This document shows, in pieces, positions 1 to 64,000 of a DNA stretch of 64,000 bases. The position numbers and the translations under genes are program-made. Source of the DNA: Terana coerulea (taxonomy: Eukaryota; Basidiomycota; Agaricomycetes; Polyporales; Phanerochaetaceae); assembly GCA_024811115.1 (NCBI GenBank), contig JAKOGH010000845.1, positions 1-64,000 on the forward strand. Reading direction: 5' to 3'. Positions within the stretch are counted from its first letter, which is position 1; each line of letters starts with the position of its first letter. The notes beneath the pieces were generated by a model. The model ran no database searches. It was given only the letters and a program-made list of their open reading frames with translations, and had not been told where the DNA came from.

Positions 1-1755
1 CGACAGTGATGGTGTGAGCAAATGGGCGCCAAACCTGCCGGCTGTAGTTTCCCATGCGACACCGATCACCCGAAGTTCGAGGCATCGACGGCATATCTCT
101 ACGAGTGCCCGTCTGGATCAGACTTCACAAGCCTCCTCGGGTCGTACCTGAGCAGGAACGACAGAGTTGATTGCTGCAGGAAAGCAGCTTCACTTGCAAA
201 ATAAGGAGAACCGCTGCATACATGGATATCGCCATATTCCTATACCTCAATCCGTTGGTCACAACGTTGGAGCGGCGACCCATACAGGACGCCATCGATC
301 GGCACGAGACATCCGCACAGGTGTCTGGTGGCGAAACAGTGACTCGGGACCGCGAGGATGAATTCATCCGACAGAACAATTGAGCGCAAACAGCGCCATC
401 GGTGGCGGCCAACGCCACGCCCGAACGGTGGAAAGGCTACCATCAAAACCTTCGGCTGGCACGAAATTCGTCACGCTTCGAAAAGGGAGAGGAGCCCGGA
501 GCAAGACCGCGACACCCTCCGCTTCTATTCGAAAAAAGGAGGTGTCATCCAGCATGCCGCGCAACAGTGGGCATCTGATCACCCGGATGACCCACTTTCC
601 ACCTGCCTACAAGTGGCTGCGCACAATCATATTGACGGCGATCAGCACGTCGTCAAAGAAGTTCTACCTCCCCCAACACAAGCGGAAGACAAGTGGATAC
701 AGGAGAGAGACAAGGACGAGAAATCTCGCCGCAAACACAAAGATAATATTGAACGTGTCACACAGCCACACGGCATGTACACAGACATCATGGGAAGGGA
801 GGTCTTCTCCCACTACCTAAAGAACGCGCCAAGGCGAACCTAAGAAGTACGGAAGGCCAGGGCGCAGGGACGGGAGACCTGCCCATAGCGCGACCGCCGA
901 GACCACCTGTACCGCCTTTGGCTGGGTGCAAACTCGTGACGTGTCTGTGCAATCGAAAATCTCACCTTAGCTTCCATCGGGCCGGCGCGCATTTGCATTA
1001 TCACTGGTGGCGACGTGCTTTTGCGCTTATCGCGCGCGTCTTGCCGAAGGCTCAACCAGGGTGACTCCTGCATCAGATGTCCGGAAACTCGGGCCGACTT
1101 ACAAACGGAAGGGGAGTAATCCTCTTTCCGCGACTGAGGAGCTCGTGAAAGGCCTACCATTTTCTTAAACCGACTGGATTGGTTTCTTCAAAAGCCGCGC
1201 CCGTTGCCTAGGTGATCAGCATGTGTAGCATAGGGCATGTTCCTGCACTTTAAATACAATTTGGAGTAAAAATAAAAATAAAATAAAAAAGAGCCCTATT
1301 GAGCCGTTGCTCAAAGCCCGGCTTGGCCCGGCCTGAGACGGCTCGGCTTTGACGGCTTGACGGCCTGAGGCCGGGCCGGCACATCACTACTCATGTTGCA
1401 TGGCGTTGGTCGCCTTACACTCAGAGACCTGTTGCACCGCGTATTTCACCGTGAGTTTTGCGCATCCATATGTATGTTGAGCGCAGAATTTGAACGCACC
1501 TGGTGCTACGCGTTGGCTACACGTCTGAGCTGTGCATCCTGCAGGGAGGTGCGCCGGACGGCACGGCTCATGATTGAGGCGGAGTTCAACAGATTTTAGC
1601 GCCGCGCGGCTTTGCACCATACCACGTAAGTTCTCTACTTACCACGACACTGAACCAATCTCCCTGAGGCAGATCGCGAAACGGTGGTTATCTCTCGTGG
1701 TTTATATATGCACCTTACTGAGCAGCTTTAACATTTAGCGGCCGGAACAGTACTT
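1..1755. other. no supported gene; GC-rich inverted repeat and A-rich tract
   Basis: I see no protein here that I recognise. The longest ATG reading frame (358-843, +, 161 codons, charged and low in hydrophobics) has no domain and may be chance. Positions 1262-1290 are an A-rich tract of AAAAT-type repeats. It is followed by a G+C-rich block (1310-1385) whose arms GGCCCGGCCTGAG and CTGAGGCCGGGCC are nearly inverted copies. Positions about 1540-1600 resemble about 6020-6090 upstream of the third F-box copy, so the 5' flank of the F-box unit begins in this stretch. Confidence 0.4.
1703..1709 (+). promoter_or_regulatory. TATA box of F-box copy 1
   Basis: TATATAT lies 47 bases before the ATG at 1756. 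At the equivalent place in copy 3 the sequence is not TATA-like, and in copy 2 the region is replaced by the foldback element at 3769-3863. Only copy 1 therefore keeps an obvious core promoter. Confidence 0.5.
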
Positions 1756-3408
1756 ATGTCCGCTGACAACGTTCCATTCATGTCCGTGGCGGTCAACGCA
1801 GGTGTAAGTAGACGTGACTACTGGAGTTGCATTGCTCGCTTATATCATGTTTCTCTGGCGCAGATGCGCCTCAATTGGGACGTCCTCACCGAGATCATGT
1901 CATTTCTCAGCAGAGCTGACGCGAGTCGTATGTCGCGTACGTGCCACACGCTCCTGCAGCGCGTAGCACCCATCTTGCTGGCAAACGAAGTTAGGCTGGA
2001 CAGATCTGCGACACTCGGTTCATTCCACTACTTTATGTCAAGAGACCACAATCGCTTCCGCTACATGCAAAACTTGTCCGTTGGCGTCCGACTTCCACAC
2101 AAAGACCTGGGGCGAGAGCGGCTGGGAAAGGTCATTACTCGTACATTCAAGCGGGCTTCCGAGCTCAAGCGGCTGCACATCGACAACAGCGACATCCTCA
2201 AGACGCACGAAAATATACCCCAATTACTCTCTGAAATGCACAAGCTTCGAACCCTCGAGCTGTTCGATATCACTGAAGAGTCCATCACCGTTGTTAAACG
2301 GATTCACGCCTCTGTAACAACCGTCGACGCTAGATTTGATGCCGACTCCTTTCACGATGCTCCGGACCCTTCGCTTTGCCTCAGTGGCTTTAGGGATACC
2401 CTGGAAACCCTGAGCCTATCCTGGACTGATTTTGTGGCTATTGACGTCACATTTTTGCGCGTCACTAGTCTCACCTTGAGTCTATGCACATGGCCGGAGC
2501 TGCGGGTCATTGCTACCTGCTTTCCCAACCTACAAGAGTTAGCTATATGGACAGGAAGAGAGCACGGAGACGAACAAGTCCTCGGCGAAATCAGGGCAGA
2601 TAACCAACTGTTGCAACCTTGGGTATCCTGGAACTCCTTGCAGAGTCTTGTGGGTCCGATCATCTGCCTATATATCCTTGGCGTGCAGTGCCGAGTCGGC
2701 CATCTTGGCGTAGGGCGAGCTTTCTTCGTAGAAGAAGACCGAGATAGTGGAATGTTCACCAGCATTCTCAACGACTCGCAGCCGTCGTCCCTTGCTATTT
2801 CCCTCGGCACCCCCGAACAGAACTTGCCTTTACTAGCGCCACACCTTACCCCCGTGAGGGACTATGCTGACACGGCTGAGCCTCAACCTGGAGTTTTATA
2901 GCACGGAATGTAAGGATCCGTACAGCACCATCGTACGTTTCGCCTTCACATTCCTGTACCGGTATCTGGACTTACTAACGATGGCTTTGTAGAACGCTTT
3001 TCTCGAGTCGATATCTGTATTTCCGCTGACCGTGCTTGACCTCGAGATCAGTTGGGAGCTGGATATGATATCGTCGTTCGACAGCGATGAGGAGAGCCTG
3101 GGCGACGTCACGCCCAAAGGGACCGATGAGGAGCCCCTCGACGGCGTCGATCCACTTGGATCTCTGGATGACAAAAAGAGGCACAATGGAGCGACGAGGA
3201 CCCATTTGACGACCTTACACTACAGGCTTTCGCAATGCAGGCCAAGCACCACATACACACTCTTCGACTCATCACTCTTAAAGCCGGAGATCAAGATCAA
3301 CGTTACGAGATTCGGCAGGAGAGAGAGAATCTAGCAGGAGTGACGCGACTTGAACTTGTGCAGTTGTCGTCTGCTGAGAGTGAGGTATTACGCAAATCTA
3401 TTCGATGA
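1756..3408 (+). CDS. F-box protein, tandem copy 1 (frame-broken)
   Basis: F-box proteins are substrate receptors of SCF ubiquitin ligases. Exon 1 encodes 16 residues (MSADNVPF...). A 60-nt intron (1804-1863) precedes exon 2, which opens with the F-box itself (MRLNWDVLTEIMSFL..., about residues 17-55). A leucine-rich, repeat-like region follows. A second intron (about 2934-2992) precedes an acidic C-terminal exon ending LRKSIR. Two single-base shifts break the frame relative to copy 3: one near 2858, just before the tract MLTRLSLNL, and one near 3175 in the A-rich tract after DPLGSLDD. Without them the C-terminus aligns with copy 3. Both could be assembly errors or real decay. The target is unknown. 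Confidence 0.7.
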
Positions 3409-3768
3409 CAGAGGGCTCAAGGTCGGTCAAGTGCGCTGCGAACAATACTTAACGAGACCTTAACTACGGACATCGGTTTACCTCGCCACTGCTCCAATAG
3501 GCTGAAAATGTCATATTCGACCGTGTGTTATCCCATAGAAGTATCCGAGTCGACGACATCTAACTGATGCTTGCGCGCAACTCATCGACATTTTACATGG
3601 TATTCGTGGAATGTCATGGTGCCGGTGTTTGTGTAGTCGAAGTGATGTATCATATACAGGTGCCAGTGTTGTCCGGGCTGTGCTTACGTAATACGAGCGT
3701 AGTCAGGGCGGACAGTTCATTTGGCCCCGGCTTCAAGCGCACTACAACGTTCAACGTTCAACGCTCAG

Positions 3769-3863
3769 AGCTCTGTTTAGTCTCGTCCATCCTTTCCTTC
3801 CGGATTTGGGAACTCCGTTTCCCAAATCCGGAAGGAGGGGATGGGGACGACTAAGCTCTGTTT
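3769..3863. mobile_element. small foldback/MITE-like element with 10-bp direct repeats
   Basis: A near-perfect hairpin occupies 3779-3853. The arms CCTTCCGGATTTGGGAA and TTCCCAAATCCGGAAGG are separated by 5-6 bases and extend outward with TAGTC..GTCC-like ends. The hairpin is flanked on both sides by the exact 10-base direct repeat AGCTCTGTTT (3769-3778 and 3854-3863). This is what a short transposed foldback element with a target-site duplication would leave. A 9-11 base duplication would fit Mutator-like elements. It ends 16 bases before the ATG of F-box copy 2. Confidence 0.6.
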
Positions 3864-3879
3864 CAGGATATGGGCTACC

Positions 3880-5761
3880 ATGTCTGCTGAAAATAGTCCA
3901 TGTTCGTCCGTGGTGGTCAATGGAGGTGTAAGTAGACGTGGCTAGGGTTCCTTCGCATGCTCATACGATTTTTCTCTCCCGCAGATGCTCCTCAACTGGG
4001 ACGTCCTCACCGAGATCATGTCAGTTCTCGACAGGGCTGACGCGAGTCGTATGTCGCGTACATGTCATACCCTACTGCAGCGCGTCGCTCCCATCTTGCT
4101 GAAAAAAGGGTAATCCTTCGTCGCAACTCACGGCTGTCCTCGTTCCACCACTTCATGCGCCGACACCGTCAACGTTATCGCTACCTACGCCGCCTGTTCC
4201 TTGACTTCCAATATCCACATGTGCGTGACACTGTAACGCAAGCTCGGCAGGGCAAGCGCATCTGTGATATTCTTCAGCGAGCTTCTGAGCTCGAGTGGCT
4301 GCGCATCGGCCACAGCGACATACTCACGACGCACCCTTACATCCCCGGCTTACTTTCTGCTATGCGCAAGCTTCAAACTCTCGAGCTGTTCGACATCACC
4401 GAAGATTCTGCACGCATTTTCCCCGAGATACGCGCCCCTGTGACAGATATCGAGGCCAGATTCAATCCCGAAGAGTTCCCAAGTTCCCAACCACCCAACC
4501 CTTCACTTTGTCTCAGAGGCTTCACAAACACCTTGGAATCCCTCACTATATCCCACGCTGACTTCCCCAGCACCACAGTTATATTTTCACGTGTTACCGT
4601 TCTCTGCCTTGACATCTGCCCAATGCCGGAACTGCGAGCCATCGCTACCTGCTTCCCCAACCTCCAGGACCTGGAAATATTCGCACATCGAGAGTTTGAC
4701 GAGAGTGAAGAGCATGTCATAGATGTAAGGGAATTCAACCAGTCACTGCCACCCGGAACGTTGTGGGACTCCTTGCAGCATCATTCGGGTTCCATCACCT
4801 GCCTGTACATGCTTGGTTTGCAATGCAGAGTGGGCCACCTCACCGTAGACGACCATGATTTTGGAGGAGACAGTGCCCTGCGGTTTACCAGGATTATCTC
4901 CGACACACAGCCGACGTTCGTCTCTATCTCCCTTCTGTTACCTGAAATCAATCTACTCCAGCTAGTTGGCCTCCTTCCGGCTGCCTCTGTGGGGAGTACA
5001 TTGACCCGGCTGAGTATCATTTTGGATTACTGTGGTCTGGAATATACGAATCCTAGCACCCCCATTGTAAGTCCTCTCACATCAAGACATCCCAATCTTA
5101 TTGATTAATGTCTCGCAGAACACTTTTCTTGCTTCCAGTGTCGGCGTTTCCATTGGTCACACTTCAACTTGAAGTCCTTTGGGAGAGTAACGAGGATTCA
5201 GACGTTTCACGGGAGTCTAGTAGTGATGAAGAAGACACATGTACGGTCCCGCCGATGTTACGGACAGAGTTATTTCTTTTATTCGAACGATTAGCAGCTT
5301 CGGCCGGCGACCATGACTCACCTCGCCCTGTGCCCTATGACTCAGCTAGCGAGCGTCCCTACGCCCTGCCCAGACTCATCTACTAGTCTCAACACTAGTA
5401 GCAAGGCCTCATAGCCTTAACTGCGATCTCTTGTTTATTAACATCGATATCTCTGGTCAGTCTCTGCACGACCCGGAGCCATCCGCCGGAGGAGCCTCTC
5501 GAGAGCCCCGAATGCCTTGGGTCTGGCAGCACGCAATGCACTTACAGGGGCACCGAGGATTCGCTGAACAACCTCAATCTGCATGCTCTCGCAGAGCAAG
5601 CTATGCGCCACATCCCCACTCTTCAGCACATCTGCCTTGATGCCGGTAACCAAGAACGCAGTTACACGATTCGCGAGAGAGACAAGGATTCAACCGGAGC
5701 GAAGCAACTCATACAATTGTCAGTAGCTGAGAGTTTGGCGTTGCGCGAATCTCTACAGTAG
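3880..5761 (+). pseudogene. F-box protein, tandem copy 2 (degraded)
   Basis: This is the same gene model as copies 1 and 3. Exon 1 is 48 nt (3880-3927), intron 1 is 3928-3984, and the F-box exon starts MLLNWDVLTEIMSVL. The frame breaks just after the F-box, near 4107, where copy 3 has LLENEVRL. It is then open to about 5066 (a leucine-rich region starting RRNSRLSSFHHFM and including RASELEWLRIGHSDI). Intron 2 (about 5067-5118) is followed by a second break near 5130. A C-terminal part homologous to copies 1 and 3 (LNNLNLHALAEQAMRHI) appears only at about 5560-5761, after extra sequence absent from the other copies. The promoter region is replaced by the foldback element. Several lesions of different kinds make a true pseudogene likelier here than for the other copies. 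Confidence 0.6.
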
Positions 5762-6009
5762 GTCGCTTAGGTAGAAGGAATGGTTAATGAAGGTGGCATA
5801 CGAAAGGCAGCTAAAACTCTGCAGACAGTTCTACGATAGGGGCCCGTCGGAGCATTAGGCAGGTACTAGGTACTTACATCGAGGTCCGTAGTATTGAGCA
5901 CAGATGATGTCGCAGGATCACCTGCGCCAAAATCTGGAATATCATCGCCAATACAATCCATTTCTTCTGTACATGAATCGTTGAAACCACTGCCGGTTCT
6001 TCATCGACT

Positions 6010-8166
6010 ATTCTCTATGGAGAGGAGGTGCGTCACGGCTCGTGCGGCACAATTATTAGTGCGGAGTTCAACAGATTTTGGCGCCGCTCAGCTTTGCCGG
6101 CGAGCGCATACTGCCAGTAGTACTTACTCTACCACCTCGCAGAGCTGGTCCTCGAGGCAGACAGCTCAACGGTGGGACAACCTTTGTAGTCTACGGTTAC
6201 GCCTTACTGAGCCAACTTCAAGCTCAGCAGCCTGCTCGAAGATTTGCGGCGCTACTATGTCCGCCGAAGACGGTCTACGCACCTCCATGGCGGTCAATGC
6301 AGGTGTAAGTAGACGTGGCTGGGGTTGCTTTACGTGCTCATGTTGTATTTCTTTGGTACAGATGCGCCTCAATTGGGACCTCCTCACCGAGATTATGTCG
6401 TTACTCGACAGAGCCGACGCGAGTCGTATGTCGCGTACCTGCCACATGCTGTTGCAACGCGTCGCTCCCATCTTGCTGGAGAATGAGGTTAGGCTCAATC
6501 GGAACTCGAGACTCGTCTCATTCCACTTCTTTACGGTCCGAAATCCGGGCCGTTTGCGCTACCTGAGCAAGCTATCTCTTGACGTCACAACCAATCGCAG
6601 GGAGCTGGTGCGAGAGCGGTTTGGCAGCCTCCTTGCTCGTATGCTCAAGCACGCTTCTGAGCTCAATTGGCTACACCTCGGTAACGGCGACATCGTCACG
6701 GCGGACGAGAACATACCCACATTCATTTCTTCAATGACCAAACTTCGATCCCTTGAGCTGTTCAACATCACTGAAGATTCTGTCGCCGCTCTCCAACATA
6801 TTAGCGCTCCTGCAACGAGTGTCGAGGCCAGGTTCCCTCACGGCTGCTTCCCTGATGCCCCCGATCCTTTACCCTATCTAACCGGCTTTCCGGGATACCC
6901 TGGAGTTCTTGAGCGTATCCTGGATTAACTTTACGAGCATCGACATCATATTTCTGCGAGTCAAGACTCTCCGTCTTAATCTCTGCCAGTACCCAAATCT
7001 ACGAGTCTTTGCTACTTGCTTCCCCAACCTACAGGAGTTGGGGATATCCACAGGACGACAGTGCCAGGATGAAGAACAGCTCCTTACTCTTAGGACATTC
7101 AACCAACCCGCCGGAGAGTCGTGGGGCTCCTTGCAGCACCTTTCGGCGGGTTCAGTTACCTGCCTCTACGTGCTCGGTGTGCGATGCAAAGTTGCTCACC
7201 TTGGCATAGGGCAGGCTCATTTCGAGGAGTCCGAGGAGGTCTATCCTGAAGAGGGTATGAGATTCACCAGAATTCTGGTCGACACACGCCCATCTTCCAT
7301 TTATATCAAACTCGGCTCGCCCGAAAGCAATTTGCCTCGGTTTGTAGGACTCCTCACCCCTGTGAGGAATATCTTGACCCGACTGAGTATCTATCTGGAG
7401 TTTCGCGAATTGGAATACAAGGATCTCAGCACGCACATTGTATGTTTTCCTCGTCATGTTCTCCGCAACGGCATTCTAAATTTGCTGATACTTGTCTGGT
7501 AGAACGATTTCTTCGTGTCAATGTCCGCATTTCCGTTGGTCGTGCTTGACCTTCAAATCACTTGGGACATTATGGGCAGGCACTTCTTAGTGTGGCCTGA
7601 CAGCGACGAGGGAAGCCCGGATCCCCCTCCAACAGAACGGAGCCTTGAGATTCTTACTGGCGGTGTCGATCAACTGGGCCCTGGTAGCAACGAGGAAGAC
7701 ACTCCATGGTATAAGAATCCACTCGACGAGTTGAATCTGTTTACTCTCGCAGAACAAGCCATGCACGACATCATAACTCTTCGACTCATCTGCCTCAAAG
7801 CCGGAAAGCAGACGCAGTATTACGAGATTCGCGATGGAGAAGAGGACTCAGCGGGAGCGAGGCAGCTTGTGCAGCTGTCATCGGCTGAGGGCGAGTTATT
7901 ACGCAAATCTATTGGGTGACGGAGGGTGTAAAGGCGGTCAAGTAGGCTACGGACAATGTTTAAGAGACTTTAACTACGAACTGCGATTTAACTCGCTGAT
8001 ACTCCGATAGGTTGACGATGTTGCATTCGATCCTGTGTAATATCCTATGGAAGTATCCGAGTCGACGACATCCAATTGATGCATCCGCGGAACTCATCGA
8101 CATTGTACATGCTATTCGTTGGCTGTCCTGGGGCCGGTGTTTGTGTAGACGGAGTGATATACAGGT
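6010..8166 (+). repeat. segmental duplicate of about 1540-3662
   Basis: The copied unit is larger than the gene. The 5' flank (about 6010-6256) resembles about 1540-1755. The 3' flank after the stop (about 7920-8166) resembles 3409-3662 over roughly 250 bases, including the shared stretches AAGTATCCGAGTCGACGACA and GCCGGTGTTTGTGTAG. The array therefore arose by tandem segmental duplication, not retroposition; introns are also kept at the same positions. Confidence 0.75.
6257..7919 (+). CDS. F-box protein, tandem copy 3 (one frame break)
   Basis: Exon 1 (6257-6304, MSAEDGLRTSMAVNAG), a 57-nt intron (6305-6361), an F-box exon (MRLNWDLLTEIMSLLDRADA...), a second intron (about 7440-7502), and an acidic C-terminal exon to the stop at 7917-7919. 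The product would be about 500 residues: F-box at residues 17-55, then a leucine-rich region, then an acidic tail. One extra C in TTTCCGGG near 6888 shifts the frame: copy 1 reads GFRDTLE where this reads GFPGYPG. Otherwise this is the most complete copy. A predicted role as an SCF substrate receptor rests on the F-box alone. Confidence 0.7.
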
Positions 8167-8284
8167 GGCTTTCCTCAAGGGGAGGCAGCGCGATCTACAA
8201 TGTGTCGGTCACCCTTGACCGAAAACGAACTAGACACACGAAGATCTGATTAGTCCATAGCTAATGCAAGACGATGTTACTCAC

Positions 8285-9172
8285 TTACTCGATAGTCGTC
8301 GGCAGCTGGTCGATGCATTCACGTATCGTCCGAAGAGTCTCCTTCCTGTCATAAAGGACACGATTGCAGTTGGCACACCGTGCTGCCCAGCACCTCTGCG
8401 CTTCCGGCCAGTCCGTGATGCCGCGTTCGCAAATCGTATCGCCAAGTGGACGCCGGTCCATCTCCATGATGATCGCGTTCTTCAGCTCTCGCCACGTATG
8501 ATAGTCCACCCCTGAACCGCAGTGCGAGCAAGACGAATCTCCGCCGTCATTGACGAATGGGGGCTCGCTGAGGCGCTTGCGCAGACATTCGCGTCGTCCG
8601 CGGTGCAGGTCCAGCAAGTTGAGCAGCGGGATCGAGGTCAGCTTCTGCAACGACGTTCGATACTTCGGATCGTGTATGCTGAGCGATAATGTCTGTGTCG
8701 ATGCGAGCTGCATAATATCTTCCCATCCATACCGACAAGCTAATACGAACAAGCGCAGTGGGTCGGACAGGAGCGGAGGGGTCATGACCAGCGCGCGGAC
8801 TATCGACGGTGGACCTGGCATGTCGTACTTCTCGGCTGCGAAGAGCAGCGGCTCGATCATGTCGTAGGAGTCCAGGCGAGGGATGGCCAGTCCGGAAACG
8901 CAGCGGAGTAGCGCTTCTAGTATCGCGGCGTCTTCATCAACATAGACGACAATGGCGTCGTCCAATTGTCGTTCTTTCTGCGGTAGGGAGAACATAGCCC
9001 TGAACCATCCAGACGTAGTCTTCAGGGTGAAAGAGTGTACTCGGAAGCGTACACCATCCTTTGACACCAGTACTGTGTCTGCATCCTGCGAGTTGAACAG
9101 CTCGTGGTAGACGGAGACAGGTTCAGATACGCTTGAGCCCGCGAATGCCACTGTAGTATCTTCTGATTGCAT
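8285..9172 (-). CDS. BTB/POZ domain protein
   Basis: This is an intact single-exon gene of 295 residues. The N-terminal half is a BTB/POZ fold (about residues 25-130): DADTVLVSKDGVRFRVHSF, then TTSGWFRAMFSLPQ, then the helical part ILEALLRCV, typical of Agaricomycete BTB proteins. The C-terminal half has paired cysteines (CSHC around residue 215 and CWAARCANC around 262) that could bind zinc. BTB proteins commonly serve as dimerising adaptors of CUL3 ligases, but many fungal members are uncharacterised. It is divergently placed to the RING gene at 9867. Confidence 0.8.
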   Translation of the reverse strand: MQSEDTTVAFAGSSVSEPVSVYHELFNSQDADTVLVSKDGVRFRVHSFTLKTTSGWFRAMFSLPQKERQLDDAIVVYVDEDAAILEALLRCVSGLAIPRLDSYDMIEPLLFAAEKYDMPGPPSIVRALVMTPPLLSDPLRLFVLACRYGWEDIMQLASTQTLSLSIHDPKYRTSLQKLTSIPLLNLLDLHRGRRECLRKRLSEPPFVNDGGDSSCSHCGSGVDYHTWRELKNAIIMEMDRRPLGDTICERGITDWPEAQRCWAARCANCNRVLYDRKETLRTIRECIDQLPTTIE

Positions 9173-9866
9173 AGCAGCGTAGTTTTCGTGTAATAAGAAA
9201 TAGAAAGGACTGGTGATTTGAGGAAGGTGAGAGTCTGAGCAAGAGCTTGAAACCAGAGCTAGCGACTTTGCATCACGATGCGTTCACGGAAACTGCCGAT
9301 TAGACTCACTGGCCCCAGACGTCGTCCCGTTTGCTCACAAAGTTCGTCAACAGGCTGCACACCATTTCTTTCGTGTTGATTCTGAACTCCTCGCCTCCAA
9401 TGTCCCTTTGCAACTTACACTTGTGTCAGCAAGCTGGCCTACGGCAGAAATCCGCATCAACCGCTGCAGCGCTGCACACCAAGCATTCACTATGTAAGAG
9501 TGCGAATGGCCAGTGCCATACCGTTTCCACTGAGACGCTCCAAGTATGCTGGGAAAAAATGAGAACGAGGGGATCATTTGTGTACTTTCTCTCGTAGCTA
9601 GTCAAGTGTAAATCTATGTGGTCTACACGATCAAAGGTGAGGAATGCCTGGAGGCTTTGCGGAGGCGGCTGCCACGTGGGTTACGCCGGTGGCCCATTCC
9701 GCGCCCGGAGTTGAGTTGAAAACGTTTGACCTTTGACTCCTGCAACCATTCTACTTCTTCCCCTCCGACTATTACCCCTCGGTTGCGCAAATAACGAGCT
9801 CTACCATTTACCACGTCTAGCACACACATCTACGCAAGCCTATTCGGTACACGCAAATTCGTCGCC
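9173..9866. other. divergent intergenic region, nothing recognised
   Basis: This lies between the 5' ends of the BTB gene (-) and the RING gene (+), so it should hold both promoters. I see no clear TATA box, repeat or extra gene. Confidence 0.5.
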
Positions 9867-10949
9867 ATGCCCGCCACACGCACCTCCCGGTCTGCTTCAC
9901 GCCAACCTGCACAAGCACACGCTATTCCTCCCGACCGCGTAGTCATTATACTTTCGTCGGATGACGACGAGCCTGCCCCTGCTCCCCGCAAACCTGTCGC
10001 GAAGAAGGTCGTAAAGCCTCGGCCCAGAGCAATCCTGAAGCCGGTACCAGTGGCTCGTCGGGATTCGGACATCCTGGACATCTCAACCGAGGACGATGCC
10101 CCAGCGCGAAAGAATTCGGTCCTAGAGCTGCAGGCTCAGCTTGAACAGGCGCGACGCGTACGTGGTTCTTCCTCTCATGTTGGCCTTTCTTTCAACCGCT
10201 TGGCCAATAGGAGATCGAGCGACTGAGGAAGGCGAACTCGAAGGCGCCTCTTGCCTCAGACAAAGCCAATGTTCAGGTACGATTCAGTCTACAATGCATC
10301 TTCTCTCGTTGAACGAAGTTGCATATACCTACAGCACTTACAGCGGGACATCGCAGAAGCAAAGGCTTCCAAGAAAGTGCGTCCCTTCTACCGTGAAGAA
10401 TACCCAGCCGCTGACGTTAAGCTCAGAATTTCGTCAAGTCTTTGGAAGACGACGTGAGCTGTGAGATATGCACGCTGAAAATGTGGCAACCCTACACGTG
10501 AGTACAAATGGCTCCTTCCGTATACGCACACTCACTCGGCAACTTCTATCTTTAGTATCAGCTGCGGACACACATTCTGCGAGACTTGTCTGCAAGATTG
10601 GTTCAACACCACTCTGGTGCAGTACATGGCTACCCATCCCGACTACGAAGTCAACGCAGCCGATCACTACCGCATGCTGCTTCAGCACACAGGACTCCGG
10701 CGGGACCAGCGCGAGATATGTAAGGAGCGGCTTCGCGTGCTCGAAGAGGAGCAGCCTAAGTACACTTGCCCCTCGTGCAGAGTGAATATCAAGGCTCGAC
10801 CTGCGGAATCATTTGTCGTGAAGAGCTTCGTGCGGTCGGTCGCCGCCGCTCTGGGTGAACAGAGCCCAAAGAAACCGGGTGCTGGCAAGTCTCGGCAGAG
10901 CGACCCTTGGGATGGCTTCTTCCCCCGTGCTCATCTGGGATCCGCGTGA
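9867..10949 (+). CDS. RING E3 ubiquitin ligase with SIM-like motifs
   Basis: Five exons (9867-10157, 10211-10276, 10335-10376, 10427-10497, 10556-10949) join in frame to 287 residues. The N-terminus has hydrophobic-acidic motifs VVIILSSDDDE (about residue 25) and DILDISTEDD (about 68), the pattern of SUMO-interacting motifs. A coiled-coil-like segment (LELQAQLEQARR..EIERLRKA) follows. The RING reads CEIC, CGHTFCETC and then CPSC. The last pair sits about 60 residues further on than in a standard C3HC4 RING because of a helical insert. The combination recalls SUMO-targeted ligases of the Slx8/Rfp class; that assignment is inference. The 50-nt third intron is needed to reach the RING frame. Confidence 0.75.
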
Positions 10950-11524
10950 TCACGCATTCCGCTATGGACGGCCTCTTATCTCCCATGCGATACCTTTACA
11001 GCAGTATAGTCATACAGCAAATACTGTACCTCACATTGTACACCTCGACACTCTCACCCTTGCATTTGTCACAATATCCCCTTGCATTGTTGTAACTTAT
11101 CCTAACTTGCGATTACTTTAATCACACAGACTGCGGTACACATAGTCATAAAATCCGAATCCCTATAGTATGTGTAAGAGGCAAGATAATAGACAGACAC
11201 CAAGGTACATAAAAGAACAAGGAAGGGCCGGAGGAGTGTGGTCAGTCACAGTTAATTTGTTCACAGAAGCATGATAGACAATTTAACAGACAGCAGCAGC
11301 CAGGAGAGTCCGAGTCTGAGGAAGTGTCCGAAAAATCGTTCGATGGGCCAGAGTCCTCGACGTCAATGACAACGATATTGGTGCGATTGCCTGTCCATAA
11401 CGTCGGAAACCCCGGCAGAGTGAATGTGCCGAGGAGGGGAAGACCATGTCGAGAAGCAGCAAAGGACGAGACAGCAGGGGCCATGCCAGGGGGATAGGTT
11501 GGTGAGCGCCGGTAGTGGACCCAG

Positions 11525-12230
11525 TTAGCCTTGTCTCATACCGAGCTCCATGTTTGCGTAGTTGGACGCCGTATTCGATGCCGGCGACCGCCACGCACGG
11601 ATCCTTTCGCGTAGTCTCTGGCCATTATCCGATTTCCAGCACATGCGAAGGGAGAAGAAAATGACGATGGCCACTGCGGTGTAAGCGCAGACCCCGTCAG
11701 CCAACAACACACTACCATGGTAAAGCAAGTGAACGCACAGAAACAATGCCCCCTATGACGGCGGCGATTATGGCTCCCGGTGAGATTGGACACCTTATCA
11801 GGTGCCCGTGTCTGATATTTCCGTCAACATAAGTGATGCTGCGAGACATGGAGGGACCATGGCTCACTGGTCGTAGCAAACCCGAGTCGTCCTTCTTGCC
11901 TCTACACTCGGTATCGCTGCAAGGCACACCAAGACGGAAATGAATGCCTGCTGCGTTTGAGTCTTTGCGGTGGAAGGCATTGAGGTAGAGCACGGTTTGC
12001 GAAGGTATGTTGTACCTGGTACCAATTATCCCCATCCTGTTATATACCTGCACTCGTTTGTCTTCATTGACCAATACAACCGCACCCGTTTCCCAACGAA
12101 ACACAGCACGACCGTTTCTGGCCAAAGTCAAGTAGGCTGAAGGCGATGCGCCCGTAGCACAATACCCGAGCGGCCTGAGCAGCGTTGGCGTCGCGACCAA
12201 AACCCAAAGACTGCGAACCACCGCGGGCAT
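11525..12230 (-). CDS. small type I membrane protein, hypothetical
   Basis: The first plausible start (12230) gives a signal-peptide-like start (MPAVVRSLWVLVATPTLL). An ectodomain of about 120 residues with several cysteines follows. One transmembrane helix (GAIIAAVIGGIVS...AIVIFFSL) leads into a basic, cysteine-containing tail ending GMRQG. The helix is interrupted by an intron. A model with intron 11734-11674 (61 nt, weak donor GTTCAC) keeps one frame and gives 214 residues. The usual donor GTGCGT three codons earlier does not. Intron position inside the membrane helix and overall layout match the two genes upstream, but sequence similarity to them is slight. Confidence 0.5.
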
Positions 12231-12715
12231 GCTATCGCAGATCGTTGAGCAGCGGAGAAGGAACATTATATCCGGATTTGCGCCCACAATAGCGTGTTTG
12301 ACGGAGGCTGTGGTGTCAACGAGGCCGAATACAAGGACAGCACAATACAGTTTGATCCTTGGGTATGTCACCGAGGTTCACAAGGCCAGTGCATTCGACA
12401 TGTGAATTTAGAGCACAAGCCAGATATCTGGGTTGAAAATGGTAAGTGGGAAATGGAGAAGTGGCAGGTCAAGACGCACTACTGTACAGCATGGAAGCTC
12501 GCCGTATGCATTGCAGACCACAGCCTTGCGTCAACGAGAAAGCGGGCATTGTCTTCTTGCATGTGAATCCGAGTACCTGATAGCGCAGAGATGTTCTCAG
12601 AATGCAGGAAGCACGATAATATAGCAGTGATAGAGCCGAAAATGATACCAAATGTCCAAGCACGCAGTCAGGCTGACAAAATGAATAAATATCACATTCG
12701 CTCGAGCCTCGAGGC

Positions 12716-13443
12716 TCAAACAGCGGCGTGGCCAGAAGCAAGCGACGGCGGTTCGTAAGTCGGAGGGGCAGATTCAGGTGGAGGTGGGTTGAAGGGTGCT
12801 ATATCTGTCTGAGACTGTGCCACGACCACAGGTGGGGCTTCTGGCGGAGGCTTGTACCCAAGTTCGGGTAATGTATCAGTAGAATATGGTAAGACGACTG
12901 GAGGGTCGTAGCGAGCACCCGCCAAGCTGTATTGTGACTGCAAAGGTCCAAAGTTAGTTCTACCCTGGAGGCAATCTTAAGGCAGCACGCACTTGAGGAA
13001 CGCTAGGAGCTGCAGCCGCACCATTAGCTGGCTCATTCAAATGCTGGTACTTCTGTCGTGAGGACGCTATGCCAGCCTTTTTCAAGTATTTTTGTCTTTG
13101 TCTGCATGGACCCCACAGGCTCCATACGATCAGACCGACAATAAACACTACGAGCGACGGCCTATGTCAGCTGCCTTCCCCACGATATACAATTGAATAC
13201 GCACCACCGACAACCGACAGCGCGACTATCCAAGCAACTTTGTTGCCAGGGCAGTCTATCACATTTCCTTCCCTGGGCATGGTTGATATTGAGCAAATAA
13301 ACATGTATCAAGCAAGATTCCACTCACGAATCTTTACAGACTTTTGCCTGAGCAGGTTGAGCAGGCCGAGAAATGTAGCCATGAGTGCACGCTAGTAGTG
13401 CGCTAAAGTGCAAGAAACCCGGCAGAGCAGTGGTGAGTGGCAT
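12716..13443 (-). CDS. PPxY-tailed type I membrane protein, copy A
   Basis: Four exons (13443-13328, 13272-13205, 13147-12993, 12937-12716) join in frame to 186 residues. Signal-peptide-like start (MPLTTALPGFLHFSALLA), short ectodomain with a CKDS..GNVIDCPGNK motif, one membrane helix (VAWIVALSVVG/VFIVGLIVW), the juxtamembrane WSLWGPCRQRQ, then a proline-rich cytosolic tail (YDPP, GYKPPPEAPP) ending with PPTYEPP. PPxY motifs bind WW domains of Nedd4/Rsp5-type ubiquitin ligases, so an adaptor or cargo role is possible but unproven. Intron positions and exon lengths (116, 68 and 155 nt) are identical to copy B. Confidence 0.8.
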
Positions 13444-13736
13444 GGCGCAAGAAAAGCGACGAGATTCCATCGTCGATGCGAATTCTTTTATGCCATGAGC
13501 GAGCTGAGAGCATCAGATGAGATGGCGCACTCGCAACGCAGAACAGTCACACAGCCGTGGCATGACTGTTACAGCTGATGCCACGATAGAGTTTCTGCAG
13601 GTGTTCGAGCGCTCTCGGAGTTCACCACTGTTGAGGTGCACTGTCTCGCAACTGTTTAATTGAGCGAAGACGACATGTACAAGTTGAAATACAGCAGAGA
13701 GCGGCCAGCAGCTCGTGCTAGCCCCAGTATCCCATG

Positions 13737-14512
13737 CTACGCCTCCAAATGTCGAGTCGTGGAAGAAGCTATCGTGGGATTTGCTCGAGGCTCAAGCATT
13801 GACAGGGCCTGGCGGATACGGCGGGGGTTGTAGACCGGTGGCGCAAACCCACCAGGGGGGACGGTTGGTGTTATAGGTGTTTGAGATTCCGCCATGACCG
13901 CAGGAGGTGCTCCTGCCGGAGGCTTGTAGTCATATTCAATCTCGGGTGGTGCATAATGCGCTAGATCTGTTGGGGGATCGTAGCGGGCGCCCTCCAAGTT
14001 ATATTGTGACTGCAACGGCAAGCATTAGTATTGGTATAAGAGAAACCTCAGGATAGCACGCACCTGAGGCACACTGGGCGCTCCCACCGGGCCAGGGCCA
14101 GATGGTTCGTTGATACGCTCGTATTTCTGCGAGGAAAACGTGCTCGCGTTCTTCTTCGCTTGGATTCTCCGTCTGCACGGACCCCACACACTCCATACGA
14201 TCAGGCCAATGACAATCGCTGGAGGCAACAGGTTATGTCAATCACCTCCATCTCGAGAACGAACATGGACACATACCACCCGAGATTGAAATTGCGACTA
14301 TCCAGGCAACCTTGCTACCGGGACAATCTATTATATTCCCATTTCTGCATGTAGAGTAAATGAGGAGTTCATGTAAGTTGTATGATTTGTACATACGAGT
14401 CTTTGCACTCATCATCATCGACATGATGAGCAGGTGGTGGTGGCACAGCGTAGGCAACGGTTAGCAGTGCGCTAAAATGTAGGAAGCCCGACAGAGCTGT
14501 GGTGAGCGACAT
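13737..14512 (-). CDS. PPxY-tailed type I membrane protein, copy B
   Basis: Four exons (14512-14397, 14344-14277, 14218-14064, 14009-13737) give 203 residues with no frame break. The layout repeats copy A: signal peptide (MSLTTALSGFLHFSALLTVAYA), short acidic ectodomain with HHVDDDECKDS and IIDCPGSK, membrane helix (VAWIVAISISG/AIVIGLIVW), WSVWGPCRRR, KYERINEP, SQYNLEGARYDPP, then PPVYNP. The ectodomain differs from copy A far more than the membrane-proximal and tail segments, so the inside is the more constrained part. Both promoters share short tracts (CTTGCAACGCAGAACAAT here, CTCGCAACGCAGAACAGT in A), which shows the duplication included the 5' flank. Confidence 0.8.
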
Positions 14513-15295
14513 GATAGCAGAAGAAAAGTAGGGGATTGAGTCGTCGATGCGAGGTTCATTATGTACTGAGCGAGTCGGGCGATCGTCTGTTTCCATCAAA
14601 TGAGACACAGCGCTTGCAACGCAGAACAATCGCAGCGCGCACAGCCATGACCGTTCACGCCACTGCCGCCGCTGCCCCCTACAAGCGTTCAGCGCTCGGC
14701 ACTCAGGCGTATTGATTGTAGTTGGGAACTGTTTCACAGCTGCTGCGACGTAGCGAAGACGAGGAACATACGCAGAGAATATGTAACGGACCACGGTCAC
14801 CGGCGAGGTCCAGACCAAACGCCCAGTGTCAGACCTCCAGGTGTTGAACGTTGCGGAAGCTCCCTTCTCCGGTAGGCCTTGCATCAACTCATCATATTGA
14901 TACTGCCTCGCCGCGGGGCGTGCACCGTACGCCCCACGAAGATAGAATGGCATCTGAAACGGCTCAGACTGACGGAGACGATGGACGCTGCACGATCGGC
15001 AGAAAGTAGTGCATATCAAAGATGAGGGCCTGCGAGACCCTGTCCCGGCCCACTCCGGCAGCTGCTATGTAGTGGCTTGCCAGACTTGCGGCTCGTCACT
15101 TGCCCTGTGTTGTTACTCACAACACAGACTAACGACGAGCGCGCGAAGAAGTTCTCGACATGCAAGAAACGTACCGCATACCGAGTAAACACATCCATGA
15201 TAGTAAGGATGAGTAACGGCACTGCTTCGTAATAGTGAGAATCTCTGTCAGAGCTCACGTTTGTACGTAAAGAATGAGCTGACCAGAGTAAATGG
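14513..15295. other. intergenic, duplicated promoter tract
   Basis: This is upstream of membrane-protein copy B and downstream of DBP7. The first 150 bases resemble the upstream region of copy A. A long open frame in phase with copy B exists on the minus strand to about 15019, but it lacks any domain and precedes the signal peptide, so I treat it as chance. Confidence 0.4.
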
Positions 15296-17868
15296 CTACC
15301 GTCCGCCGACCAACTTCTCCAAATCATAGCCACCAGCAACCTGGAACTCCGAAGTGCCGCTGTTGTTGACCATCTTACCCCCTTCTTCGTGAGCCGACCT
15401 TGGGCACGCACGACTACCTCCATGCGCTTCTCTGCGTCGCCAACGTCCCGGTTGTAGTCGTGATTCTGTCCCTCCCTATCGCCCTTGACTTTCGTTTTGC
15501 CTGACGCCTTTGCCTTCGGGTCGGCTTTTTTCGACTGGGCTTTCGTCCCCGCACCCTTGACGATCGAAGGTGCTTCGCGGAGAGCGAACGCTTTCGCCAG
15601 ATGACCAAGGTGAAGTTGTCGGACGTGGAAGATGTGCTTCTCATCTGAAGGGTGAGTCGCATAGGCGCGGACATGAGACAGGAAAGCTTTGCGAGCACCA
15701 TCTGCATTCTATAACAGGCGGCTCATTAGGATAGGCCAAAGAATAAACGTAGATGGGGAACAGACCTCTTTGCCCTTGAGTACCCAACGTTCAAAAGATA
15801 GCTGCACTTGTGTCGCGCGGGCCTCAACTTCAGAACCTCTACCGCCAAAGCCGCTTTGCAGGACGGTGTCGACAGGCACGGGCTGCAGAGCGACGCCTTT
15901 CTTCTCTCCGGGCTCAGCTGTCGACACAACATCGCCTTGCATCTTCTCCTGTACCCACTGGACCCATTGCTGCTCGCTTGGGCTGACGAACGCCCACGCC
16001 TCGCCACCCTTTCCGACACGGGCAGTACGGCCGACGCGATGCACGTACTCTGTCGCACCTCCCTCAGTAGGTAGATCATACTGGACGACGGCGCGAACTA
16101 ATGGCATATCCAAACCGCGAGAGGCCACCGACGTACACAGCAAGATGGAAGACTGAGCACCGTCAGGTTTGGGAACGGAGGCGAAGGCTTTCAAGGACGC
16201 GAGACGGGTCTGTGTAGGCAGCGATCCGTGCAGACGGAAGACGGAGGCGTCGGGTAGGAGGTCGGACTTCGCCTCTACTCGATTTTCGAGGTTGACCTTG
16301 CCGCGACCGTCTTGCTCACCCTCCTCAGCGTCAGAGTCACCCGACTCGGATCCTGAGTTGGAGGCGCCGTCGTTCATCGCTGTGCCACCTAGCAGATTGA
16401 AATGGTAGTCCACCGAGTCCGTACAACTGAGGAATACGATGATTTTTGTTGTCCGTTTGCCGTGTGTCTGCGCCAGTAGATTGCGGAGAAGCGCAATGAG
16501 AGCAACCAGGCGGAGCTTCAGAGGTACGACCACGTATTTTTGCAAGAGTTGCGATGGCGGCGTGAATTTGTTGTTGCCGGCAGCTGCTGCAGCAATTGCA
16601 TCGCCGGGCAGCAACGGACCACTTTCCATTTGAACGGGTGCATCGTCTTGGGTCGCTTTGATGACAACCGGGTTCTGCAGCGTAGTACCCGCCAACTTCT
16701 GCACATCTTCCCGAATCGTGGCAGAGCAAAGGATAGTCCGTCTCCGGCGTTCCCAATCCCAGCCTCCGACCTCCATGCTCTTTCCGTCGTCAACTGCCGC
16801 CTTCGCAAGCTTCCGCCTGCCTTCGATGCCCTTCACAATGCCCGTAATGGTCTCCTCGAATCCGAGATCCATGAGGCGATCCGCCTCGTCCAGGATCAGC
16901 CAGCGACACTTTCCGACGTTGAACGACTCAGTATTTTGGAGGTGGTCCAGAAGGCGACCAGGAGTGGAGACAAGGATCGGCACACCCTTGCGTAGGCGGG
17001 CCTTCTCGTGCGTCCGTGTGGCACCACCAGTCAGTAGTCCAGAGACAAGCCAACGGGTTAGTCGTGGACCTGACGGAGGGTCGTCCGGAGATTCGTCTTG
17101 TGGGCGAAGGCGCATCTGTAGAAGAGCTTCGAGGACGTCCGATATCTGTTTTGCCAGTTCACGAGTAGGGGCAATAATGATGGCGAGAGTGCCTATTGAG
17201 CGGTCTATGTAGGAGAGACTGCTCAACGGAAGAAGGTCCTGGATGATGGGCAAGAGGAAAGACAAAGTTTTTCCCGAGCCGGTCTGAGATTGGATGAACA
17301 CATCTCGCGCAGAGGTATCTTCGCCAGCGGTTGACAAGAGAGTGGGGAGAGCTGAACGTTGGATAGAGGTTGGCTTCTCTATGCTCAGTTTGGACTGAAG
17401 GTGGGTCGCTATTAGAGGGTCGAGCCCGAGGCCAGTAAAAGTAGACGAGTCAAGTAATGGTGCATTGCTTGGCTTAGACTTTGGAGCAGCAGGTTCGGGT
17501 GCGGCGGATTTCTCTATTGTCGGGTTCGAGGTGAATAGCGAGGAAATAATCTGAGTGGGAGGTCTGGTAGCAGGGGGATGTGTGCGCTCGGAAGGAGGTC
17601 CTCCGTAGGATACGGTCTGGGTATCCTTGCGTGGCTTCTTTGCAGGACGCTCGACTGCGTCTAATGTATGTTTGCTGGTGGATGCCTCCTGAGGTCGCTC
17701 CTTGCGTTTAGCACTGCGCTTCGCTTTTACACTGCATGATTTCAGGTCGGGTTGTTTCCAGAAGGGCCAGAATACGCACCGGTCTGTCCATCGGCCACCT
17801 TTCTTCCCAGATTTGTGTGCGGGACCCGCTGTGTCGATTTCCACGTTCAACACAAGGTCGTCGTCCAT
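15296..17868 (-). CDS. DBP7: DEAD-box ATP-dependent RNA helicase Dbp7
   Basis: Dbp7 is a nucleolar helicase needed for assembly of 60S ribosomal subunits. Exons 17868-17780, 17731-15766 and 15708-15296 (introns of 48 and 57 nt) encode about 822 residues. Basic N-terminus with RWTDR; Q motif [16 protein letters not shown]; motif I SQTGSGKT; Ia PTRELAKQ; Ib [38 protein letters not shown] lysine-rich C-terminus ends [17 protein letters not shown], as in the family. The last segment is reached only if the C5 run at 15378-15382 (G5 on the coding strand) had one more base. Because the protein is essential in yeast and the tail is conserved, I read this as a sequence error. Confidence 0.9.
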
Positions 17869-18400
17869 TGTGAGGTACTGGCAGGAGTTGGGCAGGACTT
17901 GAGGGACTCAAACAAGATTTTCATAAATGCGCGAGGATTGGAAGAGGAAGTTTAGTGATAAGATAAAGCCTGAAGCGATCTGCCATCAGGCATCGGCGCG
18001 GGCCGTGTCACTCCGTTGCCGGGCCTGATCACTTCCTCCCAAACAATCATGTTCCTCTCATGCCGTCATGGAGTTATTCAGATCGACTTCTTCTCCCTCT
18101 CACCTCTCTTACCATCTAGTCGGGCAGTGTATAAGGCTAGCATAGCTCTAGCCTTTCGCAGTCTTTATTTTCATGAAAGCTGACGACCTGCAACATTGTA
18201 CGCTTTCTCATAATCTTCACGGGTTGCAGTCTATTGACTTTTGGGCTGCACTTTCTCACAGCGAGTCCTAACCCTTCCGAACACTCTACGGAGGTACGCT
18301 CTGTATATATGTGTGTGTTTCGCACTACACAGGCTGACCTCTACTACAGACAGATGCGGAGGCGAATTCTACATCACGAGCAGCACAGAATGGCGAAAAG
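17869..18400. other. divergent promoter region DBP7/MFS
   Basis: This separates the 5' ends of DBP7 (-) and the MFS transporter (+). No further gene is seen. Short frames here have no recognisable domain. Confidence 0.5.
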
Positions 18401-20422
18401 ATGGACTCACAGGAGGTCAGCCTGGAACCTCAAGACAACCCCAAGAACATATCAAAGTTCAGGAAATGGGTCATAGTCCTTGTGATATGTAGCGGAGCTT
18501 TATGTGCGACGTGTGCCTCTTCCATGGTCAGATCATCTTCCTCCAGCTCAGCTCTAAATGATAAGCTGAAGACGTCGTAATCAGGCTTCCTTCACTGAGA
18601 CCGGCATCAGTCAAGACTTTCATGTCGGCAAAGAAGTTGCAATTCTTGGTATCAGTCTGTACGTACTGGGCTTAGGTATGAGCTCACGACGTCAAACAGA
18701 GTAGGACTGTGCTTATCCTGTTGTACTCTAGGCATCGGCCCTTTGCTCATTGGACCCCTCTCGGAAGTCTATGGTCGCAATCCCATCTACCGAGTCTCAT
18801 ACTTCATTTTCTTTGCGTTTTCCTGGGCAGTCGCATTCCCACCAGACATAGGTACGTCTTTCAGCCTTTAAAGAAGGGATGCATGTCTCACAGTGACACC
18901 AGCCGTTTACCTCATATTCCGCTTTCTAACCGGCTTCAGCAGCTCAGCTTTTCTCAGCGTAGCAGGTGGAAGCGTCAGTGACCTTTTCGACAACGCGGAA
19001 GTCGCAACGTGAGGAGTTACTACTCCAATCCAACATCTTCGTGGTTGACGTCATTCACAGCCCTATGGCCGTCTACACGGTATCTCCGTTTATTGGTCCC
19101 GCGGCAGGTCCCCTCATAAGCGGGTACGTCATGACAATATCGTGCTTTGCATGTCCACGTTAAGGGCATTCTTCTCAGATTCATCAACCAAGTAAGAAGT
19201 AGCTCAAGCTGGCGGTTGGTCTCATCTCACATGCGTGACAGAATACCGATTGGAGGTGGACGTATCGCGTGCTCATAATTTGGGTCTTTGTTGAGCTGGC
19301 CATGATTATACTGGTATGTCCTCAAATACTTGAAGTCTTGCCAGCGCGCACTTATCACTGCGTCAGCTGGTACCAGAAACATACGCCCCAGCTATACTCA
19401 AACATAAAGCACAGAAGTGCGCTATTGATATGGTACTTTTGACATCGGAGACTGAAGCCAGTCCTGCAGGCTACGTAAGCAGACGGGCGATAATCGTTTC
19501 TGGGCCCCCACGGAGCGACAAGAAACCAGTATCCTCCACGCTATGTTGGTAAGCTGTTACATGCCGTTCAGTGAGTCTAACCATCTGCATACCTGTGATG
19601 GCGTTTAATTCACTTGACGACGATAGAATTAATGGCAGTGGAATCTATGGCGCTATTGCTTAACCTATGGTGCGCTATTTGGTTATCGCCCTTAGCATGC
19701 CTAAATCTCCCGCTACTCATAGGGCCGCCCTGATTCTTGGGATACAATATCTCACATTCCAAGCTTTCCCCATCATCTTCGAGGACGGCCACGGGTTTAA
19801 CGTACAGGAGACCGGATTGTCCTTCCTAGGAATGGCGATTGGACTGTTTATCGGACTGGCTTGCCAGCCACTCGTCAATCGGTATGATACAACGCTTATG
19901 ATACACGACAGTTCACTTACGCACGTCCAGGTATCAGCGACGGAAGACCGAGGAGTACAATGGGCAGGCTCCGCCGAAACCCGCCTGGTAATCGGCATGT
20001 GGGGCGCTGTACTCATCGCGATCAGCCTATATTGGCTCGCATTCACGACGTACCCGCACGTCCACTGGGTAGTGCCCATCATAGCCTCCGCGCCATTCGG
20101 CACCGGCATCCTGTTCTGCTACTCTGCGATCTTCACATACCTCGTCACGACCTACCGCCCGGTCGCTGCCTCAGCCATGTCGGCAAACACGTTTGTGCGC
20201 ACGTCCTCTGCTGCCGCGTTCCCCCTGTTCGCCGGACAGATGTATGATCGGCTGGGGACGGTCGGCGCGACGGCGTTACTGGCGGGCTTGACGACGCTGG
20301 CTGCGCCGATACCGTGAGTGTTGTTGGCAGTGTTTGGAATAGTGAGCTAATCATTTGCCAGATTTGTGTTCTACAAGATCGGTGCTAGGCTGAGAGCTAA
20401 ATCGCAATTCACTGGTAAATAA
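18401..20422 (+). CDS. MFS transporter, DHA1 drug/polyamine type
   Basis: Thirteen short exons encode a 12-helix proton antiporter of the Tpo1/Flu1-like group, expected in the plasma membrane exporting drugs or polyamines. Visible: N-terminal cytosolic segment (MDSQEVSLEPQD), motif A-like GPLSEVYGRNP, motif C-like SPFIGPAAGPLISG, the loop RPF-like PFKLMAVESMALLLNLW, FQAFPIIFEDGHGFN, and the final helix region ending GARLRAKSQFTGK. One exon is only 13 nt (19179-19191). In exon 12 the conserved RRKTEEYNGQAPP runs into ETRLVIG only if one G is restored in CCGCCGAAACC (19971-19980). This is the single frame break and may be a sequence error. Substrate cannot be read from sequence. Confidence 0.85.
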
Positions 20423-20640
20423 TGGCAGAGACCGCTGGCGTGCATTGCTATTTAGAAGATCTTTAAACACCTAACACAAGTAGTCACGCAAACAACGCCG
20501 TCTGACCAGCCACTATGGTGAGCAAAAAATAATACAACGAATTGCTTGGTATCATACGAATAAGTTACTAGTGGTACATGACTAGGGTTACAGTATCAGC
20601 AAGCTATTTTCCCGATGCTTTGGTCGTGAAGATATGGGTT

Positions 20641-22007
20641 TCACTCGTATACGCGAAGCGAGGCGATATCCCAGTAGGCATTGGAGAACGCGCTGGGGTT
20701 GTTGTTGACAAAGTCTAACAATCACTAGTTAGCTGTACTGCAACACATCGCAGCAATATATGCGATACTGACCTACGCAACTGCCCGGGCAACCTGCATT
20801 AGTGTAAAGAGAGCTGACGCCTGCCCAATCCCCGCCTAATATGCGGTCAGCATGGAAGCCCGAAGCCAAATACAAAGTCACGTACAGAAGGTCAGGTTGA
20901 TAATGATGTTGTTCGCATCGAAGTGGGAGCCGATATTGCACTGCGTGTTCGGGAAGAAGGCAGTCGGCGTGCCCTGTCGAAGCATGAGCTTCTCCACAGG
21001 ATTTACAATAGCAATGCGCCTGCCACGTACCCAGTTATCGGTATCAACGGAGCTGCTTCCTGAGTTCACGTCGGACGGGATGTTGCCGTTGCGTGGGAAG
21101 AACCAGACCTTGATGAAATCGTTGGTGCGCTCCATGGCGTAGAAGCCACCTCCGATGGAATTGAGGCTGGGGCCGTAGCTTTGAGCGGTCGGCGCTTGGA
21201 CACCACAGCCAGAGTTGCCGTCGGTGTTCACGTCGCAGTTGTTGCCCGTCGAGGTGCCCGTCATGGTGCGGCTGGCAGGCATGTTGCAGTTTGCGCCGGT
21301 GTGAAGAGTCATGGTGTTTGGGGAAACATTGTTGATGCCCTCGATCCTGCAAAAACAACTTGATTAGGTAACCGAAGAGGAGCGTAGCAACAGAACATTA
21401 CTTACTGCGTTTCCAGTGAGTGAAATAGGCGAGGTAATCAAGGGCATGGTGAGAACATGCATGCCGAGCACACCATGGGCGTACGTACGATATCAACCTC
21501 GCCGCCGTTTGGCCAGTCGCCTCCGTCGGTTTCCCAGAAAGCGGGCCATGTCGAGCAGCCCTCAGGCATATGCCGCACATCAAGGCTGCGAAGCTGGTTG
21601 AGAAGCGCACACAAATGAGTACACTGAAGATAGCTTACACGGAAACATGGGTAGTATACGACTTGATGCTTTGGATGCGGACGCTGTTCCGACCAGGACC
21701 GCTGGGGCTCAGGACAGTGGTGTCATCTGCCCTCAGGATGAGAGTATTGCCCGACGCGAAGGTCAGGTTCTTGGCAAGGGCTGTAGCTTGATCCACATAG
21801 TTCCTACAAGTTGGCTCACTGGTTAGACATAGTTATATGCGCAGCACAGCGAGCCACTTACACTCTGCCATGGGTAGGGTCGGCGATGGCCTGGTGTGTG
21901 AATGTCGACAAGAAAGCGGCACCACTCCAGTTGTCGGAGAGCCCGTAGGTGGCCGCTAGTGCTTGAGAGGCACAGCCTACGATCACAGCTAAGCTTGTCG
22001 CGTGCAT
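20641..22007 (-). CDS. GH16 endo-beta-1,3(4)-glucanase (Lam16A-like)
   Basis: Secreted beta-glucanase of glycoside hydrolase family 16, close to the basidiomycete Lam16A group that acts on laminarin-type glucans. Signal peptide MHATSLAVIVGCASQALA, then ATYGLSDNWSG, FLSTFTHQAIADPTHGRV, WPAFWETDGGDWPNGGEVDI. The active-site motif E-x-D-x-x-E is split by an intron after GGEVDI, and IEGINNVSPN starts the next exon. C-terminal exons carry DFIKVWFFPRNG, AFFPNTQCNIGSHFD, NIIINLTFC and GCPGSCV, ending YWDIASLRVYE. At the split motif the frames do not join by a standard GT-AG intron: the acceptor reads GCAGGATCGAG with one G too many. Confidence 0.85.
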
Positions 22008-22080
22008 GTCTGAAGAGCTGGGCAGTGGATGAGAGTGCAGGTCGACGCTGAGCTGTATGACCACAGACCGCCGACTCTGC

Positions 22081-22087
22081 CTTTATA
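22081..22087 (-). promoter_or_regulatory. TATA box of the GH16 gene
   Basis: TATAAAG on the minus strand, about 75 bases before the ATG at 22007, is a normal distance for a fungal gene with a short leader. Confidence 0.55.
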
Positions 22088-22797
22088 GTTGCAAAGCAGA
22101 GAGCATCCGCGCTGTTACAAGGTCATGAGGATCTCCAACATGCGAATGCATCCTTTGAGCATCGACGTCAATGCCTGCTGGTGCTTGCAGAACTTTGCTC
22201 TGGGACGGCATCCGGTACCATGAGTCCTCAGACCATGCGGTAAAATTCGCAAACATACGTACCTCTTCGGGCGGAGCGCCGCTTCGTTACCTCGCGCGCA
22301 TCTTCTCGGGCGACCAGCGACCAACCACATGATGCGCGGCTCCGCATACGGCCTCAGAGCTTGAGAGGCGTTGTCCAATCCGACGGGGCCAAGCGTCAAG
22401 AGCCTCAGCAACAGGGCGTATTTTGGGCCGACCCATGACAGAGATGAGCCGGAGGCGTAGTGAAGAGACTGAGTGCCCTGCGTATGTCGATCTGTGAAAC
22501 TGCTTCTTCGAGTCCTCGGTTGTTCGGGTGACGAAGTAACCACAGGAGCCGGGCGACATGGAGTGCGAACCGGACGAGCGAACATGACAGATGCTACCCT
22601 GAATCGGGAGATGACGAAGAGATTTTGCTATCGGAGGGACGGATATAGCGCACCATACTCTGCTCGTCGTGATAGACGTGGAGCATCAGACATAATGCGC
22701 AAGGCCCCGGGTCGCACAGCTCGCCACGAGCGAGCAACTGCGGCTGCAAAGAAGCTCGGAACAGATAGCTTACTTTGCACTGCTACCGTACAGTACG

Positions 22798-23462
22798 TCA
22801 GACGACTCTGTGAGCACAATGAAGGGGACCAGAGCACGTACATGATCCGTCACAATGGTTCGGTTGTCCGGTTCGAAGAGCTTCTCGTGGGCGCTCCTCA
22901 TAGAACAAGTGCAATACACGGATAAACCGGTCGTATAGGCGTATGTCAGGTGTGCCTCGGATGTCATGGTCATCAGAGGGCCATACTGTACACACTGTGG
23001 GGCTAAGACTTTGGCGGAGTAGACGATCATATAACCGAGTCACGAGCAGCGGCGTGTATGAGAGCGGCTCGCGCGAGTAGTCCGGCGCCGCAACTGGAGG
23101 TGCTGTTCCGCATATAGCGACGTACACGCGGCTTATGAGCACGGGTTTGCTCCAGCCTGTATCCGAGGATTTGTGGGAATCGAAGGTAACACCATACATG
23201 TGCTACTGGAACATCGAGAGCAAATGGCTCGTCGTATTTCTCACGAATAATAGACTAGAATTGGTATTAGTGGGTATTCGCAACCGCCGGGGACGCTGAC
23301 TGTACGTACCACAGTATGAAAACCTGTCGTCCAACTCCCAATCCACCCAGGCAAGTAGCAATGTGATGTCATACAGATATGATATGAAGCTTTATGACGT
23401 GTCTCTTGTGAAGACTTACGCTCATGAGAAAAGTTGTCAGAAAGTGTAAACGAAGCGGTCAT
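22798..23462 (-). CDS. possible hypothetical gene
   Basis: A start MTASFTLSDNFSHE at 23462 is followed by a good donor (GTAAGT). Downstream segments include IIREKYDEPFALDVPVAH and WSKPVLISRVYVAICGTAPP, which look coding, but I cannot join them into one frame with confidence and recognise no family. The flanks (22088-22797 and 23463-24016) show nothing else I can support. It may be a decayed gene. Confidence 0.25.
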
Positions 23463-24016
23463 GAGCTCGACAGGCGGCGGATGGGGAGTTCCGTGGAGTT
23501 TAGCTTGCTATGTTTCACGCTACCAGTACATCTTTTAGAGATTGCTCGGCGAATTCAACGGATGGTTTTGGGGAGAGTATACGAGGTCGATGGAAATCAA
23601 GGACAAGGTTGATGAGTCGCTTCACCCGAAGCGCTCTTCAAACTCAGCCAACCTTCCGCAGCCATCAGCCCGCTTCGGAGCGCTAAAAGTACAGCGCCAT
23701 TTCTGTCTCCGCCGGGGCCGAACGCCACAAGGCGGTGGTTGGCAAAGTGGGACTCTGCATGCGCCGCCCATATTTCTCGCTTTAGGACCTAAGTGGTACA
23801 ACACAAGCATGCCGGGAGACCTCAAGTCGCAGAGGTGCGTCCTAATTTTGTGCGGCATGCATGGCTCATCTGGTCGATAGCATGGCAGAGATGGGTTCTC
23901 TGAGCGTTTTTCCACTCGAGATTGCCGGCAGCCGTACTACGAATTCTTGACAACCAAAACACATGATCCCGGATGTACAATCATTACCATGTACTAGCAC
24001 CCAGTCTTGCGACTCC

Positions 24017-24923
24017 TCAGAACGGCAGCTCATCATTAACGAACTCTATGTAAGTAGTACCGTCCGACACCGGCAGTGACAACTATTCATGTAGTGTTCG
24101 CCTCGATGCCAATCACCTTATTCACCGACTCTATGTTTGACGGCTTCGCATTCCTGATCCAGAACTGTGCTCTCCGAGAGTCGAGCTGGTCAATCTGGAA
24201 TGCGAGCATATTGTCCCACTCCTTTGCGAGGAACTGTGACCTTGCCTTGTCCATGCTCCGGAACGGCGCCAAGTCGCGGAAGGAGACCCACAACGTACGA
24301 AGATGCCCGTCGCATATGAGGTTCACTTGCAGCATGTGGTCATCCCTTGCGTCCGCAATCCAGTCTTGGACCTGACCCTCCGTCATCTCGAAGAAACGGA
24401 GGGTGTTGGCAAACTCGGTGCGCGACTGCACCCGACCGCCCCTCATCTGTCGGACGGATGAGCTACTTGCCACTGGTAGCCTTATGTCTGCGAGTACGGC
24501 GCACGTACGGTAAGATATCGTTCACGCTGGGCCGGCTTCAGCTCGGCGGCACTGGGCCTCGATGAAGAGCCTGATAAATAAGCGTATCCCAAACGTCAGA
24601 CCAAGTTTTACTGCCGCGACGAGCCTACTACGCGAAACGACACTCACACAGGCGTCGCCAACTTGTTGCGCGGATGGTTGGCTAAATCCATCGCCGCAAC
24701 CCCGTAGTCAAACAGGGTCTGCCGCCAGCACGAGAGCCATTTGGTGATCGTGCCAAGTTTACGAGGCTGCGCGAAACCACGCGTTATCCGCGATGAAATA
24801 GCATGATGAACATGAACTGCTTACTGGCATCGGCTACACTTCTTCAGTGTAGACTTTGAGAAATTCTGTGATGCAATAGTTGCATAGATCCACGGTACCG
24901 GTGTTTTTGTCGTCCGGAGGCAT
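24017..24923 (-). CDS. hypothetical protein, multi-exon
   Basis: A plausible model starts MPPDDKNTGTVDLCNYCITE (24923). It continues through TITKWLSCWRQTLFDYG and NKLATPVLFIEAQCRRAE, then ELKPAQRERYLT, and, after a 62-nt intron, a long exon (MRGGRVQSRTEFANTLRFF...WIRNAKPSNIESVNK). It ends near 24017 with IEFVNDELPF. One frame break lies near 24550, and the last intron would be unusually short (34 nt). Composition looks coding throughout. I do not recognise the family; the single CNYC pair is not enough to call a zinc finger. Confidence 0.4.
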
Positions 24924-25351
24924 CTTGATTGCTCCAGTTCAAGTCGCGCTTGAAGTTGCTTGAGAACATTGTGAGTGGCCACAGGCCACTCACGTACTTT
25001 GCGGCAATCAAACTTCTCTGTATCAAGATCAGTTCCATTATGCATGTTACATTGCAGCAGCAAGAGCAAAATGTTGACTGACAGAAGACTGCTCACTAGA
25101 ATGCCAAATACTTGTGTATTCAGCAGACACATTGTACTCACCATAGACTGGTATTGGGCTCATCACTGAGCTGTGAACAGAATAGAATAACACAAGCCAT
25201 TCAATCTCTCTCCAATCCTTGAGAATGACAGCAAGAACACAGCAATTCCAGAAGCTCAGTTTATATCTCAAATTCTTTTGCCCAGTGTGAGGATGCGCCA
25301 AATGGCACATCCGCAAACACAGAGTAAAAGAAGTAAGAGAGACAAAAATCC

Positions 25352-25539
25352 CCCGACGACACAAGCCGGTACTGCAGTGGCAAGGTCATCACGTCGCCCA
25401 AGTTGCAAGCAGAGCTCGGGGACAAGGGCGGCAAAAATTAGATAACCAAGAATGGAGGCGGTGCCTCCATAATAGTGGTTAAACTATTAAGAACAGATAC
25501 TACACTTGATCTAAGCCAAAAGGCCAGAGTGGTAAGGAT
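25352..25539 (-). ncRNA. U2: U2 spliceosomal snRNA
   Basis: The minus strand carries the conserved U2 5' half: CTCTGGCCTTTTGGCTTAGA, then TCAAGTGTAGTATCTGTTC. GTAGTA (complement at 25498-25503) is the element that pairs with the intron branch site. A stem-loop IIa/b region follows (TGGAGGCACCGCCTCCA), then an Sm site AATTTTTG (25432-25439) and a 3' stem whose loop contains ACTGCAGTACCGG, like the U2B''/U2A' binding loop. The 5' end is placed from the TATA box 25 bases upstream and from length; the ends are accurate to a few bases. It is the only RNA gene I can support. Confidence 0.93.
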
Positions 25540-25561
25540 TCACAATGGGCGCGGCGTGGAC

Positions 25562-25567
25562 TATATA
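25562..25567 (-). promoter_or_regulatory. TATA box of U2 snRNA gene
   Basis: TATATA (palindromic) is centred about 25 bases upstream of the inferred U2 5' end. The spacing fits RNA polymerase II initiation. No other upstream snRNA element is recognised. Confidence 0.6.
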
Positions 25568-26305
25568 GTGGCGGCGTTGATGCGCACGGACCACGCGGCG
25601 CCTATCAGCTCGACGACGGACGAGGCGCGGCGCTAGCGGCCGGCGGGCAGCGCGGGCGGATTCGAACTTGGTCTGAACGACGATGAACGAGTCTCCTAGA
25701 GGCAGTACCGAGGCACAATTCAAAGAATTTATGTTCGGAGACTAACTTTCCGTGAATGGGTATGCCAAACCGGTTCGCGAACCCTTCCAGCGCTAAAAGT
25801 ACTGTACTCATCCTTTCCACGTCGTCCCAGAACTCTCATATCCCTCATCGGATGTTGCAGAGCTAAGGTGTCTACCAAATGGGTATATGCCACCTATAGC
25901 CGAAGATATGCTCCTCATCAATCTTCGCATGTTTATCAGCACAGCCTACACATTGCACGCGACTCGAGTCCGGTTACACCGCTTCACGAAGTGGAAATAA
26001 ATATGAGCGATCTCAGGTGAGTAACCTTGAAGCTTTAGCGAATTTGTAGATGCTCATAGCACTGTAGCGAAATGTTTCCTGGTTATGTGGATTTGAGTAC
26101 AAATATTGAGGCAGCGGCCGGCGTCGCCTTCGTCTTTCTCTACTTGACTCTGGGGATGCACCTGCTATCTTGGCCGCACGTCATACTCGATTATGGCCTA
26201 CCTCCGCCCGAGCGCAGAGGTTATAAGCTCTACATATACCCTGCGTAACGAGTTGGCCAAGGCCCTACTCATCCCATCTTCCCCGTCGCCCACCGTCCAC
26301 GAGCC
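25568..26305. other. intergenic, nothing recognised
   Basis: This holds the promoter side of U2 (-) and of the first split-barrel gene (+). No gene or repeat is seen. A tRNA B-box look-alike at 25662-25672 does not fold as a T-arm. Confidence 0.4.
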
Positions 26306-27382
26306 ATGGGTGAATTTTATGACGAGATCCCCGATGACGAAAAGCTGATCGAGTGGATGAAGAATCAGAAGATCTTTCCATGTTGCGTCTGCTCCTCTCA
26401 ACGGTACGGCTTCACAATTCCAGCGACTAAAGTTGTGTAATTCATAATCCGCCCGGTCGCAGGCGGACATGTGAACGTCTCTCCACGAGGCCAGCCGAGC
26501 TTCAAGCTCGTCAGCCGGAAAGCATGCTGGTTCTTAGATCTCTCTGGCTCAGGTTCGAGCTGCCCTCTGTCTTTGATCGACTCGCACTTATATTTTACTG
26601 CAGGGAACGAAACAATATCCCACCTGTACGAGCCAGGAAATGGCCGGATTACAATCATGTTCCAAGCATTTGAGGGCCCTCCGCGAATTGTGAGGCTTTA
26701 TGGGAAAGGTGCGTTATTTTCGATACCAAAGATGTATTCTCTCTAACTGACTGATATGGACATGCAGGGAAGGTGTACGAACACGGCACACCCGAGTTCG
26801 ACAAGTTCTTCGAGCCCTCAGACGGACTCCGATCCGCTCGACTTCCCCACTCCCGAGATCCTCCCTGGTGCACGCGCCGTCATCTGGATCGACATCACCA
26901 GGGTCGGCACCGCCTGTGGCTTCTCCGTGCCTTTCATGAAGTTCGAGTCGCACCGTGCGTGGCCTATCGTCTTCCCGCTATTCCCGGCGCGGTACTGAGT
27001 AATCGCTGTGACAGGTGACCAGCTGAATCAAGTCGCGGCGCGGATGGAGGCACGCGACGTCGCCGCCGAGGACCCGTACATCCTACACTGGGAGAAGGGC
27101 CTCAAGGCGTACTGGGTGAAGATCAACACCTGGTCCATCGACGGCCTCCCTGGGATGAAGCAGGTCCTCCCGCGGATCAACACGGAGGGCATCCGCGAGG
27201 CAATGGAAGAGCACGGGATCAAGCTGGGAAAGCAGATGCAGGGGCAGGCGACGAAGGTTCAGGAGCTGACGAATGTGCTGATTGGGTGGGTGCTGGGCAT
27301 GCTGGTGATGTGGGTGCTGCAGCGACGGCTGGCCGCGGGAGGTCCTGTGCTGTGCGTGGGGGAGTCCTGCGTGCATGTGTGA
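26306..27382 (+). CDS. FMN-binding split-barrel protein, copy 1 (frame-broken)
   Basis: Pyridoxamine-phosphate-oxidase-like family, predicted to bind FMN or F420-like cofactors. It starts MGEFYDEIPDDEKLIEWM. Later exons carry GHVNVSPRGQPSFKLV, WFLDLSGSG, GNETISHLYEPGNGRITIMF, EGPPRIVRLYGKG, HGTPEFDKFF and CGFSVPFMKFESHR. The last exon ends in a predicted membrane anchor (VLIGWVLGMLVMWVL). Introns match those of copy 2, plus one extra at about 26951-27014. Two one-base shifts break it: an extra C at TTTCCATG (about 26375) and one near 26830, after EPSDG. Copy 2 is intact over the same parts, so this copy may be decaying or misassembled. Confidence 0.7.
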
Positions 27383-27703
27383 ATACGATTCTGTCTCAAT
27401 CTGCTTTTTGTCTGCTGGAATGCGTTCGTTGAGCAAGAGGCGTGTCAGCCTGCGCCTTCGCGTGCCTTGGGCGCGCCGTGACTTCGTCAGCCACAATCTT
27501 CTTCTGTTTTGACGCTCGCTCGGCTACCCCGTCTATAGCCATCTACGGAGGAGTCTTATCAAGGCATGGGTTCCATCGGATGTATTGCGGTGCACGCAGG
27601 ACCGCGGCTTACAAGTAGCTTGTAGTGCGGGCGAACGCGCCCTCGTTGCTTTTGCTCCTGACGGCGACGTCCTGGTCCGCTTCAACCTCCGCACTCCGTA
27701 ACG

Positions 27704-28799
27704 ATGGTGCAGTTCTACGACGAGATCTCGCCGGACAACAAACAGCTTGTTGAGTGGATCAAGGATCAGCAACTTTTTCATGTCGCGACGGCGCCGCTGA
27801 ACGGTATGTACAAAGCTATGCTGCGAGCTCACAGCTGGGATAGTACTACCCCGGGCCTTTTATCGTTTGAGTGTAACTGATTCCTGAGAATCTGATCTGT
27901 TTGCATTGTAGGCGGTCATGTAAACGTCTCGCCCAAGGGCATGCGGACGTTCAAGCTGGTTAACAGCAAGGCGTGCTGGTACCTCGACCTCACGGGCTCA
28001 GGTGCGTGCTGGCCATCTTACACTCCAGTGATCTAAACACTAACTGGCATTACATTATGTGCAGGGAACGAGACCATCTCGCACATGTACGAGCCTGGCA
28101 ATGCTCGTCTGACGATCATGTTTGAGGCCTTCGAGGGGCCCCCTCAGATCCTGAGGATCTTCGGCAAAGGTCAGTTTCCAGCCCGCATAACCTCCAAATA
28201 CGCCGCTCACCGCACGCCCCACGCTCGCAGGCCGCATCATCGAGCGCGGCACGCCCGAGTTCGACGCGCTCATGGCGTCGGACCCCGACCCGCTGGACAA
28301 CCCGTTCGGGTCCGCGACGCCGGAAATACAGCCCGGCGCGCGCGCGATCGTCTGGTGCGACATCGAGAAGATCGGCACCTCCTGCGGCTGGTCCGTGCCG
28401 TTCATGAAGTTCGAGGGCCACCGCACGAACATCATCTGCGACTGGGCGGGCAAGCTCGAGCGGCAGGACGAGAAGGCAGGCGACGGCGTCGACCCGTACA
28501 CGCTCAAGAAGGGCCTGCGCCGCTACTGGCTCGAGTACAACTCCTGGTCGATCGACGGCCTGCCGGGCTTCAAGGAGGCCATGGCGCACCTGCCCACGGC
28601 GGAGAACATCCCGCTCAAGATCATGAAGGAGGTCGGCCTCCACCCGGAGGAGGGCGGTAAACCCGCTGCGCGAGGGTCTGCAGACCGGTCTGTCGTCGTC
28701 ACCCTTGCGCTCGGTGTCCTCATCGGCTTCTTACTATCCTCTGCACTAAACGGTGAAATCTCGTCCGTCGCCGGCAAACTTCTCGCACGCGCGCATTGA
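27704..28799 (+). CDS. FMN-binding split-barrel protein, copy 2 (intact, membrane anchored)
   Basis: Exons 27704-27803, 27912-28001, 28065-28169 and 28231-28799 join in frame to 287 residues. The split-barrel core reads HVATAPLNGGHVNVSPKG, ACWYLDLTGSGNETISH, NARLTIMFEAFEGPP and GTSCGWSVPFMKFEGHR, the hallmark sequence of fungal pyridoxamine 5'-phosphate oxidase-like proteins. A helical segment (KGLRRYWLEYNSWSIDGLPG) follows, and the C-terminus has one hydrophobic helix (VVVTLALGVLIGFLLSSAL). That suggests tail anchoring with the domain in the cytosol; the substrate is unknown. G+C rises sharply in the last exon. Confidence 0.85.
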
Positions 28800-29099
28800 T
28801 TACACGAGCACATGTATTGCACACCGCTTCCGGGCCAATGTACACCAGTCGTTTATTTGTAGTATGTACTGTACTGTGATTACAATCCGAGGGACCGTTC
28901 CCAAAGAACCTACGGAGGCGTCCTAGATAGTGTCATATGAGGAAGCGAACTTTCAAGGAACAAGTATATCGAGCGAGCGGAAGGGATCAACACCAGAGAG
29001 GCCAAGTATACTACGTCTACAGACAACCATATATATGATAGAGCATGGATTAAGAGGTACACCCACTGGTACGGAAAGCATAAAGAAGGATTCAAGTCT
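28800..29099. other. convergent 3' region
   Basis: Shared 3' side of the split-barrel copy 2 (+) and the Mga2-like gene (-). It is A+T richer than the exons, with no gene. Confidence 0.5.
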
Positions 29100-32000
29100 C
29101 TAAGCCTGAATCGGAAGGCCTGCCTTGAGACTCAGGACGGCTCTGAACGCGCCGAACCCGACCCGCATAGAGTGAAGCATGGCCCAGATCAAGCCAACTG
29201 GGAGCATTTGTCAAATATGCACAACATTAGCGAGATAAACGTCAGACTCACCCAAAAGAATCGGAATCCAGAATAGGATGAGCATGCGGTCATGCTTCTT
29301 CTGTTGTTGCTGGCGCGCCTGCTTCTTCGCCGGCCGGTAGCCATACGATTGCACCTCTTGCTCAGGCACGGTGACCGGTTCATGTACAACGCGCCTGACG
29401 GGGGCGGTCACGGCAGCGGGCGTGACTTGGGATGTCGACGCCTCTATGGGGCCCGCTTTGGGCTTCTCGACCTCGACTTCGCCTGTCGATCGCGGGGTGT
29501 ACGCCGGGGAGCCTCCTCCGTCGGCCGCGCACTCTGTGCCCATCGCTCCCACATCGCTTTCCACTCCTGGGCCGTCGGGATGCCCATGCCCAGCCACGGC
29601 TGCGTCCTGCCCGCCCGATCGCCCTCGCCGTCCGACTGGCCGGGCTCGCCCCGGCGGTCGCCCCATGGCAACGTGGGCATGGGCACGAAGATGGGGAACG
29701 CCGCGGGCATCTGGGGAGCGCGCCCCAGGCGGGCATGTTGGGCAGGTGGCGCGGGAACTGCGGCATCATGCCCTGGGGATGCTGGAACTGCGCGAGCGTG
29801 CGCTGGAACATCTCCATGATCGACGCGGCCATCTGCTTTTCGTCGACGATGCCTGCCTCCGCTTCCTTGGCCTTCTTGCTCGCAGACGCGCGTGGTGAGG
29901 GCTTCTCGTCGTCAGAAGATAGTGGTGCCGCGACCTTAGGTGCGGGTCTTTGCGACGGCTTGTCCCTAAGCTTGCGGTCTGACCGTCGGCGCCGGAGTGA
30001 CCGCACAAGAGGAGGAGGGGTTTCGCGTTCTGACTCGACCTCCTCGATGTCACCCCAAGCAGCCTCCTCATCGCCGTCTTCAGACCAGGCGACGTCGCTT
30101 TCGTCGGCATCAGGGTCCTCGATGAAGAGGTCTTCGAATAACCCAGCAGGGGCAATCTCCGCGGCGGTCTTGCCGAGGGCATTGACGATGTCAAGAGCGG
30201 CGCCGGCCTCAACGAGCAGACGTGCGCATGTAGCGTCGTTCTTGAGCGCGGCGAAGTGAAGCGCGGTGTATCCGTTCCTGTCGCGAGCATCCACATCGAT
30301 GTCGTGCTCGAGTAGGAACTGTACAAGCTTGCTGAGGCCCGAGAACGCCGCGAGGTGCAGCAAAGTCTGGCCGCTTGGCGGTGGTATGGGAGATAATGGA
30401 CTCAACAGAGCGTGTCGGCACAGGCAACGGCGTGTCGAGGACAGTCAGGAAGTTAAGCATGAGCTTCTCGAAGTCGCCGTCGGCACCGGGACGTGAGCGC
30501 AGAAGACGAACGAAGTCGGTAGAGAACCTCGACGAAGTCGACGCCTGCACGGCACCGCCAGGGAGTGAGCCATGGTGCTGCCCATATTATCGGGGCCGGT
30601 GGTGTTGACGATACGCATAGCTACATCCCGTGCATCTTCAATTTTTCCGGTCATCTTGAGTCCAACAACCTGCAGAGCAAGTTCCATACTACAACGATGT
30701 TAGCCATGAAGAACAAATAGCAAGCAGTATGCACTCACAGAGCTCTGTCGGTCTCGTCGGTGTAGTGGAACAGTGCGGGCGGGGATCCGTCCTCCTCCTT
30801 CTGAATACCGTCGAACCAGACTGCAACGACACCAGAAGAAGCACTGGGGGTAGTAAGCAAACGAGTGTATTGTCGCTCCAGCGCTGGGTGGAAGTCGAGC
30901 ATGCATCCCCAAAGATGCAGTTGAGCGGCATGTTGGGGTGAAAGTTCGCGCCCAAAACGGTAATTTCGATGCCGCCGTAAGTTGGGCCCTGTGCGGGAAT
31001 CAGCCTGTGAATCTTGGGGGTCGGCAGGGACGGGATGGGCGGCGGCGGCGGCTCGGCGTTGAAGAGATACTGTAAGGATTGTGTGATGTCAAGCGACTGT
31101 GGGGCAGGCATGGCCATAAGTTCCGGAGAGTGGATAGAGGAGGGCATAACGGGTGAGAGAAAGCTGCTTTGTGACATGACGTCCATGGACATCTCAGCGG
31201 AATGGATTTGGTTAACATCAGGCATAAAAATGTCGTTCAGCGAGCTAGATTCGTCCGCGACGATTGGCGGTGCAATGGTGGATAGTACATTGGCGACGGC
31301 GTCTGCGATGGCCCCATTGTCGCTGTAGTCTGGCGTAACTGGCTCGAGCTTCTGGCTCTGCTCAGGAGAGCTGCCTGCAGGGCTCAAAGCTGGGGTCGAG
31401 GGCCGAGTGACAAAGGTGGAATGTACTGAAGAGTGGAGACTGCCAATGCTCGTCTTGCGTGACAACTTGCCGGTGCGCCTGCCGTCATATGGCTTCGTCC
31501 TTTTCTTGGCGGTACGGTCCAGCCCGGGATCTGTTCGTCCCTTGCGTTTGTTCACAAGTGAGGCGCTGGCATCCCCAAGGGGTCGGAATGCCCACTCCGC
31601 GTCAGGGGTAGCCTCGCTGCTGGCAGCCGCCTTATTGACACCGGTGCTCTTGTGATCGTCCGTTATCATGATAGGTCGAGTCATTCCAGAACCGACAACC
31701 CGCCCAGTGTGATCGAACATTGAGAAATGGACGTGAAATCCCGTCTTCTCGCGATGGTGCCGGCAGTAACAGGTTATGCGGAGGGGAAGGACGACCGTTC
31801 CTGAAGAGAAGTCGAGCACCTCGGGGCAGTTGAACTGAATGAGCTTCGTGGAGTCTTCATGCTTGCCACAACCGGGAATGAAGGGGGCTCGTCGTTGCTC
31901 TCGTCGTCTGACCGCGCTGGCCGGATACGTGCTGCGAGCTTACGTTCGACCCGCTTGGCCTCTCGAGCTTGACAGCTTGAGCAACAAGTAACTTTCGTGT

Positions 32001-32851
32001 GTGGTGGAGAAGCGCAAGTAACTTCAGTAGTCAAATGGAGGGTATCCTCGGGTATCGCATCTGCCACTGGTTATAGCGGACGCGAATGGGTAAAACAGGG
32101 TCACACTCACCAATCTTTCCCTCTTTCCGTGTCCTTCTCTTCGTACTAGTTCCCTTTGGCAATCGAAGCCATTTCCAACTACCAACGCGATCATATTTGA
32201 GTGGCTCCCCCGATGAAGCACTGGCGTGAGCAAGATCCACGGTCACGCGAACTTGCGTCTCAACGCGAGACTTCGTACCGCCTTCCGGGATGGACGGGAA
32301 CATGATGGGGAGACTATGCAGCCAATGTCAGTAAGGCAGAGGACATAGTGACGTCGAACTTGTACTTTGTACATGACTCTTTCGGTGGGTATACGACCGA
32401 CTGAAGCGCAGCTGGAGGTGGTTGGGGCCGGATCTGAGACGGAGGTGGTGGAACAGGCTTCGTTGACGATATGGACGATGTTGAACCCCGGAACCGAAAC
32501 CCGAGACTGCCGGAGGATACGAATATGCCCGAAAGGTAGTGTAACCTTCGTTGGATGGAGGAGAGCTGCAGAACATACAACTCATCAGTGTCCTTCCACT
32601 GACGGATTCATTACTCCTTACTCGTCGTATGCACCGTCCTGTATCAAATCCTGCAATTCCAGGGCCTGGGTTCTGCCCTCCTTATCGGCGGCCTCGAAGT
32701 GTTCATCGGGGAGGAGGAAGCCGTCCTGCGACAGCGAGTGACACCAAGCGTTGACGACCTCTTGAGTTATCGCCGGGTCGAGGTTGTCTGAGCCCTCCGG
32801 CGTGGAAGGCGACGGAGAGCGTGAGCACGCTGTAGTTGAGGATGAGGACAT
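29100..32851 (-). CDS. MGA2: Mga2/Spt23-like membrane-tethered transcription factor
   Basis: In yeast, Mga2/Spt23 sit in the ER membrane, sense lipid saturation, and are released by Rsp5 and the proteasome to activate the fatty-acid desaturase gene OLE1. Here, in order: N-terminus MSSSSTTACSRSPSPSTPEG; conserved IMFPSIPEGGTKSRVETQVR; ITCYCRHHREKTGFHVHFS; a serine-rich linker; IPT/TIG domain (PKIHRLIPAQGPTYGGIEIT); ankyrin repeats (GQTLLHLAAFSGL, GYTALHFAALKND); acidic linker; and a C-terminal membrane helix (MLILFWIPILLVGLIWAM) ending AGLPIQA. The frame is interrupted by about eight single-base losses, mostly in homopolymers (for example 32486-32489, 31872, 30846-30850, 30561-30563, 29713-29716, 29506-29509). 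Conserved sequence resumes after each, so I regard the gene as intact. Confidence 0.88.
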
Positions 32852-33174
32852 GGAGGTTGGGAGAGAAAGCGAATGCTATCGTGAGGAAATACGGACAGTA
32901 CCTATTTCGCCTAAACGCCAGTTTACATCTGCCGCCAACTTGCCGCCAACCGGCCGATCCCGGCACTTCACTAAATTGAATGAAGCTTCCCGGCCGGCGT
33001 CGCCACCGTCAGATTCAATTTGATAGGTGGGTCCGGAGCAGCCTCCCATATTTGGGACATTCATCCGGACCCACTCCTCCGGACTCCCGCCACGCGTTGA
33101 GTGCAGCGTCGCGTTGGGCCACTGCCTGGCCTATCCTCCTCCCACTCACTCACACAATACCCACACGCTAAAAC
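32852..33174. other. bidirectional promoter MGA2/NUP2
   Basis: A 323-base region separates the start codons of the Mga2-like gene (-) and the nucleoporin (+). No TATA box is evident. A pyrimidine-rich tract (CCTCCTCCCACTCACTCAC, about 33136-33154) precedes the nucleoporin start. Confidence 0.5.
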
Positions 33175-35420
33175 ATGAAACGGGAAGCCGAGAAGCAACT
33201 TGCGAAGGACGACGCCGACGAGGATGACGAGGTTCGTGGGTACACACAGTTCTCGACATAACCGAACTAACACTAGACTCAGGAAGTCTCGGAGCCTGGC
33301 CAAGGTTTCAAGAAGGCGGGGGACGCTGTCCTTGCTACACGAAAGTACGCGACATTGACGTTGTTGAAGCCAACGGACCCGCTAACCAGACCATAGAATA
33401 CGAGCTTTACCCAAACGTTCGGTGGCCGGCTCAGCGTCGGTCACGCCGACACCAGAAGTGAGCCTCTTGGTGGATCTGTTGCCTTCATGAACGCTCACAT
33501 AAAACTCTGATGTAGCCTTCATCAGCATCTGCAGCATCGCCTGCACCGAAGTTTACTGGTTTTGGGGGCTTCGGTGGTTTCGGCGCGTCAACTACTGGCA
33601 CCTCTCCCTTCTCATTTACCACTCCTGCTCCCGCGAAGCCCGCTGCACCTGCACCTGCAACAGCCAGTGCATTATCGTTTGCATCATCGCCTGCAGCAGC
33701 AGCTAGCTCTTCGATACCTGCCGCGCCACCCGCCATCTCAGCGAATGCCTCAAATGCCGCGAAGACGTTCGCTTCATTCCTGGGTACCCCAGCGGATTCC
33801 TCGAAGCTCACGAACGGAGTTCACGCGCAAAATGGTGCAACTGCTGAGGATGAGAAGGTGAAGGCAGGAGACAACGTACTATCGCGCTCTGCGCGGCCTT
33901 AACGTCTCGTTCGTGAGTGCAATCACGAAAGCAGTCGATGCCGACCCCTTCTTGGACCTTGCGACAGTCCTGGAACAATACAAGACCATGCGATCGAATG
34001 CGAAGCAAGACTACGACGAAAGTATCAAGAAGGTCTCGCCACCAACGACTTTTGCTGCTGCATCATTCAGCGGTGCCTCGCCGTTCTCACTCGGGTCGTC
34101 CAAACTAGCCACCACCGCCCCTGCACCACCTGCAAACCCTTTGAGCTTTGGATCGAAGCCAGCTGCAGCGCCGGAAGCAAGGTCGTCGCCCGCCATGCCG
34201 GCACCACCGATAGCCTTTGCTGGCTTCACCCCGGCAGCACCATCCGCATTCGGCGGCACTATCGGTGGCAGAGGCTTCAAGTCACAGACCGACTCCAGTA
34301 AATCAAACCCCTTCACATTTGGCCAGCCACCATTAGCAGATACTAGTTCATCTGCACCTGAGGCACCAAAGTCCGCATTCCTATTCCCACCCGTCTCATC
34401 CTCATCCTCATCTAAAAGTCCCTTCTCATTTTCTTCGTCAACAGAGGCAGACAAGTCCTCTTCATCACCTAGCCCAGCCTTCCCTTCGACCGCGCCGTCA
34501 ATATTCTCCAACAACCTGTTTGGCGCATCCACCGAGAAGAAGAGGACTCGGCCAACACGTCTGCCTCGTCCTCCGCAAGCAATCCGTTCGGTGGCGCAAG
34601 CATATTCGGCGGCGCAGACAAGCCCGCGACGTCCACGCCCACCAAGTCCGCGTTCACCTTCGGCGGCGCATCCGCGCCGAAGGGCTCGCCGTTCGGGTTC
34701 GGCGCGGGCGCAGGCACGCTGGGCAACCCCGTCGGGTTCGGGTTCGGCAGCCCGCCCAAGACGCCGGACGGCACGAGGCCCGAGCCCGCCGCGTCGTCTT
34801 CGCGCTTTGCGGGCTTCTCGTTCGCACCCAAGGCGGCAGAGGCAGGCGAAGCGAGCGGCGAAGGTGAGGCGTCGTCGGGCGCCGGCACACCGGCGCCGGA
34901 GGAGAGCGTGCCGACGCTGGGCGGGCCGTCGCAGCACGATGCGGAAGGCGAGGGCGAGGAGGACGAGGAGACGAAGTATGAGGTGCGCACGAAGGTGTAC
35001 CGGCTCATGGAGAAGAAGGAGGGGGCTAAGGAGTGGACTGATGTTGGCATCGGTGGGTTTGACTGTAGTGCATCGTAGGAAACCTCGTGCTCACCGCTTC
35101 CTTACAGGCATGTTGCGCATAAAAGCGCACAATGAGACTGGCTCGCGTCGGCTGTTGCTGCGAAACAGTAGTACAGGGAAAATTACGATAGTCAGTTAAT
35201 CCTTCACTCGCTAGTAATACCAGCTGACGGAATATTGCAGAATTTCAACGTCCACAGCGGCCTGAATCCGAGCGTAGCGAAGAACGTCGTGTCGTTGATG
35301 GGCCACGACGAGGGAGCATCGGTACCGTACAAGTTGAGAGTGAAGACGGGCGAAGCCGCAGATGCGCTGAAACAGGCCCTGGACAGAGAAGTCGAGTTCG
35401 TCAAGTCCAAGTCTGACTGA
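33175..35420 (+). CDS. NUP2: Nup2/Nup50-like FG nucleoporin with Ran-binding domain
   Basis: Mobile nucleoporin that assists importin release at the nuclear pore. It begins MKREAEKQLAKDDADEDDE with the NUP50-type motif GQGFKKAGDAVLATRKIRAL (about residues 26-45). FG-type repeats follow (FGGFGGFGAST, SPFSF, PLSFGSK, FTFGQPP, IFGGADK, FGFGAGAG). The C-terminal RanBP1-like domain reads KYEVRTKVYRLME, IGMLRIKAHNETGSRRLLLR and NFNVHSGLNPSVAKN. At least five introns are visible. Two frame breaks occur: near 33867 (GCAGGAG, one base extra) and near 34530 (ACCGAGAAGAAG, one G short). Both sides of each are conserved. Confidence 0.88.
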
Positions 35421-35639
35421 GCTTGTAGATACTTTACGTTAGTTTGCTCTCGATACTCCTGCTGTCTAATATATCATCGCTGTTCGTCTGTTATGCTCAC
35501 ATTCAGTGTGTATGTGTATCATTGTCACGGCAAACCGCATGCACTCGACAAAGCAAAGGTACTCAAAATAAGTTATTGGTTTCCAATACACATGAATGAG
35601 AGCAATACACGCAGTTCAACAACTTCACCGTTTTGATTC

Positions 35640-37723
35640 CTATTTGCCGAAATGACTCTGAGCGTTGTGCCACGTCGAATAGTGCACAAACGCTTCGCTC
35701 AACAGCAACTCGATCTCGTGGTCTGTCCAGCCTTGTGTAGGCAAAGACTGCAGGAACATAATAATGCCCTATCCGAGATGTCAGGTACAGCCTCTTATGT
35801 TGGAGGGCTCTGAACGTACTTGGAAATCCATCTCTGTAAGCTTTTTGCTCCATCTTACTAGGAATGCCGAGCAAACATATAAGTGAAACTGTGAGAAGGC
35901 GTCTGGACCTTCGGCCTGTAATGAACGCACCGGCGTGAGCTTTGGCCGAAGAAACGGAGAATAAGGCAGACTGACCAGGTAGGTATCCCACATGCGAATG
36001 GTATTCTCCACGCTAATCTCCCGCATGAGGAGACAGTTCATCCAGCGGAACGCGAATTGCATAAACTCGACGTTCTCTGATTCGAGATGAGCGGCCAGTG
36101 GCGCTATGCACAGAAGCTGGTGAGCTTGGTAGGAAAAGTAACTACTTGAGGCACACGTACGATCAATGCGGGCGACGAGCTCAGCCATACGCTTGACACT
36201 CCGGTGTATACCAGGCTGCCCAGCGATATAGTTGTCCTGAATGCCATCCAAAAGTCTTGATAGACACCAGAATGAGTCTGCTTCAATGGCGTTGAGGGCC
36301 TCCGGAGGCAGCAGACTTGGATTAAACTCTTCTGGATCTGAGTCTGTTAAGCTTGGTAAGAACACAGTGGCGGTAGAGAAGGTGTAAATCATTGTACCGA
36401 TGTATGCGGAGAGGAAGACTTGGAAGAAAGGCGTTACCAAGTCGTTGATGCCTTGCACGTAACCACTCGCAGGATGTCGGATCGCCCATACATACAGTAT
36501 TCGCTCCAAGCTCTGCAGAATAGCCGTGAGTATGAAAATGCAAGTGGTAGTATTGGTAATGACTGCTTCGTACCCGCTGTGTCGACGCGTGCATCCACAG
36601 GCGAACGCCTGGCCGCGTCCGAGGAACGTCAATTTCAATTTGATGCCATATTTGTTGATCAAGACCGTCACGATTCCTTGCAAATGCGAGCTCGACGAGT
36701 GACAGGTATTCTGAACGTTTCCTTGCCAGCGTGGAAATTCGCAGAGGAGCAGCCAGCGGCAGGTAGCCCTGCAACTCCGCTCAGTTTTCTGCGGCGCCGC
36801 TACATGAACAATATACTCACAAGAAGGAGAGGCCATGTTATAGGCCGCAGATCTTCGGGTACGCCATTCCATGCAAGCTTTCTCAGTTGCGCTGTGCCAC
36901 AGTCAATGCGCTGCAAGACACTACGTGCGTAGCAAATGGATGAACGTACCCATGCTCACATCTTCACCGGTGACACACCCTATGAATTTCTGCCTTCGAT
37001 TTGAGCGTATGGACCGTTCTCTCGCCAGCTTCTCAGAGGCTTCTCCGCCAGCCAACGAGTCGGCCCTCGATTGCGGACTACTTTGCCGGGATTTTCGGCG
37101 TACGAGGTGCAATGGATCTAATGTAACATGAGAGGCGGACGGGCGGAAAAGGGTATGCAAGGGAGAGTACCCTTGACAATTTCAGCCACATCCTCGCGGA
37201 TCGAGGACGCCCGCCCAAACTTCTGTTTTATGGGGTGCGCCGCTGGCTGCTCGGTGGGAACGTCTTCGGCATCCATATCGCCCAGTATCAAGTCCCCCTC
37301 CACCTCTGGGTCTGCATGAACCCCACTCTGCCGGTCGCCTGACTCATGTCGGTCGACGCTTGCCCGGGACTTCGAGGACGTCCGGACAATGGTCCAGCCT
37401 TGCTTCCCTGGTGGCGGCTGGACCTCGTCTGTATGCGGAGGGTAGGAGCTTGCGCTCGGGACTTCAACGTGCGTATACGAAGATGCTATCGTAGATGACG
37501 ACCGCTTCGACTTTGGCTTCGGCACAGGCTTGGGTGCCGTAGATGTCGTCTGCGGTCGGCCCTGCGCTGGAGGCTGCTTCCAGCTCGTGGCAGGCGACGA
37601 CTCCTCGTCTGAGCCGCTGTCCCACGCATCGTCTTCGCCCCAATCTGATATTGAGTATGACCCGAAACGGTTGGAGGGATTGAGTCCAACGTGAGGACGA
37701 GCTGGTGGCGGGCGAGCAGACAT
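35640..37723 (-). CDS. GYP1: TBC-domain Rab GTPase-activating protein, GYP1 type
   Basis: Gyp1 (animal TBC1D22) stimulates GTP hydrolysis by Golgi Rabs. The first exon (37723-37171) encodes a disordered N-terminus (MSARPPPARPHVGLNPSN...). The TBC domain follows over many exons: RRQKFIGCVTGEDVSM, LRKLAWNGVPEDLRPITWPLLL, arginine-finger motif IEIDVPRTRP (IxxDxxR), glutamine-finger motif SGYVQGINDLVTPFF (YxQG), NPSLLPPEALNAIEADSFWC and EISVENTIRMWDTYL. It ends HNAQSHFGK. All exons join without frame breaks. Both catalytic fingers are present, so it should be an active GAP. Confidence 0.92.
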
Positions 37724-38368
37724 TACAATTATCTGGAGATCCAAGACACCACGGCAGCTGCGACGAAGTAGGCGCCCTTCATCCCGCCTACCATCAGCGG
37801 ATCATGTGGAACGGATCAATGCCGTGACCGACGTCCACATCGAGCGGGCCAACCTGCTCGCAAACGTTTGATTTTGGAGGGTAAGTCGAGGGCGTGATAA
37901 TTGTGGGCTGTTGGAGAGCAAGTAGAGGTAGGCATTGATCACTCCGACACACTGTACATGTCGATTGCGATCCCACAAGTTGAAGGCAGATGCCGTGGGT
38001 CTCAGGTCACTAACGTTGCGTGTGGTTCAAGTTGATCATGTTGTTACAAAATGCTGACTCGCTACGCTCGCTGGCAATAACATTCACTGCGGTCGTACAG
38101 GAAAGCAAATGAGTAGCACAAGAGTACAGGTTCGAAGCGAGCAAGTGGTAAGTTCAAAGACGGATAGGAAACATGAAGGCGCGCAACGTCGCTCAGTTCA
38201 GCTGTGCATTGCCGAGAGTGTGCGGAGGAGAGAGGTTGGTCTAGTAATCGAGAAAGAAAGTGGTGAAAAAAGAAGGAAAGGTTAGAATTGAAGATGAACC
38301 CAGCATCTTGAGGGGGAGAGTCTCCTGCTCTCTCGTTCAACGACGGGCAATAGGAAGGACCAGTCTGG
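37724..38368. other. intergenic, nothing recognised
   Basis: The 5' side of GYP1 and the 3' side of the small membrane protein gene. No supported gene, repeat or RNA. Confidence 0.45.
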
Positions 38369-39016
38369 CTAAGCCTTCCCACCCCTCCCTCTGTTCTCCT
38401 TAGCTTCGGCCATTACTTCTCCTAGCATGATCGCCCGTGTATAGCCAACGAAGGCGACAAGCGACCAAATAGCGCCGTTAGTGCCCTGCAATAAAGTACC
38501 GTCAAAACCTGATGCGGGAGCGGGAGGCACTGTCGCGGCGTACCTGATAGAACAGGATTGCAAAAATGCCTGCGCTAGCATAGCCACTGCTCTGACAACA
38601 ATGCTCCGATGTAGACTGGTGCCTTTGAGGAACGGTGCAGGATATTCGAGGGCGAGGATGGCAAAACCGAGTATCATGGAAATGATCTGGATGATAGGAG
38701 CCTTGACAATGATTGTAATGAAGAACGCAACATTGTTCGCAGGTCTAGGAGCAAAAATGCGAGAGGTTAGGACAGGTAGCACGAACAGAGCTAGTGTACG
38801 CACTGAAGACCTCCCGGAGCACGCAAAGTACCGCCAACGAAGTCCCAGAAGAACTTGCGGAACAGGAAGCCCCAGAAAGCGGCCCAGATGGTGTCTACAT
38901 TGTTCCAATGCGTCAGTCGCGTTGGCGTTCGTCTGGTTGTCACGCAGTCGTACTCACAAGCAGTGGCGGTCAGGGGAGACGTAGCGAGCCCACTCGTGCC
39001 AGATAAGGTTGCCCAT
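38369..39016 (-). CDS. small multi-pass membrane protein of unknown function
   Basis: A basidiomycete-conserved protein of about 150 residues (in current domain sets I expect a DUF7727-type assignment). It starts MGNLIWHEWARYVS, then AAFWGFLFRKFFWDFVGG, PANNVAFFITIIVKAPIIQI, EYPAPFLKGTSLHRS and GTNGAIWSLVAFVGYTRAI; about four hydrophobic helices. It ends GRGGKA. Four exons. Two homopolymer shifts break the frame: CCCC near 38980, one base too many, and the A5 run at 38572-38576 (T5 on the coding strand), one base short. Conserved sequence lies on both sides of each. The function is not known. Confidence 0.7.
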
Positions 39017-39555
39017 TGTTTACGCTGTACTAGAGCGGTGGTCTATTGGTGCGGAGGGACGGAAGAAGTGCTATTTTGCGGAAGGAACGGGAGGCTTGGC
39101 TTGGCTTGGAAGCTATTCGGACAGCGAGGAAAACCGAGGAAACCAGAAGACTTGCTTCAGAGTCGAGGAATGAGTACGAGAGAGCGGCCCAGCGAGCACA
39201 GCTCGACCCAAGAGACAAGGAAGAAAGTGAAGTAGGGGAAGGGGGAAGGAAGGGGGAAAGAAACAATGCACGAGCGAGAACTCTATCCTTCCGGCCACAA
39301 GGCACCGGGTAATATAGACGTGACGCTACCATCCGTCGCTCGTCACAGCATCATCGGTCGCCAAGACAATCGTAAGGCGTGTGACAGCGCTCCGACTGTC
39401 ACGCTAGACCGTCGATTGCAGGCCGTCCAATGCATCGCTTTCAGTGACACACTCCGTGAGAATTCGGATATCGACACAGCTACGAGCATTAATATGGTAA
39501 AAGAATGATCATTACAAAGGTACAGATTCAAAATGTGGGCCCAAATCTCCCAAGT
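39017..39555. other. intergenic with purine-rich tract
   Basis: Upstream of the small membrane protein. A polypurine tract at about 39215-39265 (pyrimidine-rich on the coding strand) is of the kind found in promoters of well expressed fungal genes. No gene. Confidence 0.45.
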
Positions 39556-41445
39556 TCAGTCCTGGTGGTCGCGCCGGACGTAGTGGTGCAGTCTAGGTTG
39601 CCAACTATCAGTACCGAGACTGGGGGAGGATCTGACAGCGACGTCACTCACGCTCTTTACGCTCACGACCGACTGACGGTAGTAATAGTCGTCGAGCACG
39701 CTTTCATCGTCGTCCTTCCCTTCGTGCAAGGTCTGGGAACCCGTGGTGGAGCTGAACCTGGACGGGCTTCGGGAAGCTTGCGAGGCCGATCTGGTCACCT
39801 TCGGATTAGAAGGAAGGCCTGGTATCCGGGGCACTGGCGGCGCCTCAGATTGGGTGAAGGAGCCTTGAGACCATCTTGATGCAAACGTCTTGACCGTCAG
39901 CCTCGAGTCGCTCCGCTTCACGGTCTCAGTCTCGGAGTAACTTGACCTGTCATCGGGGTAGTTGAGCTCAGGCTTGGGCTCATCGAACTTCTTAGGCTCG
40001 AATACGCCGCGCTGGGCTTCAAGGTCAGGGTCCTGGATCGGTAGCACAGGTGATCCAGCGTTGGGATCTTGGTTGCCTTGATTCAGCGCACGCCGCTTCC
40101 TGCACTGCGAGACCAGGAACACCACAATCGCTAACACCGTGACGAACCCAATAACACTGGCAGCCACGATGCCCGTTATGACCTCTTTGGAAAGACCCTT
40201 CTTGGATACGGCAGCGCCGCTGGCACTGCACGACCATCTGGCATTGAGCAGATGCGGACGACGGATATGCTAAGATGTACTTACGCGTTGTTGCCATTAG
40301 GCTGGCCAGCATCAACATGAAGGCTTCCTGGTTTCGTCGTATCCGTGCCGTCACCTGACTGCTGTGGAGTGGGTTGACCACTACCGCCAGTTGCTTGATA
40401 TACCACGACAGAATCCAGGTCGAAGAATCCGGTGTTCACGGAGATTGTCAATGTGTGGTTCCCGCCGCCGATACCACCGGCGAAGTACTGAATATAAATA
40501 TGTTAGTTCGAAAGTATATTTACTATTGACACGCAACTCACGAGAAGGCTCTGGAGAGTACTTCATGGTTAACCAGGTTCACAAATGGACGAGTTTGGTA
40601 GCGCACCTGAGGATGATACATAGAAGCGTTACCTCCAGCACCGTTCAGCTGCTGTGTCTTTCCGTCCAGAGAGACTGTATAGTTTCCATGATCGAAAGAC
40701 ACACCACCATACACTGCGACAGCGTCTCCCGTAAAGGAAAGAATGGCTTGCGCGTTGTTGTTGTTTGAGAAACTATGTAATCATAAATTTTGCAGTTCTT
40801 CAGACAAGAATTGCGAGCTTACTGAGCGCTGCCGTTCGCGAAGAACGACCCGTTGGAGACTGCCCAAGTATCAGGAGTTCGGGAGATACGACATCGTAGA
40901 GTTGCTGTCATCCACAGTTTGCGTAACGACTTGTTGGCTGACTTGTGTTCAGAACCAGAAATCCATTTTCCTACAGAGACGTTACTCACTCATCTGCCCC
41001 AATGTGGGTTTCGAAAATCAGACCATCTAAGTCCACTGCGCCTCCGCCCGTGTTCGTCAACACCGCCGAGTGCTCTCCCAAGTTCAAATTAGCCGAGCCG
41101 CCTAGAACTTGGTCAAACAGCGGGCTTGGCGCTGCAGAACTTCCATTGAAAACCGTGTTGCCGTCCACCGTCAGAGTGTAGGTGCCATAACCAGGTCGGT
41201 GCGCGCCGTAGAACCAGACTCCGGTACCGTTGAAGTTGAAGGTCAGAGCGGCACCAGAGACGTTCGCAGTGTGGAATGCGCCTCCGGAGTAGTTGGCAGC
41301 GAGTGCGTCACCAAGGGGGTATCAAGCCATGCCGAACCGTAAGAAATTAAAGGGGAACTATTGTGAACTGCGATGCAATGTTTTGTGAGTTGACCGACGG
41401 CATACAGTTTTGCGGAGACTTACCAGAAACGTTAAAAGCCACCAT
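39556..41445 (-). CDS. single-pass membrane protein with galactose-binding-like ectodomains
   Basis: Member of a large Agaricomycete family of unknown function. It starts MVAFNVSV.HNSSPLISYG, lacking an obvious signal peptide, as is usual for the family. First beta-sandwich repeat: GGAFHTANVSGAALTFNF, GVWFYGAHRPGYGTYTLTVD. A second repeat follows: AQAILSFTGDAVAVYGGVSF, GNYTVSLDGKTQQL, YFAGGIGGGNHTLTISV, FFDLDSVVVY. One membrane helix (IVAASVIGFVTVLAIVVFL) leads to CRKRR and a serine-rich cytosolic tail. Breaks: the G5 run at 41315-41319 is one base short (WLDTP/LGDALAANYS), and one more shift lies near 40880. It could be a cell-surface sensor or receptor; that is inference. Confidence 0.75.
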
Positions 41446-41591
41446 CAAGGCGACAGGTCACAGACCAAGCTGGACCGAAGAAGGAAAAGAAAGAAAAAGG
41501 ATCCGCCCAGCGGAGAAACGAAGGGTCGTGAGCGGTCGTTAGACGTCGGGGGGAGTGACGACTAGAGAGGGCGCGGCATCTCACGTTGCGT

Positions 41592-41600
41592 CTTTATATA
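41592..41600 (-). promoter_or_regulatory. TATA box of the galactose-binding-like membrane protein
   Basis: TATATAAAG on the minus strand lies about 150 bases before the start codon at 41445, implying a leader of about 120 bases. Confidence 0.55.
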
Positions 41601-42212
41601 CGAGCTGAGAGATCCGCCCATGCGCCGTGAACAGCCACTCAAACGCCTTGTTTCATGTCCTGAACGCATATCAAGCCGTTCCTCCGACCGAATCAAAACT
41701 TGGCGACAATCAGCCAACAACTCCACAAAGCTGCACTGAGGTGCAATGTACGTACCGGATGCCGCTACGGCTGCGTATGTTTACAGTTGTTCTCTGCTGT
41801 AAGATGGGATTGGCGTGGATCCTTTGAACAGAGCCGACGCGCAGCATCGGCGAGTGTGGACGAACTGGCCGGATCCAGCAGTCCTTTATTTAACACCAAC
41901 TATCACAAGAGCTTGAGGTACGGACAATATATGTTGATTTTGGTGAAGCGGGCTAGCATTGCGTGGTAGGTAGATATGATGACGGTTTTTGTTCAAAGCC
42001 ATCCTCCAAGCGGTGCAACACATTTTGATGGCGGCATACGGGGCGATGACGGCGGGTGGGCGCCTGTGTGCCAAGCCAGGGGCCTTGGGCCCGTTGCCCC
42101 ATTCGGGCAGGCTAAAGCACTTTGTCTCTTTCTTTCGCATTGCTCTGTGGCGTGGCCCACGCACGCCGACATATATAGGAGGGTTGTCCTCCCGTCTCTC
42201 CGTTGAGATATC
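41601..42212. other. divergent intergenic region
   Basis: Between the membrane protein (-) and the HicA-like gene (+). A TATATA at about 42171 stands 40 bases before the latter's ATG. No other feature. Confidence 0.45.
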
Positions 42213-45200
42213 ATGCCTCCATCCTCGGCGGTAAACAAGAAGCCGCCCGTGCAGTCTAAATCTCGCGATCTCGTTCCCGTTGGACCGAGAGAGGTCGTCA
42301 GTTCGAGAAAACACCACCCAACGGCCAAGCGCGACGAGTATGGAAACAAGCCTACAACGATCAAAGCTCTGGTCTTGCGTAATGGCAAGGAGGGCGCGAT
42401 GGGTACAGGAGAGCTCGTCTCGTCCAAGATTAAAATGAGTGGCAGAGAGAAACTGGAGCTCCTAGCCGGTTTGTCGACTTCCTGCCTTCGCTATGTGTTC
42501 ATGTTCATTCTCATAAAAACAACAGACGATCTTATTGCACGATACGCCCAAACATTTGCTACGCCATTCAAGGGTGAGAAAGCTCTCAAGATTGCCCAGG
42601 CTCAGTTCCTCGGTAGGCATGCACCGGTGTTACGCGCCGGGAAATAATTGAATAAGTCAAACAGAATACGTCGACCAGATCAAAGATTTGCAGGACCCCA
42701 GCTCGTTCAAGGACATAATTCTGGCCGAAGTGTTGGCCAGACACCCTCCAGTCATTCCCACGAACAGAAAGCAAAAGCCAGACAATCCCCTCACGGACCC
42801 CAGGAGAATCGCGAATGTTGTTGCTGCAAGGTCGCTTCAGACATACTCGCGTGATTCAGGCGGAGATTAACATTCACTAAACAGAATTCACAACGCGTAT
42901 ATGCTTGCTTCTGCGTGGCGGCGCGGCGGGCAGATTCTCGACGACATCGTCGAGACCGTCGGCGACGGCGACGTCAAGCAGACTCTGCAGAAGGACAGGA
43001 ACTTCCGCGCACAGTACCTCGTTCTCTACGACTACGTGAACACCATTGTGAACGTCAACCAGCAGAAATTTGCCCTGCTCGCGACCACTGCTCGTACGTG
43101 GACTTGCATATATGCTGCATAAAAGTTGATCTGGCGGGCGCAGCGCACTGGAAGCAGTACTTCAAGGCCAACACGTACGGCGGCAACACACCGGAGTTTG
43201 TGTTCGATTGGGAGCATGTGAAGAGGGTGCATAAGTCTTTCTTGGACTCTATCGTGGTCGAGCTCTGCTTGCCGGCATCATCAATGCCGAAGCAGGTCCT
43301 TATCAGTATTCTGAGTGAAGCAATTGACGAAACACCGCGCGATGCTAAGCACTTCCCTCAGGCGATGTGGGACGCTATGGGAGACCTATCGGTAAGCGTC
43401 CTCGACTTTAGCTGCTCCCGCAACTGTCATATAACAAAATTAAATACTTACAACAGGCAGCAGTTCAATTGCAAGAGATGATAGAGACCCCATTACTCGG
43501 TCCGGAGGGTGAGGGGTGGAAGAAAGAGTCCGTTCAGAAGCCTGAAGACTACGAGAGTTGGCAGGATGCGCAGATCTTCTCCATCAATGCCAGCCAGGAT
43601 ATTGACTCGTGGAAGGACCTCATCACACCGCTGGAGAATACCAAGGAGAAGCACGTCTTGGATACTATGTGGAAATACATCAACCTCGTGAGTAGACCCG
43701 TTGCGCGCTCATAGCGATTGGTTTGCTTCACTTTGCAAGTAGAATTACCAGGGCACATCTGGTAAGACCGTTGACGGGCTATGGGATCTCGAGGACCTCG
43801 AATATCGCTCCCCGACATGGCACGCTTATCACATCCCCAGCGGTGACAAGGCCGCCAAAGATGGGAACGAGTCCGACGGGCCGCCAGATTTGGCTCCGCT
43901 CAACAACAACGGCAAGAAGGCCGCCACCGGCAAGGGAGGCAAGAAGCCGCTTGCCATCACGTCTGGTTACGACAGCGACGGGTCCATGCCCTCTCTCCAG
44001 ACCGTCTCCGACTCCACCGACGAAGAGTACGACTTCGACAGCGACGAAGAAAGCGACGATGAGGATGAAGACAGCGATGATGCAGGGTCGGAATACGACG
44101 AAGAGCTTGAGGAAGAGATCAGAGATTGGATTCGTGATGCCATGGATATCGCTAACGTCGATCCTACCGACTTCTACAACCCTAGGGCTGAGGCGCGGGA
44201 CTTCACCGAGATGGCCTCTGAGAAGAAGGACAATCCTTTTTGAAGTTGTTAGGTTCGCTTCGAGGTGAGTTAGACACAACGTCGACGTGGCTTTATTTGA
44301 GACATTCTCGTGAAGGCCGGTTGTTCTCCGGCAGTGCTAGCCTCAAGACCGGCGACCGTAACCAACCTCGTCAGCCGTATACCGGAGACAGGCCGCCTGC
44401 GTCGGAGTATAAGCCGGTACCTGCGTCAGCCAAGAAAGCGAAGAGGGCGGCTGCCGCTCAAGCTAAAGGTTAGTAAAATGCTACACACCTCTATCCTCAA
44501 CGTTGAGGTGTATTGTACGTAGCTACGCAGCCTCAGAGTCAAGCAGCAACTGTTGAAGATGTCTCAGATGAAGACGAGCCTACTACCAGTGCGAAGAAGA
44601 AGAAGAAGAAACCCAAGAAGAAGAAAAAGAAAACCGGCGCTGCGTCCGAAGCCGGTGCTGAAGATGCAGTACCTCAGAGTCCTGAGCCTGCGCCTGCTGT
44701 GGTAGCTTCGCCTCCGCCCACTCCCGCTCCCGCCACTCCGCAGAAGCCTGCCCACAAGGTCGCTCCGAAGCCGAAGGCACCCTCGGTGGCCAGTGCCACT
44801 TCCACGACGGTCTACGGGTCTACGGCGTCCCTGCCCCTGCCTACCGAGCAGTCTGCTCAATCCGCCCATGCTTATCTCAAGAAGGAGGGCCTCGCCGCTG
44901 AGAAGACCAAGCTCAAGACTAGGGCAGATCACGCCAACTTGGTGCCCATTCCGGAGAAGAAAAGAGGCTTCTTCTCGCGTTTCACGAAGGACAAAAGTGA
45001 GAAGCCAGAGGTCGACCAGGCGGCTAAGCACAGCGTGCTCTCGAACCTCTCCAAAAAGGGGGAAAGCGTTAGCACACCAGCTGTTCCATTCTCCTGAGGA
45101 CGAGAAGCGCGGTCTTGCGCCGATGAAGTGGGATCACTTTGTCAAGGTAGTTTCATCCTCGCACAACTGTAATCACCTTTGCTTACAATCGCTTACGTAG

Positions 45201-45581
45201 GTCATGACGGAGATGGGTTTCACCTATTACCCCAGCACCGCTGGATCAAGTGTGCGCTTTGATCCTCCCTCTAAATTGGATCATGTGAGTGCATATCGTC
45301 ATGGGCGAGTGTTGTATTTCCTGACTGATTTGTTCTCAATTTGTAGCCTATCAGTTTCCACAAGCGTAAGTATAGCTAGATGTTTTGTTTAAACACTAAC
45401 GTAATGTTTGGCCCGCCATGCAGCTCATCCGGATTCTACGATTCAGCCCTACCTGCTGAGGGATTGGGGGAAGAGGCTCAAGCGGAATTACGGCTGGGAT
45501 GAAGAAGATTTCTACAAGGTATTCCGTTGCGCTCAGCATCTCAGAACTATCATACTTATCGCCGCATAGAAATTCCTCTGA
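42213..45581 (+). CDS. nuclear-type acidic/lysine-rich protein with C-terminal HicA-like domain
   Basis: A long multi-exon gene with a product of about 780 residues. Helical N-terminal half (TTDDLIARYAQTFATPF, EYVDQIKDLQDPSSFKDII, MLASAWRRGGQILDDIVETV, EHVKRVHKSFLDSIVVELC). Then an acidic stretch (TVSDSTDEEYDFDSDEESDD), a lysine-rich tract (KKKKKKPKKKKKK, a likely nuclear signal) and a proline-rich linker. The C-terminal domain of about 80 residues reads MKWDHFVKVMTEMGFTYYPS, TAGSSVRFDPP, PISFHKPHPD, LLRDWGKRLKRNYGW. This pattern resembles the HicA/YcfA mRNA-interferase fold, with Ser where the GSH histidine would be. Breaks: T5 at 44237-44241 (one short) and G5 at 45058-45062 (one extra). 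Confidence 0.75.
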
Positions 45582-47156
45582 GCTCTGAACATTTTCGGTT
45601 CAAATAAAGCACACCAAGCATTTTCAAGAATAAAATGATCCACCGTGTTGTACGTTCTGCGTTCGCCTCCCTGTATCAAGGGCCCGTTTCAGCGTCTGTG
45701 CCGCTGCCTCTGCAATACTGTCTACGTCGTCCCTGTTTGTAACAAATCCCCAATGCATTGTCTCCGTATTCCTTTTTTATCAAGGATACATCTGTTACTA
45801 CTTTCGTCTCCATCCAACATGATTTGGTTCCTTGGGGACGAACCCGAAGCAAGCAAACGCTGGTCTCCTGCCCGTTTAGGCTAGAATCTTGCCTAGTTGG
45901 GAAGGTTTTCTGCCAATGTGTTTGCTATAATACGGGTCTATCTTTTCATTCTGCCAGCAGTACACAGCCTCTATTGTGATTGATTCAATTTCAGTTTCTT
46001 CTGCCCCAAAGGATAGTTATTGGCTCGTTTATGCCATTGACAGTCTTTGTGTGCATTTGCCAGCTTCCGCCCTTCGTAGTTCAATCTACGCAACCAGAAC
46101 TTGCAAGAGAACTGCAAGGCTCAGCAATCATTAAACAGGTGTGTCCCAGGGAGGGCGGACACCGTCTTGGTGTCCGTCCTGGTGCTGGCCTCTTCGTGGT
46201 CCATGGGATGAGTACTAGTGCCTTGATATTCTTTCGTATTTCTGGGGCTGGAACCTCCGAGTTATTTTTCCGTTATTTTCCTTGGAGCGCTCGTCCAATA
46301 CATACATCGTAGGTTTTCGCATCAATCCATTCTTCTGCTTGTTTACACTGAGAATTTTAGACTGCCTCGCTGTCGCCTGTGGTCAAGTTGGCAATACATA
46401 CGTATCCGTAGTTCACGAAGATCGCTGTCGAGCGGACCGATCGCGGTCCGCTCTGAGTTGCGCCTTCGGCAGATGCCGTCATCATTCGGAGTCCGCGACA
46501 CCCAGGCGACACCTGCCCCAGGCTATTAGGATTCCCTGGCATACTGAGCAATGGTATCACCCGATTGGTCCTAGCACCTCTTCACAAGCTGTATACGAGG
46601 ATGCTTTATTACAACCACCATGCATCATTTTCCGCTACCCTCGGTTTTCTGGAGGCGCAGCTCCCTTGCATACGTAGCAAGCTCGGGGATGAAGCAGCTC
46701 GCCAGTACACGGTGCATACGTTACGTGTTACAATCCACGACGTCTTCGCCTTCTCGGTCTTGTCTTGTTACTTTTCATTACACTCGTGGGGGTCGCCAGC
46801 TCTGCCGGGGTATCTGAGTTTGACCGTGAACGATGCCTAGCGTGCGGCTGCCGCGACCGTGTGCCGCCGCGCTCGAGCTCCGCCCACAGAGGCCGTCACC
46901 GATACCCGGGGTGACTCTCACTCCCTCCCACCTCGACTTGCAGGCCCGGTTTATAACCGACCTGCGCACGTCCTCTGTCTTCTCCCACCCCACCCAGTCT
47001 CACGACACAGCAGTAACAAGAAGGCCCACCGGGGTGGACTCTTCTCATTCCACACACCCCAAGTTTCCCCTCACAGCCAATTCACCGTTACCGCACCCTA
47101 GGTTTCGGTCGTTCTCGACAAATTCGACCACTTCCTTGCATACAAACATAGTCGCG
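45582..47156. other. 1.6-kb intergenic region with two hairpins
   Basis: No protein-coding gene is supported. Two perfect short stems stand out: CGGACACC-gtctt-GGTGTCCG at 46156-46176, with outer pairing CCAGG/CCTGG, and GAGCGGACC-gatcgc-GGTCCGCTC at 46430-46453. AATAAA at 45632 fits a poly(A) signal of the HicA-like gene. Confidence 0.4.
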
Positions 47157-48481
47157 ATGACCTTTACCCTGCCAAACACGCCTGCTGAGGTCATAGCCAA
47201 ACTTCCGGAGAGCTTCGCCAAAGCCAAGGAATCGGGCGACCTCCTGTTTTTCCCTTCCACGACCCACGCGCACGACGAATACGGTGTCGAGGTATGTCAG
47301 TCAATTTGAAGGGTTTCGGCCATGCGTCCATGTTGACAAGTCGCCTGCCCGTCTAGTGGGAGGTCCGCCTCTGCCCAGCGCTGCAGAAGAAACCGGCCCT
47401 GCCGACCCCACATTTCGACGCGAGCGCAGATGAGAAGAGGGCTGCGCTGAGCGCGGAAGGCAAAAGTTTGACCCTTTCGCGCCGCCGTATGTTCCCAACT
47501 TGCACCTTGGCGACTTGAAGGACGAGGAGGAAGGAAACGAGTATGTGGTCCTGGTACGTACTGCAAGTTATCGCCATAGATCGTTTTATCTACCCTCAAC
47601 CATGTTCAGTTCAACAAGTTCTCGGTTGTTCCGAATCATATACTACTGGTCACGAAAGGTGCATTCCATCACGACAATGTGAAGAACATCTCAAACCAAT
47701 CTTTCCCGTGCTAGAATTCCACTCCCAGACTTCTCCACTCTTGCCGCCAGATCTAGTACAGGCCTACAAGCTTCTTGTGGAAGCTAAGAAGACTGGGCAG
47801 TCGTTCTTTGCGTTCTACAACTGTAAGTACCGTTGTAGAAGTCACACGTGTTCAGCTTATTCTCTGTCTTGCAGGTGGAGACCTCAGCGGAGCAAGCCAG
47901 CCGCACAAGCACTTGCAGCTTATTCCTGTCCCCGAGGGTGGCCCTCCGGTGGAGAAACTAGCGCGGAGAGCGAACATCGAGGTTCTCGGTACGTATACGA
48001 TACCATTGCCTTATACGCGCATGCTTCATGTGTCACAGAACGCCCGTTCTCGCTTGATGGGCTGCCCTACTCCAACCACATCCGCCGCTTCCCGTCACAT
48101 CTCCCGCACACATCCTACGATGAGATGGAGGCAACGCTCTCGAAGGCCTTCCTCTCCCTCCTCGACCTCGCGCTCTCGACCTTCCGCCGGGACCCGCCCG
48201 CGACGATCCCAGGCGAGGCAGCCACGCGCAGCGTGTTCTCGTACAACGTCATCCTCACGCTCGAGCACATGCACGTCGTGCCGCGCAAGGCGGAGACGCA
48301 CACGCTCGCCGAAACGGGCGACAAGCTGAGCATCAACGCGATGGGCTTTGCGGGCTGCCTGCTCGTCAAGAGCGAGATGGAGTTCCAGGCTGTCGTCAAG
48401 GAGGGTGTGGGCAAGATCCTTGGCGACGTGGCGTGCCAGAGCATACATGCTCAGCAATGCGAAGGCATTTGTTCACTATAG
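47157..48481 (+). CDS. APA2: ATP adenylyltransferase / Ap4A phosphorylase
   Basis: Splits diadenosine tetraphosphate by phosphorolysis to ATP and ADP; GalT/HIT superfamily. It starts MTFTLPNTPAEVIAKLPESF. Then WEVRLCPALQKKPALP, FDPFAPPYVPNLHLGDL, FNKFSVVPNHILLVTKEFHS, SPLLPPDLVQAYKLLVEAKK and the catalytic histidine motif SGASQPHKHLQLIPVP. C-terminal NVILTLEHMHVVPRKAETH and SINAMGFAGCLLVKSE. About six exons. The frame is short by one A in the run at 47462-47465 (EGK/FDPFAP). Otherwise typical in length and motif content. Confidence 0.9.
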
Positions 48482-48648
48482 AAGATGTACCGGCGGTATA
48501 GCTCGTGTACGCGCAATAAGTCATGTGTATGTATAGATGTAGGTCTGTTCTAATCGGCATGTGCATTGATGCCAAGTCCACCTTGTAGATTCATAGCCAT
48601 TCTTGTATACCTACACATATTATACCTACACATATTTCGTGGGGTCGA

Positions 48649-50117
48649 TCAACGCTTCGCATTCACTTCCCGCAGCGCTCGTCGGAACAGCTCGTCTTGT
48701 ACATCTCCTAAGACATCTGCGTTGCCCGGAAGGTGTCAGTAAAGGATGCATGCGCAAGTTGGAGAAGTAAAATACGCACATCGAGCAAGTTTTGGGTCCC
48801 TCTTCGACGTGAAATGCAAGTAAACTCGTCTTTGGGAGGGCCGGCTGCCACTACGACTTGCCGCAGTAAAACAATTGCGGATGTAACACTTTGCCGACTC
48901 GTATTCTGCCCCACCTTGATATCCAGGGAAATAATCGCCCAGCGGTGAGACAGATAACTTCTCCGCAAGTCCTTCAGTACCAGTCAAAAATACCATCTGA
49001 GCAACAGCCGTCAGCACAATATTTCTTAGCACAGTTGATATGCCTCACGAGAGCGGTGTCTTCAAGCCACGGCGAAATGCATAGAGTGTGAAAGACGGAC
49101 AGTGCATGTTGCAGACAATTCTGGGACAGATGCTCTTAGGAGGGACGTTGAAGCGCCGTAATGCAAAAGGTTCCACTCACCACATCTTTGCTGTCCATCT
49201 GATCATATTCGCACAAAGAGACGAAGAAGACAAGGGCAACAGCTCCTTCGAAGTGGTGCATCCACTTCTCGCTCGACTCCGGTGTCTGCGGCTGTGTATC
49301 AATGTCGAAGAACTTGAGACGTGGATGCCACTCCCGGCCGCTTGGAAAGGTACTAGCGAGTCCATGATGTCAACAACTGGCGTTTTGGAAAGCCAAATCT
49401 CGTCCTCAGTTGGTGCGTAGTCGGGCGCGAAGATGCTGTGGATTCTGCTGAGATACCATCTGGCTTTGTCCTCTAGGTGGCATTCCTCCATGAGAACAGC
49501 TGTTTCTCGTACGCCAGGGTCATCCCAAAGAGCATGAATGGCGTGACGGATATCCCAGGGCAAGGGGTCATTCTGGATCGACGCCGGAAGATCCATGATG
49601 ATGGCACGATGGGCATAATTTTGCGGCAACGGCTCAATGCCCAGCTCGGTCATGGCCTCCAGAACGGCCCTGCCGTGCGAGTAAGTCTCGTAGATAGCCA
49701 GCAACGACGACGTGCTCACTGTACAATCAGGATGGCATTTGTGAATATTACCGCCTTGTCGGAGATAGGTCCAGGCAAATTCCGGACGGAGAAAAAACTC
49801 GTTGGGCGTGATCCTCAGCTGATTGAGCAATGTCAACTGTAGTTGTGCGTGCGAAGTCAGCTCACAGTGGGGCTCTGATAAAAGTGTGGTAAACACCTTG
49901 TTGTAAGACTCACCGACCTCGCATAGTAGAACTTGGGATCCGTGCCTGTTCACGGCACTTCGAGTGGCGCCTTTAGGTCCTAAACCTACATATTCTTTAG
50001 GCACATTCGCACAGTTCAAGATCGATTGAGCAAGTTTATGGTATCGAGAGTGAACGACGTACTGGTTATTAGCTTCAAGTTGGCACGTTGTCGCGGTCTA
50101 GATATGCCGCTACCCAT
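48649..50117 (-). CDS. degenerate G-alpha-like protein 1
   Basis: Heterotrimeric G-protein alpha fold without a usable nucleotide site. The N-terminus MGSGISR keeps the myristoylation pattern. The P-loop position reads LLCEVGESYNK instead of GxGESGKST. The helical domain is recognisable: YLSRIHSIFAPDYAPTEDEI. The switch II position reads FFDIDTQPQTPESSEKW, so the GGQ glutamine is not in place, followed by the conserved WMHHFEGAVALVFFVSLCEY. The NKxD position reads FLTGTEGL. Then LGDYFPGYQGG, YLHFTSKRDP, ending FRRALREVNAKR. It lacks the residues used for GTP binding and hydrolysis. One G-run break (49333-49335). Confidence 0.75.
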
Positions 50118-50410
50118 CGCGCAGTTTCTCAGCAGCCTGACTGGGCGACTCGGAGCTCCGAATGCAATGGTGAGCAGAGCAATTGTCCGGGTGAGCTGTG
50201 CGTAAGTTGCTCGAGTGGAGTAACCGTGACTGGCAGAAATTATGATCACGGTTTGTCAACGCTGCATGTGAACAGTAGACGGAACATGAATCAGCTCGTG
50301 AGAGTGACATACTTGATTAACACTGAGACTGATTTCAGAATACCCCGTGCGCAGTGCCGCCTGATGGGTACTAGTACCGCCAGATGAAATTTGAGCGCAC
50401 GGCATACTAT

Positions 50411-51848
50411 TCACAAGGAGAAATGTTCATAATAGTCCTTCTTCCTGAGATGTAACTGCAACAGGATATCCTGCAAGCCGCTTAGAACGACTGATAAACG
50501 TAGTTGTCAGTGCAGAGATGGAATACTCGACGCTATACACTCACATTTAAATTGCTCCGTATCGTTCACATGGGTGTAATGCGCATATATTTGCTTTGTT
50601 GCGGCGTTCTGATTCAATGATACAAAGCGATCGAGAATATACGAACAAGCGGCATCGTAGTTATGTCCGCCGTGGTAGTCTGGAAAATAGTCAATTAACG
50701 GTATTCGGGAAAGCTTCTCGCTGAACTCGTCAGTATCTTCCAATAGGAGAATCTAAAAAATAAAATAAAAATAAAATGAGCCGCTGGGTAACAGTATCAC
50801 TGATAAATTTGATCGCACCATTGAAGTTTTTATGAACCACCTGGAGTTACAGACTGAGTCGAAATCGGTCAACGCATGGTGCATGAAGGTCTGTGTTCTT
50901 CATTATACCATAGTTGAAATATGGGCTAATGTTGGATTACGCGTACCGTATTAGAATCCTTGTCTATGCGGTCATAGTGACTCAAGCTTGCAATGTACAC
51001 AATCGCGGCCATGTCTTCGAAGAAAGGCAGTACCTTCTTGCGGGACTCCGACCTCCAGCGGATGTTAAAGAACCTGTAGGTCAGCTCTCCTATGGTATGC
51101 ACAACCTCCCTCGGACTTGTGTCGCATGCATACGCTTGTCGAATGTCCGCGTCGGAGGGTATGTAACCGGGCACAGTTATGCGTGACACTGCGTGGTAGA
51201 AATATAATGTGGTGGCATCCAGTTGCAGCTCCTCAGAGCGACCGATAACTTCTCGAACACCGGGATCATCGTGAAGTCGGTGAAGCGCATCCACGATGTC
51301 GGGTGGAAAGGACGCATAGTATGTTCCTGCCGCCGCATCGAGAATCACAGGCCAAAGAGCAGCATTTTCTGGCGACAGCCGGATAGCGAGGCGATGCATG
51401 GCTTCAAAAATCTTTCTAAAATGCAAACATGAGCAAGGATACTGCCGTAGAGGAATCGAGAGACAAACCGCATAGACCGAAGCACGCCATTGTTGACGAC
51501 ACGTTTGGCGGATGTTCTTTCGCTATCGCTGTAGGGCCCAGACATGCGTCTCATTTGCGACATGAACGCCGCCTGGATTGTGACCAGTAAGCAATAGCAG
51601 GGCTGCACACGCAACAGTGTCGCTTGCACCTTTCTCGTGGGGGAGCATACGAGTCGCACACTAGGATGTCGATCTGGTTTTGCGGGCCAGTCTGTCGCGT
51701 TGCAGCTGTAGATCAATCTCGTCACTACCTGATATGATCATGCAAAGGATCAGAATCGCCGTATATTCGTCGAACAAAGCTACATACGTTGTTTCGCTCT
51801 AAGCGCAGCAGCCCTCCGCTTGGCAGCCTTCGACGATACGCAGCCCAT
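50411..51848 (-). CDS. degenerate G-alpha-like protein 2
   Basis: N-terminus MGCVSSKAAKRRAAALRAKQR (myristoylation plus possible palmitoylation cysteine), then EIDLQLQRDRLARK as in G-alpha N-terminal helices. The P-loop region reads VRLVCSPTRKVQAT. Helical domain: TLYFYHAVSRITVPGYIPSD. Switch II region: FFNIRWRSESRKKVLPFFED, then MAAIVYIASLSHYDR. NKxD position: LLLEDTDEFSEKL, keeping only the Asp. Then PLIDYFPDYHGG, ATKQIYAHYTHVNDTEQF, LSGLQDILLQLHLR. A frame change or missing intron near 51670 is unresolved, so the P-loop region is uncertain. Head-to-tail with its neighbours. Confidence 0.7.
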
Positions 51849-52821
51849 GTCACCAGCGAGGAGACCTAATGCCTACGCACTTGATAGTGGGTACGAGGAA
51901 GCTGCAAGCAGAACACGCACTGAGATTGACAGAGTGGGGATGGGTAGGTATGGGTACACGCTCACCAGAACGGCATCGCGACGGCGTCAAGGGCACAGCC
52001 CTGAAGATGCGAGCGATTGAGTTTTCACCGTCGTTCAAAACAAGGCCTCCGCAACATCTACACAAGCGACGTCTCCGCCGTCAATGTTGATTGTGAATGG
52101 TATGCCCGTTGACGAGGCTGTCGCTATCCTGCGACTCGGACCGTCCTGTGGAAGGCTATGGTTCAGCGCTCAACGACAGGCATCCGATCTGAAGTAGCGA
52201 GCGGACTTCAGTAAAGCAACACGATACCACAGACTTGTCTGCATGGAAGGCAAGACCACTCTCCTGGGCATGTTCGGTTGAGTGGTGGTCGTCGTCGACA
52301 CAAGCGCAACAATTTGATGGCGGCCTGCTCCCGCCCGAACTGCGCGCTTATTTAGGTGGCGCGTGGCACATTGAAATTAGCGTCTCAAACCTGCCTCAAA
52401 CGCCACAAAGCTTCCGCTCAAAAAATAATTGGTTCATCCACCATAATGTCACTATACTCTCTCCGGCCCTCAGTATGATACATATACTAGTTAAGACACC
52501 AACAAATCACAAATACCGAAACTAACGCTGCGCTCGCGACGCGCACAAAAGAACGTCGATTTCCTCATAGGGATACTAAATACTGGAGTGAATGTTCTAT
52601 CAAGCTCCAGTGGACAGCACTCCGGCCTCGCTCTCTCAATCGTCATACCATCGTGGTGAGGAGCGTCGACATGACCAAGAGTTGCGCCAGATCATAGCAA
52701 GCAAGTGTGATGACCGCGGTGCTTCGGCGCCGCAACGACCACCGCAACAGGCGGCCGTGGAAGGGTTCACCATTCAACACCGCAGCGACCGCGGCTAGCA
52801 GCTTCGACGCGTGGTCTTCAG
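51849..52821. other. spacer between G-alpha-like copies 2 and 3
   Basis: About 970 bases with no supported gene. It should hold the promoter of copy 2. Confidence 0.4.
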
Positions 52822-54248
52822 TTATTGCTTCCCGCGCATCTCGTGCGCAATCTTTACGTCGTCTATCTGACTCAAGACCACTGTCCTCGCACGTAATCAG
52901 CCAGCAACAGACTTGTGAAAGCGCGGCCGACCTACTGCGGGCGTGAATATAGCTATTGGCGGTAGTCATGAAGTGCACATAGACTCCCCGATACTTTCCC
53001 CGGGGAAGCAGGCTCTGGAACAGGGAGAGCATATATTTGCACGCAGCGTCGGAGTTGTCGGCGCCGGCGTAGTCCGGGAAGTAGTCTCTCAGTGGCTTCC
53101 GAGTAAGCTTCTCCTGGAACTTGTCGAGGTCGTAAAATAGCAGACTCTAAGAAAAGAGAGCCTGAGAAGAGGAAGACAGTTGTCATGGGAATGCGACGCA
53201 CTATGGAAGTATTTCGGAGCCAGTTTGAGTGGCTCAGTTCGCGGAAAGTCGACACTGTTGATTGCATGTATCTTGCCTGTTATGGGAATATCAAGTTAGG
53301 TTCGGGGAAGGGGCTCAAGAAAGGCAAGACGCGCCTCTGGGTCAGCATGTGCATCGTCGTATTCACTCAAGCACACCATGAAGACGAGCAGAGTACAATG
53401 TTCGAACTGGTGCAACCACTTCCTGTATGAACCGGTCCACGGAACGACGAAGAACCTGCAGGTCCGGCGGTGCACTGAGACAGTCAACGCCATCGTCTTG
53501 TCTGTCACGATAGGCGATGCTCGAGTGCTGTCCTCTGCGACTTGTAGCTGCCGGATGTCCTCATCTGTGGCGACATAATATGGGGAGGACACGCGGTCGA
53601 TGGCGGTGCAGAAATGGACCACGAAATGGGGTATGAGAAGCTCTTCGGCGCGGGTAAAAGCCTCCTGTACGCCAGGATCCCGCTGAAGGCCGAGCAGAGC
53701 TTCGCCCACGTCATTCGCCAGGGTGTTATACCGTGCAGGGGACGGTATGCTCATAACGACAACTTTGAAAGCTTCGTGTTTTCAGGGTCTAGTGGAATAC
53801 GGAAGCGAGACATGGCCTCCAGAACGTCGCTAAGCAGGAGATTAGGTACTGACGGTAGCTTCGGCGACAACGATCGTACCGCATACTTCGAATGGCAACG
53901 GAGAATATGAGCTGATGTGGCGTGCGTTTAGTACGAATGAGTCCATTGTCCTCGTCCTCGATGCGGCTCAGATGCTGGAGAAGTGCTGTCTGTGGAAATT
54001 GGTGAGAGGCGACGTTTTGACCACCAAAAGGACGGAATGCGCACCTTTCCAGTACAGTGACGGGAGTCATATAGCAGTGCATCAGCCTGACTCGCCCTGT
54101 CGTGCCTGTATCGTGCGAGCAGCTCGTCGATTTCATAGCTGCCTTTATTGATAATAGATGTGGTCGTAATCAAACTGTTTGGAAGACAGTAAGGGGACTC
54201 ACGCCTTTGAGCTTCACTGACTGTCCTAAATGACTGGATGAAGCCCAT
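52822..54248 (-). CDS. degenerate G-alpha-like protein 3
   Basis: N-terminus MGFIQSFRTVSEAQRR; then GSYEIDELLARYRHDRASQ and a P-loop remnant LLYDSRHCTGKV. Helical domain: HFCTAIDRVSSPYYVATDED. Switch II position: FFVVPWTGSYRKWLHQFE, then VFMVCLSEYDD. Next FRELSHSNWLRNTSIV, with NKxD replaced by LLFYDLDKFQEKL. Then PLRDYFPDYAGADN, GVYVHFMTT. The 3' end is uncertain: a last exon ending AHEMRGKQ at 52822 fits the family. The three copies differ from one another at nearly every nucleotide-contact position. Confidence 0.65.
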
Positions 54249-54498
54249 TTTCACACGCCTAGCAGGTAGTCTTCGTGAGTAGTGTAGAGGTGGGCCTGGG
54301 ACAGCGGCAAGACCGATGTAACCACGACATTAGGTTCAATCGCTGATAGATGCCCCACTGTGCCGTCAAAAAGTATGATAATAACAGCCGTCGCCATCCA
54401 CTTCATGCGCTGCAGTGTTTCCGCTCGGGTAGCGAGCCGTAGCACTGCAATGTCACAGAGCTTCTTAGCATGACGAAGGCGGGTTGTGGGTGGGTTCG

Positions 54499-55078
54499 GG
54501 AGGCACCAGGGGGGGGCAGTATCGCTAGCGCTGAAATCACCTTGTCTAGTGGTGGTGACCCCCTCCTCGGGGTCCCGCCGCAGAGACGCTCACCACATTT
54601 GGTAAGATGCTGATTGCCGTCAATGTCACTTGCACTGGCAGACGAGATTACAGCCTGCTTGTCCATTGCTCTCAATGCCACCCCATTACACACCCGCCGA
54701 TCACAAGATATGGCCATTGCTGCATAAGGCTCGATAAAAGAGCAATTTTCTTGTGCTCGCAGGCCCTTACATCGACCAGTTGGAAGTCCAGCACAGGCGG
54801 CCGTTTGGCCGAGCCCCCGTTGAAGTACATACACTAAGCCTTCCGAGGACGAAACTAGGGTTATCAACATTGACATAGCTCTAAGAGATTTCAGGGGTTT
54901 TCGCAAATATGTAGCTCACAGCGTCGCACCAACCTGCACAGGTACCGGTAAGTCACTGTAAGTAGTCATCTCGTTGTTACCTTGCAACTGGGGTCTTGCC
55001 TAATATTGAGCGTCTGATCTGCTGGCGCTTCGACAAGGTGATTTCAGCGCTAGCGATACTGCCCCCCCTGGGAGGCAC
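54499..55078. mobile_element. non-autonomous hAT-type transposon (MITE)
   Basis: A 564-base element (54507-55070) has terminal inverted repeats of about 39-40 bases. The left end is CAGGGGGGGGCAGTATCGCT... and the right end is the reverse complement of the same sequence; they differ only by G8 versus G7. It is flanked by the exact 8-base direct repeat GGAGGCAC (54499-54506 and 55071-55078). An 8-base target duplication and termini starting CAGGG are the signature of the hAT superfamily. No transposase frame lies inside, so it would depend on an enzyme elsewhere. A small inner hairpin (GACCCC/GGGGTC, 54557-54574) is present. Confidence 0.85.
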
Positions 55079-55921
55079 GGCTGCACGATTGATGGCAGGA
55101 CGGCTGCGGAGCTCGAAAATATGCCTCCGCTCCGCTCCGTGATCCCAAGCGCGCGGGAACGCCACAAAGCTCTCAACCCAAACCGTCATCTCCGTGAACA
55201 CGCACTTGGCCTCTTTCGCGAGGCGAGTACTGACCCCGCTGGGCTTATTCACGGCTCAGATCACGAGGACGCTGACGCAGCACACGCCCTAGGTCGAAGC
55301 CTCAGGTTGCTCAGCGTAGCAATTCGACGCAGTGAACGTGCTCGGCCATCGGGCGCCAAACGTTAGTGGAGCGATGGGCCGACGAGCGAGCTCGCCAGCG
55401 ATCGGCGGCGGGCTAAGGTCACACCTGGGCCATGCGCGCGCGACACGGCTGCTTTCGTCGGCTTGATCATGGCTTGGGGACCCCGGACAACGCGCTCTCC
55501 GACGTGAGTGCGCCGCAACACGGCAGCCTGAGCACGGCCAGGGTGACCAAGCGACCGGCCTCGCCCTGCGGCCCACCGTGCGACCGGCGGATCAAAAATG
55601 CTTGCGGAAACGCAAGGGCTGACTGATAAATCCGAGGCGGGTCAACGGGAGTCTTCCCCAAAGGGGTTATGCGATGCCTTCTTTCGGATGACGGAGTGCT
55701 CCACCGCGTCGCCCGATCGTGTTCCCTCCCCGCTGTGCGAGCGGTGGGTCTTCATCCGCCAGACGAATGCGTGCTCCCGGGCTATTGCGTTCTACCTCTG
55801 AGCACAATGTCAGTGTCGACGTCATTTCGCCACTTGCAGCTGGCGGTATAAAGAGCGCACGGAGGATGCCAGGAGTTTTCTCAACTTCACAGTTCTCCGC
55901 CAGCCCACCCCTTACATCACC
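55079..55921. other. intergenic, rds1 promoter side
   Basis: No gene is supported. Several arginine-rich open frames (55121-55801) have no domain and reflect high G+C. Confidence 0.4.
55846..55852 (+). promoter_or_regulatory. TATA box of rds1
   Basis: TATAAAG, 76 bases before the ATG at 55922. Confidence 0.6.
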
Positions 55922-57222
55922 ATGTTCGCTTTCCTCCCAGCGGCCCTCGCCGCGCAAGTTGCATGGCAAGCGGGCTCTGCAGTCGCCAACCCGGTACCCA
56001 CGCCGTCCGGCGGCCTGGGCACTTCGCCCACCGACGTCCCCGTCTACAACGCACTGAGCGACTTTGACTTCGCGTCTTTGGTAAGTCTGCACCACTGACG
56101 CATTCATTACCGGTGGCTGACACTACCTCGCAGAACCTCGCTCTGCACCAGGAGTACATCGAACTCGACCTCTTCCACCATGGCCTGGCCAAGTTCTCGA
56201 AGCAGGAGTTCATCGACGCCGGCATCGGCCCTGACGAGCAGTTCCTCATCGAGTTTATGGCTGACCAGGAGGTCGGCCACGCTCAACTCATTACAAACAT
56301 CCTCTCGCCCGGCAACGCCTCCAAGGAGTGCACCTACTCCTACCCGTTCGAAACCGTGCGCGAGTTCATCGACTTCTCGATGAAGGTCACGCGCTTCGGC
56401 GAGAGCGGCGTCTTTAGTTTCCTCGAGCACCTCGACTCCCGTGCGGCTGCCTCGCTCCTGCTCGAGTCTATCTCCACGGAGAGCCGGCAGGAGATGATCT
56501 TCCGCCAGCTCGAGGGCTGTTCCCCATGCCCGTGAGTCTCACTCGCGTCTTCTTCACGAGCGCTCTCTGACCATTGTGTGTACAGTTCTGGTTCACGCCG
56601 GGCATCACGCAGAGCATGGCGTGGACGTTGCTCGCGCCGTACATCACCAGCTGCCCATCGGACAACGCACGCATCGAGTTCCAGAATTTCCCTGGGCTCA
56701 ACATCACGAACGCGCCGAACGCCTCCATCCTCACGAACGAGACCTACCCGTCCATCTCGAATAACCGCACCGTCGCCTTGTCCCAGCTCGGTTGCTAGCT
56801 GAACCTCACCTGGGAGAACCCTGGGAAGGCCATTGGCCCGGATTTGTCCTACAACACGACGACCACCGCGGGCGCTGCCAAGGTGAGCCCGCTCGTGCTG
56901 CAGAGTTGCATTGCGCTGACATCGTTTGCAGTACGCCGCGTGGATCTCGCAGCTGAACACCACCTACACGCCCCTCGAGAACATCGACGGCAACTTTGCG
57001 ACCACCACCCAGCCCGGCGGCTCCATCTTCGGCAACGGCACCGCTGCCACCATCAACGGCACTATGTAAGCCACGTCGCACTATTCGTATATGCTCTCGG
57101 TGCTGACATCTTTTCGCAGCTTTGTGCTCATCGTGGATGACAACCCTTACGTGACGCCGTTCAACCTGTCGCTGTTGAACGAGCACGTCGTCGCCGGTCC
57201 TGCCCTCTACATTGCGGGCTAA
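55922..57222 (+). CDS. rds1: Rds1-like secreted ferritin-like protein
   Basis: Stress-related secreted protein with a ferritin-like domain (Ferritin_2 type); fission yeast rds1 responds to nutrient stress. Signal peptide MFAFLPAALAAQVAWQAG. Then DVPVYNALSDFDFASLNLAL, QEYIELDLFHHGLAKFS, FLIEFMADQEVGHAQLITNI, YPFETVREFIDFSMKVTRFG, DSRAAASLLLESISTESRQE. The metal-ligand-type Glu/His (EYIE, EVGH) are present. After the intron, FWFTPGITQSMAWTLLAPYI and the C-terminal half to YIAG. Two defects: GGGCTG near 56517 lacks one C (family reads EGLFPMP), and an in-frame TAG stands at 56796-56798 between LSQLGC and LNLTWENPG. Confidence 0.85.
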
Positions 57223-57615
57223 ATTGGTTGTTTTATGTCAACGCTCATATATAACAGTATCTTGCCTCCCCTAAAAAGACACCGTAGAAACAGTCATTGG
57301 ACAATATTTGTACATTATCTCGTGCTTCATCTTGTAATTCATGCGATGAAGTTATTGTAGCTTCTAGACAATTCAATTGTCATGTATTTGAACCATAGTC
57401 TTTCCCAGTGTGCCAATGTCTGTCAGAACTGTTTGCCAGGGCTATACAGAGTTAGGTGAAGGTGGCAGTGCTCCCGGAGTATCTTACGGGATAATCACGA
57501 GACTTAGTCGTCACGCAGAAAGTGGGATGAACATGCAAGTCTCATTCAACGCATCACTATCGTAACATAGCTAGTATCTCGCCGACATCATTCGAGTCGC
57601 TATCAAACCAATCCT
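57223..57615. other. convergent 3' region rds1/hydrophobin
   Basis: Shared 3' side of rds1 (+) and the hydrophobin gene (-). A+T rich; no gene. Confidence 0.5.
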
Positions 57616-58054
57616 TCAAAGGCTGATGGGAACGCAGCCGATGGAGATGAGGCCGCCCTGCGAACACGAGCCGTCAGCGCATTGTGTAAAGAGCGAAGCG
57701 AGAGGGACCTACGACAGCGTTGTTCTCGCAGCAGACGGGGTGGGCATTGCAGGAGTTGCCGCTGCCAACGCCGATGACGCTGATGGGCGAGCAATTGGCA
57801 CCGACGAGGCCGGTGACGCTACCGACAGCGACTCCGACGAGGCCCAGGAGGGCACTGCCGGCAGCCGAGTCCGCCTACAAATCATCGCAGTCAGCGACGA
57901 GACTCCGGGACGAGCGAAAGCGACTCACGCTCTGGACAGAGTTGCAGCACTGGATCGGTCCGGTGTTGCAGTTTCCGTCGCGCGCAGCGAGGGGCGTGGC
58001 GGCCGCAAGAGCAGGGAGCGCGAGGACGGCGAGGGCGGCGAAGCGGGCGAACAT
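57616..58054 (-). CDS. class I hydrophobin
   Basis: Small secreted surface-active protein that self-assembles on hyphae. Exons 58054-57929, 57874-57713 and 57657-57616 join in frame to 109 residues. Signal peptide [19 protein letters not shown]. All eight cysteines are in hydrophobin order: C; CC ([13 protein letters not shown]); C (GANCSPI); C (NSCNAH); CC (PVCCENN); C (IGCVPISL). The spacing and the N-x-PIQCC start are those of class I hydrophobins of Agaricomycetes. No defects. Confidence 0.95.
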
Positions 58055-58161
58055 AATGCGATGGGGAGTCGTTACTGAGAGAGTTTAAGAGGCTTAGGAG
58101 AGCTGAGTCGCGCTGGGAAGTGCAGCTGAGCTTGCCCTTTCCCTGCCCAACCACTCCAGGG

Positions 58162-58168
58162 TTATATA
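58162..58168 (-). promoter_or_regulatory. TATA box of hydrophobin gene
   Basis: TATATAA on the minus strand, about 110 bases before the ATG at 58054; consistent with strong regulated expression. Confidence 0.6.
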
Positions 58169-59288
58169 CCATCGCAGGCTGCGACCCTGCAGCCATCCCG
58201 TGCGCACGCGCGGCGGGCACGCCCCGCCGAGACCCGCGCGGGCTCGCTTGTGCTCGCCGGACGCCGTCGCGCTCGCCGCGGGATGTCGTGGATGTGTCGT
58301 GTGTTGGTCGTGCGCCGCGCCCGGCTCCACCTGAATTAAGGGGAGCGGGCGGGCGAAGGCGTAGCCGAGGCGCTTGGCGGGTCAAGTGCTGATTGGGACG
58401 GCCTTCTGTGGCTTCGGCGGCGGCGCGATATGCGTGAAGGAGGGCGGGACGCTGCGTCTCGCTGGTGCCCTGGCAGGCCGCCTCCCCGCTGAGGATTCGT
58501 AGTGCATATATGCCGTTCTTGTGAACCTCCCTACGACCTTGAAACAGCTCGCACAGAGGCTCAGAGCGCCGTGTGCCCCGCGCGTCGGCGCATTTGAGAG
58601 CAACGGGAGATGCATCTGGGCATGCGGCGGGCCCCAAGTTAAGCGCGGTCACAGTTACGGAGCATCAGCCAGCGCAAAATGAAAGAGGAGCAATCGACTG
58701 ACAGGCGCATCAAAAACAGAAGCGGCCGCTGCGTCAGGGCCGCCGGCTATTCTGGGGGACCTGGAAGGCATCTGGAATGGAAGAGGCTACGTCAATGGGC
58801 GAGCAGTAAAGTCGCCGAGTCCTCCTGGACTGGCGGCTTCTGTCTGCGCATGTGGGAGGTGGCTTGACGGCAGCGCGGGAGGTTGGTGAACGGGCAACAC
58901 AAGCAAAATTGCATAGCAAGATCACGCACTACAGTACAGGTTCAGCGGAATAGACAGAAAACACAGAAGGTATCGGGGTGGCGGACTGCGGGACAAGATC
59001 TACAGGCGGTTCGGAGGACGTTTGGGTTTGGGACTAGGACAGCGCAGTCAAACAAGAAGATAGGAGAACAACAAAGCATACGGGTATCGCAGGGACCTAG
59101 ATGGGCCAGCATCTATCTTTTCGTTCTGTAGCGAGGGAGTCATAGGATTGGGTCGTAGCACTCATGCAGCAAAGCCCGAGCGATCCACTGCTTTGCCCTT
59201 GCGTCCGCCGACCGAGGCAGGCGGCGACGGGCGATGGAACGACGGCACAGGCGGCAAGTGAGCAGAGAGCGGCGAGAGGACAGCCCCG
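58169..59288. other. intergenic, hydrophobin upstream region
   Basis: About 1.1 kb, very G+C rich near 58200-58400, with no supported gene. Confidence 0.4.
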
Positions 59289-61202
59289 CTACGAACAAGT
59301 TAGAGCGGCTCTCGCAGCACATGCACAACTGCGGACGTACTCAAGAGGCAGCGACCGGTCCCCGCGGAGCGGCGACCGTGGATCACCAGACGGATCGAGC
59401 ACGACGCTCGGTCTCTGAAAAGCGCGCGTCATTCCAAACAAGTCGTACACATCCGCGGAAGGTTTCACACCTTCGGACGCGTCGCCGTCGTCGCTCGAGT
59501 CCGTGGGTGTCGCAACTCTCTTCGGGCTGCGCAAGAACGTCTTTGAGGCAGCACCGTTGGGGCGCGACGTCGACGCGACGGGCGGAGGGAGGGGCTGGAA
59601 GCAGCGGGCGCACATGTTCGCGTCCAACGACGCGGGCAGTGGTGGGTCGGGCTTGGGCTGGTCGCACCCGCGGCAAATGGGGAACGCGAGCTTAGCGCTA
59701 GGACTGGGCGAGCCAGGCATTGTCATAGACTTGGAGAGACGCGCTGGAGCCTTTGGGCGTGCCAGGCAGAGGGGTCGAGAGGATAGAGTCCGTCATCGTC
59801 CGATGGATCGAGCTGGCAGCGGCGCGTCCAGCAGACGCAGCGCCGGACGTAGTCTTGAACGGGCGAGAGAGGCGGATTCTGCTGAGGTCGTTGGTGACCT
59901 CGGCAGCCTCAGTCTCCTCGTCGGTGCCGACAACGTCTGCGGGAGGGCGCGCGGATCTTCCGGCGTTCGCCTCCCGGTTTCTTCCTCTCACGCTTGGCTT
60001 TCCTTGTCTGTTCACGCCTCACCTCGTGCAGCGGGGTCGCTGTACCCGTAGGATCTTCGTGCTGGGAAACCCCCGTCGGCGGCGAGCTGTTGGTACTCGG
60101 TTCGTCGCTGGTGCTCGGCCTGCCCACAGTCGGTCTATCCCGCTCAGCAGAGTCTTTTGCACGGCCTGGAGACTGCTGACCTGCCCTGGAAGTTGATGCG
60201 GCTTGCCGAGGCTGCGTGTCTCTCTCTCGATTCATCCGGGGCGGACTGGTCACGCTCTCGTACCACGAGGGATCGCCAGGAGAGAAGGATCGATAGCTGG
60301 CGGATGTATCTGTGGCATGAGCAGACCCCGGAGTAGCGTCTCTTGCTGCAAATCGAGGAGACCTCCGTGGAGGAGGAGCATCTGTAAGCTCTTCGTCCGA
60401 CTCGATTGTGATGGGCTGCGTCGAGCGAATAACGTAGCGGGTCTTGGGAGTAGCTTGGCGAGCCGATGGAGGCCTCTCACTCGCCCGCGGGGTGTCTCGC
60501 GCTCTGCCCGCAGCCGGCTCCGTCTTCACTCGCTCGCTGCGCCTGACCTCCGGCGGCGGGGGTCTTCCCGCAGAGCGCGCGTCCCGGGGCGCCCAGCGGT
60601 CTTCCCACGCCCCGACGGGCGCGGTGTTCGGGCGTCTTCGTCCGAGGACGCCGGTACGGAGGTCGTCGTCGGCGGCGTGGACGGGCGCGGCGGACGGGCC
60701 GGGCGCGCAGAGGCGGGCTGAGCACGCTCGCGAGCAGGCGCGCCACGGCGGGAGGCGCTGCTGGCGGGGGTGCTGGAGCCGGCTCTGCCGTAGCCCGCGC
60801 GCGACGCGGCGGAGGGCATGACGTCCGAGTCCGCGCTGTCGCCGAGGCCCGAGTCGGGCGGGCTGTCTGCGTCGTGGACGCTGCGCGTGTGCTTGTCCGC
60901 TTTCTTCTGCCTGTAGGCGGCCCTCGCCTCCTCGAGCGTCGCGTAGCCGCGGAACGTCGCGCCCTTGACGCCTTCGATTTCGGGCTTGCAGTCGAGCCTG
61001 TGCAGTGATTAGCATATAGGTGTAGAGCGGGGGCATTGAAGAGGGATCAGGTAGAGGTTTCTTCAGCCGGCGAGAAGTCGTCTCATGGGAAATATGCGAC
61101 ACAAATGCCCACAAATTCAAAAAAGGCTTGGGATGCTCACCAGTCTGTGTATACCCCGGGCTTTCTCCCAACGGTGACTACGTATGCTGCATACTTCGGC
61201 AT
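59289..61202 (-). CDS. RNase H1 N-terminal (viroplasmin) domain protein
   Basis: Exon 1 starts MPKYAAYVVTVGRKPGVYTDW. After an intron the domain continues LDCKPEIEGVKGATFRGYAT, LEEARAAYRQKKA; together this is the small alpha/beta domain found at the N-terminus of RNase HI, which binds RNA-DNA hybrids. No RNase H catalytic domain follows. Instead there is a long disordered, arginine/proline-rich region with a hydrophobic-acidic motif (QPITIESDEEL), and near the end a possible zinc site (ICRGCDQP..NMCARCFQP). It ends RAALTCS. The frame changes at least twice in the G+C-rich middle (near 60630 and about 59900-60050), so the exact protein is uncertain. Confidence 0.6.
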
Positions 61203-61752
61203 CGCGATAGTTCACCTCCCGCTGTTATGCAGACGACTGCGAGGTGGTGGGGAGATGAAAGTGGGCAAGAGAGTCAGGCAGAGTCAGTTGGGTCGTATTT
61301 GTGAGGTTACGGAACCGAGGGCGTCATCGGTGGGCACGCTGTGGGAACATCCCCCATCAAAAACATGAGGACTGATTTCAAACTGTCCACTGTATTGCAG
61401 CTTACGGCGTCGCCCTTCTCACCGGGAAATATGGTGGACGACGGCGCAGGCAGCTCGCGACGAACGTAGACAACCATACTGGGACGAGGCACACACTGGC
61501 TTCTGTGACTGTGTGACGGCGAGCCAGGGCAGCGGGGTGCACTTCCTTCATTGGCTTGACATGAAGGCGCTTCTCGCTTCCTACTTCCAGACATTCGTGA
61601 CCATTTCACGTTGAAGAGGCAAGTGGCAACCAGCACCGCGATACCAAGAGCACGCATGCGGGAATGCAGGATAGGGGAGGATTGCGTAGGGACATCACAC
61701 CGGAAATGAAAGCAATCATATCCATAGCAGCACAATCTAGGGATGACACTAC

Positions 61753-62891
61753 TCATACGGCGATGTACCCGCCCCGACTGGACGACGAGCGCGGTCGTAC
61801 ACTTGAGCAGAGGTGTGAGACGACGTCGCGTATCATGTACGGCACCTCTCTCCAGAAGTCTCGGTGTCTGGGAAGCACAGCATGGATCAACATAAGGGGA
61901 CGAGTAAGATAAAGACCTGAACTCACGGTATGAGATCAAGTCCGCTTGCGCCATACGTCGAGTAGTTGTAGTACGCGCCAAGACCGAAGTAAGCGGCAAA
62001 CGCGAGGATTAATCTGTAGAGAGCCTGAGTACGATCACGCCTCTGGCAAGAAGCGTGGTACTCACAGCAGGAAGAAGTATCCCATACCAGAGCCGACGGA
62101 CCTGTGCTGCTCCTCGCCACCTTCTTCCTCATCATCATCAGGCTTCTGTTCTGGTGGCTCGCCCGGTTGCCCATCCCCGAACGGGCATCCTGCTGGCGCG
62201 TACCATTCCACGAACGCGTCCTTGCCGTCGTACGACTTCAAGACTGGGTCTTTGATGGACTCTGGGTCACAGTAGATGTCAACGTTGAAGTATTGCGAGG
62301 TTGCTTCGCCTGTCGCAGGGTCTGGATACTCGGGCCCAATAAATTGGAGGCTGATTCCCTTGTCCGGTGCTGCAAACGAGGAGAGCTTTGAGTGCATGCC
62401 AATAAGAGCATCATGCAGACTCACCTGGTAGTGCCCGCGCTAGCACATCCTCTTTCGCGGAACCTCCTAGCGGTATCACCGAAGTAATGCGGTCGCCTTC
62501 ACCCTCTTTGACATTTGTTTTCGTTAGGCATGCTCTGGTCCCTGCTGGACACTAATGAGAAAGCGCAAAATGAACGGCCGCTTCAGAACCACGAGTATAT
62601 TATCCATCCACAAGAGCAGTGAAAACGTTTACTTACCTGGTCCTTTTCCGCTACACCGTCCTTGCGCGTCAGGTCCGCACACAGGTCAAACGTCACAGTG
62701 TCCCGGAACTTGGTGGGCGGGGTGTCCCGTTCGCGAGATAGAGTATGCTCTCCCGCGAGCTTGGTCAGATCCCACTTCTGGTCCTTGAACGTGGGCTTGC
62801 AGTCAAAGGTGTCTTGTCCCGCAGCACGGGTCACCGCGACGGACAGCAGTAGCAGGGCTGAGGACAGGCTGAATGGGTTTGGGGGTAGCAT
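61753..62891 (-). CDS. ATG27: Atg27 autophagy-related type I membrane protein
   Basis: Atg27 cycles between Golgi, endosomes and the Atg9 vesicle pool and supports autophagosome formation. It starts MLPPNPFSLSSALLLLSVAV (signal peptide); the MRH-like lumenal domain holds DTFDCKPTFKDQKWDL, FDLCADLTRKDG, QFIGPEYPDPATGE, YCDPES, WYAPAGCPFGDG. Then an acidic stretch, the membrane segment GMGYFFLL/LILAFAAYFGLGAYYNYS, and the conserved tail TYGASGLDLIPHRDFWREVP ending RGGYIAV. All exons join without breaks. The short C-terminal YxxPhi-like end is kept. Confidence 0.92.
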
Positions 62892-63321
62892 GACGGCCAG
62901 CACACGTAATCGGGCAGCAGGTAAATGGCGTGTATGAAGTTGTCAAAGTGACTAGGTGAGGGTTGGAGGAAGACGTGTGCAAGCGTTGCTGCACTGCGGC
63001 GCGCACTGCAAGTGTCACGGTGTTGCTGCCCAGATGTGGACGGGGTTAGGCGCGAGCCGCAGTGACCCCGGATGCATCCAAGGGGCTTTGTGCTTACGTA
63101 AGACACGCGGGGGGGAAAGTAGCGGGACCTCGGATACCTCCATTATCCACCGCGACGCGTACGCCACCATGCCTCCTCACAGACGACCACGACCCCTCAC
63201 CATCTTCTCCCGAACGCCCATCCGAATACCACTGAGACCACTCTTGACTCTGACCACGACATACCCTGACGGAAAGTAATACGTTGCAGCCGAAGACGAC
63301 CTCGAACCGACGGTGACGAAG
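62892..63321. other. bidirectional promoter ATG27/ataxin-3
   Basis: 430 bases between the divergent start codons. No TATA box or extra gene is evident. Confidence 0.5.
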
Positions 63322-64000
63322 ATGGCAGACGCAGCTGAAGGCTTGATCCCCTTTATCTACCATGAGAAACAGCAGGAGGGGTCTATGTTGTGCGCACAGC
63401 ATGCGCTGAACTCTCTGCTACGTACGCGATCTTCAATTCTCTCTCCCGCCGCCACTAACCCGCTTCAACTCCTCCTAGAAGGGCCCTATGTCAGTCGTAT
63501 CTCCTGCCCGACTGCTTCTGGATGTGGCGCTGACCCGCAACCTGCCTTCGTACAGTTTCTCCGCGCCGGACTTGTCTGCTATCGCACAAAAGCTGGATGC
63601 GCTCGAGGAAGGATACGACGATGACAATACCGGGCGGACGAGCACGAATATGGATGACACCGGTGAGTACCAACGTACTGGCAGACTGTGCGTGCGGCAG
63701 TGGCAGTCTTCTTCAATGAAATGCCCGTGGTGGTCGCAGCGGTGCCCATGCATCCTGCACCGCCAAAACTAGACCCGCCACTCCCATATATGCGGCCCGC
63801 TCAAAAGGAGATGAATTAACGAGTTATTATTGCCAGGCTTTTTCTCTGTGCAAGTCCTTGAAGACGCCTTGCAGGTCTGGGGGCTGACGTGCGTGCACTC
63901 TTCACGCCCCTTGCCTCGTGCTGATTCTCGGTCCGACCAGCCTAGTCCGGTGGCGCAGTGAAGCGATGCGAGAGTTCCAAGATCGGCCGCAGTGAGTATC
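63322..64000 (+). CDS. ATXN3: ataxin-3-like Josephin deubiquitinase (partial)
   Basis: Cysteine protease that trims polyubiquitin chains. The start MADAAEGLIPFIYHEKQQEG leads into the catalytic cysteine motif SMLCAQHALNSLL. After introns come FSAPDLSAIAQKLDALEEGY, STNMDDTG, FFSVQVLEDALQVWGLT and LVRWRSEAMREFQ, the helical arm and core of the Josephin domain. The catalytic histidine and ubiquitin-interacting tail lie beyond 64000. A tiny exon at about 63479-63489 (GPY) is needed, but its phase is off by one. The gene continues past the window edge. Confidence 0.88.

Follow-up and report, generated by a model that had tools for sequence, protein, structure and literature searches.

The 64,000-nucleotide window of Terana coerulea DNA analysed here holds three degenerate G-alpha paralogues, A, B, and C, which lie in tandem and head-to-tail on the minus strand, to which all coordinates below refer. 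The array spans 48649-54248, from the stop-codon end of A (48649) to the ATG of C (54248). The host assembly comprises 48.4 Mb in 896 contigs, and its G-alpha genes were modelled together with A, B, and C using a purpose-written splice-aware profile aligner; exons 1-2 of A (hence its introns 1-2) and the exon of B that carries the P-loop required manual placement. Each gene has seven exons. Those of gene A (48649..50117) are 50117-50063, 49994-49897, 49836-49720, 49669-49181, 49120-49049, 48996-48780, and 48716-48649, with exons 3 and 4 frame-broken. Gene B (50411..51848; exons 51848-51788, 51724-51630, 51572-51469, 51415-50947, 50890-50819, 50752-50545, and 50490-50411) has a 362-aa open frame given a second acceptor of intron 1. 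Gene C (52822..54248; exons 54248-54203, 54142-54045, 53989-53880, 53829-53335, 53276-53202, 53146-52936, and 52880-52822) is frame-broken in exon 4. Exons 1-6 measure 55/98/117/489/72/217 nt in A, 61/99/104/469/72/208 nt in B (with the ancestral acceptor), 46/98/110/495/75/211 nt in C, and 46/95/107/472/72/208 nt in L009, the canonical G-alpha gene of the same genome. All six introns of each gene lie within about one residue of their L009 positions; 17/18 have GT-AG ends, and the one GC-AG intron is intron 4 of C.

All three copies score above the curated Pfam PF00503 cut-off of 48.8 bits (B at 210 bits, C at 130, and A at 55 and 109 in two pieces), and the best solved-structure relatives of B are G-alpha-i-type chains (179 bits). 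Amino-acid identity to L009 is 37-50%, and B has 362 aa versus 354-355 aa in canonical G-alphas. The helical-domain motifs read from the sequence are APDY in A (49428-49417), VPGY in B (51174-51163), and SPYY in C (53586-53575). The N-termini MGSGIS (A), MGCVSS (B), and MGFIQS (C) retain Gly2 and Ser6 in 3/3 copies, which is a predicted myristoylation-type start (MGxxxS); Cys3 is retained in B only. Where the canonical protein ends in ECGLL, the copies have EVNAKR (A), KKDYYEHFSL (B), and GKQ (C). Gene models, PF00503 scores, and the matching span thus bear out the original prediction of three tandem G-alpha-like genes, each with its helical-domain motif and a Met-Gly N-terminus.

The canonical GPA1-type gene, L009, lies on contig C674, and its protein is 81-93.5% identical to the 120 database matches listed, the closest named ones being from Hermanssonia and Phanerochaete. 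The four motifs tested (G1, DVGGQ, NKxD, and TCAT) are all retained in 119/121 listed database proteins; the two exceptions lack one motif each (DVGGQ in P0020, NKxD in P0098). Searching the protein database with B returned 298 matches, the 120 listed being 44-47% identical; A gave 2 matches from 1635 candidates and C none among 2544. A degenerate orthologue of A, B, or C was not found by this search, which requires shared 5-letter words and may let diverged relatives escape, and the best-scored candidates elsewhere in the genome included no further degenerate copy. Nor did we find a pocketless fungal G-alpha in the literature, in a search that was partly aimed at fungi and covered few subscription journals. 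The three genes are best explained as tandemly arranged paralogues of the canonical GPA1-type (Gi-like) G-alpha gene of this fungus that are lineage-restricted within the range searched. In the tree, B and C group with support of 98/91, but long branches meet there, and the tree no more than suggests that all three belong in the GPA1 clade; the best two codon-model topologies are 0.7 lnL apart and the third is about 5 worse. L009 was considered as a gene-conversion donor for the 3' half of B and rejected: across codons 265-334 amino-acid identity is 0.69 and third-position identity only 0.30. A link to mating-type receptors was likewise rejected, as STE3 matches lie on C529, C530, C577, C526, and C231 and none on the array contig (C658).

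The nucleotide pocket is altered in every copy. For the canonical P-loop GAGESGK, the exons read EVGESYNK in A (49897..49920) and SRHCTGK in C (54045..54065, GK retained), and the P-loop of B, read by hand 3' of the exon 2 break, is VCSPTRK (51630..51650). Alignment places DIDTQ in A (49292..49306), NIRWR in B (51052..51066), and VVPWT in C (53434..53448) at the switch II DVGGQ, with a Trp common to B and C. Canonical NKID corresponds to TGTE in A (48973..48984), to EDTD in B (50729..50740, within an otherwise conserved stretch), and to YDLD in C (53123..53134), where the Lys-to-Asp change is again common to B. In switch I, where the alignment is loose, R179 has become K/Y/Q and T182 V/D/E in A/B/C, and the TCAT loop reads TSKR/THVN/TTAN. 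No copy (0/3) has an intact G1 GxGESGKS, G3 DVGGQ, or G4 NKxD, and none retains the motif set of a functional G-alpha GTPase. The claim that P-loop, GGQ, and NKxD are replaced in each gene therefore stands; that they were replaced differently in each is true of the motif strings, but B and C have several replacements in common.

How far this loss is specific to the pocket differs among the copies, as judged by tests that treat sites as independent. All three keep 34/222 canonical-invariant sites, among which T325 is the sole pocket residue (the P-loop of B being a gap in this count). B has kept 4/27 pocket sites versus 110/190 others (p=2e-5, P-loop by hand), or 3/20 versus 110/181 without the P-loop (p=9e-5), and its 3/20 is also below the 28/46 kept at flanking invariant sites within six residues (p=0.001). 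Within residues 264-355, B keeps 46/54 non-pocket versus 2/7 pocket sites (p=0.0035); the region around its NKID-to-EDTD and TCAT-to-THVN replacements is therefore well kept. In A and C, the difference is not significant (A, 9/28 pocket versus 77/185 other sites, p=0.41; C, 7/28 versus 74/189, p=0.21), and the pocket is no worse off than its flanks (16/52 in A, 15/51 in C). Pooled, the three keep 20/83 pocket versus 261/564 other sites (p=1e-4). B and the pooled set fit the pseudoGTPase pattern of a replaced pocket in an otherwise kept domain, whereas in A and C the pocket and the remainder of the domain have changed to a similar degree; the predicted contrast of lost pocket and kept scaffold accordingly holds specifically for B and falls short of significance in A and C.

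B and C have the same new residue at 5/19 doubly changed pocket sites (G204W, K271D, T328N, T50A, and G184S, the last being alignment-dependent), versus 1/16 for A-B and 0/14 for A-C. Both encode G204W by TGG, which takes two substitutions to reach from the canonical codon. This much sharing exceeds random identity (p=0.0045) without significantly exceeding what B and C show at other invariant sites (11/60; p=0.26), and so points to common descent more than to a pocket-specific effect; pairs with A also have common replacements at non-pocket sites. From the aligned residues, the common B-C pocket replacements suggest that a pocketless protein was under selection.

The three genes were long constrained as G-alpha-like proteins. 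Identity among A, B, and C at codon positions 1/2/3 is 0.49-0.53/0.58-0.61/0.33-0.35, in an alignment built on amino acids that somewhat favours positions 1 and 2; chance at position 3 is about 0.26, and third-position identity to the canonical gene is 0.34-0.37. A four-sequence codon model loses about 61 lnL when A, B, and C are made to evolve neutrally, and neutrality of single terminal branches is rejected with 2dlnL values of 10.8 (A), 13.9 (B), and 8.2 (C). For B and C jointly, 2dlnL is 78 over the whole length and 11.2 over residues 177-246; over those residues, with several branch lengths at their bound, neutrality is not rejected for A alone (1.3) or B alone (1.5), and C alone reaches 4.7. 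The estimated dN/dS of about 0.1 is rough, since dS and the branches are saturated. These tests agree with the proposed purifying selection on the scaffold and do not show a full-length dN/dS close to 1; the alternative suggestion of diversifying selection is not supported at this dN/dS, and dS is too saturated for a test of positive selection. The pocket was probably already absent for most of the constrained period, which is best supported for B.

The same evidence bears on a second account, in which the array consists of three dead GPA1 duplicates whose pocket loss was part of a general decay after an earlier functional life. We consider this account possible, though rather doubtful, and it has to contend with the rejection of neutrality for each copy. 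No in-frame stop was seen in the 965 aligned codons of A, B, and C, under an aligner whose stop penalty is close to its frameshift penalty, and this bounds any neutral period to <0.029 substitutions per site at 95%. When L009 was decayed neutrally in simulation to nucleotide identities of 0.29-0.47, gene-finder scores were 32-67 (16/16 runs), against the observed 480 (A), 741 (B), and 454 (C); scores were 99-217 at identity 0.57-0.61 (8/8 runs) and reached 484-642 only at 0.75-0.77 (8/8 runs). That GT-AG or GC-AG ends persist in 18/18 introns is also hard to square with plain decay. The copies did not evolve neutrally over their history, and death, if real, was very recent; a very recent switch to neutrality is compatible with the data.

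What speaks for dead duplicates is the present state of the reading frames, together with the GC donor in C, a pocket loss in A and C that is not significantly above the loss at other invariant sites, and protein-database searches that showed no orthologue. The original prediction had hinted at frame trouble, and the ancestral frame is indeed interrupted at least once in each copy: in exons 3 and 4 of A, in exon 2 and at the C-terminus of B, and in exon 4 of C. Four of these breaks were called by the gene finder in the 965 codons, and the fifth (A exon 3) was recognised by hand outside the aligned codons. For ten other G-alpha genes of the assembly, 3433 codons yielded three calls, of which two lie in a hypervariable loop, so that the excess in the array has P=0.011 (four breaks) or 0.002 (five); a mammalian profile had called more breaks in those other genes, most of which vanished with an own-clade profile. 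G-alpha coding exons are free of gaps in 3/4 duplicate contig pairs, and the fourth pair (L020/L017) has one 2-nt gap in a modelled exon, in a hypervariable loop. From the duplicate contigs and the break rates, the breaks in A, B, and C are therefore probably real. Polishing of the sequence looks unlikely to restore canonical motifs, because switch II and NKxD already lie in the ancestral frame with replaced residues.

Under ancestral splicing, A and C as they stand reach stops, and a present-day family of three proteins, as originally proposed, is not supported, because A and C do not read through. B has a 362-residue open frame if intron 1 ends 4 nt downstream at the second acceptor, with all six introns GT-AG. 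The shifted acceptor scrambles part of the N-terminal helix, and the C-terminus is shifted as well, with the ancestral GLL-stop in another frame. The dependence of this open frame on a shifted acceptor, the saturation of dS, and an uncertain tree with long branches count against the explanation that we favour below. So do the breaks in every copy, the pockets of A and C that are not lost significantly beyond other sites, the P-loop Lys surviving in all three, and the absence of a degenerate orthologue from the protein-database matches. Neutral decay accounts poorly for five frameshifts unaccompanied by a stop, the joint probability being at best 0.01-0.11 across the indel rates tried. This combination and the open frame of B speak for a third account, a living pseudo-G-alpha family whose breaks are assembly errors or are bypassed by altered splicing, which we regard as improbable. 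In A, retention of introns 2 and 3 would keep the frame, and splicing out a 41-nt GT-AG stretch would skip the exon 4 break, but the shortest intron in the genome's G-alpha models is 43 nt, and C needs an ad hoc splice. Assembly errors, for their part, would need to be concentrated in these three genes, and the duplicate contig pairs speak against them.

A final account, in which these are unusual G proteins with a rebuilt pocket that still bind nucleotide, could appeal to the P-loop Lys K48 retained in all three copies (read by hand in B), the TGK of C, and the GES..K of A, but is very improbable given that every copy shows joint changes in NKxD, GGQ, the Arg and Thr of switch I, and TCAT, and that the Lys codon adjoins a splice donor, which may itself fix the Lys in place.

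The explanation that we favour, and hold to be somewhat probable, is that the three genes are pseudo-G-alphas that work independently of nucleotide, are confined to one lineage, and turn over by birth and death. After duplication, their protein sequences would have changed much faster than the parent gene, with loss of most of the nucleotide pocket, yet through most of that time purifying selection acted on them. The array would still be in birth and death: as judged from frame breaks on a stop-free background, B is perhaps alive and may remain a protein, and A and C are probably recent losses. The working form would be a pseudo-G-alpha attached to the membrane via its MGxxxS start.

The Ras-like scaffold and the alpha4-beta6-alpha5 face appear best preserved in B, whose best-kept regions are alpha3 (14/16 invariant sites), alpha4 (21/22), and beta6-alpha5 (18/27). 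Taking as position reference nine switch II/alpha2 residues that presumably face G-beta in Gi, we found that F200, K211, F216, and E217 are retained in all three copies and that W212 and H214 are retained in A and C, not B. Since the faces retained in A and C differ from those of B, the three copies may have had different partners. Read from sequence alone, they may bind G-beta-gamma, receptors, or effectors, for which a pseudo-G-alpha would compete with canonical G-alpha.

Several known systems resemble this array in part. Canonical Agaricomycetes GPA1 ("G protein alpha subunit B", Gi-like) has the same PF00503 domain, intron layout, and MGxxxS start, but in A, B, and C all five G motifs are altered and the ECGLL C-terminus is replaced. 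Plant extra-large G proteins (XLGs) have a large N-terminal extension before the G-alpha domain. Unlike them, A, B, and C are of G-alpha length, begin with a myristoylation-type start, and have no such extension. XLGs are nevertheless likewise derived from G-alpha, and a nucleotide-independent role is possible for A, B, and C, a likeness at the level of description. In PMC8584482, XLGs are described as atypical G-alphas with reported nucleotide-independent interaction with G-beta-gamma and RGS, and Dictyostelium and Naegleria G-alphas as having deviating catalytic motifs; by description, the latter resemble A, B, and C in that pocket motifs deviate within a G-alpha scaffold. The septin Spn7 and other class I pseudoGTPases, described in PMC10731463, have many pocket substitutions thought incompatible with nucleotide in a kept scaffold, which is the same kind of change in a different GTPase family. 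Four classical G-alphas are reported from Flammulina and three from most filamentous fungi studied (PMC9030616).

It is possible, and we put it forward tentatively, that a fungal lineage kept tandem membrane-tethered G-alphas unable to bind guanine nucleotide until synonymous sites were nearly saturated, and that these, independently of nucleotide, antagonised or scaffolded G-beta-gamma or receptors. They would then be a fungal parallel to the plant XLGs. To our knowledge, the usefulness of a G-alpha without GTP is known mainly from plants. With the canonical parent in the genome alongside the array and with the alpha4-alpha5 face conserved in one copy, T. coerulea would provide an independent case beside them. 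The case would bear on how a switch protein becomes a fixed binding partner, which is testable in yeast, and the array seems to have been caught while copies are being lost.

The contig carrying the array of degenerate G-alpha-like genes (C658) showed no near-identical partner contig in the same genome across 48600-54300. Four contig pairs (C674/C262, C659/C142, C577/C157, and C673/C183) are 98-99% identical over the stretches compared, and such pairs are probably both nuclear haplotypes of a dikaryon.

Directly upstream of gene C lies a perfect inverted repeat pair (54510-55068) with 37-bp arms separated by 485 bp, a sequence architecture that is MITE-like. Within the array, 20 nt of gene A exon 6 (48895-48914) match gene B exon 2 (51637-51656) in inverted orientation at 90%, possibly by chance. 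The window also encodes a U2 spliceosomal RNA on the minus strand (25347-25535).

Elsewhere in the genome, we found ten more G-alpha genes, which belong to a GQSESGKST-type clade (L011, L012, L014, L015, L016, L018, L019, L020, L021, and L022). All ten retain GKST and NKxD, and all ten lack the catalytic switch II Gln; the residue following DVGG is S, A, N, or H, except in L022, which has DVEGC. The missing Gln suggests that these genes are an enlarged group of slow-hydrolysing G-alphas.
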